Positions 1-64,000 of a stretch of DNA of 64,000 nucleotides are shown here, piece after piece; positions within the stretch are counted from its first letter, which is position 1; each line of letters starts with the position of its first letter. The notes under the pieces were generated by a model. It worked only from the letters and a program-made list of their open reading frames with translations. It was not told the DNA's origin and did no database searches. Origin of the DNA: Rhodoligotrophos defluvii (lineage in GTDB: Bacteria; Pseudomonadota; Alphaproteobacteria; Rhizobiales; Im1). The stretch spans positions 62,001 to 126,000 of the forward strand of contig NZ_SZZM01000002.1 of assembly GCF_005281615.1 (NCBI RefSeq), in the 5' to 3' direction. Both the position numbers and the translations under genes were made by a program.

Positions 1-1068
1 CTCCCCCACCAGCTGCTGCAGCGCGTCGAGAATGCCATCCCGGTCGAGCGGGATCCGGCGTCGGTCCGTCAGGCTCGCCAGCGCGACCCGGTTCGCCTCC
101 AAGCTGGCGGTGACGACCGGCTTCTCGCCCAGGGCAATGGCGGCCGTACCCTTGATCAGGCGGGAAACGTCGTTGCGATCTCCAAGCGCGATTTCGATGC
201 CCGTCAAGGTCACCTGCTCGAAGCTGCCGAGAAGATTGGCGCGCAGGAAGAACGGCCCCGGCGGTGGCCCCCTGTCGCTCTTCGCCGGCACTCCGCCCGG
301 TTCCGATTTCGGCACCAGCCGTTCCACCGTCAGCGTACCGGTCAGCGGCTGCTCGTCATTGCCTTCCTTGAGCTCGCCGCTGAAGGCGAAGCTCAGTCCG
401 GCGCCCGAAGCCGGAGCAGCGCGCAGCGCGAGCGCGATCGGGCCGTCGCCCCGCGGCCGCGACGTGTTGATGGTGAAGTGGAACTTGCGCTCGGCATAAT
501 CCGCCGTGCCGCTCATGCGATACGGCCCCGCCAGCGTCTTGGCCGACAGATCCATGGCGACATGGTCGAACCGGATCGTGGTGTCGCGCCGCTGGTCGTT
601 CAGGAGCAGCGTGCCGTCGCTGATCGCCACGTTGTCCAGCATGATGTCGTCGACCGGCATCTGCGGGTCTATGTGGCCCTTGTCGGATATCGGCAGGATC
701 AGCCGCCCGTCTGCGGTGCGCTCCAGGGTCATGACCGGTGAGACCAGCCGCGCATCGGTGATGGCGAACTGGCCCCGCAGCAGCGCGGGAATGGACAGGC
801 GCGCTTCCAGCTGCTGAATGTGCAGCAAGCGCGACGGCCCCGCCTCCGGCTCGCCCGACACCGTCACGTCCTCGATCGACAGCAGCGGAATGGGCAGCAC
901 GCGCAGCGCGATGTTGCCGCCGACCGTCACCTGGCGGCCGGTCACCCGGCTGCCATAGTCCTCGATCCGGTCGCGATAGAGGTTCCAGTCGATGAAGTAG
1001 GGCGCGATCAATGCCGCGGTCAGCACGAAGATCGCCAGGATGCCGGCCCAGAGCAATGGGGACTTCAT
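1..1068 (-). CDS. AsmA family protein, N-terminal part (runs off the window)
   Basis: The 356 visible codons start at an ATG whose complement is at 1066-1068, and the frame stays open to base 1, so the C-terminus lies outside. One hydrophobic segment covers residues 4-24 and is followed by IDWNLYRDRIE and a GRQVTVGG stretch, the usual opening of AsmA-domain proteins: an inner-membrane anchor, then a periplasmic beta-rich domain. AsmA-like proteins are implicated in outer-membrane assembly or lipid transport between membranes. Family members are typically much longer than the part seen here. It is transcribed in the same direction as the FAD dehydrogenase upstream, with a gap of about 160 bp, so it probably has its own promoter. 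The family call is good; the specific role is unknown. Confidence 0.8.
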   Translation of the reverse strand, partial: MKSPLLWAGILAIFVLTAALIAPYFIDWNLYRDRIEDYGSRVTGRQVTVGGNIALRVLPIPLLSIEDVTVSGEPEAGPSRLLHIQQLEARLSIPALLRGQFAITDARLVSPVMTLERTADGRLILPISDKGHIDPQMPVDDIMLDNVAISDGTLLLNDQRRDTTIRFDHVAMDLSAKTLAGPYRMSGTADYAERKFHFTINTSRPRGDGPIALALRAAPASGAGLSFAFSGELKEGNDEQPLTGTLTVERLVPKSEPGGVPAKSDRGPPPGPFFLRANLLGSFEQVTLTGIEIALGDRNDVSRLIKGTAAIALGEKPVVTASLEANRVALASLTDRRRIPLDRDGILDALQQLVGE

Positions 1069-1125
1069 CGTCGCTGTTTCCGTCGGCGCACAGGCATGGT
1101 TTGCTCACTGCGACCACAGGTCCTC

Positions 1126-1143
1126 GCGGGCACGATCGCCCGC
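1126..1143 (-). terminator. Possible hairpin after the FAD-linked dehydrogenase gene
   Basis: A 6-bp stem (GCGGGC / GCCCGC) with a 6-nt loop lies between the end of the dehydrogenase gene at 1232 and the AsmA start at 1068. There is no T-tract, so it is a weak terminator candidate at best. In GC-rich DNA such stems also arise by chance. Confidence 0.2.
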
Positions 1144-1231
1144 GGCTAAATGGCATTTCAACCGAAGATAATCAACACCCCCGCCGGCTACCACCTCCAT
1201 CATATGCTGTTCGGCCGACGCGCACAGCCCA

Positions 1232-2641
1232 CTATAGCGCGACGATTTTCCCGGGATTGAGGATATTCTGCGGGTCGAAAGCACGCTTGAGCGCCCGCAT
1301 ATAGGCCAGGGCCGGCCCATGCTCGGCCTCGAGGAACTTCATTTTGCCGCGCCCGACCCCGTGCTCGCCGGTGCAGGTGCCCTCCATGGCCAATGCCCGC
1401 AACGCCAGCCGTTCAGTGAATGCCTTCACGCGCTTCACATCGTCCGGATCGTCCATGTCGCAGAACACCATCACGTGGAAATTGCCGTCGCCCACATGCC
1501 CGACGATCGGTCCGAACATCCCGTGCGCCTCCAGGTCGCGCTTGGTGTCGATCACGCAGTCCGCCAGGCGCGAGATCGGCACGCACACGTCTGTTGCCAA
1601 CACGGATTTCCCTGGCAAATACGCGCGCCCGGCCCAGAACACGTCGTGCCGCGCCTGCCACAGCCGGCTGCGGTCCTCCTGGTGCGTCGCCCAGGCAAAG
1701 GTTCCCCCGCCATTGGCCGCCGCGATCTCCGCGAACAGCTCGCTCTGCTCGCGCGTGCCGGCCGGCGTGCCGTGGAACTCCAGGAACAGGGTCGGAACCT
1801 CGGCCAGCCCGAGCTCGGAATAGGCATTGCACACCCGCACCTGATCCGCGTCCAGAAGCTCGATCCGCGCCACCGGCAGACCCAGCTGGATCGTCTGGAT
1901 CACCGCCTGGCACGCCCCTTCCAGGCTGTCGAAGGGGCAAACCCCGGCCGAAATGGATTCGGGAATTCCGTAGAGCCTCAGCGTCACCTCGGTGATGATG
2001 CCGAGCGTGCCCTCGGAGCCGACCAGCACGCGGGTGAGATCGTAGCCCGCGGCGGACTTCCGCGCGCGCCGCGCGGTGTGGATCACCTCGCCACTGGCCA
2101 TCACCGCCGTGAGGTTCAGCACGTTCTCCCGCATCGTGCCATAGCGCACCGCATTGGTGCCGGACGCGCGGGTCGCGGCCATGCCGCCAATGCTGGCATC
2201 CGCCCCCGGATCGATCGGGAAGAACAGACCGGTATCGCGCAGATGCTCGTTTAGCGCCTTGCGGGTCACGCCGGCCTGCACCCGGCAGTCCAGATCCTGA
2301 GTATTGACCTCAAGAATCCGATTCATCCGCGTGAGATCTATGGAAATTCCACCATCCGGCGCTGTGATATGGCCTTCGAGCGAGGTGCCCGTGCCATAGG
2401 CGATCACCGGGGTGTTCGTCGCCGCGCAGGCCCTCACGATGGCCTGCACCTCCTCCGTGCTCTCCACGAAGGCGACCGCATCCGGCAGGCCGGCCGCATT
2501 CCACGTCTGGTCGCGCCCATGCTGGTCGCGCACCGCCTCGGCGGTCGACAGCCGTTCCCCCAATAAGTCCCGCAGCGCCGCAATCGTCTGGGCGACCCCG
2601 GCAGCTGACCTCGTTCTGGCAGGCTCACCCATGCTGGGCAT
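1232..2641 (-). CDS. FAD-linked oxidoreductase, D-lactate dehydrogenase / glycolate oxidase GlcD type
   Basis: This 469-residue protein has the two-domain layout of the VAO/GlcD flavoenzymes. The FAD-binding PCMH half (about residues 50-230) contains PVIAYGTGTSLEGH, DPGADASIGGM and GSEGTLGIITEVTLRL. The C-terminal cap contains GHVGDGNFH and EGTCTGEHGVGRGK, which carry the metal- and substrate-binding His and Glu residues, and it ends in FDPQNILNPGKI. These enzymes oxidise D-2-hydroxy acids to 2-oxo acids with an electron carrier as acceptor. The layout fits single-subunit D-lactate dehydrogenase (cytochrome type) better than GlcD, because no glcE or glcF neighbour is present. It is divergent from the thioesterase gene at 2838. 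The substrate cannot be fixed from sequence alone. Confidence 0.88.
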   Translation of the reverse strand: MPSMGEPARTRSAAGVAQTIAALRDLLGERLSTAEAVRDQHGRDQTWNAAGLPDAVAFVESTEEVQAIVRACAATNTPVIAYGTGTSLEGHITAPDGGISIDLTRMNRILEVNTQDLDCRVQAGVTRKALNEHLRDTGLFFPIDPGADASIGGMAATRASGTNAVRYGTMRENVLNLTAVMASGEVIHTARRARKSAAGYDLTRVLVGSEGTLGIITEVTLRLYGIPESISAGVCPFDSLEGACQAVIQTIQLGLPVARIELLDADQVRVCNAYSELGLAEVPTLFLEFHGTPAGTREQSELFAEIAAANGGGTFAWATHQEDRSRLWQARHDVFWAGRAYLPGKSVLATDVCVPISRLADCVIDTKRDLEAHGMFGPIVGHVGDGNFHVMVFCDMDDPDDVKRVKAFTERLALRALAMEGTCTGEHGVGRGKMKFLEAEHGPALAYMRALKRAFDPQNILNPGKIVAL

Positions 2642-2837
2642 CCTCCTGAGTTACGTTTTCCGCCGAGCAGACCATCTCTCCGCAGCATCATGCCCCGCAT
2701 GGGAAACGCGATGCCGCAGCCACCCGCAACCGGTCTTGCACAGTTGCCATCGTCTGCTATGGCTTTGGGCCCGGCCACGCCCGTTCGTTTGCGGCGGCGC
2801 CGGGCAGCCAGATGATCTCGGGGACACCAGGAAATCC

Positions 2838-3323
2838 ATGAAGTTCAGCGCACCCTTCGAATCGACAGTCATGCGGGTCGAGCCGCAGTGGATTGATTAT
2901 AACGGCCATCTCAACATGGCCTATTACAGCGTGCTGTTCGACCGCTGCACCGACGAGGCCTTCGCCTTGTTCGGCCTTGGTCCCGACTACGTCAAGCAAA
3001 AGAACGCCTCGTTCTACACCCTGGAGGTCCACATCACTTATCTCCGTGAGCTCATGGTTGATGCACCGGTCAGGGTCACCCTGCAGCTTCTGGATTATGA
3101 CGCGAAGCGCTGCCATATCTTCCAGGAGATGTACCATGCCGAGGAAGGGTTCCTGTCGGCCACCTCCGAGCAGATATCCCTGCACGTGGACATGAACTTG
3201 AAGAAGAGCGCGCCTTTTCCGGATGACGTGCTGGCCCGCATCAAAGCCATGCGCGAGGCTCATGCCGACTTGCCGATACCCCCGCAGGTCGGCCATGTGA
3301 TTGGCATACCGCGCAAGGCCTGA
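2838..3323 (+). CDS. Hotdog-fold acyl-CoA thioesterase
   Basis: The start is placed at the ATG at 2838, preceded by AGGAAA, because the upstream in-frame extension has no homology-like sequence. The 161-residue product shows the 4HBT pattern: WIDYNGHLNMAYY near residue 20, with the Asp-Tyr-Asn-Gly-His arrangement used for catalysis, followed by the long hotdog helix. It resembles the YbgC-like and betainyl-CoA thioesterase groups and should hydrolyse an acyl-CoA in the cytoplasm. Only 24 bp separate it from pabB, so the three genes thioesterase-pabB-pabC probably share a transcript. No functional link to folate synthesis is obvious. Confidence 0.82.
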   Translation: MKFSAPFESTVMRVEPQWIDYNGHLNMAYYSVLFDRCTDEAFALFGLGPDYVKQKNASFYTLEVHITYLRELMVDAPVRVTLQLLDYDAKRCHIFQEMYHAEEGFLSATSEQISLHVDMNLKKSAPFPDDVLARIKAMREAHADLPIPPQVGHVIGIPRKA

Positions 3324-3347
3324 CGCGCCGCCACCGAGGACAGAGGG

Positions 3348-4832
3348 ATGACGGTTGCTGCACTGGCAAGATCAGCTGGCATCGAGAGCCGATCGGTGCA
3401 GCCGCTCGTCCGCCCTATTCCATATCGTGACCCTCTGACCGCCTTTGCCTCGTTCGCCGACCAGCCGATGGCGCTGCTGTTCGACTGCCCCGCGGTGGAA
3501 GCGGCGCGCAGCCGCTATGCCTATATCTGCGCATCGCCTTTCGCCACCGTGCGTGCGGCCGGCGACCGGGTCACGGTGACCACAGGCGCCGAGGTCAGGC
3601 GCTGCCAGGCCAATCCTTGGGATGTGCTGGCGAATGCTGTCCGTCCCTATCGGATGGTGTCGCTGCGCGACGGTCTACCCCCTTTCCAGGGCGGCGCCGC
3701 CGGCCTGCTCGGTTATGAGCTCAACCGGCATCTGGAACACGTGCCCGGCCCCAATGGTCAAGGGCTTGCCTGCCCCGACATGGCAGTGGGCCTCTATGAC
3801 GTGATCGCCGCCTTCGACTGTATGGAGCGTCGGGCCTGGATCATCTCCTCGGGCCTGCCCGCGCGCGGCGATGCCGAGCGGCGCCGACGGGCGGAGCAGC
3901 GCGCCGACTGGCTCGAGGGTGCGCTTGCGCTGGCGGAGGCACTGCCCAGCCTCAACACCGCTGCGCGCGCCACCGTCAGGGCCGAACTGCCTCGCGAAGA
4001 CTATCTCCAGCGAATTGCCCGCGTGAAGGATTATATTCTCGCTGGAGACATTTATCAGGCGAACTTCACCCAACGCTTCATGGCGCCCCTTCCCTCCGGG
4101 CTCGCGCCGTTCGACCTCTACCGGCGCCTGCGCGAGCGTAGCCGCGCGCCATTCTCCGTCTATCTCAACATCGATCCGGACACCGCCCTGCTGTCGGTCT
4201 CGCCCGAGCGTTTCCTCAAGCTCGACGGCTTCGGACATATCGAGACCCGCCCGATCAAGGGCACCCGCCCGCGCGGACGGGATGCGACGGAGGACGAGGC
4301 CCTCGCCCGTGAGCTCATCGCCAGCGAGAAGGACCGGGCCGAGAACCTGATGATCGTTGACCTCATGCGCAATGATCTCTCTCGTGTGTGCCTGCCCGGC
4401 TCGGTCAAGGTGCCAACCCTGTTCGGGCTGGAGAGCTTTCCGGCCGTGCATCACCTGGTGTCGGTGGTGGAAGGCCGGCTCAGGCCCGAGCACGACGCTA
4501 TCGACCTGCTGCGGGCCGCCTTTCCCGGCGGTTCCATCACCGGTGCCCCGAAGATCAGGGCCATGGAGATCATCGCCGAGCTGGAGGTCGCGCCTCGCGG
4601 CCCCTATTGTGGCTCGGCCTTCTGGCTCGGCTTTTCCGGCAACATGGATTCGAGCATCCTCATTCGCTCGCCCGTCGTTGCCGATAGTCAGGTCATCATC
4701 CAGGCCGGTGGCGGCATCGTGGCCGACAGCGATCCCGAAGAAGAATACGAGGAAAGCCTGGTCAAGGCCCGCGCCATGATCGAGGCCGTGCAAATCACCT
4801 CCGGCCAGCCTGACCATGCAGATCTCGATTGA
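3348..4832 (+). CDS. pabB: Aminodeoxychorismate synthase component I
   Basis: The 494-residue chorismate-binding enzyme makes 4-amino-4-deoxychorismate from chorismate and ammonia, the first step to p-aminobenzoate and folate. The C-terminal chorismate-binding domain is complete: DIYQANFTQRF near residue 235, PIKGTRPRG near residue 300, and PGGSITGAPK near residue 394. The Lys in PIKGT is diagnostic, since anthranilate synthase has PIAGT there; this Lys is the active-site nucleophile in PabB. No glutamine amidotransferase (pabA) is present nearby, so ammonia must come from a subunit encoded elsewhere. The last 17 bases overlap the start of pabC, indicating translational coupling. Confidence 0.93.
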   Translation: MTVAALARSAGIESRSVQPLVRPIPYRDPLTAFASFADQPMALLFDCPAVEAARSRYAYICASPFATVRAAGDRVTVTTGAEVRRCQANPWDVLANAVRPYRMVSLRDGLPPFQGGAAGLLGYELNRHLEHVPGPNGQGLACPDMAVGLYDVIAAFDCMERRAWIISSGLPARGDAERRRRAEQRADWLEGALALAEALPSLNTAARATVRAELPREDYLQRIARVKDYILAGDIYQANFTQRFMAPLPSGLAPFDLYRRLRERSRAPFSVYLNIDPDTALLSVSPERFLKLDGFGHIETRPIKGTRPRGRDATEDEALARELIASEKDRAENLMIVDLMRNDLSRVCLPGSVKVPTLFGLESFPAVHHLVSVVEGRLRPEHDAIDLLRAAFPGGSITGAPKIRAMEIIAELEVAPRGPYCGSAFWLGFSGNMDSSILIRSPVVADSQVIIQAGGGIVADSDPEEEYEESLVKARAMIEAVQITSGQPDHADLD

Positions 4833-5649
4833 CGGCCGCATCGTTCCCGCGGCGGAGGCCTCCGTGCCGGTGGCCGACCGCGGCTTCACCCTCGGCGACG
4901 GCCTGTTCGAGACCATGGCGGTGCATGAGGGCCGGGTGTTGCGGCTGGAGGCGCATCTTGCCCGTTTGCGCCAAGGGCTTGCGGCCCTGCGCCTGCCGCT
5001 GGCCTTGCCTGACCAAGATCTGGCAGACCGTATTCATGCCTTGGTGGCCGTCAATAACTTGCGCGAAGGCTCGCTCCGCCTCACGATAACCCGTGGCCAA
5101 GGTCCCCGCGGCCTCTTGCCGGCCGACCCGCCCCGGCCCGGCGTGATCATCACGGCCAGCCCCTGGGCAAGCCGGCCGACCGAGATTGCGGCGATCATCG
5201 CCCGCTCCACCCGCCGCAACGAGCACTCGCCCCTCTCGCGCGTGAAGGCGCTGGGCTATCTCGACAGCATCCTGGCGCTTATCGAGGCGCAGGAGCAGGG
5301 CGGGCAGGAAGCCATCCTGCTGAACAGTGCCGGGCTCGCCGCCTGCGCCTCCGCCGCGAACCTGTTCGTCATGCGTCAGGGTAAGCTGCTGACCCCGCCC
5401 GTGAGCGACGGCGTGCTGCCGGGCATCGTCAGGGGTGAGATCATCGCGCGCCACGGAGGACAGGAACGCTCGCTTGACCCCGCCGACCTCGCCGCAGCCG
5501 ACGAGATCATCCTGAGCAACAGCCTCGGCCTGCGCTCGGTGGTGAGGCTCGATGAAAAGCCGATCGGAGCCGGCGCCGCGGGGCCTGTTGCACGGCAACT
5601 CGCCGCGGCTATCCCCTTCCCTGGCCATTCACGCCATTGCCGCGCTTGA
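4816..5649 (+). CDS. pabC: Aminodeoxychorismate lyase / class IV aminotransferase
   Basis: This 277-residue fold-type IV PLP enzyme begins MQISIDGRIVPAAEASVPV and continues with DRGFTLGDGLFETM, the class IV N-terminal signature. The PLP lysine is in SRVKALGYLD near residue 145, and ACASAANLF matches the conserved loop near residue 175. It follows and overlaps pabB, so the expected reaction is release of pyruvate from aminodeoxychorismate to give p-aminobenzoate. A branched-chain or D-amino-acid aminotransferase is the alternative from fold alone. The last residues (about HSRHCRA) and the stop codon lie within the first copy of the 84-bp repeat downstream, so the natural C-terminus has been replaced or extended by repeat DNA. 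Confidence 0.88.
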   Translation: MQISIDGRIVPAAEASVPVADRGFTLGDGLFETMAVHEGRVLRLEAHLARLRQGLAALRLPLALPDQDLADRIHALVAVNNLREGSLRLTITRGQGPRGLLPADPPRPGVIITASPWASRPTEIAAIIARSTRRNEHSPLSRVKALGYLDSILALIEAQEQGGQEAILLNSAGLAACASAANLFVMRQGKLLTPPVSDGVLPGIVRGEIIARHGGQERSLDPADLAAADEIILSNSLGLRSVVRLDEKPIGAGAAGPVARQLAAAIPFPGHSRHCRA

Positions 5650-5921
5650 CGCGGCAATCCAGGGCCAAGCGGAACGCCCTTGCCGTGGCGGTTTTGGAGA
5701 AAGATAAGCTATTTCCGTCATTGCCGCGCTCGACGCGGCAATCCAGGGCCAAGCGGAACGCCCTTGCCGTGGCGGTTTTGGAGAAAGATCAGCTATTTCC
5801 GTCATTGCCGCGCTCGACGCGGCAATCCAGGGCCAAGCGGAACGCCCTTGCCGTGGCGGTTTTGGAGAAAGATCAGCTATTTCCGTCATTGCCGCGCTTG
5901 ACGCGGCAATCCAGGGCCAAA
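5636..5921. repeat. 84-bp tandem repeat, 3.4 copies, with palindromic core
   Basis: Copies begin at 5636, 5720, 5804 and 5888, giving a constant 84-bp period; the fourth is only 34 bp long. Each starts with the palindrome ATTGCCGCGC-N3-GCGCGGCAAT-like arms and continues ATCCAGGGCC, followed by a spacer ending in GATCAGCTATTTCCGTC. Copies differ at only one or two bases. Because 84 is divisible by three, open frames of 28-residue repeats appear on both strands; I regard these as artefacts. The array fills the gap between the convergent pabC and ClC genes and could act as a bidirectional terminator. Confidence 0.92.
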
Positions 5922-5992
5922 GGGGAAGACAGAGCCACAGGCCCGGTCAAGCCGACATGACAAGCCTGAGGGCTTGAATCAGCAACTTACGA

Positions 5993-7348
5993 TCACCCCA
6001 GCCCGATCGGCTCGCGCGAGGTGGCGACGCGCGGGTCGATCCCGGCCTTGCGCAAGGTGCGTTCCAGCAGCTGCTCGTAGATCGGCCGCCCTCCGGCCCA
6101 ATGGGCGAACAGGTTCGCGGTCACGGCCGTGATCATCACCGGCAGCAGCAAGGTGTAGGAGCCGGTCAGCTCGATCGCCAGCGCCACGCCCACGATCGGC
6201 GCCCGCACGCTCGCGGTGAACAGCCCGCCCATGGCCGCCACCGCGAAGGCTGTCGGCGCAATGGCGAAATCCGATCCGAGCCCATTGGCCAGCCCGCCGA
6301 AAGCAAGGCCCACGCATGTGGCCAGCGTCAGGATCGGCGCGAAGATGCCGCCCGGCACGCCGGTAGAATAGCTGGTGACGGTGGTGAGGAACCGCAGCAG
6401 CGCCAGCCCGAGCAGAACCCAGAACCCCGGATTGTGGCTTGCTAGTTCCTCGATCACCGCCTCGCCGCCCCCAACCGCCCAGGGCGCCAGCACGAACAGC
6501 ATGCCGATCATGAGCCCGATCACCGCCGGATAGGCATAAGGCAGGCGCTTCTCGCAGGCGGCCGCGAAATCCGACGCCGCAAGCAGGCCGGCATTGAGCG
6601 CGACGCCAACCAGCCCGAGCAGCCCTCCCAGCACCAGGAAGCCGGGCAGGCTCCACAGCGGCACCGCGTGCACCATGATGTCGAGGTCCGGCGCCGGGCT
6701 GGTCAAATTTTGCAGCACCACGGCCGACAGGCAGGACGCGACGATCACGCCCATATAGGTGCGGAACGTGTAGGGAAACTGCCGGTGCGTCTCCTCGATC
6801 ACGAACAGCACCGCCGCCAGCGGCGCATTGAACGCGCAGGCAAGGCCGGCGGCGGCGCCCGCGGCAAGCAGTCCGCGACGCTCGAAATCGATGATGCGCG
6901 ACCATTCGGCAAGCGCTGCCGCAACCGAGGCGCCGATATGTATGGTCGGTCCTTCGCGGCCCAGCACCAGCCCTGAGGAAATCGACAGTAACCCGGCAAG
7001 GAACTTCACCGGCAGCACCCGGCGCCAGTGCACCTCGCGCAAGCCTTCGAGCGCGCCCTCCAATTCCTGCACGCCACTGCCGCCTGCTTCCGGCGCATAG
7101 CGCTTCACCAGAAACACGCACAGCACCGTAATCGCCATCGTGACCAGCGCTGCCGATACCACCAGCCATGGCCCGCCGACGACCGTGCCCAGCCACTGTG
7201 GCCACTGGATCAGCCAATCGATGCCCAAATGAAACACGGTGCCGAGCACGCCGACCACCAGTCCCACCAGCGCCGCCAGTCCCATATACTTGGCTTGGCC
7301 ACGTCGCTGCTGTTGCTCGGTCTCCTCCACCGGTCCCCGCATCCTCAA
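5993..7348 (-). CDS. ClC-family chloride/proton exchanger
   Basis: A 451-residue polytopic membrane protein with all ClC selectivity signatures. GREGPTIHIG (near residue 125) carries the external gating glutamate, and GVPGGIFAP (near residue 320) is the third anion-binding loop. VIEETHRQF keeps the internal proton-transfer glutamate that distinguishes H+/Cl- exchangers from channels, and IYEQLLERTL near the C-terminus keeps the coordinating tyrosine. No CBS domains follow. The expected role is chloride/proton exchange, for example in acid or osmotic stress. It is divergent from uvrD and convergent with pabC across the 84-bp repeats. Confidence 0.93.
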   Translation of the reverse strand: MRMRGPVEETEQQQRRGQAKYMGLAALVGLVVGVLGTVFHLGIDWLIQWPQWLGTVVGGPWLVVSAALVTMAITVLCVFLVKRYAPEAGGSGVQELEGALEGLREVHWRRVLPVKFLAGLLSISSGLVLGREGPTIHIGASVAAALAEWSRIIDFERRGLLAAGAAAGLACAFNAPLAAVLFVIEETHRQFPYTFRTYMGVIVASCLSAVVLQNLTSPAPDLDIMVHAVPLWSLPGFLVLGGLLGLVGVALNAGLLAASDFAAACEKRLPYAYPAVIGLMIGMLFVLAPWAVGGGEAVIEELASHNPGFWVLLGLALLRFLTTVTSYSTGVPGGIFAPILTLATCVGLAFGGLANGLGSDFAIAPTAFAVAAMGGLFTASVRAPIVGVALAIELTGSYTLLLPVMITAVTANLFAHWAGGRPIYEQLLERTLRKAGIDPRVATSREPIGLG

Positions 7349-7459
7349 TGCTGCACATCTGCAGGGGACCTATCATCCGCGACTCGCGGGATCAACGGGT
7401 CGAATCATCCGCAAGCGGTGCTATATAGGCTGCATGACCTCTTCTCTGGATACAGACCG

Positions 7460-9814
<2,355 letters not shown>

Positions 9815-9849
9815 TCAAGCCGGCCCATGACGGTTTTTCAGTGATCGTC

Positions 9850-9872
9850 ATCACCGGCCTTGAGCCGGTGAT
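9850..9872. repeat. Single palindromic repeat between uvrD and fabH
   Basis: The 23-bp inverted repeat has 10-bp arms ATCACCGGCC / GGCCGGTGAT-like around TTGAG and is followed by CCAGGGCC, the same downstream word that follows the palindromes near 5.7 kb and 14 kb. It lies in the 99-bp gap between two convergent genes, so it can serve as a bidirectional terminator. Confidence 0.8.
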
Positions 9873-9913
9873 CCAGGGCCACAAGGGAAGGCCAGTGCCC
9901 TGCGGGGTGGCTA

Positions 9914-10885
9914 CTACCAGCGCACCAGCGCCGCCCCCCAGGTGAAGCCGCCGCCCATGGCCTCCATCAGCACCAGGTCGCCCCGGCGGATGCGCCCGTC
10001 CTTCACGGCCACGTCCAGCGCCAGCGGTATGGAGGCGGCCGAGGTGTTGCCGTGCACATCCACGGTGAGCACCACCTTGCTTTCGGGAATGCCGAACCGC
10101 TTGGCGGTGCTGTCGAGAATGCGCTTGTTGGCCTGGTGCGGCACCACCCAGTCCACATCCTCGGCCGTAAGACCCGCATCCGCGAGGGTCTCGCCCATCA
10201 CGCTGGCGATGTTGATCACCGCGTGCTTGAACACCTCTTTGCCCTCCATGCGCAAATGACCCACGGTCTGCGTGCTGGAAGGGCCGCCATCCACATAGAG
10301 CTTGTCCTTGTGCCGCCCGTCGGAATGCAGCCGGGTGGCGAGCACGCCGCGATCCGCAACGCTGCCTTGGCCCTCCTGCGCCTCCAGCACCACGGCGCCG
10401 GCCCCGTCGCCGAACAGCACGCAGGTGGTACGGTCCGACCAGTCGAGGATGCGCGAGAAGGTCTCCGCGCCGATCACCAGCGCACGCTCGGCGCCGCCGG
10501 CCCGCACCATCGCGTCCGCCACGGACAGGGCATAGACGAAGCCGGAGCACACCGCCTGCACGTCGAAGGCCGCCCCGCGTGTCATGCCCAGTTCCGCCTG
10601 CACCGAGGTCGCGGTCGCCGGAAAGGTGTTGTCGGGGGTGGACGTGGCCAGCACGATCAGGTCGATGGCGTCCGCCCCGATGCCCGCATCCGCGAGGGCG
10701 GCCCGTGCCGCCGCGACCGCCAGATGGCAGGTGGTCTCCCCGTCCGCGGCGATGCGCCGCTCGCGAATCCCGGTACGCTCGACGATCCACTCGTCGCTCG
10801 TGTCCACGAACTGGGCGAGATCGTTATTGGTGAGGACCTTGGCCGGGAGGTACGAACCGATACCCTGAATAACCGCACGCCGCAT
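9914..10885 (-). CDS. fabH: 3-oxoacyl-[acyl-carrier-protein] synthase III
   Basis: This 323-residue thiolase-fold enzyme condenses acetyl-CoA with malonyl-ACP to start fatty acid synthesis. The Cys-His-Asn triad is visible: Cys113 in [11 protein letters not shown], His in [10 protein letters not shown] near residue 248, and Asn in GNTSAASIP near residue 278. The N-terminal [16 protein letters not shown] is characteristic of FabH. Only 4 bp separate it from the upstream plsX, so they are co-transcribed. In many alphaproteobacteria ihfA and a MerR gene follow fabH; here uvrD in the opposite orientation follows instead. Confidence 0.97.
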
Positions 10886-10889
10886 CGGG

Positions 10890-11957
10890 TCAGACCCCCT
10901 CCGCCTTCAACGCCGAGCTGTCGTCGGTCTGCCCGGCGTTGTACTTGGCGGCGAGGTCGGCCGCGATCTTCTCGATCAAGCGGTTGCGGGTCGTTTCCAC
11001 AGCCACGTCGATGGCGGCGGCGAATCCGATCGCGTCCGTGCCACCATGGCTTTTCACGACGATGCCGTTCAATCCGAGCAAAACGCCTCCGTTCTTGGTT
11101 CGCGGGTCGAGCCGCGCCTTCAGCGCATCGAAGGCGCCGCGCGACAAGAGATAGCCGATCCGCGTGAGCAGGGAGCGGTTCATGGCCTGTTTCAGATAGG
11201 CCGTCAACTGCCGCACGGTTCCCTCGGCGGCCTTGAGGGCGATATTTCCGGTAAAGCCCTCGATCACGAACACATCCACCGTTCCCTTGCCGAGGTCGTC
11301 GCCCTCGACGAAGCCGCAATATTCGATGGGCAGCTTGGCCTCGCGCAGGCGGCGGCCCGCCTCGCGCACCTCCTCCACGCCCTTCATCTCCTCGATGCCG
11401 ACATTCAGCAGCCCTACCGTGGGCCGCTCCACCCCCAGCATGCAGCGGGCCATCGCCTCGCCCATGACGGCGAAGTCGAACAGCTGGTCCGCATCCGCCC
11501 CGATGGTCGCGCCAAGATCGAGCACGATCGAATCGCCGCGCAGCGTCGGCCAGAAACCGGCAATCGCCGGGCGCGAGATGCCGGGCATGGTCTTCAGGAT
11601 GACCTTGGCCATCGCCATCAGCGCGCCGGTATTGCCGGCCGAGACCACCACGTCGGCCTCGCCCGCCTTCACCGCCTCGATCGCGCGCCACATGCTGGAG
11701 ACGTTGCGGCCCCGGCGCAGCGCCTGGCTCGGCTTGTCCTCCATGGCGATCGCCACGTCCGTGTGCACGACCGCAGCCTTGTCCCGCACCCGCGGATAGC
11801 GATCGAGGACGGGCGCCAGCCTCCCCTGGTCCCCAAACAGCACAAATCTGATCTCGGGATGGCGCTCCAAGGCGATATCCGCGCCGGGCACGACGATCTC
11901 CGGCCCGCGGTCACCTCCCATGGCATCCAAAGCTATGGTCAGAGGATCAGGCATCAA
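10890..11957 (-). CDS. plsX: Phosphate acyltransferase PlsX
   Basis: A 355-residue enzyme that converts acyl-ACP and phosphate to acyl-phosphate, the first step of membrane phospholipid synthesis in most bacteria. The N-terminus has [19 protein letters not shown], and [12 protein letters not shown] (near residue 105) is the family signature. The length is normal for the family. It precedes fabH by 4 bp and lies about 145 bp downstream of the DUF177 gene, the standard alphaproteobacterial arrangement. Co-expression ties phospholipid and fatty acid initiation. Confidence 0.97.
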
Positions 11958-12102
11958 TGCGTAGCTATCACGGCCCTCACGGGATCAGCCACAGAATTGG
12001 TCGGCTGATTGGCCGATGTCGGCTTCGGCACAATACGCATTCGCCCGGTCGAGACAACAAGAAACTAAGGGCACGCGCTGAAGTCCGCATGGGTCAGCCG
12101 CA

Positions 12103-12693
12103 TCAACGGCCGTTATCCTCCGGGCCGATCGCCTTCTTGAGCGCCAGGAGCGCAGCGAATGGAGTCTCATCCTGCTTTTCCTCCGGCTGCGCAGCATAGC
12201 CCGATTCGATCTCCGCCCCTTCCTTTCGGGGATATGGATCGATCACCAGGGCCAATTCCTCGGCCACCACGGCACCGAGATCGATGACGCCGTTCTCGAT
12301 CACGTCCGGCGGATCCTCTCCGGCAATATCGACCACGGCCTCCGTCGCGCCCTCCCCAACCGGTGCCGGCCCTTGGATGAAGCTGCGCTCGAATTCCTGC
12401 TCGTAGACCCGCTGCAGCGGCTCCAGGGTGACGACGCAGACCTGCTCGGCTTCGGCGTGCAGCTGTCCGCTGACGCGCACGCCGTTGCCCCGCCAGGGCT
12501 TCAGCGAAAGCTTCGCTTCGAGCGCATCGAGCCGGGCCAGACCGAGCCAGCCCGCCAGAACCTCGCGCTCCGCTTGGGTCGCGACCAGCCGCTCCTCGAG
12601 CCCGTCCTCCCCCACCGCGGCGATTTCGAAAGGACGCTTGAAACCATCCGGATGACTGCTGCCGCCCGATCCGGCCTCGTCCACCTCTACCAT
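12103..12693 (-). CDS. DUF177 / YceD family protein
   Basis: The start is set at the ATG at 12693, which has GAGGAG six bases upstream; the longer alternative at 12717 overlaps the preceding gene. The 196-residue acidic protein has the YceD core: a beta-rich region around ERLVATQAEREVLAGW and the Cys-containing VCVVTLEPLQRVYEQEFERSF, where family members usually carry the conserved Cys. YceD is linked to 23S rRNA accumulation and usually lies next to rpmF and plsX. Here plsX is present but rpmF is absent, which is common in Alphaproteobacteria. Confidence 0.85.
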   Translation of the reverse strand: MVEVDEAGSGGSSHPDGFKRPFEIAAVGEDGLEERLVATQAEREVLAGWLGLARLDALEAKLSLKPWRGNGVRVSGQLHAEAEQVCVVTLEPLQRVYEQEFERSFIQGPAPVGEGATEAVVDIAGEDPPDVIENGVIDLGAVVAEELALVIDPYPRKEGAEIESGYAAQPEEKQDETPFAALLALKKAIGPEDNGR

Positions 12694-12703
12694 TGTCGGC
12701 TCC

Positions 12704-13297
12704 TCAAAGTGTGGCAAGCCTCGGCGAGGTCAGCGGCGCAGAGCGCGTCTCGCCCTGCGGCGCCGGGTCCACGACAGGCAAACGTGCGTTCATGAGGTCA
12801 TCGAGGCTCGCCGAATCAAGCGCCTCATCCAGCGCGATCACATAATTGGCGAGATCGGCGAAGCGGTTCCCGGCTTGCACGCCGTCTGCCGCCAGGTTGC
12901 GTGCGAGAAATGCCGCAACCATGGCCCTTTGGTCACTGGCCGCCAGCGCCTGGTCCAAGGCCTTGCCGCGGCCATAGAAGGCCTCGGCGAGCTTTCTGAC
13001 CTTCTTGCCGACGGCAAGGTCGCCGACGCCGATCTCGCGCAGATTGTGGTCGAAATCGGTGAACATCACCGTGCAGATATCCTCGGCCAGGCCGGAGACC
13101 GGGCCCTGCTCGCGGCGCAGCCGCCGCAGCACCAGGATGGTGTGCAGCACCACCATCTCGAATCGCCCTTCCAGCGTGTCCGGCACGCCGAGCGCGCTGT
13201 ACAGTCCGGGTTGCCGTGCCTGCGCCACAATCGCCGCGTAGATGGCGCGAGGGATACCGTCGCGGCGTCGCCGCCCAAGCAGTCTGTCGAATATCAT
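12704..13297 (-). CDS. Ubiquinol-cytochrome c chaperone family protein (CBP3-like)
   Basis: The start is placed at the ATG at 13297 (MIFDRLLGRRRRDG), because homologues begin near there and the upstream extension to 13399 crowds the divergent bamE gene. The 197-residue protein is mostly helical with the signature IYAAIVAQARQPGLYSALGVPDT-like segment early on (quoted in part: AQARQPGLYSALGVPDT), then FEMVVLHTILVLRRL and MFTDFDHNLREIGVGDL. This matches the CBP3/UQCC1 chaperones that help assemble cytochrome b of complex III. It lies 10 bp upstream of the DUF177 gene and is divergent from bamE, a standard alphaproteobacterial arrangement. Confidence 0.9.
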   Translation of the reverse strand: MIFDRLLGRRRRDGIPRAIYAAIVAQARQPGLYSALGVPDTLEGRFEMVVLHTILVLRRLRREQGPVSGLAEDICTVMFTDFDHNLREIGVGDLAVGKKVRKLAEAFYGRGKALDQALAASDQRAMVAAFLARNLAADGVQAGNRFADLANYVIALDEALDSASLDDLMNARLPVVDPAPQGETRSAPLTSPRLATL

Positions 13298-13424
13298 GTT
13301 TAGAGCCGGTGGTGAAAGTGCAGGACCCTGCGCTTGCCAAGCCTGCCAAGTCCGGAGTAACTCGGACTGAAGAACAGCAGGTAAGATCGGGTCGTTCACC
13401 CTTCAAGTTAGAGGGATCCTCCGA

Positions 13425-13946
13425 GTGGTCAATCCTCCACGCGTCTCGCGCCGAATCGTGCTCCGCAACGGGCTGCTCGCCCTCGGCCTGGCCGGTGCCA
13501 TTGCCGCCTGCAGCCCTGTCGTTGATCACCGAGGCTATCTGCCGCACGGCGATGACATCAAGAAGGTGCAGCCCGGCATGAGCAAGACCGAGGTACAGGC
13601 TCTCCTCGGCAGCCCCTCCACCACCGCCACCGTGAATTTCCACGGCGACAGCTACTACTACATCTCCGATACGGTCGAGCAGGCCGCCTTCTTCAAGCCC
13701 ACGGTGGTCGAGCGGCAGATCTTCGCCGTCAGATTCAACCAGAACGACCAGGTCGAGAGCTTCGCCCTTTACGGACTGGAAGATGGCCGCGTCATCGATT
13801 TCAGCACGCGCCAGACGCCGACCCGCGGCAAGGAGCTGACCATCCTCCAGCAACTGTTCTCGAACGTCGGCAAGTTCAGCCCCGATTCGCTCGGCGGTGG
13901 CGGCGGCCGCGGGCCGGGCGGCTCGATCGGCGGCAGTCCGTTCTAG
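13425..13946 (+). CDS. bamE: BamE/SmpA-OmlA family outer membrane lipoprotein
   Basis: A 173-residue protein with a GTG start and a lipoprotein signal: a basic N-terminus, a hydrophobic stretch, then AGAIAACSPV with the lipobox Cys near residue 29. The mature part has the BamE fold motif VQPGMSKTEVQALLGSPS, followed by DSYYYISDT and FFKPTVVERQIFAVRF. BamE is an accessory lipoprotein of the BAM complex that inserts beta-barrel proteins into the outer membrane. The C-terminal 20 residues are Gly-rich and probably disordered. It is divergent from the CBP3-like gene and followed by a large repeat array. Confidence 0.9.
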   Translation: MVNPPRVSRRIVLRNGLLALGLAGAIAACSPVVDHRGYLPHGDDIKKVQPGMSKTEVQALLGSPSTTATVNFHGDSYYYISDTVEQAAFFKPTVVERQIFAVRFNQNDQVESFALYGLEDGRVIDFSTRQTPTRGKELTILQQLFSNVGKFSPDSLGGGGGRGPGGSIGGSPF

Positions 13947-14000
13947 CGAGCATGGCCCCTGGATTTGCCGGGTCGAGCCTCTGACATTCTCTACAAAATC

Positions 14001-14510
14001 GTCATGCCCCGGCTCGACCGGGGCATCCAGGGCCACAGTTGCTGAGACTGATTAAGTCGTCATGCCGGCCTTGAGCCGGCATCCAGGGCCACACGGCACG
14101 AACGTTCCCCTTGCGGCCCCTGGATTGCCGCGTCAACCCTCGAAATTTCCCCGCAAAACCGTCATGCCCCGGCTCGACCGGGGCATCCAGGGCCACAGTT
14201 GCTGAGACTGATTAAGTCGTCATGCCGGCCTTGAGCCGGCATCCAGAGCCACACGACACGAATGTTCCCCTTGCAGCCCCTGGATTGCCGCGTCAACCCT
14301 CGAAATTCCCCGCAAAACCGTCATGCCCCGGCTCGACCGGGGCATCCAGAGCCACAGTTGCTGAGACTGATTAAGTCGTCATGCCGGCCTTGAGCCGGCA
14401 TCCCAGGGCCACACGGCACCAACGTCCCCCTGCAGCCCCTGGATTGCCGCGTCAAGCGCGGCAATGACTAAGTTGCTGAGACTACCGTCATGCCGGCCTT
14501 GAGCCGGCAT
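14001..14510. repeat. Composite 160-bp repeat array, about three copies
   Basis: Units start at 14001, 14161 and 14320, so the period is 160 then 159 bp. Each unit has three parts: a palindrome ATGCCCCGG-CTCGA-CCGGGGCAT, a palindrome ATGCCGGCC-TTG-AGCCGGCAT-like, and a half-palindrome GGATTGCCGCGTCAA. The first two are each followed by CCAGGGCC or CCAGAGCC. The last copy ends with a complete GCCGCG/CGCGGC palindrome at about 14442-14467, and one more ATGCCGGCC palindrome lies at 14489-14510. The array fills most of the 621-bp gap between the convergent bamE and DUF4149 genes; I see no gene in it. Confidence 0.92.
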
Positions 14511-14567
14511 CCAGGGCAACCTGACAAGTGGAGCCGGGATGGCGAGTCAAAGAGGAGCCATCTCGCT

Positions 14568-15044
14568 CTAGGAACCGGCGGGCCGCGGCCGCTGCAAGCG
14601 GCGCATCGCCAGCAGGCCGAGCAGCAGCAGCAGCACGATTTTGGCGGTCTCGCTGATGACGAACCAGCGGTGATAGCCGGCAGGCGGGACCGTCTCCCCG
14701 GCCACGATCATAGCGACCCGCAACTTCAGGGCGGGCAGCAGCCAGTAGGACTGCGCCATCAAGATCACCAGCACGCAGAAGGCCAGGAACATCTGCCACG
14801 GCGGCACCCGCGCCAGCATGACCAGAAGGGCGAGCAGCAAGCCGAAGCCCCACTCGACCCGGTTCAGCAGTTGGAACGTCACCCGCCCGATTTCCAGCGC
14901 GACCGACAGGGTAAGCGACTGCACCTCGAACTTGATCGGCGTGGCGAGCCCCGAAACCCCGATCACCATGCCGGCCCAGACCAGTGCAGTGGCAGCGAGC
15001 AGCAGGCCGCCCCAATATGTGCGTAAGGACGCCGTTCGGTTCAT
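14568..15044 (-). CDS. DUF4149-like integral membrane protein
   Basis: A 158-residue protein with four predicted transmembrane segments at about residues 10-32, 62-82, 84-105 and 130-147. The segment between the first two reads GLATPIKFEVQSLTLSVALE, which fits the DUF4149/TMEM205-like pattern of a short loop with an acidic amphipathic helix. No enzymatic motif is visible and the function is unknown. It is divergent from the cation diffusion facilitator gene, with a gap of about 110 bp. The family assignment is from the pattern only and should be treated as moderate. Confidence 0.6.
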   Translation of the reverse strand: MNRTASLRTYWGGLLLAATALVWAGMVIGVSGLATPIKFEVQSLTLSVALEIGRVTFQLLNRVEWGFGLLLALLVMLARVPPWQMFLAFCVLVILMAQSYWLLPALKLRVAMIVAGETVPPAGYHRWFVISETAKIVLLLLLGLLAMRRLQRPRPAGS

Positions 15045-15156
15045 GATCCATCCTTTTTTGGCAAACCCGGCAGATCATTGCCGGGTCGCCTTTCGAACAG
15101 GCCGGTTTGACCGGGACGATGGAGCACTCGGTGACCGCAACCACGTAGACCTCGCC

Positions 15157-16104
15157 ATGACGGCATCCAACGCGTCCAGGATCGTGATCTATGCCGCCCT
15201 GATCGGCAATGTGCTGATCGTCATTACCAAATTCATGGCCGCAGCACTAACGGGCAGTTCCGCCATGCTCAGCGAGGGCATTCATTCTCTCGTCGACAGT
15301 GGCAATGAAGTCCTCCTCCTCCACGGCATCCGCCGGGCGTCCCGTCCGCCGGACTTTGCTCATCCCCTCGGCCATGGACGCGAAATCTACTTCTGGAGCT
15401 TCATTGTCGCGGTGCTGATTTTCGCCCTCGGGGCAGGCGTCTCGCTCTATGAAGGCATCACTCACCTGCTCAACCCGGAGCCGATCCGTAATATCATGAT
15501 CAACTATGTCGTGCTGGCGGCGTCGATGGTGTTCGAGGCGGGCTCCTGGCTCGTCGCCTTGAAGGGCTTTCGCAAGCAGAAGGGCAGCCTGGGCTATCTC
15601 GCCGCCATCCGGCAGAGCAAGGATCCGACCACATTCACCGTGCTGTTCGAGGACACCGCCGCGCTGCTTGGCCTGCTCGTCGCCACCGCGGGAATCACCG
15701 CAGCCCATGTGTTCGCGATTCCCGAATTTGACGGCCTCGCCTCGATCGGCGTGGGGCTGATTCTGGGTGGCACCGCCATCCTGCTCGCCCGGGAGAGCAA
15801 AGGCCTGCTGATCGGCGAACGGGCTTTGCCCGAGGTGGAGAGAGAGATCGTGGCGGCCGCCGGCAGCGACCCAGCCGTGCAACAGGTCAACGGCATGTTC
15901 AGCGTCCATCTGGCGCCGGACCAGATCGTGGTCGGCCTGAGCATAGATTTTCGCGATGAGCTCAAGGTCGACGAAATCGAGGCCTGCATCGAGCGCCTGG
16001 AGAACAGCCTCCGCCGCAGCAGGCCGGAGATCACCGCCATCTTCATCAAGCCGCAGAGCGCCGCCACCTGGCGGGCGCGCCAGCTCGCCCATTCAAACCG
16101 TTGA
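15157..16104 (+). CDS. Cation diffusion facilitator family transporter
   Basis: The start is at the ATG at 15157 (MTASNASRIVIYAA); the frame is open further upstream but that DNA overlaps the divergent membrane-protein gene. The 315-residue protein has the CDF layout: six transmembrane segments, then a cytoplasmic C-terminal domain from about residue 215. TM2 carries LSEGIHSLVDSGNE with metal-binding His/Asp, and HPLGHGREIYFWS follows. In TM5 the usual HxxxD is replaced by FEDTAALLG, as I recall from SLC30A9-like members. It should export Zn2+ or a similar divalent metal by proton antiport. Metal specificity is not decidable here. Confidence 0.88.
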   Translation: MTASNASRIVIYAALIGNVLIVITKFMAAALTGSSAMLSEGIHSLVDSGNEVLLLHGIRRASRPPDFAHPLGHGREIYFWSFIVAVLIFALGAGVSLYEGITHLLNPEPIRNIMINYVVLAASMVFEAGSWLVALKGFRKQKGSLGYLAAIRQSKDPTTFTVLFEDTAALLGLLVATAGITAAHVFAIPEFDGLASIGVGLILGGTAILLARESKGLLIGERALPEVEREIVAAAGSDPAVQQVNGMFSVHLAPDQIVVGLSIDFRDELKVDEIEACIERLENSLRRSRPEITAIFIKPQSAATWRARQLAHSNR

Positions 16105-16204
16105 AGCCGACGGTGCCGGTCAATACTATCGCCGCGGCACCGGGGGCCAGCAGAGCCTTGCCGTCGGCGGCACGATCATTTGCAGGTCACGGGGAGAGTG
16201 AGAG

Positions 16205-16681
16205 TTGAGCGCATCCAAGGAAGCGGTCCTGGAATGGGTCCCGCCATTCCAGGTCGGCGAGTCCTTCAGCCGCGAGGTGGTCTTCGATGCCGAATCCATC
16301 AGGACGTTCGCGCGGATGGCCCTCGACGACAACCCTCTCCATCACGATGAGGATTATGCGAAGACCACCCGTTTCGGCGGGTTGATCGCGAGCGGCACTC
16401 AGACCATCGGGGTGACGACCGGTTCGGTCGCCGCCTTTCTCACCGGCCGCTGCAGCGCGCTCGGGCTGCAATTCAACTGCACCTTGCGCCGCGCCGTTCG
16501 CGCCGGCGAGGCTGCCACCATCTTCTGGCGCATCGACAAGATCACGCCGAAAGCGAGCCTGGGCGGCTACCTCCTGGAGATGACCGGCCGGCTCGTCACC
16601 AGCGCCGGCCAAGACGCGGTGGCCGTCAAGGCCACCACCCTGATCCTGCCGCCGTCCGGCCTCTCGGGTCCGCAATCGTGA
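16205..16681 (+). CDS. MaoC-like (R)-specific enoyl-CoA hydratase
   Basis: The start is a TTG at 16205 preceded by GGGGAGAG. The 158-residue hotdog protein has the hydratase-2 motif ARMALDDNPLHHDEDYA near residue 38, with the catalytic Asp and His in the D-x4-H pattern, followed by GGLIASGTQTIG. Such enzymes hydrate 2-enoyl-CoA to (R)-3-hydroxyacyl-CoA. It is a stand-alone single-domain protein. It lies 100 bp after the CDF gene and converges on proX; the gap to proX contains a strong hairpin. Confidence 0.85.
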   Translation: MSASKEAVLEWVPPFQVGESFSREVVFDAESIRTFARMALDDNPLHHDEDYAKTTRFGGLIASGTQTIGVTTGSVAAFLTGRCSALGLQFNCTLRRAVRAGEAATIFWRIDKITPKASLGGYLLEMTGRLVTSAGQDAVAVKATTLILPPSGLSGPQS

Positions 16682-16705
16682 GCATGCGGCGCGAGTGCCG
16701 CATGC
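16682..16705. terminator. Bidirectional hairpin between MaoC-like and proX genes
   Basis: A perfect 9-bp stem GCATGCGGC / GCCGCATGC encloses a 6-nt loop GCGAGT, immediately after the MaoC stop codon and 29 bp from the end of proX. Its position between convergent genes suggests termination in both directions, though there is no long T-tract. Confidence 0.6.
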
Positions 16706-16733
16706 CCGGCAAGGTCTGTGGGCCGCCTGCCGT

Positions 16734-17588
16734 TTATGGCACCCAGCTTTCCACGGTCGACTTGTTCGCCTCCACCCACTTCTTGGCGGTTTCCGCGGGA
16801 TTGGCGCCCGGCTGCTCGTTTTCCAGCATCACGGCCTGCTCCTGGTCCAGGCTCAGGGCGAAGTTGTCGAGAATGGCATAGAGCTTCGGGTCATCCTCCT
16901 TGAGGCCCTTGCGCACCACCGTGTTCACCGTCTCCTCGCTACCGAACACCCCTTTGGGATCCTCGAGATACTTCAGATCGAAGCTCGAATGCATCCAGTG
17001 CGGTGTCCAGGTGGTGACGATGATCGGCTCCTTGCGGTTATACGCGTCCTTCAGCGCCGCGACCATGGTCGCATCCGAACCCTCGATCAGCTTCAGCGGT
17101 AGGTCGTATTCCTGAATGGCCTTCTCGGAGGCCTTCATCAGGCCGGCGCCCGGATCGATCCCGATGACTTGTCCCTTGAACTCGGCGGCCTTGTTCTTGA
17201 GATCCTCCATGGAGTTCACGTCCTCCACATAGGTGGGCACCGCCCAGCCGATCTTGGCGCCCGTGACGTTCGGCCCGAGATCGACCACCTGGTCCTTCAG
17301 CTTTTCGAAATAGGCCTGGTGGGTGGCCGGCAGCCAGGCGGCGACCATGGCATCCGCCTCGCCGCTGGCCACCGCCTGCCACATGGCCGCCGCCGAGAGC
17401 GGCACGGTCTTGACGTTGTAGCCCTCCTGCTCCAGCACGGTCTTGATGATGTTGGTGGCGACCACCGCGTCGGACCATTCCACATAGGCAATGGTCACAT
17501 CCTCAAGCGCAGCCGCAGGCCCTCCCGCGACCATCGTCGCCAGCGCGAGGCCGGCTGCACCAAGCAGTGTCGAGCGTCTGGTCAGCAT
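16734..17588 (-). CDS. proX: Glycine betaine/proline-type ABC transporter substrate-binding protein
   Basis: A 284-residue periplasmic protein with an export signal (RRSTLLGAAGLALATMVAGG, cleavage near residue 27). The mature part starts EDVTIAYVEWSDAVVATNI and fits the OpuAC/ProX family: VASGEADAMVAAWLPATHQ and ITVTTW-type segments such as PIIVTTWTPHWMH supply the Trp residues that form the aromatic cage for quaternary amines. It is the third gene of a proV-proW-proX operon. The ligand could be glycine betaine, proline betaine, choline or a related compound. Confidence 0.92.
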   Translation of the reverse strand: MLTRRSTLLGAAGLALATMVAGGPAAALEDVTIAYVEWSDAVVATNIIKTVLEQEGYNVKTVPLSAAAMWQAVASGEADAMVAAWLPATHQAYFEKLKDQVVDLGPNVTGAKIGWAVPTYVEDVNSMEDLKNKAAEFKGQVIGIDPGAGLMKASEKAIQEYDLPLKLIEGSDATMVAALKDAYNRKEPIIVTTWTPHWMHSSFDLKYLEDPKGVFGSEETVNTVVRKGLKEDDPKLYAILDNFALSLDQEQAVMLENEQPGANPAETAKKWVEANKSTVESWVP

Positions 17589-17606
17589 AGTTCTCTCCCT
17601 TTCTTG

Positions 17607-18515
17607 TCATGCCGGTTTGGGTTGATCTTCGGCCGGCTGCGCGCCGGCTTCCGATGGAATGGCGCCGCCCCTGGCCTCGGCCTGGAGCTTGTGCGCAATC
17701 TGCTGCGTGATCCGGTCGAGGATGATGGCGAGCAGCACGATGGCGATGCCGGCCTGCACCCCCTGCCCCGCCTCCAGCCGCTGGATCGCCCGCCACACCT
17801 CGCCGCCGAGGCCGCCGGCGCCGATCATGGCGGCGATCACCACCATGGACAGGGCGAGCATGATCGTCTGGTTGATGCCCGCCATGATGGTCGGCAGCGC
17901 CAGCGGCAGTTCCACCTTCACCAGCTTCTGCACGCGGCTTGATCCGAACGCGTCCGCCGCCTCGATCAGCTGCGGCGGCGTCTGCAAAATGCCCAGCGCC
18001 GTGAGCCGGATGGTCGGCGGCATGGCGAAGACGATGGTGGCGAAACAGGCCGACACCGCGCCGAGCCCGAAGAAGGGAATGGCCGGGATCAGATAGACGA
18101 AGGACGGCATGGTCTGCATCATGTCGAGCAGCGGGCTGATGGCGCGCCACACCCGCGGCTTCACGGCCGCCAGAATGCCGATGGGCACCCCGATGAGCAG
18201 CGCCACCGCCGTCGAGAACAGCACCAGCACCACTGTCTGGATCGTGGCGTTCCACAGGCCCAAATTCCACAGGAACGCGAAGCCGAGCACCGCCAGAAGG
18301 GCGATCCGCCGCCCCACGAGCCACCACACCAGGGCGCCGATGGCCACGAGCACCACCCAGGGCGGCAGCCACAGCAGCCCCGAAATGGTCGCATCCAGCC
18401 CGCTGGAGACCACGCGGCTGACCGCACGCGTCAGCCCCGAGAACGTGGCCGTCAGCCAGTCGAGCGCGAGGTCGGCCAGCTCCGCCAGGGGAAAGCGTGG
18501 GATTTGCCAGTCCAT
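17607..18515 (-). CDS. proW: Glycine betaine/proline-type ABC transporter permease
   Basis: The start is at the ATG at 18515, which has a perfect AGGAGG six bases upstream; the longer frame to 18608 only reads through a dispersed repeat. The 302-residue protein has at least six membrane segments and the EAA loop EAADAFGSSRVQKLVKVELP near residue 190, where ProV docks. The N-terminal 60 residues, preceding the first membrane span, are amphipathic as in ProW. It lies 18 bp upstream of proX. The spacing from proV is increased to about 117 bp by the inserted repeat. Confidence 0.93.
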   Translation of the reverse strand: MDWQIPRFPLAELADLALDWLTATFSGLTRAVSRVVSSGLDATISGLLWLPPWVVLVAIGALVWWLVGRRIALLAVLGFAFLWNLGLWNATIQTVVLVLFSTAVALLIGVPIGILAAVKPRVWRAISPLLDMMQTMPSFVYLIPAIPFFGLGAVSACFATIVFAMPPTIRLTALGILQTPPQLIEAADAFGSSRVQKLVKVELPLALPTIMAGINQTIMLALSMVVIAAMIGAGGLGGEVWRAIQRLEAGQGVQAGIAIVLLAIILDRITQQIAHKLQAEARGGAIPSEAGAQPAEDQPKPA

Positions 18516-18523
18516 GTCGCCTC

Positions 18524-18627
18524 CTAGAGCATTTTCGAGCGAAGTGGCTACCGGTTCGCGTAAAGAAAATGCGAGAAACCTAAGGAACGAGAGCATGGTC
18601 CGATCCAACGTGATCGGAGTGCGCTCT
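18524..18627. repeat. Dispersed repeat copy between proV and proW
   Basis: This copy begins CTAGAGCATTTTCGAGCG and contains AAGTGG, CCGGTTCGCG and AAGAAAATGCG, the core also seen at 21668 and 30967. It ends with GCGCTCT, complementary to the AGAGC at its start. The second half differs from the other copies: it has GAGCATGGTCCGATC before the terminal arm. The element fills almost the whole proV-proW gap and adjoins the proW ribosome binding site. Confidence 0.85.
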
Positions 18628-18632
18628 CGGGG

Positions 18633-19715
18633 TCAGCCGGCCATCTCGACGCCGCGGCGATGCTGGGCGGCGAGCGCCGCGACCACCCCATGCTCCGTCA
18701 GAATGCCGGCCGGCCGTCCCTCTTCCCCGACCACCGTGACCCCGGCAACGCCGGAGGCCAGCACCGCCAGCGCCGCCCGCAGGGTGGTGCCGGCCGGAAG
18801 CTGCGGCAGATCGGCCGGGCTCATGCCGCTCGGCACTTCCGCCATGGGGCGCATGACGTCGCGGGCTTTCAGCACGCCCAGCACGTCGATATGAGCGACG
18901 AAGCGCTCCACGTAATCATCCGCCGGATCGGTCAGAAACTCCAGTGCCGATCCTTGCTGTACGATCTCGCCGTCGCGCATGATCACGATCCGCCCGCCCA
19001 GGGCGATCGCCTCGTCGAGGTCGTGGGAGACGAAGACAATCGTTTTCTTCAGCGACTTCTGCAGGGCCACGAGCTCGCGCTGCATGTCGCGGCGGATCAG
19101 CGGGTCGAGGGCTGAGAACGCCTCGTCCATCAGCAGGATATTGGCATCGACCGCAAGCGCGCGGGCAAGCCCCGCCCGCTGCTGCATGCCGCCCGAGAGC
19201 TGCGCGGGCAGCGCCGCCTCCCAGCCCTTCAGCCCCACCAGCTCGATCGCCTCCAGCGCGCGCTCCCGGCGCACGTCCGGCGCAACACCCTGCACTTCCA
19301 GCCCGTATTCCACATTGGCCAGGATCGAGCGGTGGGGAAACAGCGCGAACTGCTGGAACACCATCCCGAACTTCGCCCGCCGGAACGCCAGCAGCGCCTT
19401 GGGCGAGAGGTCGGTCACCTCCGTCCCATCGACGACGATGCTGCCCTCGCTCGGATCGACCAGGCGGTTGATGCACCGGAGCGTCGTCGACTTGCCCGAG
19501 CCGGACAGCCCCATGACGATGAGGATCTCGCCCTTGGCCACCTCGAAGGAAACGTCGCGCAGGCCGAGCACGCAGCCGGTGCGCTCGAGGATCTGATCGC
19601 GGGGAACGCCGGAACGGGCCAGCTCGAGGGCCTCGTCAGGACGGTCGCCGAAAACCTTGGTGAGGCCGGTCACCTTGATGCATGTGCTCGCCTCCACCTC
19701 CATTCCCGGCACCAA
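18633..19715 (-). CDS. proV: Glycine betaine/proline-type ABC transporter ATP-binding protein
   Basis: A 360-residue ATPase started at a GTG (19715) with GAGGGG seven bases upstream. Walker A GLSGSGKST, Q-loop FQQFALFPHRS, signature LSGGMQQR, Walker B ILLMDEAFSALDP and switch His SHDLDEA are all intact. The N-terminal EALELARSG insertion is typical of ProV/OpuAA, and the C-terminal 80 residues form a CBS-like region that in relatives senses ionic strength. It energises import of betaine-like solutes with ProW and ProX. It is the first gene of the operon; the promoter should lie in 19716-19884, where I see no clear box. Confidence 0.93.
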   Translation of the reverse strand: MVPGMEVEASTCIKVTGLTKVFGDRPDEALELARSGVPRDQILERTGCVLGLRDVSFEVAKGEILIVMGLSGSGKSTTLRCINRLVDPSEGSIVVDGTEVTDLSPKALLAFRRAKFGMVFQQFALFPHRSILANVEYGLEVQGVAPDVRRERALEAIELVGLKGWEAALPAQLSGGMQQRAGLARALAVDANILLMDEAFSALDPLIRRDMQRELVALQKSLKKTIVFVSHDLDEAIALGGRIVIMRDGEIVQQGSALEFLTDPADDYVERFVAHIDVLGVLKARDVMRPMAEVPSGMSPADLPQLPAGTTLRAALAVLASGVAGVTVVGEEGRPAGILTEHGVVAALAAQHRRGVEMAG

Positions 19716-19884
19716 CGTCCCCTCATCGGCTTACCGGCGGTTCTCCGCCGCCATGTGCTCCCGCTTCAGCGAAACACGGGAGAAACCGCTGCCTCTTGCC
19801 TGAATGAGGCATAATCTTCACAAGAACCGACATCCGGCCGCCGGCTGCGCGGCTCGTCCGTTGCGCCGTGCAGGGCCGCGCCTG

Positions 19885-20793
19885 TCACGAGAGGGCCAGC
19901 TTTCTCACCGCCCTGCTCCGCCACCACTCGGCCACGACGATGGCGCTCACCACCACCATGCTGCCCAAGGCGCGCGACCAAGTCCACCCCTCGTCAAGAA
20001 AGGCCGCCGCGAGCACGACCACGAAAATGGGCTCGAGATTGAACACCATCGCCGAGGTTGGCCCGCCGGCCAGCTCGATCGCTTTGTACATGCACACCGT
20101 GGCGATCACGTAGAACACGCAGGTGACGAACACGGGCAGCCAGCCGTTGAGGGAGAGGGATGCGATCCGAAAGCTGCCCGTCGCAAACAGAAAGGCGCCC
20201 ACCGCCAGCACGGCAGCGCAGGCGATATAAAGCGTAACCGTCACCCCGTCGAAATCTCTCAGCGCCACGCTGTTCCAAAAGACGGATCCGCCAAACCCGA
20301 CGGCGCTGATGAGCGCCAGCAATATGCCACGTGGGTCCAGGTCTTGTGGTTCGAAGCCGATGGCCATCCCGATGCCCACCAGAGCAGCCAACGGACAAAG
20401 CAGCTCGAACGGTGCCGGCCGACGGCGCTGATAGACGCATTCCATGACGGCGGTGAGAAACGGGAACACGAAGATGATCACCACCGCGAGGCTGACGGGG
20501 ATAAAGGCAAAGGCGCCCAGCAGGCCCAACGTCCCAACCGATAGGCAGAGGCCGCTGCCAAACGCATGGGCGACAGCCTTTCGCGGCAGACGCAGCGGAT
20601 GGTTCAACAGGGGGAGGAGTATGGCCAGCACCGCCACCAAGGCGATGAACCTGATCAGAACCACCGTCGGCGCACTGAATCCTCGCTCATAGGAGAACGG
20701 CACGGAGACGTCGTTGATCGCGAGGGCAAGCGCAGAGACAAAGGCGACAGCAACGCCTAGGCGCGATCGATCCATGACAGCCGCCATACTCAT
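19885..20793 (-). CDS. DMT superfamily (EamA) transporter
   Basis: The start is put at the ATG at 20793 (MSMAAVMDRSRLG); an ATG at 20775 is equally possible and the 20886 start adds a non-hydrophobic leader. The protein, about 302 residues, has ten predicted transmembrane segments in two EamA repeats; LEPIFVVVLAAAFLDEGW near the C-terminus is the typical EamA ending. The family exports metabolites or amino acids, but the substrate is not predictable. It is divergent from bioR with about 180 bp between. An unlinked neighbour of the proVWX operon. Confidence 0.85.
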   Translation of the reverse strand: MSMAAVMDRSRLGVAVAFVSALALAINDVSVPFSYERGFSAPTVVLIRFIALVAVLAILLPLLNHPLRLPRKAVAHAFGSGLCLSVGTLGLLGAFAFIPVSLAVVIIFVFPFLTAVMECVYQRRRPAPFELLCPLAALVGIGMAIGFEPQDLDPRGILLALISAVGFGGSVFWNSVALRDFDGVTVTLYIACAAVLAVGAFLFATGSFRIASLSLNGWLPVFVTCVFYVIATVCMYKAIELAGGPTSAMVFNLEPIFVVVLAAAFLDEGWTWSRALGSMVVVSAIVVAEWWRSRAVRKLALS

Positions 20794-20960
20794 CGGTGGG
20801 CATCTCGAATTCAGGCCCGCAAATCCGGTGCTTCCGGGCGCGCGGATGATGAACGTGCGCCTGATACTGCCCATGGGCTCCCGCATAAGGCAACAGAATA
20901 CCCATGCCGCAGCGGAATATCCGGCTTGATCTGGCCGATGGACGAACCGATGCGGAGGAA

Positions 20961-20970
20961 TTATCTATAA
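20961..20970. promoter_or_regulatory. BioR operator upstream of bioR
   Basis: The perfect 10-bp palindrome TTATCTATAA matches the BioR box consensus TTATMKATAA known from alphaproteobacteria. It lies 3 bp before the bioR ATG and just after the GGAGG ribosome binding site, so binding would block transcription through the start, giving autorepression. Confidence 0.85.
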
Positions 20971-20973
20971 TCC

Positions 20974-21642
20974 ATGACGGAGCAGAAGCGCGACACCATC
21001 GCCGTGCGGATCAGTCAGGTGCTGGCCGAACGGATCGTTGCCGGCGAGATCGAGCCCGGCGCGCGCTTGCGCCAGGACCATATCGCCGCCGAGTTCGGCA
21101 CGAGCCATGTGCCGGTGCGCGAGGCGTTCCGGCGGCTCGAAGCACAAGGCCTGGCCGTCAACGAGCCGCGCCGCGGGGTGCGGGTCGCCGCCTTCGACCT
21201 GAACGAGGTGAAGGAGGTGGCGGAGATGCGGGCCGCCCTCGAGGTCCTCGCCTTGCGGCACGCTGCGCCCCACCTCACCCCAGCCATCTTGGACGAAGCG
21301 GAGGCGATCACCCGCGCCGGTGACAAATCCCACGACGTGCAGTCCTGGGAAGCGGCTAACCGACGGTTCCACAGCCTCATTCTGAAACCCTGCGCGATGC
21401 CGCGCCTGCTGCGAACCATAGACGACCTGCATCAGGCGAGCGCCCGCTTCCTCTTTGCCGGCTGGCGCTCCGAGTGGGAAGCGCGCACCGACCACGATCA
21501 TCTTGCGATTCTCGCCGCGCTGCGCCGGGGCCAAACCGACCAGGCCTGCCAAGTTCTTGCGCAGCATGTGCAGTGGATCGGGCACAAGCCGGTGAAAACG
21601 GCGCGTGGCGCGACCCGCAACGCCTTCGCGATCATCGGCTGA
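20974..21642 (+). CDS. bioR: GntR-family biotin regulator BioR
   Basis: A 222-residue FadR/FCD-type GntR regulator. The winged helix covers residues 8-75 with the recognition region FGTSHVPVREAFRRLEAQGL; the C-terminal all-helical FCD domain follows, with metal-ligand-like EAANRRFHSLI and DHDHLAILAAL. Identification as BioR rests on two exact TTATCTATAA boxes, one before its own start codon and one before bioY downstream, and on the linkage to bioY. BioR represses biotin synthesis and uptake genes in Rhizobiales and Rhodobacterales. A generic FCD regulator would not be expected to have this box. Confidence 0.88.
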   Translation: MTEQKRDTIAVRISQVLAERIVAGEIEPGARLRQDHIAAEFGTSHVPVREAFRRLEAQGLAVNEPRRGVRVAAFDLNEVKEVAEMRAALEVLALRHAAPHLTPAILDEAEAITRAGDKSHDVQSWEAANRRFHSLILKPCAMPRLLRTIDDLHQASARFLFAGWRSEWEARTDHDHLAILAALRRGQTDQACQVLAQHVQWIGHKPVKTARGATRNAFAIIG

Positions 21643-21667
21643 ACCGAACCTTCGCCCACGGGTGGCC

Positions 21668-21757
21668 CTAGAGCCTTTTCGAGCGAAGTGGAGCCCGGTT
21701 CGCGTGAAGAAAATGCGACAAAACAAGAAATTAGAGCGAAAAGCGAAAACGCTCTAG
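21668..21757. repeat. Dispersed repeat copy between bioR and bioY
   Basis: This 90-bp copy starts CTAGAGCCTTTTCGAGCG and ends GAAAACGCTCTAG, so the termini are complementary. The core AAGTGG, CCCGGTTCGCGTGAAGAAAA and TGCGAC is nearly identical to the copy inside the LysR gene at 30967. It lies 25 bp after the bioR stop codon and 127 bp before the BioR box of bioY. Confidence 0.88.
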
Positions 21758-21883
21758 CCGGCGCCCCATCGCCAATAACCCGCCTTTCAACAGCCCCTGC
21801 CGCGGCGCCGTCGTGGCCGGCTGCAAAAAGGTGCTTGCCTTTCCGGGCTGGTTGTGGACTCGATAATAGATCACAGAGTCAAA

Positions 21884-21893
21884 TTATCTATAA
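21884..21893. promoter_or_regulatory. BioR operator upstream of bioY
   Basis: A second exact TTATCTATAA lies 20 bp before the bioY ATG at 21913, flanked by AAA and TCG. The identical sequence stands in front of bioR. It predicts that bioY and the overlapping DUF1284 gene are repressed by BioR when biotin is sufficient. Confidence 0.87.
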
Positions 21894-21912
21894 TCGTGAG
21901 AGAGGAGAATTC

Positions 21913-22497
21913 ATGAGCCACGCTGCCCCCACGCATCCAACCCCGACCTGGAGTCCACTCCGCTTGGATAGCCGCTCGCGTCCCGTTCAGCTGCTGGCGG
22001 TGCTCGTCGGAACCATGGCGCTCGCCTTGTCCTCCTATGTGAGCGTGCCCATGGTGCCCGTGCCCATGACAATGCAGACCTATGCCGTCACCCTGATCGG
22101 TGCGCTTTATGGCTGGCGCCTCGGCGGCCTCACCGTGCTCGCCTGGCTGGGCGAAGCCGCCCTCGGCCTGCCGGTTCTCTCCGGCGGCGCTGGCGGCATC
22201 ACCCCGTTCTTCGGCCCCACCGGCGGTTATCTCTTCGCCTTCCCGCTCATGGCCGTCCTCACTGGCTGGCTCGCCGAGCGGGGCTGGAACGGACATCGGG
22301 TCGTCCTTGCTTTCTGTGCCATGCTGATGGGCAATGCGCTCTGCCTCGCCCTTGGCGCCGCCTGGCTCGCAAGCTTGATCGGCCTCGCGCCTGCCATTGC
22401 CGCCGGTGTCACCCCGTTCATCCTCGGCGGCATCGTCAAATCGGCGCTTGGGGCGGCGACCCTCAAGGCCCTCGCCATGCGCCCGGCCACACGGTGA
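21913..22497 (+). CDS. bioY: Biotin transporter BioY
   Basis: The start is the ATG at 21913 with AGAGGAG upstream; the longer frame only reads through the dispersed repeat. The 194-residue membrane protein is the S-component of the biotin ECF transporter. It has about six hydrophobic segments, the early VSVPMVPVPMTMQTYAV, and the family signature GPTGGYLFAFPLMAVLTGWL near residue 100. No bioM or bioN lies nearby, so it acts alone or with a module encoded elsewhere. It is preceded by a BioR box and overlaps the next gene by 4 bp. Confidence 0.95.
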   Translation: MSHAAPTHPTPTWSPLRLDSRSRPVQLLAVLVGTMALALSSYVSVPMVPVPMTMQTYAVTLIGALYGWRLGGLTVLAWLGEAALGLPVLSGGAGGITPFFGPTGGYLFAFPLMAVLTGWLAERGWNGHRVVLAFCAMLMGNALCLALGAAWLASLIGLAPAIAAGVTPFILGGIVKSALGAATLKALAMRPATR

Positions 22498-22922
22498 CCA
22501 TTCGCCTCAGGGCCCATCACCTCCTTTGCCTGCTGACCTATGCAGGCAAAGGCTACAGCCCCGCCTTCGTCGCGAACTATGACGGGATCGCGGAGCGGAT
22601 TGCGCGCGGCGAGCCCGTCGAGATCGTCTCCGGTCCCGATGATGTCTGCGCGCCGGCGATGAGCGAACCCGAATCCCATTGCCGAGGCGCAAGGGTCATG
22701 AAGCGGGACCGTCTCGCGGCAAAGGCGGTGGGCGGTCTTCTTTCGCACCCGATCGCGCCGGGAATGCTCCTGCAGCTCAGCACGATGGACGTCCAGGCCC
22801 TGCGCAGCGCGTTCGCCGCAGGGCAGATCCGTTCCGCCTGCCGCGCTTGCCAGTGGCATTCGCTGTGCAGCGGCATCGCGGCCGCCGGCTATGCTGGCTG
22901 CCGAATTCCGCCGATCACCTGA
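22494..22922 (+). CDS. DUF1284 family protein
   Basis: A 142-residue protein with a GTG start that overlaps the bioY stop (GTGA), so the two are translationally coupled. It begins IRLRAHHLLCLLTYAGKGYS, the DUF1284 signature, and has Cys residues at HCRG, CRACQWHSLC and GCR. The Cys pattern suggests a metal or Fe-S site. The function is unknown. Coupling to bioY and the BioR box raises a possible role connected with biotin, which is inference only. Confidence 0.8.
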   Translation: MTIRLRAHHLLCLLTYAGKGYSPAFVANYDGIAERIARGEPVEIVSGPDDVCAPAMSEPESHCRGARVMKRDRLAAKAVGGLLSHPIAPGMLLQLSTMDVQALRSAFAAGQIRSACRACQWHSLCSGIAAAGYAGCRIPPIT

Positions 22923-23001
22923 ACCCGCATCCTACCTCTTGCCTTGACGTAAAGGTAATGCATATTCGACCAGACCGCTTGGAGGAAAAGGGGCAAGAGC
23001 C

Positions 23002-23478
23002 ATGCTGGATCAGATCACCCGTCCGGAGCCCGTCGATACGGCCACGGAGCAGCGCGTCCGCGACAGCTTCGGCCGGCAGGGCCTCATGCAGCATCTCGGC
23101 GCGACGATCACCGAGGTCAGGCGCGGCTTCGTGCGCATCAGAATGCCCTATCGGCCCGAGCTTACCCAGCAGCATGGCTACTTCCACGCGGGCGGGACCA
23201 CGGCGATTGCCGACAGCGCTGGTGGCTATGCCGGCCTCTCGGTGTTCCCCGCCGACAGCTCGGTGCTCACCGTGGAGTTCAAGATCAACTTGCTCGCCCC
23301 CGCCCAGGGTGACTGTCTGGAGGCCACTGGCAAGGTCGTCAAGGCCGGCCGCACCCTGACGGTGTGCCAGCTGGAGGTTCACGCCCTGTCCGGCGAAAAA
23401 AGAGCGCTCATCGCCTTGGGCCAGCAGACGCTGATCTGCCTTGCCGGCCAGCCGGACACGGCACCTGAAAACAGATAG
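23002..23478 (+). CDS. PaaI-like hotdog thioesterase
   Basis: A 158-residue single-domain hotdog protein, with ribosome binding site GGAGG about 18 bp upstream and a further AGAG nearer. The motif QQHGYFHAGGTTAIADSAGG near residue 55 has the His-Gly-Gly and Asp pattern of PaaI/YbdB thioesterases, and VEFKINLLAPAQGD follows. These hydrolyse aryl- or acyl-CoA thioesters in the cytoplasm, often to release trapped CoA. It is flanked by its own terminator and is convergent with groL. The substrate is unknown. Confidence 0.85.
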   Translation: MLDQITRPEPVDTATEQRVRDSFGRQGLMQHLGATITEVRRGFVRIRMPYRPELTQQHGYFHAGGTTAIADSAGGYAGLSVFPADSSVLTVEFKINLLAPAQGDCLEATGKVVKAGRTLTVCQLEVHALSGEKRALIALGQQTLICLAGQPDTAPENR

Positions 23479-23506
23479 CGCCCGCGGGGGTATGTCCCGC
23501 AGGCGC
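23478..23506 (+). terminator. Terminator hairpin after the PaaI-like gene
   Basis: An 11-bp arm pair, GCGCCCGCGGG and CCCGCAGGCGC with one mismatch, encloses a 7-nt loop and starts at the last base of the thioesterase gene. It is followed by CTTGAATTG, a weakly T-rich end. Confidence 0.6.
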
Positions 23507-23520
23507 CTTGAATTGCAGCA

Positions 23521-23544
23521 GCGCGGTGGATGAAACCACCGCGC
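23521..23544 (-). terminator. Terminator hairpin after groL
   Basis: A perfect 9-bp stem GCGCGGTGG / CCACCGCGC with a 6-nt loop lies 13 bp beyond the groL stop codon. It is placed to end the groESL transcript on the minus strand. Confidence 0.7.
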
Positions 23545-23556
23545 CTATACAGGACC

Positions 23557-25218
<1,662 letters not shown>

Positions 25219-25247
25219 TCAATTGGGCAAAGCTCTTGGCGGCGCTG

Positions 25248-25562
25248 TCAGGCGGCCTTCTTCACCGAGCCCGCCGCCTCGATGACGCCGAGTATGTCGC
25301 TCTCCTTCATGATGAGGAGATCTTCGCCGTCGATCTTCACCTCGGTGCCGGACCACTTTCCGAACAGGATCCGGTCGCCGACTTTGACGTCGAGCGCGAC
25401 CAGCTCACCCTTCTCGTTGCGGGCGCCCGGGCCGACGGCGACCACTTCGCCTTCCTGCGGCTTCTCCTTGGCGGTGTCCGGAATGATGATGCCGCCGGGC
25501 GTCTTCTGATCGGCCTCGATGCGGCGGACGAGCACACGATCGTGCAGCGGACGGAATTGCAT
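25248..25562 (-). CDS. groS: 10 kDa co-chaperonin GroES
   Basis: The start is the ATG at 25562 with AGGAGG seven bases upstream; the longer frame to 25679 runs through the promoter and CIRCE region. The 104-residue protein begins [20 protein letters not shown] and has the mobile-loop region [20 protein letters not shown] and [20 protein letters not shown]. It caps the GroEL ring. It is the first gene of the operon. Confidence 0.98.
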
Positions 25563-25672
25563 GCAATCCTCCTTGTGCAGAACAGCAATGTCTAAGGGTC
25601 TTGGCCGAGTGAGGCGGCCAGCGGGCACGATCGAGGCAGCAGGCGCCTCGACTCCGTTCCCGCGTCTTCTAT

Positions 25673-25699
25673 TTAGCACTCTTTGCGGAAGAGTGCCAG
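25673..25699 (-). promoter_or_regulatory. Degenerate CIRCE element upstream of groES
   Basis: TTAGCACTC, then 9 bases, then GAGTGCCAG. The left arm is exact and the right arm matches the consensus GAGTGCTAA at six of nine positions. It is 110 bp upstream of the groES start and only 5 bp from the exact CIRCE, giving two HrcA sites on nearly the same face of the helix. Confidence 0.75.
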
Positions 25700-25704
25700 A
25701 GTTT

Positions 25705-25731
25705 TTAGCACTCGTTCTGCCGGAGTGCTAA
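25705..25731 (-). promoter_or_regulatory. Exact CIRCE element (HrcA operator)
   Basis: TTAGCACTC, 9 bases (GTTCTGCCG), GAGTGCTAA: a perfect match to the CIRCE consensus bound by the heat-shock repressor HrcA. It sits about 143 bp upstream of groES, within the 205-bp gap to the next minus-strand gene. Confidence 0.95.
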
Positions 25732-25767
25732 CGATGGACCGTGGAGACCGCGAAGGCCCGGCCGGCC

Positions 25768-25989
25768 TCACTCTTCCAGCGCTTCGGGCGCAGCCAGCAG
25801 CTCGACCAGGGCGGCGACCTTGCCGCTCGGCAGGGGCCTTCCGTCGTTCACCAGCGCCTCGTCGCTGTTCACCCAGGCCCAAGCCTCCGCGAGCTCGCCC
25901 GGAGAGGGGTCGATGGCTGCGATCTCGGCCGCGAAGCTGTCATCCACCGGACCGAGCACGGCGGTGATGTCCTGTCTTGTCACTGTCAC
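25768..25989 (-). CDS. Small uncharacterised acidic protein
   Basis: I do not recognise a family. The start is placed at the GTG at 25989, which has AAGGGG about seven bases upstream; the frame extends further but overlaps the CobW-type gene. The 73-residue product is acidic and probably helical, with AAIDPSPGELAEAWAWVNSD in the middle and RPLPSGKVAALVELL near the C-terminus. It follows the CobW-type gene by 68 bp in the same direction and may be the last gene of that operon. The good ribosome binding site and lack of overlap support it as real. Confidence 0.55.
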   Translation of the reverse strand: MTVTRQDITAVLGPVDDSFAAEIAAIDPSPGELAEAWAWVNSDEALVNDGRPLPSGKVAALVELLAAPEALEE

Positions 25990-26057
25990 GCCTGCACCCC
26001 TTCTCAGTTGAGAACCACGTAAGAGAGGTGGGGGCCGATCGCGGCATATGCAAAGGG

Positions 26058-27014
26058 TCAGCGCGATGGGCTGGCGCAGGCGTCGAGCCGGGCGAGCGTG
26101 CCATCGAAGTCCGCATCCGCGCCGAACCCGATCAGCACCAGGATGCTGCCGTCCCCAACCGACGAGGCGCCGGGACCGACCGGCACCACGGTCACGCGCG
26201 TACCGACCACCTGAACGGCGAGCTGGCGCCCTTGGCTGTCCCGAACGAAGCCTTTGGCCCGGTAAACCGCTGGGGGCAGGCTCTTCAGCACCGCGGCCAA
26301 GGCCTCGAGATCCACCGGAGCGGATGAACGCCACGTCCGGCTCACCGGCTGCTCATGCGCATGCGCGTGGTCATGCGCACGGTCGGCTCCAGTCTGTTGC
26401 CCTGCAAACAGAAAATCGAACGGCACCCGCGCATCAACGGCGGTGATCACCCGCATGCCCGGCCACTGCCAGCGCTTGCGCCACGCCTCGATCTGGCTGA
26501 GCGGCACCAGATCGGCCTTGTTCAGCACCACCAGGTCGGCAGCATCGAGCTGCGTCTCGGCAAGGCCAGGCGCGGCCGTCATGGCTTGGTCGAACCCGGC
26601 CAAATCCACCAGCACCACCACGGCGTCGGCCTGCAATCGCCCGGCAAAGCGCGCATAGCGCACCGTGTCCATGATCCGCGCGGGATCCGCCACGCCGCTG
26701 GCCTCGATCACCATATGGTCGAAGCTGCCCGGCCTCTCCAGCAGCTCTTCCAGCTGCTCCACCAGACCCTGGTTCAGGCCGCAGCACACGCACCCATTGG
26801 CAAGCGAATAAACCCCGCCCTCGCTGGAGGTGATCAGGGCCGCATCGATATTCACCGCGCCGAAGTCATTCACCAGCACCGCGATTTTCAGTCCATGGTC
26901 GCCCTGCAGGACGTGGTTCACCAGCGTGGTCTTGCCGGCGCCCAGAAAGCCGCCGATCACCGTCACCGGGATGGCGCTCGGCCTCACCACAGCTTGGGCG
27001 CCTCGCCCTGCCAT
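26058..27014 (-). CDS. CobW/P47K family GTP-binding metallochaperone
   Basis: A 318-residue G3E GTPase: Walker [15 protein letters not shown] near residue 21, the zinc-binding NGCVCCG (CxCC) near residue 74, [12 protein letters not shown], and the G4 motif VLNKADLV. A His-rich segment HDHAHAHE near residue 215 is the usual metal-binding linker before the CobW C-terminal domain. These proteins insert or hand over metals (Zn, Co, Fe) to client enzymes. It overlaps the upstream amidohydrolase by about 31 bp, so the pair is tightly coupled. Since amidohydrolases need metal, they are the most likely clients. The exact start is uncertain because of the overlap. Confidence 0.9.
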
Positions 27015-28711
27015 ACCGCATCGCTCTCCGCATTCAGCCGGTCATGCACGAGCTCACCGGCGATGAAGGTCAGATCCACCCTGGTCGCATGGATATTGCC
27101 CTGCGGTTCGATCGCGAACAGGTCGCGGTCGAGCACGATCACATCTGCAGACTTGCCGATCTCCAGGCTACCCGCCCGATGCTCCATGTCCATGGACCAG
27201 GCACCGTTGCGGGTCATGACCCCGATCGCCTGCTCCACCGAGATCGGCTCGCCGAACCGGCCCTCCATCTCGCCCCAAGGATTGGCGCGGGTGACCAGGG
27301 TTTCCAGCGCGATCCACGGGTCCAGCGGGCTCACCGGCCAGTCCGTGCCGATCACCGCGACGCCGCCGGCCTCCAGCACGCCCTTCACGTTATAGGCGCG
27401 CGACAGCCGCTCCGGCCCATAGCCCGAGCGCGCGCCCGAGACGAAGCGCGAGGGATACCACGACACCGGCGAGAACTCAGCCGTCACCCCCAGCTCGCGG
27501 AACCGCCTGAGATTGCTCCCATGCAGGATGGTGCAGTGCGCGCATTGGTGCCGCACGCCGAGCCCACCCGGCCGCCGCCGCGCTTCCGCCACCGCGTCGA
27601 GGAAAGTGTCGGAGGCAGCATCCCCCGTGCAATGGGCAATCACCCGGATGCCCTGCCGGTCCATGTCCCACAGCATATCGGCCAGGTGCTCGGGCGTCAG
27701 ATTGATCTTGCCGGCCCAGCCGCTATTCGCTCCATCCCATGGCGTGATCAGGTAGGACGAGCGTGGCTCCACCGTGCCGTCGAAATGGAACTTCACCGCA
27801 TTGGCGTTGAGCCGTGCCGATCGGTAATAATGCCGCTCGCCTGTCAGCAGCTCCCAGCGCCGGCGCACCGGGAAGATGTCGTCCTGCCAGCTGATCGCCG
27901 CCTCGATGCGCACCGTCAGCTCGCCCGCCGTATCGAGCGCATGCAGGGCCTGCAGCCGGTTCTCGCACACATGCACATATTTGCTCGCCACCACCCCGCG
28001 GGCGGACTGGTAGCGGATACCGTCGCGATAGGCCGCCCGCAGTACCGGCACCGGCGTTGGCGGCATGGCGGCGTGGATCAACGCATAGGCGCCGTCGATC
28101 AGCAGCCCCGTCGGCTCGCCCGTCACCGGATCGCGCTCGAGATAGCCATTGGTCGGGTCGGGTGTGGCCGCAGTGATGCCGGCGCGCTCGAGCGCCAGGC
28201 TGTTCACCATCATGGTGCCCCACATGCGGTCGAGCAGGGCCACCGGCCTGTCCGGCATCACCGTGTCGAGCCACGCCTTGCCCGGCACCAGCCCCGCCTG
28301 CCGGAAGGTGTAGCGCACGAAATACTGGCCATAGATCCATTCCCGGTCCGGATGCTTGGCCGCATAGGCAAGCACTGCATCCCGCACCTCGTCCGGCCTC
28401 GGGTCCACGATGCCGATGTCGAGATCGTCCGCATAGCGCGGCGCCAAGGCCAGATCCGGATGCGTGTGCATGTCGTAAAGCCCAGGCATGGCGAAACGCC
28501 CGCCAAGGTCGATGAGCCGGGTGCCGGCGCCAAGGGCATGGGCGATGTCCCCACGCTCCCCCCGGGCGACGATCCGCCCGCCCGCCACCGCCAGGGCGGA
28601 GCACCAGGGAAGGCCCGGGTCGCCCGTATAGATGCGGCCATTCACCAGCGCCAGGTCCGCATAGGCGCTGCGGGGCCTGTGGCTCGGCCTGTGCTCATAA
28701 AGCTCGCGCAT
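26984..28711 (-). CDS. Amidohydrolase, YtcJ-like subfamily
   Basis: I place the start at the ATG at 28711 ([13 protein letters not shown]), 24 bp after the preceding gene; an ATG at 28762 would overlap that gene. The product, about 575 residues, has the composite beta-sandwich and TIM-barrel layout of amidohydrolase 3 proteins: [10 protein letters not shown] at the start, metal-binding MHTHPD near residue 82, [30 protein letters not shown] and [12 protein letters not shown] with the final metal Asp. YtcJ-like enzymes hydrolyse diverse amides; the substrate is unknown. It sits between an M20-type amidohydrolase and a CobW-type chaperone in one operon. Confidence 0.87.
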
Positions 28712-28734
28712 CTCGCAAACCTCGCGGGCGCCGG

Positions 28735-30315
28735 TCAGTAGCCGGCCGTCGGCATCCACCATTCCCGGCCGCGCCGGGTCTCCACATATTCGGGCCAGCG
28801 CAGGTTGACGGGCGGGTCATAATCGCACAAGGGCGCCAGCCATTGGCTCCCGCCGATGCCGCCGCCCGTGCGCTCCTCGAACTCGCGCTTGGCCGCCAGC
28901 CGCCGCTCGTCATTCTGCATCAGCTCCAGAATGGAGAGAGCGATCGTCTTGGCCGCGCAGACGGTCATGGGATCGATCGTTTCCGGGATGCCGCCCAGCG
29001 CATTCATCACCCAGTCGGGATAGGCATAGCCCGCGGGCGCTGAAAGCATCGGCCGGGCGATATAGAGCCGCGCCGTCGGCGCATGCCAGCACATCTCCGT
29101 ATAATCGTCGGACGTGTAGTTGACCTGCGACGGCGGCAGGTCCCGCCGCAGGATGCGCTCCGCCTCCTCCGGCGGCATCAGCCGCTCGCAATCCGGCAGG
29201 AACGGCTCCGTCATCGGCTCGAGCCCGAGATTGGCCTGGATCTCCCGGGCGATCGCCTTGGCCTTCTCGCCCCAGCGCGGCGCCCCCACCGCTTCGAGCT
29301 TCTTGTAGACCAGATCGGCCATGACGTGATTGGCCAGGCCCGGCCGCGACTTCGAGACCCAGATGCGCTCATACCGGCAATGGGTGAGCTGGGCTGCGGC
29401 CGCGGCGAAGCGGTCGAGCATCATCGTCGCCTGCTCGGCCATCTCCACCGTCGGCACGCGAATGATGTACTGGATCTCCGCAATCCGGGCCGGCAGGTTG
29501 TCGGCCGTCGCCTGGCCCGCAGTCAGGATCGCCTCGCTGATCGACCAGCCGCCCATATGGGGCAGCATGGAATCCCGCAAGGCCTTGCCGCTGTTATACA
29601 TCGCGAACAAAGCATCATTCGCGCCAGGCGCGCGCACCGCGCTATGGGCCTGCGGAATGGGCTGCCCTTCCGCGCGTTTGAGCCAGGTCTCCGGCTCATC
29701 GCAGATGAAGCGATAGACCATCGCATAGGCCGCGCCGCAATGGGTATCCCAGTTCACCGTGTTGCATAGCGGCAGCATATAGCAGGGGTGAAAGCTGATC
29801 ATGGCGTCCAGGCCATCGTAATAGCCGCGCGCTGCATGGATCGGCTTCGAGCCGCGCACCTTCTCGGCCGGCTCGCCGAAGAACTTGAGAGTGCCCTTTA
29901 ACCCCTCGCGCTCCATGGCCGCCTTCGCCGCCAGCACCCCGCCAAAGGCGCTCATGCCCAGGGCCGAATGGGGGTCGGTATGGCCGCCGGCATATTCGGT
30001 CAGGCCTTCCCGGGGCCGCCGCACGGTCGCCGCCGCCTGGCAGTTGCCGGGCACCCCGTCATATTCCGCATAGGAGGCGATCACCGGGCCATCGCCATTG
30101 CGCCATTCCGCCGCGAAGGCGGTCGGCATGCCGCCTGAACCCTCTTCGACCTCGAAGCCCTCGGCGCGCAGCCGTTCCACATACCAGGCGGCGGACTCGT
30201 ACTCGCGCCAGGCGGTCTCGCCCTTGTGCCAGATCTCGCTGGTCCAGCGCGACAAAGCGGCCGCGTTCTCGTCCACCCAGCCGCATGCGGTCCGCTCCGC
30301 GGATGTCGTGCTCAT
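28735..30315 (-). CDS. M20-family amidohydrolase, AbgB-like
   Basis: The start is the ATG at 30315 (MSTTSAERTACGW), with GGGGAGCG upstream, rather than the one seven codons earlier. The 526-residue protein is an M20 metallo-amidohydrolase: SYAEYDGVPG carries the metal Asp, GGHTDPHSALGMSAFGG the His region, and GEPAEKVRGSKP the catalytic Glu. The lid-domain insertion and length match p-aminobenzoyl-glutamate hydrolase subunit B and related enzymes. It is the first gene of the four-gene minus-strand operon and is divergent from a LysR regulator, 110 bp away. The substrate is an amide or acyl-amino acid of unknown nature. Confidence 0.85.
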   Translation of the reverse strand: MSTTSAERTACGWVDENAAALSRWTSEIWHKGETAWREYESAAWYVERLRAEGFEVEEGSGGMPTAFAAEWRNGDGPVIASYAEYDGVPGNCQAAATVRRPREGLTEYAGGHTDPHSALGMSAFGGVLAAKAAMEREGLKGTLKFFGEPAEKVRGSKPIHAARGYYDGLDAMISFHPCYMLPLCNTVNWDTHCGAAYAMVYRFICDEPETWLKRAEGQPIPQAHSAVRAPGANDALFAMYNSGKALRDSMLPHMGGWSISEAILTAGQATADNLPARIAEIQYIIRVPTVEMAEQATMMLDRFAAAAAQLTHCRYERIWVSKSRPGLANHVMADLVYKKLEAVGAPRWGEKAKAIAREIQANLGLEPMTEPFLPDCERLMPPEEAERILRRDLPPSQVNYTSDDYTEMCWHAPTARLYIARPMLSAPAGYAYPDWVMNALGGIPETIDPMTVCAAKTIALSILELMQNDERRLAAKREFEERTGGGIGGSQWLAPLCDYDPPVNLRWPEYVETRRGREWWMPTAGY

Positions 30316-30425
30316 GCTCGTTCGCTCCCCTGGCAAGCTATGCCCTCAGCTTAGAAGATGAAATTCACTCGTCCAAAGTGATATTTCTTGACCGGTTGAT
30401 TGAAATCCTTTCACGAGAGGCATCC

Positions 30426-31418
30426 ATGCCTTGGCCCGCGCGCACCCTCCCCTCCATGAGTGCCTTACGCGCCTTCGATGCAGTGGCGCGTCACGGGGCG
30501 ATCTGGGCCGCCGCCCGCGAGCTCGGCCGCACGCCGAGCGCCATCAGCCACCAGCTGCGCTTCCTCGAAAAGGAGCTCGGAGCGCCCCTATTTGCCCGTG
30601 TCGGGAAGGTCATCACCCTGACCCCATTCGGCCGGCGCTATGCAGAGGAAGTGCACCGCGCCCTCAGGCTGATCGCCCGGGCCGCCGACGCGGCCGACGA
30701 TGTGGAGCTGCGCGGCTCCCTCACCATCAGCTGCACCTCGGGTTTTGCGACCTTCTGGCTCTGCGGCCACCTCAGCGACTTCCGCAGCCTCTATCCCCAC
30801 GTCAGGCTTCGCATCGTCACGCCACGCCGCCTGGACGACGTGAGCGATCCCGAGGCAGACGTGTTCATCGCCTTCGGCCGCGGCGCCTGGCCGGACCACT
30901 GGTCGGAGCTGCTGGCCCGCGTGGAATTCTCGCCCGTCTGCAGCCCCGGCCTGCTCAACGCCCTTACAGCATCTTCGAGCGAAGTGGATACCGGTTCGCG
31001 TGAAGAAAATGCGACCAAGCAACAGCTTGGAGCGGATCCACGATTCGGAGAAAAGCGGAAACGTGCTGGCGGCCTGCGCCTGCCCGAAGATCTCGCCCGT
31101 CTCACGCTCCTGCACCTTCACGACCACAATGACTGGGCCCTCTGGCTGGGAAAGCTTGGCCTGCCCATGCCGCCGCCCGAGACCGGCATCGTCTTTTCCG
31201 ACATCTACCTCGCGCAGGCCGCCGCCATTGCCGGACAGGGCATCGCCATGGGCGATGACATCGTCTGCGGCCGCGCGCTGGCCGACGGTTTGCTGGTGCG
31301 CCCGTTCGAGCATGCGATCCCCTCGCCCGATGCCTATTATCTGGTCTGCGAGCGGGAACGGCTGGATCAGCCGGCGGTCAGCGCCTTTCGCAGCTGGCTG
31401 AGGGCCTGTTTCTCCTGA
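30426..31418 (+). CDS. LysR-type transcriptional regulator with in-frame repeat insertion
   Basis: A 330-residue LTTR of the GcvA-like group with start ATG at 30426 after AGAGG. The helix-turn-helix lies at residues 10-65 (MSALRAFDAVARHGAIWAAA and TPSAISHQLRFLEKELGAPL). The effector domain follows, with VCSPGLLNAL near residue 180. Residues about 181-215 do not resemble LysR proteins; they are the translation of a 102-bp dispersed repeat (30967-31068). After it the protein resumes normally with LRLPEDLARLTLLHLHDHND. Without it the length would be 296, close to the family norm. The divergent neighbour is the amidohydrolase operon, its likely target. Confidence 0.88.
   Translation: MPWPARTLPSMSALRAFDAVARHGAIWAAARELGRTPSAISHQLRFLEKELGAPLFARVGKVITLTPFGRRYAEEVHRALRLIARAADAADDVELRGSLTISCTSGFATFWLCGHLSDFRSLYPHVRLRIVTPRRLDDVSDPEADVFIAFGRGAWPDHWSELLARVEFSPVCSPGLLNALTASSSEVDTGSREENATKQQLGADPRFGEKRKRAGGLRLPEDLARLTLLHLHDHNDWALWLGKLGLPMPPPETGIVFSDIYLAQAAAIAGQGIAMGDDIVCGRALADGLLVRPFEHAIPSPDAYYLVCERERLDQPAVSAFRSWLRACFS
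30967..31068 (+). repeat. Dispersed repeat inserted in frame within the LysR gene
   Basis: 102 bp starting CAGCATCTTCGAGCGAAGTG and ending GAAACGTGCTG. The core CCGGTTCGCGTGAAGAAAAT is shared with the copies at 18524 and 21668. The ends CAGCA and TGCTG are complementary, as the AGAGC and GCTCT ends of the other copies are. The length is exactly 34 codons and all of them are sense codons in the LysR frame. Confidence 0.9.
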
Positions 31419-31457
31419 TCTCCATAGAGGCGTCAGGCGCCCGTATACAACAACACA

Positions 31458-32138
31458 TCAGGCTGGTTGGTCCACGAACATCCCGCTCACCACGAAGCGC
31501 ATATAGGCGTCGATCACATGGTTGGGCGGCTGCACGATCTCGCCGTTGCGCACGCAATAGCGCGCGCTCAGATAATCGCGCGCACCCATCAGGATCTCGG
31601 CCATGACATCGATTTCCTCGGGAGACGACGCCTTGAGATGCCCCCGGTGGCGCTCGCGCTCCAGAGCCCGCTTGTAGTTTTCCGATTGCAGCGCGACGTG
31701 GCGCCGGAAGCCTTCCGGCGCGTGAATCTCCCCCTCGTGGAGAATCTTGAACAGGTGCGGCGTCTGCTCCAGAAATTCGAAGAAGGCGGTGATCCGCGCA
31801 TATTCCCGCGCAATCGGGCTGTCTTCCGCCTGATGCACCCGCTTGCGCACATGGGCCAGCAGCTGCACGCTGATCGAGGGCAGCAGCTGATCGAGCAGGT
31901 CCTGCCTCGACTGGAAATAGTTGTAGAACGTCCCCTGCGCCACCTGCGCGCGCTGTGTGATCAGTGCCACGGACGTGCCGGCATAGCCGTACTCGCCAAC
32001 GATCTCGATCGCGGCGGCAAACAAACGGGCCCGCGTCGCCTCGGCCTTTTCGGCCCGGCGGCTGCGCCGGACGCGACCACCAACTGTAAGCTTCGCCTCG
32101 CCGGCGGGGTGGGCCATGGCCGATTGCTTCGTTTTCAT
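31458..32138 (-). CDS. TetR family transcriptional regulator
   Basis: The start is put at the ATG at 32138 (MKTKQSAMAHP), after GGGG, rather than the longer 32198 start. The 226-residue protein has a basic N-terminal tail, then the TetR helix-turn-helix (ARLFAAAIEIVGEYGYAGTS, then AQVAQGTFYNYFQSRQDLLD at about residues 60-80). The C-terminal ligand domain contains ILMGARDYLSARYCVRNG. It is divergent from the TRAP transporter operon and probably controls it. The intergenic region has an inverted repeat covering likely promoter elements. Confidence 0.87.
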   Translation of the reverse strand: MKTKQSAMAHPAGEAKLTVGGRVRRSRRAEKAEATRARLFAAAIEIVGEYGYAGTSVALITQRAQVAQGTFYNYFQSRQDLLDQLLPSISVQLLAHVRKRVHQAEDSPIAREYARITAFFEFLEQTPHLFKILHEGEIHAPEGFRRHVALQSENYKRALERERHRGHLKASSPEEIDVMAEILMGARDYLSARYCVRNGEIVQPPNHVIDAYMRFVVSGMFVDQPA

Positions 32139-32170
32139 TGCCCCGCGGAGGCTAGTGGAGCGGCAGAGGC

Positions 32171-32227
32171 GTGTCAACAAATCTGAATTCTGAGCCATCG
32201 TTCATTTTTGTTTACAACGCGGCCGAT
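32171..32227. promoter_or_regulatory. Candidate divergent operator/promoter between tetR and dctP
   Basis: Arms GTGTCAACAAA (32171-32181) and TTTGTTTACAA (32217-32227) are inverted repeats with two mismatches, 35 bp apart. On the minus strand TTGACA (32177-32172) is followed 17 bases later by TAGCCT, a plausible promoter for the tetR gene. On the plus strand TTTACA at 32221 could be a -35 element for dctP. This is pattern reading only. Confidence 0.35.
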
Positions 32228-32404
32228 TCCCCTTAGCGTGAGGGTTTGACGCCGGAATTTGAGATGTGCCGCACCAGCGGACCGCTTCGAGGTTCGTCAT
32301 CTCAGCCGCACCGGCGCCACAACAACGCGAAGATTGCGCGCCACAATCACAAATGGCCAGGCGGTCTCATGCATCAGATCGCCCGCGGCCTAGGGAGGAC
32401 ATCG

Positions 32405-33505
32405 ATGCTTGCGAGAATGCGCAACCTGGCATTCGCTGCTGCGGCGGGCCTGCTCGCCTTTGCTCCGCTTGCCCATGCGGCCGACACGCTGATCATCTCC
32501 ACCGGCCTTGGTCAGCCGCACCTGTGGGTGGCTCAGCATATGAACCCCTTTGCCGACGCGATCGAGAAGGGATCCAACGGCGAAATCACGTTCACCCGTT
32601 TTTATTCGGGCGAGCTCACGTCCGTCGGCCGTGAGCTGGACGGTCTCACCAGCGGCACCATTGATGTGGCGGCGCCGCTGCTTGCGCCTTATCACGAGGG
32701 CCGCTTCCCGCTCTCCGATGTCACCCAGCTGCCGGCCTATGGCACCACCTCGCCGATGGTCACGCGCGCCTTCCAGAAGTTGCTCGATTCCGACGTCAAG
32801 CTCAGCAACGGCAAGACGTTCTACGAATACGAGATCGCCGACAAAGGCATCCGTGTCTGGGCTCTGGGCGCCACCGCCCCCTACTCCATCTCGACCACGT
32901 CGAAGGTCCTGAAGGAGCCTGAGGACTTCAAGGGCGTGCCGCTGCGCGCCGGCGCCGCCCTCCACACCATCGTGGTTGAGAAGCTTGGCGCCACGCCCGT
33001 GACCTTGCCTGGTCCCCAGGCTTACGAGGCGCTCTCCCGCGGCACGATCGAGGGCATCATCATCGCTATTTCCGACTGGCCTTCCTACTCCATCGAGCAG
33101 CTGCTCCGCCACACCATCACCGATGTGTCGATCGGCCACTGGGAGAGCTACCTTGCCATCAGCAACGAGGCTTGGGACGGCCTGACCGACGAGCAGAAGA
33201 AGCTGTTCGACGAGACGGCGCGCAAGATCGCGCTCCAGAACGCTCAGGTCTGGGAAGACAATGTGGAGGTGGTGAAGAAGAAATCGATGGAGGAATATAA
33301 CGGCCAGTTCACCCCGATCGGCCAGCTGTCCCCGGCCATGCAGCAGCACGTGGCGAAGGCAGCGGCGGACACTTGGAAGACCTGGATCGAGAAGACCGAG
33401 GCCGCCGGCCATCCCGCGCGCGATACCGCCAAGCTCTACGCCCAGTTCATCATCGAGGAAGGCGGCAAGTTGCCGGAAGGCGTGGCCGAATATCTCGGCC
33501 TCTAG
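32405..33505 (+). CDS. dctP: TRAP transporter substrate-binding protein DctP
   Basis: The start is the ATG at 32405 with GGGAGG eight bases upstream; the longer frame begins in untranslated DNA. The 366-residue protein has a Sec signal peptide (MLARMRNLAFAAAAGLLAFA, cleavage at AHA near residue 25). Mature DctP features: VGRELDGLTSGTIDVAAPLL, the ligand loop GVPLRAGAALHTIVVEKLGA, and PQAYEALSRGTIEGII. It binds an organic acid in the periplasm for the DctMQ membrane pair. It is the first gene of a seven-gene plus-strand operon. The ligand cannot be read from sequence. Confidence 0.92.
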   Translation: MLARMRNLAFAAAAGLLAFAPLAHAADTLIISTGLGQPHLWVAQHMNPFADAIEKGSNGEITFTRFYSGELTSVGRELDGLTSGTIDVAAPLLAPYHEGRFPLSDVTQLPAYGTTSPMVTRAFQKLLDSDVKLSNGKTFYEYEIADKGIRVWALGATAPYSISTTSKVLKEPEDFKGVPLRAGAALHTIVVEKLGATPVTLPGPQAYEALSRGTIEGIIIAISDWPSYSIEQLLRHTITDVSIGHWESYLAISNEAWDGLTDEQKKLFDETARKIALQNAQVWEDNVEVVKKKSMEEYNGQFTPIGQLSPAMQQHVAKAAADTWKTWIEKTEAAGHPARDTAKLYAQFIIEEGGKLPEGVAEYLGL

Positions 33506-33615
33506 AGTGATGGCATAGGGGGCGCGGAGCGATCATCTGCCTCTGCGCACCCGCTGCGGCGCCAGGCGAGGTTGAGACCACATCGCCGTAGCTTGTAAGG
33601 GGACCGGGTCCATCG

Positions 33616-34926
33616 ATGTCGCAAACCTTGACCATCTGGTTCATCGCATTCTGGTTCCTGGCATTCCTCGTGCTCGGCCAGGCGGTGGCCACCTGTCTGC
33701 TCGGTGCCGGCATTGTCGGAATACTCCTCTGGGTCGGCCCCCGCGTCCTCACCGGCATCATCGGCCAGGACATCTTCTACACGGCTTCCACCTACTCCCT
33801 CTCGATCATTCCTCTCTACCTGCTCATGGCGCAGATGCTGGTCCGCGGCGGCGTCATCGTCGACCTCTATCGGGTTGGCCATCGGCTGGCCCGCTACCGC
33901 CGTTTTCCGCTGGGCGTCGCCACGATCGTCACCGGCGGCCTGTTGGGCGCCGTGTCCGGCTCGGGCTCGGCCAGTGCGGCGGCGCTGGCCTCTCTCGCCG
34001 GGCCTGAGCTCGAGCGCGTGGGCTACACCAAGCGGTTCTCGATCGGGCTAGCCGCCATCGCCGGCTCGCTTTCGGCCATCATCCCGCCCAGCCTCATCAT
34101 GATCATCTACGGCTCTTTGACCCAGACGCCCATCGGGCATCTCTTCATCGGGGCCATCGTGCCGGGGGCGATCTGCATCGTGGTCTATGTGGTCTGCCTG
34201 AAGCTGTTCGGGGAAATCCGGCCCGGTGCGGTCGATGGAACCGCCGGGCCGGAGATCGCCGATCCGGCCGCGGCGCGCGGGTCGATGCCCTCGTTTCTTT
34301 TTGTGCTGGTTCTGATGTTCGCCGTGTTCGGCGGCATCTATGGGGGCGTTGTCACGGTTGGCGAGGCCGGTGCCCTGGGCGCCTTCGTCGCCACGGTCGG
34401 CATGATCTTGATGCGCCGGGTCGACATGCGCGGCATTGCGGAAGCTCTCGCGGAGTCCGTCAAGGTCACGGCGATGCTGATGATGATCGTCATCGGCGCG
34501 CAGATCTTTGCCCGCTTCCTGTCCTTCTCCCGCGTGCCGCGGGAATTGCTGGAGGTGGCCGAGCCTCTCCTGGCGCAGCCAAGCGTGCTCATCGCCGTTC
34601 TCCTGCTGACGATCTTCGTTGCGGGCATGTTCCTCGAGTCGGCCGCCGTTATCGTGCTGTTCATTCCGATCATCATGCCGATGCTGCAAGCCGCGCAGAT
34701 CGACCTGCTGTGGTTCGGCGTCATGGCTTCGTTCATGATCTCGATCGGCCTGCTGACGCCGCCGGTCGGGCTGTCGTCCTACGCGGCAGCGACCGCCGGC
34801 AAATACCCCGTCGCGGAGGTGTTCAAGCCCTCGACCCTGTTCGCCATCATCGCCGCCATTCTCGTTTCGCTGTGCATGATCCTCGCGCCGGGCATCGTCA
34901 CCTGGCTGCCGAGCCACATCGGATGA
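33616..34926 (+). CDS. dctM: TRAP transporter large permease DctM
   Basis: A 436-residue protein with about 12 membrane segments. Family signatures include GSGSASAAALASLAGPELER near residue 115, IPPSLIMIIYGSLT near residue 155, and LTPPVGLSSYAAAT near residue 380. It is the Na+-coupled transport subunit. The order here is P-M-Q, whereas P-Q-M is the common order. The ribosome binding site is AAGGGGA. The stop codon overlaps the start of dctQ (ATGA), so the two are coupled. Confidence 0.94.
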   Translation: MSQTLTIWFIAFWFLAFLVLGQAVATCLLGAGIVGILLWVGPRVLTGIIGQDIFYTASTYSLSIIPLYLLMAQMLVRGGVIVDLYRVGHRLARYRRFPLGVATIVTGGLLGAVSGSGSASAAALASLAGPELERVGYTKRFSIGLAAIAGSLSAIIPPSLIMIIYGSLTQTPIGHLFIGAIVPGAICIVVYVVCLKLFGEIRPGAVDGTAGPEIADPAAARGSMPSFLFVLVLMFAVFGGIYGGVVTVGEAGALGAFVATVGMILMRRVDMRGIAEALAESVKVTAMLMMIVIGAQIFARFLSFSRVPRELLEVAEPLLAQPSVLIAVLLLTIFVAGMFLESAAVIVLFIPIIMPMLQAAQIDLLWFGVMASFMISIGLLTPPVGLSSYAAATAGKYPVAEVFKPSTLFAIIAAILVSLCMILAPGIVTWLPSHIG

Positions 34927-35483
34927 GATTCCATATGAGATTCTGGAAAGCCATCTGGCGTTTCGAGTGGGGCCTGGCCGCCATCGGCGCCGGCATCTGC
35001 CTTCTGGCCATGACCCTGATCACCGTGATCAGCGTCTTCGGCCGCTACATCCTGCAAGCCGATCTCATCCCCGGCGCCTACAACATCATCGAGCGTATCA
35101 TATTCCCGCTGCTGGTTTTTTGGGCCCTGCCCATGGCCCACCGGGAGGGCAGCTTCCCGCGGCTCGACATCTTGGCCAATGCGCTTGCGCCCTGGCCGCG
35201 CGCCTTCGTCTCGGCGATCGTGCTGCTGGTCGAGATCGCCGTCTACGCGGTGGTGCTCTGGTATGTCTGTAATTTCGTCTGGAATGGTATCGCCAGCAAC
35301 CGCACCATGCAGGTCGGCACCGACTTCTGGCCCCTTTGGCCGATCATCATCATGATGCCGCTCGCCTTCGCCCTCATGCTGCTGGAGATGGTCCGGTTGC
35401 TCGCGGCAGACATCCGCACCCTGTTCGGCATCTCGGCGGAAAACGAGCCGGCCGCTGCGGAGGCCACCCCGCGCGATGCCTGA
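34923..35483 (+). CDS. dctQ: TRAP transporter small permease DctQ
   Basis: The ATG at 34923 overlaps the dctM stop; a second ATG four codons later (34935) is the alternative. The 186-residue protein has four membrane helices, the first two at about residues 17-40 and 55-72, with the DctQ-type segment VISVFGRYIL and a charged short loop AHREGSFPRLDIL. It stabilises the DctM subunit and is required for uptake. Its C-terminus overlaps the next gene by 8 bp, tying the transporter to the downstream kinase-like and ligase genes. Confidence 0.9.
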   Translation: MRFHMRFWKAIWRFEWGLAAIGAGICLLAMTLITVISVFGRYILQADLIPGAYNIIERIIFPLLVFWALPMAHREGSFPRLDILANALAPWPRAFVSAIVLLVEIAVYAVVLWYVCNFVWNGIASNRTMQVGTDFWPLWPIIIMMPLAFALMLLEMVRLLAADIRTLFGISAENEPAAAEATPRDA

Positions 35484-36561
35484 AAGTGCCCTCCACCACC
35501 CGGGTGAGCAACCCGCGCCGGTGCAGTTCGATCCCTTCGACCTGGAGGGCCTCGGCTGGCGGCTGCGCTCGTTCCTGCGCACGGCTATCGGCAGCGACGT
35601 GGAGCTCAGCCCGCTCCACCGCTACACCGTGGGCTTCTCCTGGGTGACCTATGGCTTCTCGGCGAAATGGCATGAGAACGGCAGCGCCATCTCGCGCGAT
35701 CTCATCCTGCGCGTCGGCCCGCCCAACGGCCTGTTTGGCCCCTACAAGGCCTCGCCCGAGGCGCTGACCCTGCAGGCCCTCGCCAAAAGCGCCGTGCCCG
35801 TGCCAGGCCTCTATTGGTATTCCGACGAGAGCAACGTCTTCGGCGCGCCCTTCTTCATCTGCGACCGCGTCGAGGGCGAAGCCCCCATTCCCTGGACGGC
35901 TGACGGTGGGCCCGCCTTCGATGAGCAGAGCCGCGCACGCCTCGGCGAGCAGTTCGTGACTGCGCTCGCCGCCCTGCACAATTTCGACTGGCGCGGCACG
36001 CCGGCCGCCCATATCGGCGGCGCGACGGACACCAGCAGGACGGCCGCCGCCCAGATCGACTACTGGGAAGGGCTGATGCGGCAATGGTCGCAGCGCCGAT
36101 ACCCGATACTGGAATGGGCGGTTCTCTGGTTCCGTGAGCACGCCCCCGCGGCGCCGCGCATCAGCATCGTGCATGGCGATTACCGCATCGGCAATTTCCT
36201 CGAACGTGAGGGCAGCATAACCGCGATCCTCGACTGGGAACTGGTGCACCTGGGCGACCCCATGGAGGATCTCGGGTGGATTTGCCTGCAGGCCTGGCGC
36301 GGCCGCGCACCTTACATGTGCCACCTGCTCACCCGCGAAGAGCTGCACCAGCGCTATTCGGCGCTGACCGGCCTGCCCGTTGATCCGGCCGCCGTCGCCT
36401 ATTGGGAAGCCTTTGGCACCTTCAAGCTTGCGGTCATGCATCTCGGCGCCACCTATTGCTATGAAACCCGCGGCTTCAACGACCTGCGCATGGCGGCGAT
36501 GGGCATTCAGATCCCGCGCATGCTGCTGCAGGTGGAATCCGCCGTGGAGCGTGCGTCATGA
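35476..36561 (+). CDS. Aminoglycoside phosphotransferase-fold (ACAD10/11-like) kinase
   Basis: A 361-residue protein-kinase-like protein of the APH family. The catalytic loop ISIVHGDYRIGNFL (near residue 230) gives HGDxxxxN, and AILDWELVHLGDP gives the metal Asp. The N-terminal lobe contains LILRVGPPNG with the ATP-binding Lys position replaced or shifted. Such proteins, related to the kinase domain of ACAD10/11, phosphorylate small hydroxylated metabolites, including 4-hydroxyacyl-CoA. The gene overlaps dctQ by 8 bp and the next gene by 4 bp. Antibiotic resistance is not suggested by the context. Confidence 0.83.
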   Translation: MPESALHHPGEQPAPVQFDPFDLEGLGWRLRSFLRTAIGSDVELSPLHRYTVGFSWVTYGFSAKWHENGSAISRDLILRVGPPNGLFGPYKASPEALTLQALAKSAVPVPGLYWYSDESNVFGAPFFICDRVEGEAPIPWTADGGPAFDEQSRARLGEQFVTALAALHNFDWRGTPAAHIGGATDTSRTAAAQIDYWEGLMRQWSQRRYPILEWAVLWFREHAPAAPRISIVHGDYRIGNFLEREGSITAILDWELVHLGDPMEDLGWICLQAWRGRAPYMCHLLTREELHQRYSALTGLPVDPAAVAYWEAFGTFKLAVMHLGATYCYETRGFNDLRMAAMGIQIPRMLLQVESAVERAS

Positions 36562-37034
36562 ACAACTCCCTCGACAGGCTGATCGCCGGCATTATCGCCA
36601 CCCTGCGCAATGACGTGATCCCCAATGTCACCGAGCCCTATGCCCGCGGTCAGGCCATCGGTGTCGTCGATGTTCTCGGCAATATTGCCGGGCGGATCGA
36701 ATGGGCGCGCGCTCCGTTGCTGGCCGCAGTGGAAACCCGCACCGCAGCCATCCGCGCAGCGCGCGCGCTTGTACCGGCTGCCCCTGGCCCAGGCCAGGAC
36801 GCACCATATGCGTCCTTGTCCGCAGCGGATCTGCTGGCCGAGCGGAATCGGCTGGATGGTGAAATCGCCGATCTGCTCGTCTGGGCGTCCCAGCACCCTG
36901 AGCACACCGGCGCCCGCGAGGCGGCTGCAGTGCTGCGCCAGGCCGTCCGCGACGATCTGACGAGGGAAATGAAGATGACGAAAAAACCGCTCTTTGCGGA
37001 AATCGCGCGTGGACGCGAACACGCCGAAAGCTGA
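36558..37034 (+). CDS. Uncharacterised helical protein (possibly DUF6285-like)
   Basis: A 158-residue mostly helical protein that overlaps the kinase-like gene by 4 bp (ATGA). It starts MNNSLDRLIAGIIATLRNDV and has no membrane segment or recognisable catalytic motif. The pattern of an N-terminal helix ending VIPNVTEPYARGQAIGVV, next to an ACAD10/11-like kinase, is reminiscent of DUF6285 proteins, which are often found beside such kinases. I make that link from context and only loosely from sequence. The function is unknown. Confidence 0.7.
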   Translation: MNNSLDRLIAGIIATLRNDVIPNVTEPYARGQAIGVVDVLGNIAGRIEWARAPLLAAVETRTAAIRAARALVPAAPGPGQDAPYASLSAADLLAERNRLDGEIADLLVWASQHPEHTGAREAAAVLRQAVRDDLTREMKMTKKPLFAEIARGREHAES

Positions 37035-37068
37035 GCCGCGACGGATCATCGGCAACGGGAGGGAAGCC

Positions 37069-38691
37069 ATGGTCGAGCGTTTGGACCCGCGCATGCCGCC
37101 GCGGGAAGCCTGTGTCCAGCGCTACATGCTGGAGCATTGGGCAAGGATGCAGCCGGACAAGGTCTTTGCGGTCTTCACAGATGGCAGCCAATGGACCTAT
37201 GCCGAGACCCTGCGCCTTGCCATTTGCACCGCCAATGCCTTCCGCCGCCTGGGTGTCACTCAGGGCGAGCGCGTGCTCGTCTGGCTGCCGAACAGCGCCG
37301 AGTGCCTGAAGGTGTGGTTCGGCCTCAATTATCTCGGCGCCGTGTTCGTGCCCATCAATCTCGCCTATCGCGGCAAACTGCTCGAGCATGTGATCGGCTT
37401 GTCCGAAGCCCGGCTGGCCGTAGCGCATGTGGAGCTCGCGCCACGCCTGGGCATGGTGGATTGCAAGGGCTTGCGAGAGGTGGTGGTGCTCGGTGGCGAG
37501 GCTCCTCAGGAAATCGGCGATCTCCGCGTGCATTCGGCCGAGATCCTGGAGAGCGCCGAGGAGACCGCGCCGGAGCTGGACAGACCGATCGCCCCGTGGG
37601 ACCTGCAGTCCATCATTTTCACCTCGGGCACCACCGGCCCATCCAAGGGGGTGCTCTCGTCCTATCTGCACCTGCATCAGATGGCGGTCTCGGCCTCGTT
37701 CCTCGGCCCCGACGACCGCTACATGATCAACCTGCCGCTGTTCCATTCCGGCGGGGTGATGCCGGTGACCGCCATGCTCATCCATGGCGGCACCATTGCC
37801 ATGGTCGAATCCTTCAACACCGAGAGCTTCTGGCCCACCATTAGACAGATGCAGGTGACGACCGTGATCCTGCTCGGCGTCATGGGCGGCTTCCTGCTCA
37901 AGCGGCCACCCTCGCCTGACGACAAGAACCACACCCTGCGCACCTGTACCTATGTGCCGCTGAACGATACCGCCCCACAATTCCACGAGCGCTTCGGGAC
38001 CGATGTCTACACCCATTTCAACATGACCGAGCTCTCCATGCCGATCGTGTCCGGGTCCAATCCGACCGCCCTCGGCAGCGCCGGCCGCAAGCGGGCCGGG
38101 GTTGACGTACGCATCGTCGACGAGAATGACTGCGAGGTGCCGGTCGGCGAGGTGGGCGAGCTGATTGTCCGCACCGACTGCCCATGGGCACTGAACCACG
38201 GTTATGCTGGCAATCCAGAGGCCACCGCGCACGCCTGGCGCAACGGCTGGTTCCACACTGGCGACGGCTTCCGCATGGACGCGGACGGCAACTACTACTT
38301 CGTCGACCGGCTGAAGGATGCGATCCGCCGCCGCGGCGAGAACATTTCGTCCTTCGAGGTGGAGTCGGAGCTGCTCGCTCACCCGGCCATCCGCGAGGCG
38401 GCCGCTATCGCGGTGAAGAGCGAAATCGCCGAGGACGAGGTCATGGCCGTGGTCGCCCTGAACCCCGGCATGTCGCTCGATCCCGCCGAGCTGATCGGGT
38501 TTCTCAAGTCGCGGCTCGCCCATTTCATGATCCCGCGCTACGTGCGCGTCGTCGACGCACTGCCGCGCACGCCGACCTCCAAGATCCAGAAGACCAGCCT
38601 GCGCGAGGCCGGCATTACCTCGGACACCTGGGATCGCGAAAACGCCGGGATCATCATCAAGCGCGAGAAGATAGGCGTGAAGGCCTCGTGA
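37069..38691 (+). CDS. AMP-forming acyl-CoA ligase
   Basis: The start is the ATG at 37069 with GGGAGGG; the upstream in-frame stretch overlaps the previous gene. The 540-residue ANL enzyme has IIFTSGTTGPSKGV (P-loop, near residue 185), the A5 motif FNMTELSMP, and GWFHTGDGFRMDADGNYYFV (A7), DRLKDAIRRRGENIS (A8) and TPTSKIQK with the catalytic Lys (A10). It activates a carboxylic acid via acyl-AMP to acyl-CoA. It resembles CaiC/FadD-like ligases but the acid is not determined. In context, it probably activates the substrate imported by DctPMQ. Confidence 0.93.
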   Translation: MVERLDPRMPPREACVQRYMLEHWARMQPDKVFAVFTDGSQWTYAETLRLAICTANAFRRLGVTQGERVLVWLPNSAECLKVWFGLNYLGAVFVPINLAYRGKLLEHVIGLSEARLAVAHVELAPRLGMVDCKGLREVVVLGGEAPQEIGDLRVHSAEILESAEETAPELDRPIAPWDLQSIIFTSGTTGPSKGVLSSYLHLHQMAVSASFLGPDDRYMINLPLFHSGGVMPVTAMLIHGGTIAMVESFNTESFWPTIRQMQVTTVILLGVMGGFLLKRPPSPDDKNHTLRTCTYVPLNDTAPQFHERFGTDVYTHFNMTELSMPIVSGSNPTALGSAGRKRAGVDVRIVDENDCEVPVGEVGELIVRTDCPWALNHGYAGNPEATAHAWRNGWFHTGDGFRMDADGNYYFVDRLKDAIRRRGENISSFEVESELLAHPAIREAAAIAVKSEIAEDEVMAVVALNPGMSLDPAELIGFLKSRLAHFMIPRYVRVVDALPRTPTSKIQKTSLREAGITSDTWDRENAGIIIKREKIGVKAS

Positions 38692-38715
38692 CGGCTTTCC
38701 ACCACGGAGAAGCTA

Positions 38716-39717
38716 ATGGATAAATTCATTCTGCGGCCCGAGGACGAGCTGATGCACCAGCCGGACGCCTCGAAGAACTTCAACGAGAGCGTCTATACCA
38801 ACGGCTTCGACGACAAGACCGGTGTGGGCGGCTGGATGCGCCTGGGTAACCGCGTCAATGAAGGTTACGCCGAGCTCTCGGTCTGCCTCTATCTGCCCGA
38901 CGGCCGCATCGCCTGCCAGTTCCAGCGGCCATCCATAACGTCCAACGACAAGTTCGATGCCGGCGGCCTCTCCTACAAGGTAATCGAGCCGTTCAAAAGG
39001 ATCTCCATGACCTATGAGGGCGAGCTCATCATCGTCGAAGACCCGGATGCGCTGCGCGATCCGCAGCCGCTATTCGCCAATGGGCGCCGGCTGCCGGGCC
39101 ATGTAAGCTGGACGCATGAGGCCTCATCGCCCATGCATGGTGGCGAGCCGACCAGCGACGACGTGGTCACCATGTATGGCCGCGACTTCTCGCTCGGCCA
39201 TTTCAATCAGCATGGCCGGGTGCGGGGGCGCATCAAGGTCGGTAACGAGGAGTGGACGATCGATGGCCATGGCTGGCGCGACCATTCCTGGGGTCCGCGC
39301 TATTGGCAGGTGATCTACTTCTATCGCCTGTTCATCGGCAACTTCACCAACGGCGACGGCTTCATGCTGCTCAAGATCGCCGACCGGCAGGGCTATTCAC
39401 GCCGCGTGGGCGTGCTGCTGGTGGATGGCCAGTACGAGGAGATCACCGACCTCGACGTGATGACTGACTGGACTACCGCCAGGGACCCGGCCCGCGTGCG
39501 CCTCGGCGTGCGCACCGCCAGGCGCAAGGCCGTCATCGAGGGCGAGATCCTGAAGCTCGCTCCGCTGCGCAACCGACGCAAGGCCGATGACCAGACATTG
39601 GTGTCGCGTATCGCCGAGGGCCATACTCGCTACACCTGGGACGGGCGCGAAGGTTATGGAATGACCGAGTATATCGAGCGGATCGAGGGCGGACAGCTGG
39701 CTGGCTATCCGCTCTGA
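38716..39717 (+). CDS. DUF7064/AttH-like beta-rich protein
   Basis: A 333-residue protein with start ATG at 38716, 24 bp after the ligase. It is rich in beta strands and contains GHGWRDHSWGPRYWQ near residue 185, a His- and Trp-rich signature of the AttH/CrtC-like lipocalin-type superfamily and the DUF7064/7065 proteins. N-terminal NESVYTNGFDDKTGVGGWMR also fits. Members are linked to isoprenoid or steroid metabolism, but the reaction is unknown. It ends the operon. The call is a fold-level inference. Confidence 0.65.
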   Translation: MDKFILRPEDELMHQPDASKNFNESVYTNGFDDKTGVGGWMRLGNRVNEGYAELSVCLYLPDGRIACQFQRPSITSNDKFDAGGLSYKVIEPFKRISMTYEGELIIVEDPDALRDPQPLFANGRRLPGHVSWTHEASSPMHGGEPTSDDVVTMYGRDFSLGHFNQHGRVRGRIKVGNEEWTIDGHGWRDHSWGPRYWQVIYFYRLFIGNFTNGDGFMLLKIADRQGYSRRVGVLLVDGQYEEITDLDVMTDWTTARDPARVRLGVRTARRKAVIEGEILKLAPLRNRRKADDQTLVSRIAEGHTRYTWDGREGYGMTEYIERIEGGQLAGYPL

Positions 39718-39766
39718 GCTCCGGTTCATTCGGCCGCCCCTCGTGCCTCCGCCGAGCGTATAAAAA

Positions 39767-40141
39767 TCACTTGCCTCGTTGCGAAGACAGCGCAGTAACC
39801 AATGCCCGCTGCAGATCGGCATCGCTGAACGGCTTCTTGAGCACCGGATGCTCCCGTTGCTCCGGCGGCAGCCCGTCTACTCCATAGCCGCTGCTGAACA
39901 CGAACGGTATTCCGCGCTGGCCGAGCACTTCGCACACGGGAAACACTCGCTGGCCGCCCAAGTTGATATCGAGCACGGCAACATCCGCCGCCGCCTGGCG
40001 AGCCAGATCCAGCGCTTTTGCCAGGTGAGCGGCCGAGCCGGCAAGCTCGCAGCCGAGGTCCTCCAGCATGCTTTCAATGAGGAGAGCGACGCTAGCTTCA
40101 TCTTCAACCAGCAGCACACGTTTCCCGCGAAGCTCAGTCAT
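39767..40141 (-). CDS. Single-domain response regulator
   Basis: The start is the ATG at 40141, overlapping the kinase stop by 8 bp, rather than the 43-residue longer start. The 124-residue receiver has the acidic pair VEDE near residue 11, the phosphoacceptor in AVLDINL near residue 54, and Lys in VLKKPF near residue 105. The segment PFVFSSGYG fits the FAT GUY-type receivers that pair with HWE or HisKA_2 kinases in Alphaproteobacteria. No output domain is present, so it acts as a phosphate sink, a shuttle or a protein-protein regulator for its kinase. Confidence 0.92.
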   Translation of the reverse strand: MTELRGKRVLLVEDEASVALLIESMLEDLGCELAGSAAHLAKALDLARQAAADVAVLDINLGGQRVFPVCEVLGQRGIPFVFSSGYGVDGLPPEQREHPVLKKPFSDADLQRALVTALSSQRGK

Positions 40142-42332
40142 GCATAGTCGTCGCGGTCTCCTGGTCGAGCGGAACCCCGATCCGGCACGATGCCCCTTCT
40201 GGATCGAACTTGAGGTCAACGGTCCCGCCCAGGTCTGCTTCAATGCAGCGCGCGAGCAGCCGCATGCCAAACCCCGGGCGCGCGGGCGGTGATACCGGCG
40301 GGCCTCCGGCTTCGAGCCACGTTAGATTTAGCACGGCACCTTTCGCACTCCGTTCGACATCCCACTGAACGGTGAGAATGCCGCCGGGCCGGGACAGCGC
40401 CCCGTACTTGGCCGTGTTGGTGGCAAGCTCGTTGCAAGCCATGGTCATGGCCACGGCAACCCGTGGGCTGAGATCCACCGGCGGGCCACCGATCCGCAGC
40501 CGGTTTGGCAAGCCGACATAGGGCGCAATCACCTCACCGAGCAAATCGGCGAGATTGGCGCCTTGCCAATGGCGGCGCGTTAGCAGGTCGTGGGCGCGCG
40601 ACAGCGCCATCAGCCGTGCTTCCAGTGTCTCGACGAAGTCCTGCGTTCCAGCTGCATGGCGGGCGGTTTGCCGTGTCAGCGCCTGCACGGTGGCCAGCGT
40701 GTTCTTCACCCGGTGGTTGAGCTCATCGATCAGCACTTTCTGGCGCATCTCGGCCTTCTTGCGCTCGCTGATGTCCACCAGCATGTTGATCGCGCCGACG
40801 ACTTTGCCGTCCGCGTCCAGCAAGGGCGTCGGATAGGGCAGGAACGGCACGCGCGTGCCGTCGGGCCGCTCCGCCACCGCCTCGACCCCGCGGATCGGCC
40901 GGCCCTCTCTGAGCGAAACCGCCATCGGGCATTGGTCATGCGGCAAGGGCACGCCGTCGGGCGTGTAAAGCCGCCAGGTCACGCACCACTGATCGCTCCC
41001 CAACTTGGGCGTGCGGCCGGAAAGCTCCACAGCGGCTTGATTGTAAAAAGTGATTCGCCCCTCCGCGTCGGTCGTATAGACGGCAGCCGGCAGCGCCTCC
41101 AGCAGTTCGCGCGTGTGTCGTTCGCTTTGCCGTAGCCGTTCATTGGCGATGCGGCGCTCGGTCACGTCCTGCACCACGCGCACGCCGTAACGGAACCGGT
41201 CATTCTCGTCCCGTACGGATGACGAGAAGACATCGACGTGAATGTGCTCGCCATTCTGCCGCACATATCGCTTGTGGATGGCATAGCTGTCGATCTCGCC
41301 GCGAACCTGCTGGCTGTAAAGGGCGGCGTCCTGCTCCACATCATCCGGGTGAGTAAGGTCGAGAAAGCTGCGCTCCAGGAGCTCTTCGCGCGACCAACCC
41401 GAGATCCTGCACAACATCGGGTTGACCCTCAGGAACCGTCCGGTTTCGTCGATTTCGGCAATACCCACGGTTGCAGCGTTATAGGTCGCAGCAAGCCGTT
41501 CCTCGCTTTCCCGGCGGGCCACTTCCGCCTCGTGGAGGTCGGTCACGTCAGTCGTGAAACATCGGGTATTAACGAACTTCCCGTCGATAAACCGGCTGTT
41601 GGACGTAATCAGCACATGCTTGAACGACCCGTCCTTGGCGATCAGTCGCGCTGGGTAGCGATCGAGCTTTCCGCCGCAGGTCAGGCGCTGGAGAATATCC
41701 TCGATTACCGGCCCATCGGCATGGAACTCTGTAATGTTGCGGCCGACATACTCCTCCGCAGTATAGCCGAGAAGCTCGAGCTCCGCTCTGTTGGCGCGCA
41801 GGATGGTTCCGTCGCTGCCGACGATATGCAAGCCGATCGCACTGTTCTCGAAGAAGTCCTCCAGATCCTGGCGGCCGCGCTCGATCTCCTGCTCCATGGC
41901 CTTGCGCGCGCTGATGTCCTGGAAGCAGTTGATGGCACCCTGGATCCGGCCGTTGAAGTCCCGCAATGCGCGGATGTTCACCAGCGCAGTGATTCTTGAG
42001 CCATCCGGCCGTTGAACGACCACCTCGAGGTTGCGGGCCGGTTCGCCGGTTCTGATTGCGCGAGCCATCGGCGTCTCGGCATGTGGAAGCCGCCGTCCGT
42101 CGGGATGGAACAGCGCGCAGGCACCGCAGAAACGCTCGCGAGGATCGCCCAGACGCGGTTCGCGCCCCCACAGTGCCACCGCCTCCTGGTTGAAGCGTAC
42201 CAGCATCCCTTCGGTATCGCAGAGATAGACGGCACCCGGTATGGCATCGAGCAGCGCGGGTGCCGCCGCAACCAGCGCTTCGAACTCGGTCAAGACATGT
42301 GTCTCACGGGATAGCCGCTCGACGGTGCTCAT
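40134..42332 (-). CDS. Multi-PAS HWE-family sensor histidine kinase
   Basis: A 732-residue soluble kinase with no transmembrane segment. Four PAS domains are seen: about residues 20-130, 155-270, 285-400 and 410-525, each ending in a short DIS/DVTER-type linker. The HWE/HisKA_2 histidine box is DELNHRVKNTLATVQALTRQ near residue 543, followed by an HATPase region with ACNELATNTAKYGALSRPGG. It phosphorylates a receiver, probably the overlapping single-domain regulator. The stimulus is not evident. PAS domains suggest a ligand, redox state or light, and no flavin-binding (LOV) Cys motif is evident. Confidence 0.93.
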   Translation of the reverse strand: MSTVERLSRETHVLTEFEALVAAAPALLDAIPGAVYLCDTEGMLVRFNQEAVALWGREPRLGDPRERFCGACALFHPDGRRLPHAETPMARAIRTGEPARNLEVVVQRPDGSRITALVNIRALRDFNGRIQGAINCFQDISARKAMEQEIERGRQDLEDFFENSAIGLHIVGSDGTILRANRAELELLGYTAEEYVGRNITEFHADGPVIEDILQRLTCGGKLDRYPARLIAKDGSFKHVLITSNSRFIDGKFVNTRCFTTDVTDLHEAEVARRESEERLAATYNAATVGIAEIDETGRFLRVNPMLCRISGWSREELLERSFLDLTHPDDVEQDAALYSQQVRGEIDSYAIHKRYVRQNGEHIHVDVFSSSVRDENDRFRYGVRVVQDVTERRIANERLRQSERHTRELLEALPAAVYTTDAEGRITFYNQAAVELSGRTPKLGSDQWCVTWRLYTPDGVPLPHDQCPMAVSLREGRPIRGVEAVAERPDGTRVPFLPYPTPLLDADGKVVGAINMLVDISERKKAEMRQKVLIDELNHRVKNTLATVQALTRQTARHAAGTQDFVETLEARLMALSRAHDLLTRRHWQGANLADLLGEVIAPYVGLPNRLRIGGPPVDLSPRVAVAMTMACNELATNTAKYGALSRPGGILTVQWDVERSAKGAVLNLTWLEAGGPPVSPPARPGFGMRLLARCIEADLGGTVDLKFDPEGASCRIGVPLDQETATTMHD

Positions 42333-42588
42333 CTGAGCTTTTGCCCTTCTCTATTCTTCAAGTCTAGCCGTAGGCGGCCACATTTCTGCCCTTGAACGAT
42401 ACCACCGATCTTTTTCACGGTCCTCGGTGAAATTCGGCCAGCCGGCACACGCACATGCTGCCTCTATTTGATGGCGCATCAAACGTATTTACAACTTTTG
42501 ATTGCAGATCGAGTCCTGGCTCCATTCACCCGAAATTGGAAAATAGCTTTGGCCCTGGGATAGTTCCGAATTCATGTTGGGTATGGCC

Positions 42589-45500
42589 TTACGCGAAGAA
42601 GCCGACCACCTGGAGCACCAGGTCCACGCGTTCCTCCGCCGGGCTGGCCAGCCGAGCCACAAGCCGGGTGTTCCGCAGCCGACAGGGCAAGCCGTGCGCT
42701 TCGAGCCGGCCTACTGCTTCAGCAGCGCCGGCCTCCTGTTGAAAGGTCAGCGCGATCGCGCGCGGGCCGGCATTGATCTTGGTGATCCCGGCCTGCCGGC
42801 AGGCTTGCCTGATCCTTGCTGACGCGAGCAGGTGCTTGGCCTCCAGCGGCGGCGGGCCGAACCGGTCCTCCATCTCTTCACTAAACGCTTCGATCGAGGC
42901 CTCGTCCGGCAACTTGGCCAGCCGGCCATAGAGCTCGAGCCGCACCGCCTCGTCCGCGACGTAATCTTCCGGAATCCGGCCGGAGGCCTCCAGATTGACC
43001 TCCGGTACGTAATCATCGCTCACCTGTTCGCCGTTGGCCATTTGTACCGCCCTCTGCAGCAGATGCCGGTACAACCCAGGGCCGACCAGCTTGAGATGGC
43101 CAGCCTGCGCCTCGCCGAAGAGAGCGCCGGCGCCACGCAGATCCAGATCGCGCGCGCTGATCTCGAAGCCGCCACCGAGCCCGCTCACCTCCTGCAGGGT
43201 TTGAAGGCGCTTGCGCGCTGCAGCCGATCTCTGGGTGTTCGGGTCGGCCAGCAAGTAGAAGTAGCCCCGTCGCGCAGCGCGCCCCACCCGGCCGCGCAGC
43301 TGATGCAGCTGGGCAAGGCCAAAACGCTCCGGCCGCCAGACAAGCATCGTGTTGGCACGCGGCAGGTCGAGGCCGCTCTCGATGATGTTGGTGGCCAGCA
43401 GCACGTCGGCCTCGCCTCCTGCGAAGCGCATCATGATCTCGTCGATCTCGGCGCCCGGCAGCTTGCCGTGAAGCGTCACAACCCGCAGCTCCGGCACGAG
43501 CCGCGCCAGCCGCTCCTGCCATTGGTCTATGTCCTCCACGCGCGGGCACACCACGAAGCTTTGGCCGCCGCGTCGCCATTCATAGAGCAGAGCCGAACGG
43601 ACGGCCTCGTCGTCCAGCGCCGCAGCCACCGTGCGCACCGGCAGCCGCCGGGCCGGCGGCGTGGCGATTACGCTCACGCTCCTGAGCCCCGCCCCGGCAA
43701 GCTGCATCGTGCGGGGAATAGGCGTTGCGGTCAGGGTCAGCACATGGGCATCTCCTGCCAGCGCCCTCAGCTTTGCCTTCTGCCGGGCGCCGAAGCGCTG
43801 CTCTTCGTCGATGACGAGCAAGCCGAGTTCCTTGAACGAGATGCCCTTCTGCGCCAGCGCATGGGTGCCGATCACCAAGCGAACAGACCCATTCGCCAGA
43901 CCTTTTTTCACCCTGCGCTGCTCCGCAGCCGGAACGAAGCGTGAGAGATGCCCGATCTCGATGCCAAAACCGGCGAACCGGCGCCCGAACGTCTCCACAT
44001 GTTGGCGCGCAAGCACCGTGGTGGGCACCGCCACCGCCACTTGCTTCCCGCTGAGCACGGCCGCAGCCGCGGCACGCAGCGCAACCTCCGTCTTGCCGAA
44101 GCCTACATCCCCGCACACCAGCCGGTCCATGGGCGAGCCCGACACCAGGTCTGCCAGCACGTCTTCGGCAGCCTGCGCTTGGTCGGGCGTCGGGAAATGG
44201 GGAAAACGGGCCACGAACCGCTCATACTCCGCCACTGGTGGCCGAAGCCTCGGCGCCGATCTCGCCTTGCGCTCCCGGGCAAGCGCAATCAGATTGCGGG
44301 CCGCGCCTTCGATCTCCGCCACGAGCGTGGCGTGGCGCCTCGCCCACGAACGGCCATCCGCCCGGTCGAGCTTGATGTCCGCATCCGCCCCATATTTCCA
44401 GATGAGCGCCAGTTCTTCCACAGGCAGCATCACCGCCGTATCGTCCGCAAACGAAAGCCGTACCAGGTCCTGCCGGGCAAGTGCCGGCGTCGTGATCGTG
44501 TCGAGCCCCTCCAGCACGGCTGCACCGCGTTCCAGATGGATCACCATGTCGCCAGGCCGCAGCACATCATCCGCCGCTCCAAGCTCTCGGTCGCGCCAGC
44601 CGAGCGGCGCCTCGTGCTCGGCGCGGCTGCCGAGAATATCGGCAGCCGCAATGACGGCGATCCGCTGCGACGACAGGACGAAACCCGCGTCGAAGTCAAC
44701 CTGAATGCTGACGAGGCGGGGCACTTCGCTTGCCAGCACGTCGTGCCAACTTGCAAGACGCGCGATCGGCACGCCCGCCAGCTGCCCAATGCGACGCTCG
44801 ACACGCTTGAGATCACGCTCATTCGCCGCGGTCAGCACAACTCGGCGGCCCTGCCCCAGCTGATCTTCGATGAAAGCCCGCAGCGCGTGTCCCGGAGCGC
44901 TCTGTGCCATGAATTTCGGCACGCTGCTCTCGCCCTCAGGCTCCGCATCGCCTAGGCCGAGGAGCGGACGTTCCGCCAAAGCCGCATGCCACTCCTCCTC
45001 ATCCAGAAAGGTAATCTCCGGCAGCCCCGGTGAGGCCGGACTTGCCCGGCGGAGAGCCGTCAGCTCCCTCTCGCTCTCGCGCGCCTCCCGCACCTGCCGC
45101 AGCCAGGCTGCCGCTCTCTGATCGATCTTGCCATCTCGGATCAGGGCGCTCCGCGGTAGGTAGTCGAACAGGCTGGCACCCATTGGCGCTGCATCGCTTG
45201 CTTGGCTGTTCCTCAGCACGAACAGTTCTGAGGCAGGGTCGAGCACCACCGCGTCAAGATCACCCCCTGTGCGCTGCGTCGCGGGGTCATAGCTCTGAAT
45301 GCTCGTGATACGACCGCCCTGATGCCCGATCCGCACCGGACCCAACGCCCCTGCTGGAAACACGTCAAGCATCTGGCCTTGGATGGCCACCTCGCCAGGT
45401 TCGTCCACGAGAACGTCCACGACATAGCCGGCCCGCTCGAAGAACGTCCTGAGTTGGTCGTCCGCGATGCGATCACCGAGCCGCACCGCCAAACTCGCTC

Positions 45501-45888
45501 CAGCCCAGGCGTGGCGGGGTGGTACCCGCTGCAAGGCGGCATCTGCGGAGGCGAGGACCAGCGGTTTGTCGATGTTGTCGGCGAGACGCCGCAGCACGGA
45601 CGCGCGCCGGCCGGTGACCGTGCGGGATGGCAATGCACCGTCATACGGCAAAACATCCCACCGGGGCAGCACCAGCGGCTCGCATGTTGCATCGAGGGCG
45701 TGCAGCACTGCACCCAAACGCTCCGCCCGCCGCTCGTCCACCGACAGCACCAGCACGCCGCCCGGATCGGCTCGGTGCCAAGCCGCAAGGATGAACACCG
45801 CGATGGCCCCGAGGGGGGAGGATGACGAGACCCCGTCCGGTAACGCTGAGGGGGATGATACTCTCGCGTGCAGGCCTGCCTGTTTCAT
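42589..45888 (-). CDS. Mfd-like transcription-repair coupling helicase (divergent paralogue?)
   Basis: Start at the ATG at 45888 (MKQAGLHARV), or a TTG at 45903. The product is about 1,099 residues. N-terminal UvrB-like region with LVLPRWDVLPYDGALPS, a CarD-like RNA polymerase-interaction region (PGDMVIHLERGAAVLEGL near residue 475), then RecG-like helicase: VCGDVGFGKTEVALR, VIDEEQRFGARQKAKL, LTATPIPRT, LLATNIIESGLDLP, QLHQLRGRVGR and the TRCF C-terminus. It is shorter than typical Mfd (about 1,150 or more). Compared with alphaproteobacterial Mfd I remember, key segments differ, for example GEAQAGHLKLVGPGLY. The usual recG and sdhE neighbours are missing. It may be a second copy. Confidence 0.8.
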   Translation of the reverse strand: MKQAGLHARVSSPSALPDGVSSSSPLGAIAVFILAAWHRADPGGVLVLSVDERRAERLGAVLHALDATCEPLVLPRWDVLPYDGALPSRTVTGRRASVLRRLADNIDKPLVLASADAALQRVPPRHAWAGASLAVRLGDRIADDQLRTFFERAGYVVDVLVDEPGEVAIQGQMLDVFPAGALGPVRIGHQGGRITSIQSYDPATQRTGGDLDAVVLDPASELFVLRNSQASDAAPMGASLFDYLPRSALIRDGKIDQRAAAWLRQVREARESERELTALRRASPASPGLPEITFLDEEEWHAALAERPLLGLGDAEPEGESSVPKFMAQSAPGHALRAFIEDQLGQGRRVVLTAANERDLKRVERRIGQLAGVPIARLASWHDVLASEVPRLVSIQVDFDAGFVLSSQRIAVIAAADILGSRAEHEAPLGWRDRELGAADDVLRPGDMVIHLERGAAVLEGLDTITTPALARQDLVRLSFADDTAVMLPVEELALIWKYGADADIKLDRADGRSWARRHATLVAEIEGAARNLIALARERKARSAPRLRPPVAEYERFVARFPHFPTPDQAQAAEDVLADLVSGSPMDRLVCGDVGFGKTEVALRAAAAAVLSGKQVAVAVPTTVLARQHVETFGRRFAGFGIEIGHLSRFVPAAEQRRVKKGLANGSVRLVIGTHALAQKGISFKELGLLVIDEEQRFGARQKAKLRALAGDAHVLTLTATPIPRTMQLAGAGLRSVSVIATPPARRLPVRTVAAALDDEAVRSALLYEWRRGGQSFVVCPRVEDIDQWQERLARLVPELRVVTLHGKLPGAEIDEIMMRFAGGEADVLLATNIIESGLDLPRANTMLVWRPERFGLAQLHQLRGRVGRAARRGYFYLLADPNTQRSAAARKRLQTLQEVSGLGGGFEISARDLDLRGAGALFGEAQAGHLKLVGPGLYRHLLQRAVQMANGEQVSDDYVPEVNLEASGRIPEDYVADEAVRLELYGRLAKLPDEASIEAFSEEMEDRFGPPPLEAKHLLASARIRQACRQAGITKINAGPRAIALTFQQEAGAAEAVGRLEAHGLPCRLRNTRLVARLASPAEERVDLVLQVVGFFA

Positions 45889-45979
45889 CGGCCGCGGCCG
45901 CAAAGCTGGAGAACATGGCGGCGCTGGCTGCGACTAAAGTCCATTCAAAGTACCCGGAAACCAGAAGAAATGAAACATG

Positions 45980-46002
45980 GCGGACCTGCTGGCTCGGTCC
46001 GC
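45980..46002. promoter_or_regulatory. Inverted repeat in the mfd-like / MBL divergent region
   Basis: A perfect 7-bp stem GCGGACC / GGTCCGC with a 9-base spacer lies in the 219-bp gap between the divergent Mfd-like and MBL-fold genes. It could be an operator; nothing else marks this region. Confidence 0.25.
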
Positions 46003-46107
46003 AGAGAACCCACTGCCGGCTCCAGGGTTCCAACAGCCACCAGGCTGGAACTGGGTCTTGGCCTAGGGGTTAAGTCCTTGCCGGTTCACCCAGCAGGACG
46101 AAATCCG

Positions 46108-47010
46108 ATGGCAGAGCAAATCCCGCTGTCGCCCGCAGTGTCCGCCCTCGACCCCGAGCTTGATGCGGCGAGGAACGACCATACCCACGAGATCGCGCCG
46201 GATCTGGCCTATCGTCGGCTCGGGATGGTCAATGTCATCTTTTACGGACAGCCTCATTGCGGCAACAGGCTTTGGGTGCTGATCGATGCCGGCTTGCTTG
46301 GAACCAAAGGTCTCATCAAGAGCGCCGCCGCGGACCGCTTCGGCCGGGATGCCAGACCAGCGGCGATCATCCTCACGCACGGCCATTTCGACCATGTCGG
46401 TGTGGTGGAAGACCTGGCGACCGAGTGGGACGCCCCGGTCTATGCGCATCCGCTCGAGCACCCCTATCTCGACGGACGGGCCGCCTATCCGCCCGGCGAC
46501 CCCACGGTCGGTGGCGGCGCCATAGCCACGCTCGCCCGGTTCTACCCGCGCGGCCCCGTGGATCTCGGCTATCGGCTCCGCGACCTGCCGGCCGATGGCG
46601 CCGTGCCTCATATGCCGGGTTGGCGTTGGATCCACACGCCTGGCCATAGCGTCGGGCACGTATCGTTGTGGCGCGACAGCGACCGCATCCTCATCGCCGG
46701 CGACGCCTTCGTCACCACGAACCAGGAATCCGCCTATGCGGTGGTCGTGCAAAGCCCAGAGATGCATGGGCCGCCGATGTATTTCACCACCGAGTGGGAT
46801 AAGGCTGCACAATCGGTCAATGAACTCGCCGCGCTGGAACCCGAGCTCGTGATCGCCGGCCATGGCCAGCCGATGCAAGGCCCGGAAATGCGGCGGGCAC
46901 TCAAGCGTCTCGCCCAGCAGTTCCAGCGCATAGCGGTGCCGGAACAGGGCCGCTATCTCGCACACCCCGCTCGGGCAGAGGATGGCAGTGCCTATTGCAG
47001 CGTCATCTGA
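46108..47010 (+). CDS. Metallo-beta-lactamase-fold hydrolase
   Basis: The start is the ATG at 46108 ([11 protein letters not shown]); an AGGA lies upstream. The 300-residue protein has the MBL metal motif [13 protein letters not shown] near residue 92 (HxHxDH), the third His in [13 protein letters not shown], the Asp in [10 protein letters not shown], and the final His in VIAGHGQPM. The PGHSVGHVS and AGDAF layout resembles glyoxalase II-like or lactonase-like hydrolases. There is no signal peptide. It is followed by a thioredoxin-reductase-like gene 35 bp later, probably in an operon. The substrate is unknown. Confidence 0.9.
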
Positions 47011-47045
47011 GCCGACAGCGTCAAATCTTGCCGGAGGGTAGGCTT

Positions 47046-47957
47046 TTGGTATCGGAAAGGCCGCTCGACTGCCTTGTCATCGGCGCAGGCCCGGCAGGCC
47101 TCACCGCAGCCATTTATCTCGCGCGCTACCGCCGCCGTTTTCTCGTGCTTGACTCCGGCGCAAGCCGGGCAAGCCTCATTCCCATCTCCCACAACGTGCC
47201 CGGCTTCCCCGACGGGATCCCGGGACGCGATCTGCTGACCCGCCTGCACCGCCAAGCGCAACGCTATGGCAGCGACCTGCGCCACGGCACCGTCGCGGAC
47301 CTGTCCCGCCAGGGGGATGGCACCTTCTTGGCTCGCACCGATGATGACCGGGAGATCACCGCCAGGACGGTGCTCATTGCCACCGGCATTGTCGACAACC
47401 AGCCAGACCTGCCTAGCCTTCGCCGTCTGATCGAGGAGGGCCATGTCCGTCTGTGTCCGGTTTGCGACGGCTACGAAGTGATGGGCAAGAGCGTGGCGGT
47501 GCTTGGGCCTATGAGCCAGGCGGTGAAGAAGGCCCTCTTTCTGCGCACCTTCACCGAAAAGCTCACCGTCTTGGCGCTCGGGCCCGACTGCACCGGAACG
47601 GAAGAGGAGCGATTGAACCTGCACAAAGCCGGCATCCGCTGCGACTTCAGGCCGGTGACCGACCTTCTCGTCGAAGGCGACGAGATCACCGCCGTCCTGG
47701 ACGATGGCCGCCGTCACCAGATCGAGGTGCTCTATCCCGCTCTCGGCGCCGAGGTTCGCACCAGCCTCGCCCTCGCCTTGGGCGCCACCTGCAACGAGAG
47801 CGGCTGCCTGATCGCCGATCCGCACCAGCAGACCTCGGTGCCGGGACTCTACGCGGCAGGAGATATCGTCAACGAGTTGAACCAGATCGCGGTCGCCTTC
47901 GGTCACGCCGCCATAGCCGCAACTGCCATTCACAACGCGCTCGCCGGACGCTTCTAG
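47046..47957 (+). CDS. Thioredoxin-reductase-like FAD/NAD(P) oxidoreductase
   Basis: The start is a TTG at 47046 with GGAGGG upstream; the earlier ATG at 46995 would overlap the MBL gene. The 303-residue protein has the FAD fingerprint [19 protein letters not shown], the redox pair in [13 protein letters not shown] near residue 135, a second nucleotide-binding region [15 protein letters not shown] that lacks the normal GxGxxG, and the C-terminal FAD motif [10 protein letters not shown] near residue 275. It should reduce a disulfide or other acceptor with NAD(P)H. The degenerate NAD(P) motif makes its coenzyme uncertain and argues against canonical TrxB. Confidence 0.87.
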
Positions 47958-48037
47958 CGCGGCGACAGAGGTTGTTCCGAGCAGTTGCGTCCCTCATACT
48001 CCACAATCACTCAGCCGGCCCGACCTGGAGATCCACC

Positions 48038-48751
48038 CTGGAAACCGCGCTTTACCGTCCGATCAAAGGCTTCCTGGAGAATCTCGGCTACATGGTGAAA
48101 GGCGAGATCGGCGGTTGTGATCTCGTCGCACTTAAAGGCGAGGACGACCCGATCGTCGTCATCGGCGAGATGAAGCTGAGCTTCAACCTCGAGCTGGTCC
48201 TGCAGGGGGTGGACCGGGCCGCAGCCGGCGACGAGATCTGGCTGGCCGCCCGCCTGTCGCCCCGCGGCAAAGGCCGGGAGAATGATGCCCGCTTCCGCAA
48301 CCTGTGCCGGCGTCTGGGCTTCGGCCTACTCGGGGTGTCGGCAAAGGGCGACGTGGAGCTTCTAGTCAGCCCTGCCGCGCCCATGCCGCGCCGCAATTCG
48401 CGCCGCCGCTCCCGTCTCGTGGAGGAGCATCGCCGCCGCCGCGGCGACCCGGTGCCGGGTGGCGGCTCGCGGACGCCGATCATGACCGCCTATCGCCAGC
48501 AGGCCCTCACCTGCGCTGCAGCGCTCGCCGAAGGACCGCGGCGCACTCGCGATCTCAAGCCCTTTGCTCCCGATGCAACAAAGATCCTCAGGCGCAACGT
48601 TTACGGTTGGTTTGCGCGAACCGGCCGCGGCATCTATGCTCTGACCGATGCCGGTCGTGCGGCACTGGCGCGCTGGCCGCAGGCGCAAGTGCCAGCCGAT
48701 CGAGCCGCGACGGAGCGCACGCCAGCCGAGTTTGCCGTCGTGCCGTCGTAA
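48038..48751 (+). CDS. DUF2161 family PD-(D/E)XK-fold protein
   Basis: Homologues I remember start near LETALYRPIKGFLENLGY, where the first codon here is CTG at 48038 with GGAG seven bases upstream. A TTG at 47972 is in frame but has no good ribosome binding site. The roughly 237-residue protein has VKGEIGGCDLVAL and VVIGEMKLSFN, a D-(E)xK nuclease-type core, and LVLQGVDRAA. A DUF2161 protein may be a DNA-repair or regulatory nuclease. It ends with a basic region and a winged-helix-like C-terminus (KILRRNVYGWFARTGRGIYA). No partner gene is evident. Confidence 0.8.
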   Translation: METALYRPIKGFLENLGYMVKGEIGGCDLVALKGEDDPIVVIGEMKLSFNLELVLQGVDRAAAGDEIWLAARLSPRGKGRENDARFRNLCRRLGFGLLGVSAKGDVELLVSPAAPMPRRNSRRRSRLVEEHRRRRGDPVPGGGSRTPIMTAYRQQALTCAAALAEGPRRTRDLKPFAPDATKILRRNVYGWFARTGRGIYALTDAGRAALARWPQAQVPADRAATERTPAEFAVVPS

Positions 48752-48804
48752 CAGAACTGCGGCATCTCCCAAACCAAACGAGACGAGCAAGAGAGGATAG
48801 CCCA

Positions 48805-49158
48805 ATGCCTTATGTAGACGGTTTCGTTGTCGCGGTGCCTAAGCAGAACCTTGATAAATACAGGGAGTTGTCCCGTCGGGCCGGCGAGGTCTGGAAGGAC
48901 CACGGCGCGCTCTCCTATGTGGAATGCCTGGGCGATGATGTGCCTTATGGCGAGTTGACTTCGTTCCCCCGTGCAGTGCAAGCGAAGGACGACGAGGTGG
49001 TATTCTTCTCTTGGATTGTCTACGAATCCCGCGAGAAGCGCGACGAGGTGAATGCCAAGGTGATGGCCGACCCCCGGCTCAAAACCGACATGGCCGAGAT
49101 GCCTTTCGACGGAAAGCGCATGATTTACGGTGGATTCAACGTATTTTTGGAGCTATAA
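48805..49158 (+). CDS. DUF1428 family protein
   Basis: The start is the ATG at 48805 with GAGAGGA upstream. The 117-residue protein starts MPYVDGFVVAVPKQNLDKYR and has the family segment YVECLGDDVPYGELTSFPRA and DPRLKTDMAEMPFDGKRMIY. DUF1428 proteins have a dimeric ferredoxin-like alpha-beta barrel fold. The function is unknown. It stands alone: the flanking DUF2161 and MFS genes are in the same direction, but a strong hairpin follows. Confidence 0.92.
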   Translation: MPYVDGFVVAVPKQNLDKYRELSRRAGEVWKDHGALSYVECLGDDVPYGELTSFPRAVQAKDDEVVFFSWIVYESREKRDEVNAKVMADPRLKTDMAEMPFDGKRMIYGGFNVFLEL

Positions 49159-49195
49159 CCCGGCTCCCGTAATCTGGCAGAGGCTAGCACGGTGT

Positions 49196-49220
49196 CGGCG
49201 GCGCGCATTGCGCGCCGCCG
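49196..49220 (+). terminator. Strong hairpin between DUF1428 and MFS genes
   Basis: A perfect 11-bp stem CGGCGGCGCGC / GCGCGCCGCCG with a 3-nt loop. It lies 38 bp after the DUF1428 stop and 38 bp before the likely MFS start at 49258. A T-tract is absent. It makes the alternative MFS start at 49192 unlikely and may end the upstream transcript or attenuate the MFS mRNA. Confidence 0.6.
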
Positions 49221-49257
49221 CATTGCTGTCTCCTGCCGCCGAAGAAGAGCAGCAGCC

Positions 49258-50805
49258 ATGTCGACCGGCGCCACAGACGCTTCCACGCCCGAGATCTCGC
49301 TCAAGGCCACGCCACGCGAGTGGCTGGGGCTACTGGTCATCGCCATGCCATGCTTGCTCTATTCGATGGACCTCACGGTCCTCAATCTGGCTGTGCCCGC
49401 GCTCAGCGCCGACCTCAAGCCCAGCGCCACCCAGCTTTTGTGGATCGTCGACATTTACGGCTTCATGGTGGCCGGCTGGCTGATCACCATGGGCAGCCTC
49501 GGCGACCGCATTGGGCGGCGCCTTCTGTTGATGGCCGGGGCGACAGCCTTCGGCGCAGCCTCGATCCTCGCGGCGTTCTCGACCACCGCGGAGATGCTGA
49601 TCTTCGCCCGCGCGCTGCTGGGCGTGGCGGGTGCAACCATCGCCCCATCGACCCTGTCGCTCATTCGCAACATGTTCCGCGACGAGCAGCAGAGGACGTT
49701 CGCCATCAGCATCTGGGGAACGAGCTATGCCGCCGGCGGCCTGATCGGCCCCATCCTCGGCGGAGTCCTACTGCAATTCTTCCCTTGGGGCTCGGTCTTC
49801 CTGCTCGCCGTTCCGGTCATGGTACTGGTGCTGGTTTCAGCGCCATTGCTGCTGCCCGAATATCGGGATCCGAATGCCGGCCGTGCCGATATCACGAGCG
49901 CGGCGCTGTCGTTGGCCGCCGTTCTGTCGGCGATCTACGGGCTGAAGCAAATCGCCGAATATGGCCCCTCGCTGACCGCCATCCTGTTCATCCTGGTGGG
50001 CCTTGGCTTGGGGCTCTCCTTCGTGCAGCGGCAGCGGCGGCTCGCCGATCCGTTCATCGACCTCAGCCTGTTCCGCTCGCCAGCCTTATCCACCGCGCTG
50101 GCGATCAATCTACTGGGCTGCCTCATCATGTTCGGCACCTTTCTCTATATCGCCCAGTATTTGCAGCTGGTACTCGGCCTCACGCCGCTGGCGGCAGCGC
50201 TGTGGAGCATCCCGTCTGCCGCGACCGTCACAGCCGGCTCCATGTTGGCGCCCCTCGTGGTGAACCGCTACCGTCCCGCTCATGTCATCGCGGGCGGCAT
50301 GGGGCTGTTGGGGCTCGGCATGGCCATGCTCACGCAACTTGATCATGGCGGCCTGCCGCTGCTGGTGGCGGGCACCGTCGTCCTCTGCGCCGGCCTCGGC
50401 CCCACCTTCGTACTGACCACCGACATCATCGTGAGCTCGGCGCCGCCCGAGCGCGCCGGTGCAGCCAGCGCCATCTCCGAGACCGGCGCCGAGTTCGGCG
50501 GCGTGGTGGGCATCGCGGTTCTGGGCAGCATCGGGGTGGCGGTCTATCGCAGCCTCATGGGCGCAACCCTGCCCTCAGGCCTGTCGGCAGACGCGGCAGA
50601 GGCTGCCCGCGGCAGCCTCGGTGGCGCAGCGGCCGTAGCTCGAAGCCTGGATGGTGCGGCTGCAGCAGGTCTGCTCGATGCCGCCCGCGCGGCCTTCACC
50701 CAAGCCATGGCCATTGCGACGGGGCTATGTGCGCTGCTCGCGCTTGCCGGCGCCATTGCCGCGCTCATGCTGCTGCGCAACGCTCGGCGGGCGGCAGCCC
50801 ATTGA
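49258..50805 (+). CDS. MFS drug:H+ antiporter, DHA2 (14-TM, SmvA/QacA-like)
   Basis: The start is the ATG at 49258 (MSTGATDASTPEI); the GTG at 49192 would place a hairpin within the gene. The 515-residue protein has about 14 membrane segments. Motif D1 is SMDLTVLNLAVPALSADL, motif A is MGSLGDRIGRRLLL, and motif C is GTSYAAGGLIGPILGGVLLQ. These mark the DHA2 family that exports cationic drugs and dyes such as methyl viologen. It is convergent with the ybhR-like gene; their stops are 3 bp apart with no terminator between. The substrate is not determined. Confidence 0.9.
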   Translation: MSTGATDASTPEISLKATPREWLGLLVIAMPCLLYSMDLTVLNLAVPALSADLKPSATQLLWIVDIYGFMVAGWLITMGSLGDRIGRRLLLMAGATAFGAASILAAFSTTAEMLIFARALLGVAGATIAPSTLSLIRNMFRDEQQRTFAISIWGTSYAAGGLIGPILGGVLLQFFPWGSVFLLAVPVMVLVLVSAPLLLPEYRDPNAGRADITSAALSLAAVLSAIYGLKQIAEYGPSLTAILFILVGLGLGLSFVQRQRRLADPFIDLSLFRSPALSTALAINLLGCLIMFGTFLYIAQYLQLVLGLTPLAAALWSIPSAATVTAGSMLAPLVVNRYRPAHVIAGGMGLLGLGMAMLTQLDHGGLPLLVAGTVVLCAGLGPTFVLTTDIIVSSAPPERAGAASAISETGAEFGGVVGIAVLGSIGVAVYRSLMGATLPSGLSADAAEAARGSLGGAAAVARSLDGAAAAGLLDAARAAFTQAMAIATGLCALLALAGAIAALMLLRNARRAAAH

Positions 50806-50808
50806 TCC

Positions 50809-51921
50809 CTATTCAAGCCGCCGCCGGAACAGCCAGGACGCGGCGCTGAGAGTGATCAGCGCGATGACTGCAAGGGGCCAGGTGTTGTTGAGCACCTCTT
50901 CCGCCGGGATTGCCTTCAGGAACACGCCTCGAACGACCGCCAGGAAATAGCGGAGCGGATTGGCCAGGGTGATCGGCTGCAGCCAGCCTGGCATGTTCTC
51001 GATCGGCGTGGCAAAACCCGAAAGCAGCATCGCCGGCACCATGAACAGGAACGCGCCGAGGATGGCCTGTTGCTGGGTGGCGGACATCGCCGAGATGAAC
51101 AATCCGACGCCGACGACAGCTAGGAGGTAGAACACCGCGCTTCCATAGAGCAGGAAGAGCGAGCCCCGCAGCGGCACGCCGAAGACGAGCGCCGCCGCCA
51201 GCACATAGACGGTGAGGTGGAACGTGCCGATCAGCACCGGTGGAATGAGCTTGCCGATCAGGATCTCGTGCGTCCTGAGTGGCGACACCATGAGCTGGTC
51301 GAACGTACCCAGCTCCCGCTCCCGCGCGATGGACAGCGCCGTCACCACTAGCCCGATCAGCAGGGCGATGGCCGCAACGAGGTTCGGCACCATGAACCAC
51401 TGGAAAATCAGGTTGGGGTTGAACCAGTTGCGCGGCACCACTTCGATCGCAACTGGCCCAGCACGGGTGCCGGACGCCGGCTCTGCCCCGAGCCCGGCGA
51501 CGATCTGATTGAGATAGCCGGCCACGATCTGCGCCGAATTTGAACGGCGGCCGTCAAGAATGATCTGCAGGTCGGCCCGTGCGCCTGTGGCAAGATCGCG
51601 CGAGAATGTGGGGCCGATGCTCACTGCGGCAATCGCCTGCTGCAGGTCTATCGCCTCGCGCAACGCTTCCGGGTTGTCGACCCGGGTGATGCTGCGGAAG
51701 GTGGGTGCCCCGTCGATCCGGTTGATGAGCTCCGCGCCCCAGCGGCCGGCATCCTGGTTGAACACCACGATGTCCACATTCTTCACCTCCAAAGTCGCCG
51801 CATAGGAGAAGACGAACAGCTGCACGATCGGCGGCCCGATCAGCACCATGCGGCCGCGCGGGTCGCGCAGCACCGCCAGCAGCTCCTTGATGATCAGCGC
51901 CTTGAGCCTCGCCCACCACAT
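50809..51921 (-). CDS. ybhR: ABC-2 type permease, YbhR-like
   Basis: The start is the ATG at 51921, overlapping the stop of the previous permease (TGATG). The 370-residue protein has one N-terminal membrane span (VLIGPPIVQLFVFSYAATL), a large extracytoplasmic domain of about 150 residues, and five C-terminal spans including the segment ARERELGTFDQLMVSPLRTHE. This is the DrrB/YbhR layout. It pairs with the following YbhS-like permease and YbhF-like ATPase as an exporter. It is the last gene of the operon. Confidence 0.9.
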   Translation of the reverse strand: MWWARLKALIIKELLAVLRDPRGRMVLIGPPIVQLFVFSYAATLEVKNVDIVVFNQDAGRWGAELINRIDGAPTFRSITRVDNPEALREAIDLQQAIAAVSIGPTFSRDLATGARADLQIILDGRRSNSAQIVAGYLNQIVAGLGAEPASGTRAGPVAIEVVPRNWFNPNLIFQWFMVPNLVAAIALLIGLVVTALSIARERELGTFDQLMVSPLRTHEILIGKLIPPVLIGTFHLTVYVLAAALVFGVPLRGSLFLLYGSAVFYLLAVVGVGLFISAMSATQQQAILGAFLFMVPAMLLSGFATPIENMPGWLQPITLANPLRYFLAVVRGVFLKAIPAEEVLNNTWPLAVIALITLSAASWLFRRRLE

Positions 51922-53066
51922 CAGCCGATCCTCTTGCGCGTGTTGCGCGCCGCCAGCAGGAACATCAGGCTGCCCATGAACAGCATCACCGCCATGGCCC
52001 TGAGGAACATCGGCCAGATATCCCCGGCGAGGAATACCGACTGCAGGCTGGGAATCAGATAGCGCGCCGGCACGATGGCGGTGATGAGCTGGATCACCCG
52101 CGGCATGGAGCTGATCTCGAACAGGAAGCCCGACAAGAGGAAGGCCGGCAGGAAGGCCGAGATGAGGGCAAGCTGCGAGGCCAAGAACTGGTTCTTGGTC
52201 GCCGCCGAGATCAGCAGGCCCTGTCCCAGTGCCGGCATGAGAAAGCTCGCCGAAAGCAGGTAGAGGGCCGGCACCGACCCGCGGAACGGCACACCGAACA
52301 GGAACACCGCCACCAGCACGCACAGGGTCATGGACGCCAAGCCCAGCACGAAATAGGGCAGAACCTTACCGGCCAGCAGCTCCCACGCGGTCACCGGCGT
52401 TGCCATCATGGCCTCCATGGTGCCCCGCTCCCATTCGCGCGCCACCACAAGCGAGGTGAGCAGGGTGCCCACCAAGGTCATCACGATGGCGATCGAGCCC
52501 GGCACCAGGAAGAAGCGACTGGCCAGTTCCGGATTGAACCAGAAGCGCTGCTCCACGCCGATACCGGGTGGCGCCGTGCCGAGCTCTGCCATGCGCTGCG
52601 CGGCCCAGGTCGCCACCACCCCTCGCGCATAGTTCTGCACGAAGCTTGCTGTGTTGGGGTCCGACCCGTCGACGATCACTTGCAGCTTCGCCGCACCGGC
52701 CGCGGCAGCCTCAGCGAAATCGGCGGGAATGACCAGGATGCCGCGGATGCGGCCGAGAACCAGGTCGTCCTCGAAATCGCGCCGGTCGCGGCCGACAATC
52801 ACGTCGAAATAGCGGGAGGCCTGGAAGCTCGCGGCAAGGTCGCGGGTCTGCGGGGTCGCCGCTTCGATCACCAGCCCGACCCGCGTCCGGGTGGCATCCA
52901 GCGACACGCCATAGCCGAACAGGAACAGCAGCACCAGGGGCAGCACGAAGGCAATGAGGATGCTGCTCGGGTCGCGCAGCACCTGGTAGCTCTCCTTGCG
53001 CACCAGCGCCGCGAACCGCCTCATCCGCGCTGCCCGTGCCGACCGGCCCTCATCCGCGATGCTCAT
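51921..53066 (-). CDS. ybhS: ABC-2 type permease, YbhS-like
   Basis: The start is the ATG at 53066, overlapping the ATPase stop (ATGA), because the longer frame to 53222 lies inside the ATPase gene. The 381-residue protein has the same layout as its partner: first membrane span at about residues 36-53 (ILIAFVLPLVLLFLFGYG), an extracytoplasmic domain, then spans after REWERGTMEAMMATPVTAWE. The two permeases form a heterodimer. Coupling to both neighbours by start/stop overlaps supports one operon. Confidence 0.9.
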   Translation of the reverse strand: MSIADEGRSARAARMRRFAALVRKESYQVLRDPSSILIAFVLPLVLLFLFGYGVSLDATRTRVGLVIEAATPQTRDLAASFQASRYFDVIVGRDRRDFEDDLVLGRIRGILVIPADFAEAAAAGAAKLQVIVDGSDPNTASFVQNYARGVVATWAAQRMAELGTAPPGIGVEQRFWFNPELASRFFLVPGSIAIVMTLVGTLLTSLVVAREWERGTMEAMMATPVTAWELLAGKVLPYFVLGLASMTLCVLVAVFLFGVPFRGSVPALYLLSASFLMPALGQGLLISAATKNQFLASQLALISAFLPAFLLSGFLFEISSMPRVIQLITAIVPARYLIPSLQSVFLAGDIWPMFLRAMAVMLFMGSLMFLLAARNTRKRIG

Positions 53067-54799
53067 GCCGCCTCCGCGAGCTCGGATCCCTCGACCAGGC
53101 TGATAAAAGCGTCTTCCATGGTCGGGTCGGGATTGTCGGGCCTGGCAACGCTCGCCTTGAGCTCGTCGGGCGAGCCCAGCGCGATGGACCGGCCGCGATA
53201 GATGAGCGAGATGCGGTCGCAATACTCCGCCTCGTCCATGAAATGGGTCGTGACCAGGACGGTCACGCCCTTCTCGACCAGGCCGTTGATATGGGCCCAG
53301 AACTCGCGACGGGTAATCGGGTCCACGCCGGAGGTGGGTTCATCCAGAAACAGCGCCTCGGGCTCGTGCATCACCGCGCAGGCCAGCGCCAGCCGCTGCT
53401 TCAGCCCCAGCGGCAGCTCCTTGGCCGACATGCCAAGGCGAGGCCCGAAGTCGAAGATCTCCGTCATCAGCGCGATGCGCTCGCGCTTGCGGGCGCCGGT
53501 AAGCCCGTAGACGCCGGCAAAGAACGACAGGTTCTGCGCCACGCTGAGATCACCATAAAGCGAGAATTTCTGCGCCATATAGCCGAGCCGGTTGCGCGCC
53601 TCGGCGGTATCACGGCGCAGATCGAAGCCGGCAACCCGCCCTTCACCTTCCGTCGGCTTGAGGAGGCCGCACAGCATCTTGAAGGTGGTCGACTTGCCCG
53701 CCCCATTCGGCCCCAATAACCCGAAGATCTGCCCCCGCGGGATGGTGAAGCTGATATTGTCCGCCGCCGTGAACGTGCCGAAGCGCTTGGTTAGCCCATG
53801 CGCCTCAATCACCGGCCGGTCGCTCTCCGCTGTCCTTAACGCTGCCACCTCTGCCAATTTCGAACGGCCGCCCGGGCCACCACCCAGCATATCGACGAAC
53901 GCGTCCTCGAACCGTGGTGCCGCGGGAGCTATCGCGGTCGCCGGCCCCCCAACGCTGTCGGCCATCGGTGCGCTCTTCCCCGCAGCGAACACCAGCCGGA
54001 TCGCCTCGCCCTGGATCACCCCATCGATGACGCCGGGCTCATTTAGAGCCTGAGCCAGCACTGAACGCCGCCGTCCTGCGATCCCGGTGAGTTTATAGAC
54101 GCGCCCCGCAACCCGGCTGGTCACTTCGGCCGGCGTGCCGGCAAACAGAAGCTTCCCCTGATTCAGCAGCAGCACCCGGTCGCAGGCCTCCGCTTCGTCC
54201 AGATAAGCCGTGGACCACACCACGCCGATGCCCTCACGCGTCAGGTTCTCCACCATGCGCCACAGCTCGCGGCGCGAAATGGGGTCGACCCCGACGCCGG
54301 GCTCGTCCAGCAGCAGCAGCCTCGGCTTGCGCAGTAACGCGCAGGCAAGCCCGAGCTTCTGCTTCATGCCGCCCGATAGCTTGCCGGCCAGCCGCCCGGT
54401 GAACCGCTTCAGATCCGTAAAGGTGAGCAGCTCGTCGAACACCGCAGGACGCTCGCGGCTTGGCAGACCGCGCAAGTCCGCATAGAGGTCTAGATTTTCT
54501 TGAACCGAGAGATCCTCATAGAGGCCGAAACGCTGCGGCATATAACCGATGAGGCCCTGGATGCGCGCCGGATCCCGCTGCGTATCGAAGCCAAGTACGG
54601 TGAGCGAGCCCTCTTCAGGCAGCATCAACCCGGTCATCAGCCGGATCAATGTGGTCTTGCCGGCCCCGTCCGGGCCGACCAGGCCAGTGATCTCCCCACC
54701 GGAAATGGCGCCGGATATGGCATCCAGCGCCGGTGGACCTTCGCCGAAACGCTTGGTGACCGTCTCAAGGGTGACGAAATCACTGCCCATTGGCGACAT
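53063..54799 (-). CDS. ybhF: Fused double ABC ATPase, YbhF-like
   Basis: A 578-residue protein with two ABC domains. The first has Walker [15 protein letters not shown], signature [10 protein letters not shown] and Walker [15 protein letters not shown]. The second (from about residue 330) has [14 protein letters not shown] and [12 protein letters not shown]. The signature of the second domain is degenerate: [13 protein letters not shown] with PLG replacing SGG, as I recall for YbhF, so one of the two ATP sites may be weak. The start at 54799 overlaps the HlyD gene by 20 bp; the ATG at 54790 is the alternative. It drives export with the two permeases. Confidence 0.92.
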
Positions 54800-55814
54800 G
54801 GTGCCGCTCTCCTTGGTCCATGGGCACCCGTATGGTCACCGGCATACCCTGGCGAAGGCCCTCGTCCGGCTGCTCGACAACCACCCGCAGACGGTAAACC
54901 AGATCGGTGCGCAGCTCCGGCGTCTCCACCGATTTCGGCGTGAACTCGGCCACCGGCGAGATGAAACCCACCTGCCCGCGATAAGGGCGGTCGGGTGCCG
55001 TGTCCGTCACCACCTCCACGGTCATGCCGGGGTGGATGCGCCCGAGATCGGGTTCGGCGATATAGCTGCGCACCCAGACCGGCTCGCTCAACGATAGCAC
55101 CAGCACCGTATCGCTGGGCGAAATGATGGCGCCGGGCTCACGCACCCGCGACAGGATGATGCCGTTGGCCGGCGCAAGCAGATCGGTATCGGCGAGAGAT
55201 GTCTTGGCCCTGGAAAGCTCTGCTTGCGCCGCCTGCAGGCTCGCTCGGGCGGCGGCAATGTCCTCCGGCCGGGTTCCTTCGAGCAGCAGCGCAAGCGCCT
55301 CGGTCGCGGAATTGACCCGTGCTTCCGCCATATCCTTCGCAGCTTGCGCCCGGTCCAGCTCCGCTTGCGAAATCGCACCACCCGGCCGCAGCCGCCGCGC
55401 CCGCACGAGCGACTGGTTGGCGTTGACGAGATCGGCCTTGCGCTCGGCCAGGGCAGCACGCGCTTGCGCGATTTCCGCCTTCCTCGGCCCTGCCTCGAGC
55501 TTGGCGAGATTGGCGGATTGGTTGGCGACCTGCGCCTCGGCCGCGCGGACCGCATCCTCGTAAGGCTGCGCATCGAGCTTGGCGAGGCTCTGGCCGGCTT
55601 TCACCGCATCCCCTTCATCGACGCTGATGCTGGCGATGCGCCCGCTGACCCGGAAGCCGAGCCGCACTTCGCGGATGTCCACATTGCCATAGAGCGTCAG
55701 CCGATCCGCCTGTGTGCGGGTCCAGCCGAGCCGCCCCGGCAGGTCGAACCACCAGCCGGCCGCCACACCGAGGCCGACAAGCACGAGCACGGCCGGGATC
55801 AGCTTGCGTCTCAT
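54780..55814 (-). CDS. ybhG: HlyD-family membrane fusion protein, YbhG-like
   Basis: The start is the ATG at 55814, overlapping the regulator stop (ATGA). The 344-residue protein has an N-terminal membrane anchor (residues 4-24), the first lipoyl half [20 protein letters not shown], a long coiled-coil hairpin at about residues 80-210 with [20 protein letters not shown], and the second lipoyl half with [17 protein letters not shown]. It bridges the ABC complex to an outer-membrane channel, which is probably a TolC homologue encoded elsewhere. The layout matches YbhG. Confidence 0.93.
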
Positions 55815-56530
55815 GCGCGCCCTCCCGGCTGCCCCAGCGCACTCACCAGCTCGTCGACCACAGCATGAATGCGGTCCAGCTCGCGCGGGCCGATGCTCTC
55901 CCAGCCCAGCTGGGCAAGCACGGCCGCATTGGCCATGCGAAACACCACCAGGCTGCCGAGCAGCGTTACCGTGCGTAGCCGCACGTGCTCCGAGCCCACC
56001 TCCTCGCCGAGAATGATCGCCACCAGCCGACCGATCACCTCGAGCGTCGGCTTCATCACGCGCCCGTAGATCCGCTCGAAAGCTTCGGTCGGCTCCATTT
56101 GCTCGCGCAGGATGAATCGGGCCCACGGCTCCGACTGCCGGCTGACGAACAGACCCAGCATTGTCCGCATCATCTGCACCAGCAGCTGGCGCGCTTCCGC
56201 GACCTCGAGCCCACCGTCCGCCTGTTCGATGCGTGCGCGGATCTGCTCCCGCCGCCCGCTCACATGAGAGGAGATGATCTGCGCGAGGTGATCGGCAGCG
56301 GCGATATAAAGGCCTTCCTTACCGCCGAAATGATAGGGTATGGCCTGCAGATTGACACCGGCCGCCTCGGCCAGAGCGCGGGTTGTAGTGGCATCGAAGC
56401 CATAGCGCCCGAACACGTCTATGGCAGCCGTCAGCAGCCGTTCACGGGTGGCATCCCGCCGATCGGGCGCACGTCGGCGGCTGCCGGCCTGGGTACGGCG
56501 CGACTTTCGCTGAATAGACGGTTCCGCCAT
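55811..56530 (-). CDS. cecR: TetR-family regulator, CecR-like
   Basis: The start is the ATG at 56530 ([14 protein letters not shown]) rather than 16 codons earlier. The 239-residue protein has the DNA-binding domain with [20 protein letters not shown] at about residues 48-67 and a C-terminal domain of the DUF1956 type ([20 protein letters not shown]). In E. coli CecR controls ybhGFSR and related efflux genes, and the same gene order is found here. It overlaps ybhG by 4 bp, so it is autoregulated if the palindrome at 56583-56615 is its operator. Confidence 0.88.
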
Positions 56531-56582
56531 CGCCACCACTCCAACGACCTTCAGACTTAACCGAAACAACGGTCCCACATTA

Positions 56583-56615
56583 ATTCATTCGACTGATTCA
56601 GTCAATCGAATGAAT
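56583..56615. promoter_or_regulatory. Candidate CecR operator upstream of the cecR-ybhGFSR operon
   Basis: Perfect 10-bp arms ATTCATTCGA and TCGAATGAAT are separated by 13 bases that include CTGATTCAG, a smaller palindrome. It is 53 bp upstream of the cecR start, where a TetR-type repressor normally binds. The region is unusually AT-rich for this window. Confidence 0.65.
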
Positions 56616-56721
56616 TCATGATAATTGAACAGACCCGCGGATCCGGCGGGCATGCTCCCCCGTTGTCATGAGCGCCTCATGAGGATTCCATGCTAGGCGA
56701 TATCACACCGAGGCTATCCGA

Positions 56722-57459
56722 ATGGCCGCCCCGTACTTCCGTATCACGCGCCGGACATTTGCGCTCTCGACAGCCGCTCTGCTCGCTTCGATTGCCAGGG
56801 CCCGATCTGAGGACCTAACGACCATGCGCCATGTTGTTCTGCTGGGTGACTCCGTGTTCGACAACGCCGCCTATGTGATCGACGGGCCTGACGTGATCAC
56901 CCATGTGCGGCACCGGCTGCCCGCGGGCTGGCAGGCGACCCTTGTGGCTGCAGACGGGGGCGTGATGGCGGATATCCCCCGCCAACTAGCGCGACTTCCG
57001 GAGGACACCACTCATCTCGTGGTCAGCATCGGCGGCAATGATGCACTTGGCGAGGCTTCGATCCTGGAAGCGCCGTCGCGGTCGGTGGCTGACACCCTTC
57101 TGCAGCTCACCGAAATCCGCCGGCGGTTTCAGGTGCAATATGCCGCCATGCTGGATGCGGTGCTCGAACGGGGTCTGCCGACCGCCATCTGCACCATCTA
57201 TGATCCGCGCTATCCGGACCCCGTGCAGCGCCAGATCGGCACCACAGCACTCATGGTGCTTAACGATGCAATCATCCGAGAGGCGGCGCTCCGCCACGTG
57301 CCCATCCTCGATCTGCGGCTCATCTGCAATGACGATGCGGATTTCGCCAACCCGATCGAGCCTTCGGCGCAGGGCGGCGGCAAGATTGCGGCCGCGATTG
57401 CCTCGCTTCTCGCAGCCCATGACTTCAGCGCCGGCAGGTCGGCGATCTACGCTCGCTGA
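56722..57459 (+). CDS. SGNH/GDSL-like hydrolase with Tat signal
   Basis: A 245-residue protein. The N-terminus RITRRTFALSTAALLASIAR fits a twin-arginine export signal. The mature part has VVLLGDSVFDN with the nucleophile Ser, VSIGGNDALGE with Gly and Asn, and IEPSAQGGGKIAAAI where the usual Asp-x-x-His of block V is not obvious. SGNH enzymes hydrolyse esters of lipids or carbohydrates. The atypical block V makes activity uncertain. It is convergent with the AlkB-like gene and overlaps it by 13 bp. Confidence 0.82.
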   Translation: MAAPYFRITRRTFALSTAALLASIARARSEDLTTMRHVVLLGDSVFDNAAYVIDGPDVITHVRHRLPAGWQATLVAADGGVMADIPRQLARLPEDTTHLVVSIGGNDALGEASILEAPSRSVADTLLQLTEIRRRFQVQYAAMLDAVLERGLPTAICTIYDPRYPDPVQRQIGTTALMVLNDAIIREAALRHVPILDLRLICNDDADFANPIEPSAQGGGKIAAAIASLLAAHDFSAGRSAIYAR

Positions 57460-58043
57460 GGCAGGCCCTTCCCAGCCCGCAAGCTCCTGAACGTTACGGA
57501 ATAGCGCAGGCTCTCCATCGGCGGAATGCTGTGTTCCCATTCGGTGCGCACCGGCCCGCGCAGCAGATAGGCCGAGCGCGGCTCCACCGTGACCGACAGC
57601 CGTTCCCAGCCCGAGCCCGCCTTGCGCCTCAGCCGGAACCGGCAGGGCGACAGGAGCGAGATGCCGATCACATCCTCGAACAAGGGCCGGTCCCGGTGCC
57701 AGCCGATGCCGGCGCCCGGCGCATATTCCGTCACCAGCACATGGACCAGATCCTCAGGCGAAAGGCCTGCAAACCGGGCAGCGACCTCCCGCAACGGCAA
57801 CAGGAAGTCGGGAATGGGCGCCGCCTCCTGCATGCGGCTCGTGTTGAAATCATAGTGGAGGCCGAACGAGACCACCCGCCGGTTACCGAGATAGCCCTGG
57901 AACGCGAAGGGCCTGAACGGCAACGCCTCCAGCTGTTCGACCAGCCAGGCTTCCTCCGCCGGTGTGATGACCTCCGGCTGGTAGGCGAAGCCGTCCGGCA
58001 ACACCTGATCAGCTGCAAGCAAATCCATTTGCCGCGCGTTCAT
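57447..58043 (-). CDS. AlkB-like 2-oxoglutarate/Fe(II) dioxygenase
   Basis: The start is the ATG at 58043 (MNARQMDLLAADQV). The 198-residue protein has the Fe(II) ligands GIGWHRDRPLF (HxD) and EWEHSIPP (His), and the 2-oxoglutarate Arg in LRYSVTFRSLR. This is the AlkB superfamily, nearest to small AlkB-like or ALKBH4/7-like members, which may act on nucleic acid or protein. Adjacent stress-type genes do not settle the substrate. It is convergent with the SGNH gene and divergent from selO. Confidence 0.88.
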   Translation of the reverse strand: MNARQMDLLAADQVLPDGFAYQPEVITPAEEAWLVEQLEALPFRPFAFQGYLGNRRVVSFGLHYDFNTSRMQEAAPIPDFLLPLREVAARFAGLSPEDLVHVLVTEYAPGAGIGWHRDRPLFEDVIGISLLSPCRFRLRRKAGSGWERLSVTVEPRSAYLLRGPVRTEWEHSIPPMESLRYSVTFRSLRAGKGLPQRA

Positions 58044-58087
58044 GGCACCGCCTGTCCCTGAGCCCTGATTACCCCCTTGTTTTTCCA

Positions 58088-58106
58088 AGAGATCACAACG
58101 ATCTCT
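58088..58106. promoter_or_regulatory. Inverted repeat between the alkB-like and selO genes
   Basis: A perfect 7-bp inverted repeat AGAGATC / GATCTCT with a 5-base spacer ACAAC lies in the 148-bp gap between the two divergent genes, 44 bp from the alkB-like start and 86 bp from selO. It may be an operator for both genes. Confidence 0.35.
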
Positions 58107-58191
58107 CGGGAATAAGGCGTTTTGGACCTCGTCCGTTCCGGATTACATTCCGAGACATCAACCGCCCCGCAGCATCACACAGAGCCTGCCC

Positions 58192-59664
58192 GTGACCTTG
58201 CCCTTCGACAACAGTTATGCCCGCTTGCCGGACCGCTTCTATGCCCGTGTCGCGCCCACTCCGGTCCGCGCGCCCAAGCTCGTGAAGCTCAACCGGGCAC
58301 TGGCCCGCAAGCTCAATCTCGATCCGGACTGGCTGGAGAGCCCCGAGGGGCTGGAGATGCTGGCCGGCAACCGTATCCCGGACGGCTCCGAGCCCATCGC
58401 CATGGCCTATGCCGGCCATCAGTTCGGCCAATTCGTCCCGCAGCTCGGCGATGGACGTGCCATCCTGCTCGGCGAGGTCATCGGGCGCGACGGCGTGCGC
58501 CGCGACATCCAGCTGAAGGGCTCGGGCCCCACCCCCTTCTCCCGCCAGGGCGATGGGCGCGCCGCCATAGGGCCTGTCTTACGCGAATATCTGGTGAGTG
58601 AGGCCATGGCCGCTCTGGGCGTGCCCACCACCCGGTCCCTGGCCGCGGTGCTCACCGGCGAAGTCGTTATCCGTGACCGCTTCCTGCCCGGCGCCGTGCT
58701 GACGCGGGTGGCCAGGAGCCACATCCGCATCGGCACGTTCCAGTATTTCGCTGTGCGCGGCGATTTCGAGGCGCTGCAGCAGCTCGCGGACTATGCCATC
58801 GCCCGACACTATCCCGAGGTGGCTGAGGCCGATCATCCCTATCGCGCCTTCTTGGACGCGGTGGTGAAGGCCCAGGCCGAGCTCGTGCCCAAATGGCTGC
58901 TGATCGGCTTCATCCATGGCGTGCTGAATACAGACAATACGTCCATCGCCGGCGAGACTATCGACTATGGCCCTTGCGCCTTCATGGACACCTATAGTCC
59001 AACGACCGTATTCAGCTCGATCGACTATCACGGCCGTTACGCCTATGGGAACCAGCCGCAGATCGTGCACTGGAACCTGGTGCGCTTCGCCGAGACGCTG
59101 CTGCCGCTGCTGTCCGACGACCAGGACAAGGCTGTGGCCATGGCGCAAGAGGCAATAGACACATATCCCAAGCTGTTCGAAGCGGCCTACCACGCCGGCC
59201 TGCGCCGCAAGCTCGGCCTTGAGACCGCGCGCGATCATGATCTCGATCTCATCCATGATCTGCTCAAGGCCATGGCCGAAAACGGCGCCGACTTCACCCT
59301 CACCTTCCGCAATCTGAGCGAAGCGGTAGCGGACCCCGCCGCCGACGAGCAGGTGCGCAGCCTGTTCACCGACCCGGCAGCCTATGATGCGTGGGCACCG
59401 CGCTGGCGGCAGCGGCTCGCCGACGAGCCGGGCGATCCTGCTGCCCGGCGGCAAGCCATGCGCGCAGCCAACCCCATGTTCATCCCGCGCAACCACCGCA
59501 TCGAGGCGGTGATCAATGCAGCGGTCGACGACAAGGACTACGCGCCGTTCGAAGAGCTGCTGGCCGTGTTGTCGAGACCCTACGAGAACCAGCCAGCCTT
59601 TGCTCTCTACGCCCAACCACCGGAACCGCACGAGCGCGTCCTGAAAACCTTCTGCGGCACCTGA
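58192..59664 (+). CDS. selO: Protein adenylyltransferase SelO (YdiU/UPF0061)
   Basis: A 490-residue pseudokinase-fold protein with a GTG start at 58192. Family features: PEPIAMAYAGHQFGQFVPQLGDGRA-like region (MAYAGHQFGQFVPQLGDGRA is its core), IQLKGSGPTPFSRQGDGRA, GFIHGVLNTDNTSIAGETID with the metal Asn and Asp, and DYGPCAFMD. SelO transfers AMP to Ser, Thr or Tyr of target proteins, linked to redox homeostasis. The C-terminal end lacks selenocysteine; it finishes VLKTFCGT with a Cys, as in other bacterial SelO. It is divergent from the AlkB-like gene. Confidence 0.96.
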   Translation: MTLPFDNSYARLPDRFYARVAPTPVRAPKLVKLNRALARKLNLDPDWLESPEGLEMLAGNRIPDGSEPIAMAYAGHQFGQFVPQLGDGRAILLGEVIGRDGVRRDIQLKGSGPTPFSRQGDGRAAIGPVLREYLVSEAMAALGVPTTRSLAAVLTGEVVIRDRFLPGAVLTRVARSHIRIGTFQYFAVRGDFEALQQLADYAIARHYPEVAEADHPYRAFLDAVVKAQAELVPKWLLIGFIHGVLNTDNTSIAGETIDYGPCAFMDTYSPTTVFSSIDYHGRYAYGNQPQIVHWNLVRFAETLLPLLSDDQDKAVAMAQEAIDTYPKLFEAAYHAGLRRKLGLETARDHDLDLIHDLLKAMAENGADFTLTFRNLSEAVADPAADEQVRSLFTDPAAYDAWAPRWRQRLADEPGDPAARRQAMRAANPMFIPRNHRIEAVINAAVDDKDYAPFEELLAVLSRPYENQPAFALYAQPPEPHERVLKTFCGT

Positions 59665-59742
59665 GTGCCGGCATCCTCCCTCAGCCGTTGACGAGCGGCT
59701 CGAGAACCGGTCTCGTATGAGGCGATCACCGGGAGGAAACAA

Positions 59743-60213
59743 ATGACACCAGAGACGATGCTCGCCGCCTTCACCTCGGCCGTGGAGCGGCGCGACGGCA
59801 CGGCCTTTGCCCAGCTTTTCACCGAGGATGGCGTGTATCATGACGCGTTCTACGGGGCGTTCGAGGGCCGCGAGCGCATTGCCGAACTGATCGACGACTG
59901 GTTCCACCGCACCGCCCGGGACTTCCGCTGGGACATGATCGACCCGGTGACCGACGGCCGCATGCTCTATGCGCGTTATCTCTTCAGCTATGTCTCGATA
60001 CTGCCGGAGGCCCAGGGCCGGCGTGTGATGTTCGAGGGCGTGGCCATCATGCGCCTGAGGGATGGCCTGATCGCCGAGTACCACGAAGTCGCCAACACCG
60101 GCCCTACCCTCCTAGCCATCGGCTTCCCTCCGGCGCGGGTGGCGAAGATCTTGGAGCGCCAGGGCGAAGCCCTGCTGGCCCGCGACGAATCCGCCCGCCA
60201 CCGACACCCATAG
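59743..60213 (+). CDS. NTF2-like (SnoaL-type) protein
   Basis: A 156-residue protein with the cone-shaped NTF2 fold pattern: MLAAFTSAVERRDGTAFAQL, then FTEDGVYHDAFYGAFEGRER and the final strands VMFEGVAIMRLRDGLIAEYHE. SnoaL-like proteins are ketosteroid-isomerase-type enzymes or ligand-binding proteins. A GGGAGGAAAC lies upstream of the start. It is 78 bp after selO. The C-terminal 40 residues exceed the usual SnoaL length. It converges on the lysE-like gene. Confidence 0.85.
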   Translation: MTPETMLAAFTSAVERRDGTAFAQLFTEDGVYHDAFYGAFEGRERIAELIDDWFHRTARDFRWDMIDPVTDGRMLYARYLFSYVSILPEAQGRRVMFEGVAIMRLRDGLIAEYHEVANTGPTLLAIGFPPARVAKILERQGEALLARDESARHRHP

Positions 60214-60225
60214 AGCCCGACCGCC

Positions 60226-60834
60226 TTAACGGTCGACCGCCAGCTTGGCCCCCAGCGCGGCGAAGGCACCGGCGAAGGTGCGGCGCATCCAGGTCAGCAC
60301 CCGCGGCCGCGAGAGGATGTGGCTGCGGACCGCGGCGGCGCACAGCCCGTAGGCCACAAAGCCCACGAAGGTCACCAGCATGAATACGGCGCTGAGCTCC
60401 AGCATCTCGGCCAGCGCCCCCGGCTGGTCCGGGTGCACGAATTGCGGCAGGAATGCGAAGAAGAAGATCGACAGCTTCGGATTCAGGATATTGATGAGAA
60501 TGCCGGAGACGACCACCTGGGTGGCCGAGCGTGGCGCGGCACCCGCCTCGATCTTCAGCGCCCCATGCTCCTTGAGCGTCATCCAGGCCATGTACAGGAG
60601 ATAGGCCACCCCGAGATACTTCAGCACCTGGAAAGCAATCGCGCTCGTGTGCAGCAGCGCGGCAAGGCCGGTCACCGCGGCAGCGATATGGGGCACAATA
60701 CCGAGGGTGCAGCCAAACGCTGCCACAACGCTGGCGCGGGCTCCTCGCGAGAGCGCGGCAGCCAGGGTGTAGAGCACGCCCGCACCCGGTGAGATCACCA
60801 CGATGATGGTCGTCAGCAGAAATTCTATGCTCAC
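60226..60834 (-). CDS. LysE-family amino acid exporter
   Basis: The start is a GTG at 60834; the longer frame reads into the next gene. The 202-residue membrane protein has about six hydrophobic segments. It starts VSIEFLLTTIIVVISPGAGV, with the LysE/RhtB motif SPGAGVLYTLAAALSRGARA, and later shows LKYLGVAYLLYMAWMTLKEH and INILNPKLSIFFFAFLPQFV. It should export an amino acid or related metabolite. It follows the FAS1-like dehydratase gene by 14 bp, so it may be the last gene of that operon. Confidence 0.9.
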   Translation of the reverse strand: MSIEFLLTTIIVVISPGAGVLYTLAAALSRGARASVVAAFGCTLGIVPHIAAAVTGLAALLHTSAIAFQVLKYLGVAYLLYMAWMTLKEHGALKIEAGAAPRSATQVVVSGILINILNPKLSIFFFAFLPQFVHPDQPGALAEMLELSAVFMLVTFVGFVAYGLCAAAVRSHILSRPRVLTWMRRTFAGAFAALGAKLAVDR

Positions 60835-60848
60835 CGGCAACGCTCCGC

Positions 60849-61712
60849 CTATCGCAACGACGAACGTCCTTCCATGTGGACGCGGCCAGAGACATGCTGC
60901 GTCCAGTAGACGCCTGCTTCCCCATTGGTGCCGGCGCAGACCAGCAGGGGATCCCCGCCAAAGGCAGGCGAGAGGCCGCGGTAGGAGAAACGCTCCGGCG
61001 CACGGCCTTCTTCGGATGCTGCCAAATTCAACAGCAGCGTCGCCTGTATCGGCCCATGGACCACCAGGCCGGCATAGCCCTCGACCTCCGTGGCATAGGG
61101 ATAATCGTAGTGGATGCGGTGGCCGTTGAAGGTGATGGCGGAATAGCGGAACAGGAAAGTAGGCGGCGTTTCCACCGTCCACGTGCGGCTATGCGGCCGC
61201 GCCGCCGCATCGTCTGCAGCGGTTGGGCCTGTGCTGGTCCCAGGCTTCGCCGCTTCCCGATAAACCATATCGTGCCGTTCGCGCAGCGCCACCCCGCGCC
61301 CGGTGGAATAGACATGGTCCACCGCCACGAACCACAATTCGCCGCTACGGCCCTGCTTGCGCGTGATGTTAGCGATGGTGGTCACCCGCTTCACCCGGTC
61401 GCCTACGCGAAGGGGGTCGAATATCTCGACCGAGCCGCCGGCCCACATGCGCCGGGGCTGCGGCACCGGTGGAACATCTCGGTTCTTGGCGGGGTGGCCA
61501 TCCGGCCCGAGTGCCGATTGAGGCGCGATTGCGGGGGAGAGGCACCAGTGGATGCCGAGCGGCGCCTCATCCGTCGTGGTCGGCGCCAGGAACGGCTCGA
61601 AGGTGGCGCGGAAACTGGCCACCAGGCGCGGCGCCACCACGTCCTCGGCTTCGGTTGTCCGGCCGATCCACTCGGCGAAGGGCTTCTCGCTTTCCACTGC
61701 TGCCGCCATCAC
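60849..61712 (-). CDS. FAS1-like (HTD2/mesaconyl-C4-CoA hydratase-type) dehydratase
   Basis: A 287-residue double-hotdog protein. The N-terminal half has FEPFLAPTTTDEAPLGIHWC and VPQPRRMWAGGSVEIFDPL; the C-terminal half has the hydratase motif FRYSAITFNGHRIHYDYPYA and YAGLVVHGPIQATLL. The pattern matches HTD2 and mesaconyl-C4-CoA hydratase-like enzymes. It reversibly hydrates an enoyl-CoA. It lies 18 bp downstream of the acyl-CoA dehydrogenase, suggesting that the dehydrogenase makes its enoyl-CoA. Confidence 0.85.
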   Translation of the reverse strand: MMAAAVESEKPFAEWIGRTTEAEDVVAPRLVASFRATFEPFLAPTTTDEAPLGIHWCLSPAIAPQSALGPDGHPAKNRDVPPVPQPRRMWAGGSVEIFDPLRVGDRVKRVTTIANITRKQGRSGELWFVAVDHVYSTGRGVALRERHDMVYREAAKPGTSTGPTAADDAAARPHSRTWTVETPPTFLFRYSAITFNGHRIHYDYPYATEVEGYAGLVVHGPIQATLLLNLAASEEGRAPERFSYRGLSPAFGGDPLLVCAGTNGEAGVYWTQHVSGRVHMEGRSSLR

Positions 61713-61730
61713 GAACCTTCTGAACAGGAC

Positions 61731-62888
61731 TTAATAGGACCGTGGCATGCCGAGCACGTGCTCGGCAAGATAGGCGAGGATCAGATTGGTGGAGATCGGC
61801 GCGACCTGATAAAGCCGCGTTTCCCTAAACTTCCGCTCCACGTCATATTCCTCGGCAAAACCGAAGCCGCCATGGGTCTGGATGCAGACATTCGCCGCTT
61901 CGTTGGAGGCATCCGCGGCCAGCATCTTGGCCATGTTCGCCTCCGCACCGCAATCGCGCCCGGCCTCGTATAGCCGTGCTGCCTCCTTCACCATCAGCTC
62001 GGCTGCCCGCATATTGGCATAGGCCCGCGCGATCGGGAACTGGATCCCCTGGTTCGCGCCGATGGGCCGCCCGAATACCTGCCGCTCCTTGGCATAGGAC
62101 GCAGCGCGCTCGAGCAACCATTTGGCGTCGCCAACGCATTCGGCGGCAATCAGGATGCGCTCGGCGTTCATGCCCGAGAGGATGTAGCGGAAACCCCTGC
62201 CCTCTTCCCCAATCAGGTTCTCCGCCGGCACGCGCACATTGTCGAAGAACACCTCGGTGGTCGAGTGGTTCATCATCGTGCGGATGGGCCGAATGGAGAG
62301 GCCGTTCCCGCGCGCTTCTCGCATATCCAGCAGGAACACGGACAGGCCGTCGGTGCGCTTGGCCACCTGGTCGCGCGGCGCGGTACGCGCCAGGAGCAGC
62401 ATCAGGTCGGAATGCTCCGCCCGGCTCGTCCAGATCTTCTGGCCGTTGATCACGTAATGCCCATCTTCCTTCCGGGCGAAGGTGCGGATCGAAGTGGTGT
62501 CGGTGCCGCTGGTCGGTTCTGTGACGCCAAAGGCCTGCAGCCTGAGCTCTCCGGAAGCGATCTTCGGCAGGTAGCGCTCTTTCTGCTCCGCACTGCCGTG
62601 CCTGAGCAGCGTGCCCATGATGTACATCTGCGCATGGCACGCCGCCCCGTTGCATCCGGCCCGCTGGATCTCCTCCAGCACCGCCGCGGCCGCCGAAAGG
62701 GTGAGCCCAGCCCCCCCATATTCCTCGGGGATGAGGGTCGCGAGATAACCGGCCTCAGTCAGAGCGTCCACAAATTCCTTTGGGTACCTTCGCTCCACAT
62801 CGAGCTTGCGCCAATATTCGCCGGGAAAGCGCTCGCACAGCTTGCGCACCGCCTCGCGGATCTCTTGGTGGTCTTGCGGCTCGAACAT
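61731..62888 (-). CDS. Acyl-CoA dehydrogenase
   Basis: A 385-residue flavoenzyme. The FAD-binding regions are LQAFGVTEPTSGTDTTSIRT and IWTSRAEHSDLMLLLARTAP, and the active region FGFAEEYDVERKFRETRLYQ near the C-terminus has the ACAD signature. The catalytic base position is not obvious to me, since it varies between subfamilies. It oxidises an acyl-CoA to a 2-enoyl-CoA and passes electrons to ETF. It lies between the MmgE/PrpD-like gene (4-bp gap) and the FAS1-like dehydratase. Confidence 0.93.
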   Translation of the reverse strand: MFEPQDHQEIREAVRKLCERFPGEYWRKLDVERRYPKEFVDALTEAGYLATLIPEEYGGAGLTLSAAAAVLEEIQRAGCNGAACHAQMYIMGTLLRHGSAEQKERYLPKIASGELRLQAFGVTEPTSGTDTTSIRTFARKEDGHYVINGQKIWTSRAEHSDLMLLLARTAPRDQVAKRTDGLSVFLLDMREARGNGLSIRPIRTMMNHSTTEVFFDNVRVPAENLIGEEGRGFRYILSGMNAERILIAAECVGDAKWLLERAASYAKERQVFGRPIGANQGIQFPIARAYANMRAAELMVKEAARLYEAGRDCGAEANMAKMLAADASNEAANVCIQTHGGFGFAEEYDVERKFRETRLYQVAPISTNLILAYLAEHVLGMPRSY

Positions 62889-62891
62889 CCC

Positions 62892-64000
62892 TCAGGCGCT
62901 CCGTGCAAGAGGCGGTGCAGCTTCACCCGCACGGCCGGGCGCGAACAGCTCGAGGTCGCGCACCGGGATGTCGGTCGGCAGCGCTAGGATCTTTCCAATC
63001 AGCGCATTCGCTTCACCCGCCGCCATGCCGCCGTCCAGGAGCAGTGCCCGTGCCTTGACCGAGAGTTCCTCGGGGCCGACCGGATTTTCCGGATCCCCCT
63101 TCGCCTCCCGGCGCGAGGCATGCAGCTTGCGGCCGTCCGCCGTCTCGACCGTGATCTCCGCACCCCAGCTCCGGGGATAGGCGCTATCGACCCCCGGGGC
63201 GACGGAGAGCGCGACTTTGGGCCGCTCGCCCGCCATGCGGCTACGGCTTGCGGCATCGAAGCTCGCCTGATCCACCCGGCCGTCCTTGAGGGCAATGGCC
63301 ACGCAGTGCTGCAACGAGAACTTGGCGCTGTAGGGATCTTCCGGCTGCGGCCGGTCGCAGACATCGAGCGCCGCTTGATAGGCGCCGACCGTCACTCTGG
63401 CGATCTCCGCGCCGCCAAGCTCAGAATGCAGCCCTATGGCCGCGTCGATCGCCGGATGCGTATGCCGGCAGCACGGCCACGGCTTGATGGACGTGCGCGT
63501 CAGCTGCCAGGACTGCTCCGGTGCCGCCGTGACCGCCGCCGGGACCGGGTCCCGGCAGAAGCCGGCGAAAAAGCCCTTCTCGCCCTCCAAGATGCGTTCG
63601 GGCCCGGTGAAGCCCTCGCGCGCCAGTTGCGCCGCCAGCACGCCGGATTCGGCACCACGGGCAGTGTGCAGATGCTTGCTCATGGCACCGGACGCCAGAA
63701 ACTCCCACAGGCCTGATGACTGCGTGCCAGCATTGCCCAGCGCCCACACGGCCTGATCCCCGGTCAACCCCAGGAGCTCGGCGGCCGCCATGGCCGAGCC
63801 AAACGGGCCGCAGGTCGAGGTATTGTGCCAGACCCGGTAATGCGCCTTGCCGACCGCCATACCGACCCGGCAGCATGCCTCATAACCGGCAAGCACCGCT
63901 TTCAGGAATGCGCGGCCGCGCAGGTCATGCTCTTCCGCCACCGCCCAGGCTGCAGGAATGACCACGCAGCCGGGATGGGTGACGGAATCCCGGTGCAGGT
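62892..64000 (-). CDS. MmgE/PrpD family protein, C-terminal part (5' end outside the window)
   Basis: The frame is open to the window edge; the codons before 63965 still read in family sequence (HRDSVTHPGCVVIPAAWA), so the N-terminus is missing. The visible part, about 369 residues, has CGPFGSAMAAAELLGLTGDQ, the SKHLHTARGAESGVLAAQLA motif, and KPWPCCRHTHPAIDAAIGLH. MmgE/PrpD proteins include 2-methylcitrate dehydratase and cis-aconitate decarboxylase-like enzymes. The partner genes in the operon suggest an acyl-CoA or short-chain dicarboxylate pathway. The substrate is uncertain. Confidence 0.9.
   Translation of the reverse strand, partial: LHRDSVTHPGCVVIPAAWAVAEEHDLRGRAFLKAVLAGYEACCRVGMAVGKAHYRVWHNTSTCGPFGSAMAAAELLGLTGDQAVWALGNAGTQSSGLWEFLASGAMSKHLHTARGAESGVLAAQLAREGFTGPERILEGEKGFFAGFCRDPVPAAVTAAPEQSWQLTRTSIKPWPCCRHTHPAIDAAIGLHSELGGAEIARVTVGAYQAALDVCDRPQPEDPYSAKFSLQHCVAIALKDGRVDQASFDAASRSRMAGERPKVALSVAPGVDSAYPRSWGAEITVETADGRKLHASRREAKGDPENPVGPEELSVKARALLLDGGMAAGEANALIGKILALPTDIPVRDLELFAPGRAGEAAPPLARSA

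Follow-up and report, generated by a model that had tools for sequence, protein, structure and literature searches.

A CIR/RIME-like repeat, probably an IS630-type MITE, inserted in frame in a LysR-type regulator of Rhodoligotrophos defluvii

Within the analysed window, a stretch of 64,000 nucleotides from Rhodoligotrophos defluvii, positions 30426..31418 of the plus strand encode a LysR-type regulator of 330 residues, identified from the list of open reading frames and from its HTH_1 and LysR_substrate Pfam domains. Genes were called with a hexamer model for which 21 long open reading frames of the window served as the training set; this caller places the start later (30456-31418), and a longer reading frame begins at 30285. 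The initial annotation had pointed to a mobile-looking repeat in frame within the effector domain of this regulator, 102 nucleotides long (30967-31068) and free of stops in the LysR frame, bounded by the complementary ends CAGCA and TGCTG, with LysR sequence picking up again on both flanks. All of this was confirmed from the sequence, except that the element, while contributing 102 nucleotides in frame, is better drawn as 106 positions, 30964..31069 of the plus strand, including target-derived ends. This copy, with 12 mismatches to the genome consensus, encodes residues 181-214 in a frame referred to here as frame A, and these 34 residues lie between CSPGLLNAL and GGLRLPEDL. The hexamer coding score per codon is +0.48 before the insert, -0.39 in it and +0.55 after it.

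Judging from the sequence and the rest of the family, the TA at the 5' end of the copy (30965..30966, plus strand) would be the left copy of a target TA, and the TG at its 3' end (31067..31068, plus strand) a mutated right copy. Of 46 copies, 30 have TA at the 5' end and 33 at the 3' end, and 14 are bordered by CTAG on both sides; the LysR copy reads TA/TG, so that an exact target duplication is not seen. When the consensus structure of the family, obtained with RNAalifold from 32 copies, is projected on the plus strand of the LysR copy, the arm pair of the first hairpin falls at 30969..31012 and the second hairpin at 31029..31068, the latter containing GATTC, a GANTC (CcrM-type) site, at 31042..31046. 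Folded singly as RNA, the LysR copy gives a prediction that differs from the consensus fold. Both of its termini are altered from AGAGC/GCTCT and are complementary anew as CAGCA/TGCTG, a re-pairing that may have arisen either by chance or by compensation.

The repeat belongs to a multi-copy family. Two further copies in the window, already noticed by the initial annotation, are real: one at 18524..18629 (plus strand), between two minus-strand genes and with a diverged second hairpin, and an intergenic one of 90 bp at 21668..21757 (plus strand), in which the second hairpin is shortened. The simple gene caller begins the gene at 17607-18596 within the former copy. That copy adjoins a minus-strand gene, and its terminal CTAG leads into GGAGG before a likely ATG at 18518 (18516-18530), so that the repeat end at 18524 may contribute to a ribosome binding site. 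In the whole genome, BLAST found 48 places (40 scored of 129 candidates) and a pattern search at up to 3 mismatches gave 59 matches, compared with 0 for the reversed-pattern control, a copy number far beyond chance. The consensus has 106 positions and reads CTAGAGC...GCTCTAG, and the 32 aligned copies fold into two hairpins with a linker, for which the covariation support is weak (double changes in 3 of 26 pairs). GANTC occurs in the second hairpin of 35 of 45 full-length copies of this genome and of 10 of 18 in the genome of a second species of the genus (G001). At four loci (L027, L028, L030 and L031) the first unit recurs head to tail 2-4 times, once every 60-66 bp or so. A different palindromic family forms tandem 84-bp and 160-bp arrays in the window at 5624-5920, 9814-9901 and 13965-14526, with the variants GTCATTGCCGCGC...GACGCGGCAATCCAGGG and GTCATGCCGGCC...GCCGGCATCCAGGGCC.

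The pattern was found in 9 of the 121 genomes searched, the present one (G000) included, and exceeds 14 matches only here and in G001, where there are 33; it is absent from the third species of the genus (G002). Related copies occur on plasmids of Sinorhizobium, Rhizobium, Shinella, Bradyrhizobium and others (89 records). A search of phages gave no match, the window contains 0 Rfam matches at gathering scores, and four core words of the repeat retrieved from the literature only an unrelated insect study. The orientation of the copies is uneven: 31 forward and 2 reverse matches lie on the single 4.8-Mb contig of G001, and the 41 forward and 18 reverse matches of the present genome are all forward on contigs C2 and C4 and all reverse on C7, C8 and C10, with no such bias in G037, G078 and G112. 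A replication-linked cause was considered and set aside, as a weak GC skew and GGGNAGGG counts fail to explain the bias.

The ends of the repeat point to the family of transposases that may mobilise it. The genome holds one match to a DDE_3 (IS630-type) transposase, bounded by CTAGAGCA and TGCTCTAG. Together with 14 plasmid insertion sequences, taken from 20 listed of 593 plasmid records that hold a relative of this element, this makes 15 related IS630-family elements (L083, L197-L210). All 15 are bounded by a pair of YTAGAGC ends, which lie 1049-1060 bp from each other. The ends were taken as the TAGAGC nearest the transposase, and single ends could be due to chance, as 400 kb of G001 contain 139 TAGAGC when both strands are counted; paired ends at a near-constant spacing in 15 of 15 elements are not a product of chance. 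The same end pair was found at 0 of 20 other DDE_3 loci (L177-L196). The repeat and the insertion sequences have only about 13 bases in common, namely 13 terminal bases (CTAGAGCATTTTC) that the repeat shares with L201 and L210 at their 5' ends and with L197 at its 3' end. Elements of the IS630 family use TA as their target, which is duplicated on insertion (PMC2170065), with preference for the TA in CTAG according to the title of Tenzen and Ohtsubo, 1991, as cited in PMC2170065. Because its ends match those of the IS630-family elements, the repeat is probably an IS630-type MITE. Among the 9 genomes with the pattern, four (G001, G066, G083 and G099) gave no DDE_3 match at E <= 0.001; therefore, the mobiliser in these genomes was lost or is another one.

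The copies are mostly found between genes, and their ends often coincide with gene ends. The terminal TAG of a copy is the stop codon of a called gene at 24 of 53 loci of the present genome (52 plus the window), at 11 of 29 in G001 and at 5 of 11 in G037, G078 and G112, 40 of 93 in total. Measured from stop codon to copy end, an offset of 0 was found at 41 of 175 ends, compared with 34 for all other offsets up to 60 bp combined, and the stop at offset 0 is TAG in 39 of the 41 and TAA in 2. On plasmids, 7 of the 40 listed matches (of 89 records) overlap an annotated gene; 6 of these were examined, and in each of the 6 the gene ends in the terminal CTAG of the repeat. At one plasmid locus (H12) two genes are involved, one ending at each end of the repeat. 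CTAG is rare in the window, with 27 occurrences versus a mean of 215 for the 24 permutations of ACGT, and outside the copies 13 of 25 lie inside genes, 4 at stops and 8 between genes. By gene context, only 2 of 101 places hold an internal copy, the places comprising 53 loci and 3 window copies of the present genome, 33 loci of G001 and 12 loci of other genomes. Contact at one end was not counted as internal (for example L027, L028, L142, L162, L166, L244 and the window copy at 18524); at L142 a low-scoring open reading frame spans the copy and ends together with it. Relative to the CTAG sites available, the copies shun gene interiors, and we infer that selection removes them from there.

Where CTAG lies in a sense frame, each strand allows two phases of reading. 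No stop interrupts the consensus in any of the four resulting sense frames, and the same holds for 3.8% of 20,000 dinucleotide shuffles, so that the openness is only mildly unusual and selection for it is not claimed. Counts of open frames in 43 near-full-length copies are 32 for A, 26 for B, 36 for A' and 30 for B', against 5 and 20 for the third phase. Of the 46 copies that span 95 positions or more, 20 are 106 bp long, 23 have a net length divisible by three and 16 are open in all four frames. In the Bradyrhizobium-type copies L169 and L211, frame B and reverse frames are interrupted by stops, and frame A stops at the last codon; openness in four frames is therefore not general to the family.

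The regulator is not a lone case, as three further proteins were found with an internal in-frame copy. When the peptide of the LysR insert was compared with proteins of similar length (15 candidates), only the window protein was recovered. With a composite of the four consensus frames as query, 18 of 700 candidate proteins reached E <= 0.01, and 7 of the 18 have a listed Pfam domain; this search is incomplete, having missed the LysR protein of the window. In a protein of the PNPOx family (P0127) the repeat occupies residues 154-187 in frame A, and 8 of 8 homologues are without it (0-4 of the 34 columns filled), 7 of the 15 fetched loci having been dropped because their N-terminal half was missing. 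In a TcuB-like protein (P0129) it occupies residues 190-223, likewise in frame A, and is absent from 13 of 13 retrieved homologues (0-6 of 34 columns filled); in Shinella tcuB, 399 query residues are matched by 1095 bases, 34 residues fewer. The third case, L153 of G001, is a frame-A copy, with the first hairpin unit doubled, in a GlxA-like regulator with DJ-1/PfpI and AraC-type HTH domains; this insert is absent from both same-genus orthologues, in G000 (L260) and G002 (L261), and in Rhizobium gallicum 389 query residues are matched by 1005 bases, 54 fewer. Four unrelated proteins thus carry the repeat internally, all in the hydrophilic frame A. Other candidates were not counted as internal. 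In P0121 and P0122 the repeat, in frame B, lies near an N-terminus resembling a signal peptide, and listed full-length homologue matches to P0121 begin between residues 25 and 70, the majority of them between 65 and 70. The repeat forms an N-terminal extension in P0124, P0134 and P0136 and a C-terminal one in P0123, and these ends may be miscalled. L126 and L130, found by tblastn, are without continuation of LysR or another domain and look like copies beside genes, and the remaining matches of the composite search have no listed Pfam domain.

The insertion in LysR is equally private. In a first alignment (A1) the insert is absent from 12 of 12 other proteins, and in a larger one of 50 proteins (A2, from 120 listed of 404 found) 49 of 49 others have gaps throughout its 34 columns. 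None of these others has the same 34 residues, whose presence in homologues of distant genera the initial annotation had named as a possible counter-result, and a check of the 120 fetched homologues for the insert motifs gave 1 protein, that of the window itself. The same-genus orthologue (G001/L041) aligns over its full length with 67% identity and a gap at the insert, and its DNA has TA at the junction that matches the insertion site. At 113 columns conserved in at least 90% of the other 48 proteins, the window protein departs 6 times and the insert-free orthologue 10 times (one of these a gap). With three outgroups, private changes number 16, 18 and 16 in the window protein versus 30, 21 and 25 in the orthologue, and the gene pair has a dN of 0.163 and a dS of 1.017 (dN/dS about 0.16). 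An AlphaFold2 model built with 50 sequences has a mean pLDDT of 85.6 and a pTM of 0.61, with pLDDT below 50 at residues 193-215 and block means above 90 across most of the effector domain, and its top PDB matches are LysR-type regulators. The model thus predicts that most of the insert is disordered, as a loop of the effector domain, and that the remainder keeps its fold. At the sequence level the gene gives no sign of decay, and its conservation fits a regulator under continued selection, a fit that leaves room for an insert that is not neutral and for a recent loss.

Taken together, the evidence makes it likely that an IS630-type, CIR/RIME-like MITE has inserted in frame in the LysR gene, adding 34 codons as a predicted disordered loop. 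According to the proposed mechanism, a transposase of the IS630 (Tc1/mariner) family would insert the repeat at the TA of YTAR sites, with CTAG preferred. In the C-TAG phase the site is a stop codon, and an insertion there would not alter the protein encoded upstream of it. In the two sense phases the frame would be kept whichever way the element points, as the consensus is stop-free and the net gain is 102 bp, and the host would gain about 34 residues. Most intragenic insertions would presumably be lost by selection, the survivors being those with the hydrophilic frame A in tolerant places. For the LysR copy, a CT-TA-GC site following CSPGLLNA is the probable target.

The consequences for the regulator admit other readings. 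The initial annotation had left it between a tolerated loop and a changed function, and the tolerated loop is preferred because the conserved columns are kept, dN/dS is low and the insert is predicted to be disordered. It is unlikely that the insertion impaired or inactivated LysR and that the frame is intact only because a 102-bp element is stop-free, which would make the gene a pseudogene in waiting. The place of the insert within the effector domain and its non-native codon usage, visible in the hexamer score, speak for such a loss, and a recent inactivation would escape these conservation tests; however, the conserved columns are retained on a branch without excess changes, the dN/dS of the pair is about 0.16, and none of the 11 other differences from the 106-bp consensus makes a stop in the LysR frame. 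Co-option of the insert, by which the charged 34-residue segment would alter the effector response, partner binding or stability, draws on the recurrence of the same hydrophilic frame A in four unrelated hosts, two of them regulators, and is nevertheless improbable, as each insertion is known only from a single genome or protein cluster, the LysR segment is predicted to be disordered and no sign was seen of the peptide being conserved once inserted. An assembly or annotation artefact, which a multi-copy repeat might favour, is hardly credible for a copy with private differences (12 mismatches, unusual ends) and an exact frame, and with similar in-frame copies in three independent sequences. 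As regards the mobiliser, the repeat might have been moved by another transposase, such as one of the IS5 family, which has CTAG-targeting MITEs, or a REP-type tyrosine transposase. MITEPsy1 of Pseudomonas syringae, which is described as inserting at CTAG or YTAA and as tied to an IS5-family element (PMC3189936), and the repeat-bearing genomes without a DDE_3 match lend something to this reading, which is still rather unlikely in view of the YTAGAGC ends common to 15 of 15 IS630-family elements, in a comparison that covered the IS630 family.

The preferred reading, a tolerated in-frame insertion of an IS630-type MITE, can be compared with known repeats. RIME1, of the Hyphomicrobiales, has 106 bp and two palindromes. 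The RIME (Rhizobium-specific intergenic mosaic elements; Osteras, 1995) are, by description, short palindromic intergenic repeats of this order, as here, and the present family adds relatives on Rhizobium and Sinorhizobium plasmids (unlabelled) and mosaic-like tandem units. The CIR, or CcrM-associated intergenic repeats (Chen and Shapiro, 2003, via PMC2229807 and PMC10969869), are about 110 bp long, with two inverted-repeat arms and a linker, TA ends, GANTC at or near the terminal loop and many alphaproteobacterial copies. Judged by description, its two arms, linker and GANTC make the present repeat similar to the alphaproteobacterial repeats of CIR/RIME type. The relevant passages of PMC2229807 state that no CIR was found intragenically, that stops are multiple in all six frames and that mobility needs more information, and those of PMC10969869 call CIRs strictly intergenic and describe RPE fusions. 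The present repeat shares the two-hairpin layout of about 110 bp and the GANTC, whereas it is neither strictly intergenic nor closed in six frames: its consensus is open in four of six, it has in-frame copies in proteins, and its ends match those of IS630-family elements. The Bru-RS of Brucella, listed with the RPE families in PMC2267715, are by description also short palindromic intergenic repeats, of 103-105 bp (PMC2267715).

Likeness in coding is found elsewhere. The RPE of Rickettsia are described as short open-frame palindromes fused into unrelated conserved proteins (PMC2229807, PMC10969869), and the comparison made in the initial annotation holds as an analogy: here too the repeat lies in frame in unrelated conserved proteins whose homologues are without it. 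However, nearly half of the first-reported RPEs are given as lying inside open reading frames (PMC10969869), compared with 2 of 101 places here, and the host order differs. The RUP of Streptococcus pneumoniae, a comparable case, is described as non-autonomous, 107 bp long, with TA termini and with ends tied to an IS630-family element, IS630-Spn1 (PMC2229807). Unlike the present repeat, RUP lies between genes and has stops in each of the six frames, and its host and sequence are different. The IS630-family elements themselves (L083, L197-L210) have the same terminal bases and TA/CTAG-type flanks as the repeat, and differ from it in carrying a transposase within their 1049-1060 bp, where the repeat has none. 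Protein-coding MITEs such as the Rickettsia RPEs are known, and the LysR case is a variant of that kind. Among the papers listed from open-licence full text, none showed an earlier account of a CIR/RIME copy read in frame, of its IS630 ends or of its coincidence with stop codons.

A broader proposition can be put forward tentatively, as a possibility on the doubtful side: the CIR/RIME-type repeats of Alphaproteobacteria may be IS630-type MITEs that are harmless at CTAG, neutral in the stop phase and adding a 34-codon cassette in the sense phase, and may form a recurrent source of disordered segments in regulators and enzymes. If this is true, an IS630-family transposase with YTAGAGC ends would be a testable mobiliser, and the tolerance of a rare CTAG target at stop codons would give a simple reason for the intergenic habit of these repeats. 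It would also provide same-genus pairs, before and after insertion, for the effect of a new 34-residue disordered segment on a regulator. In essence, repeats of a type that has been called strictly intergenic can be taken up into proteins.
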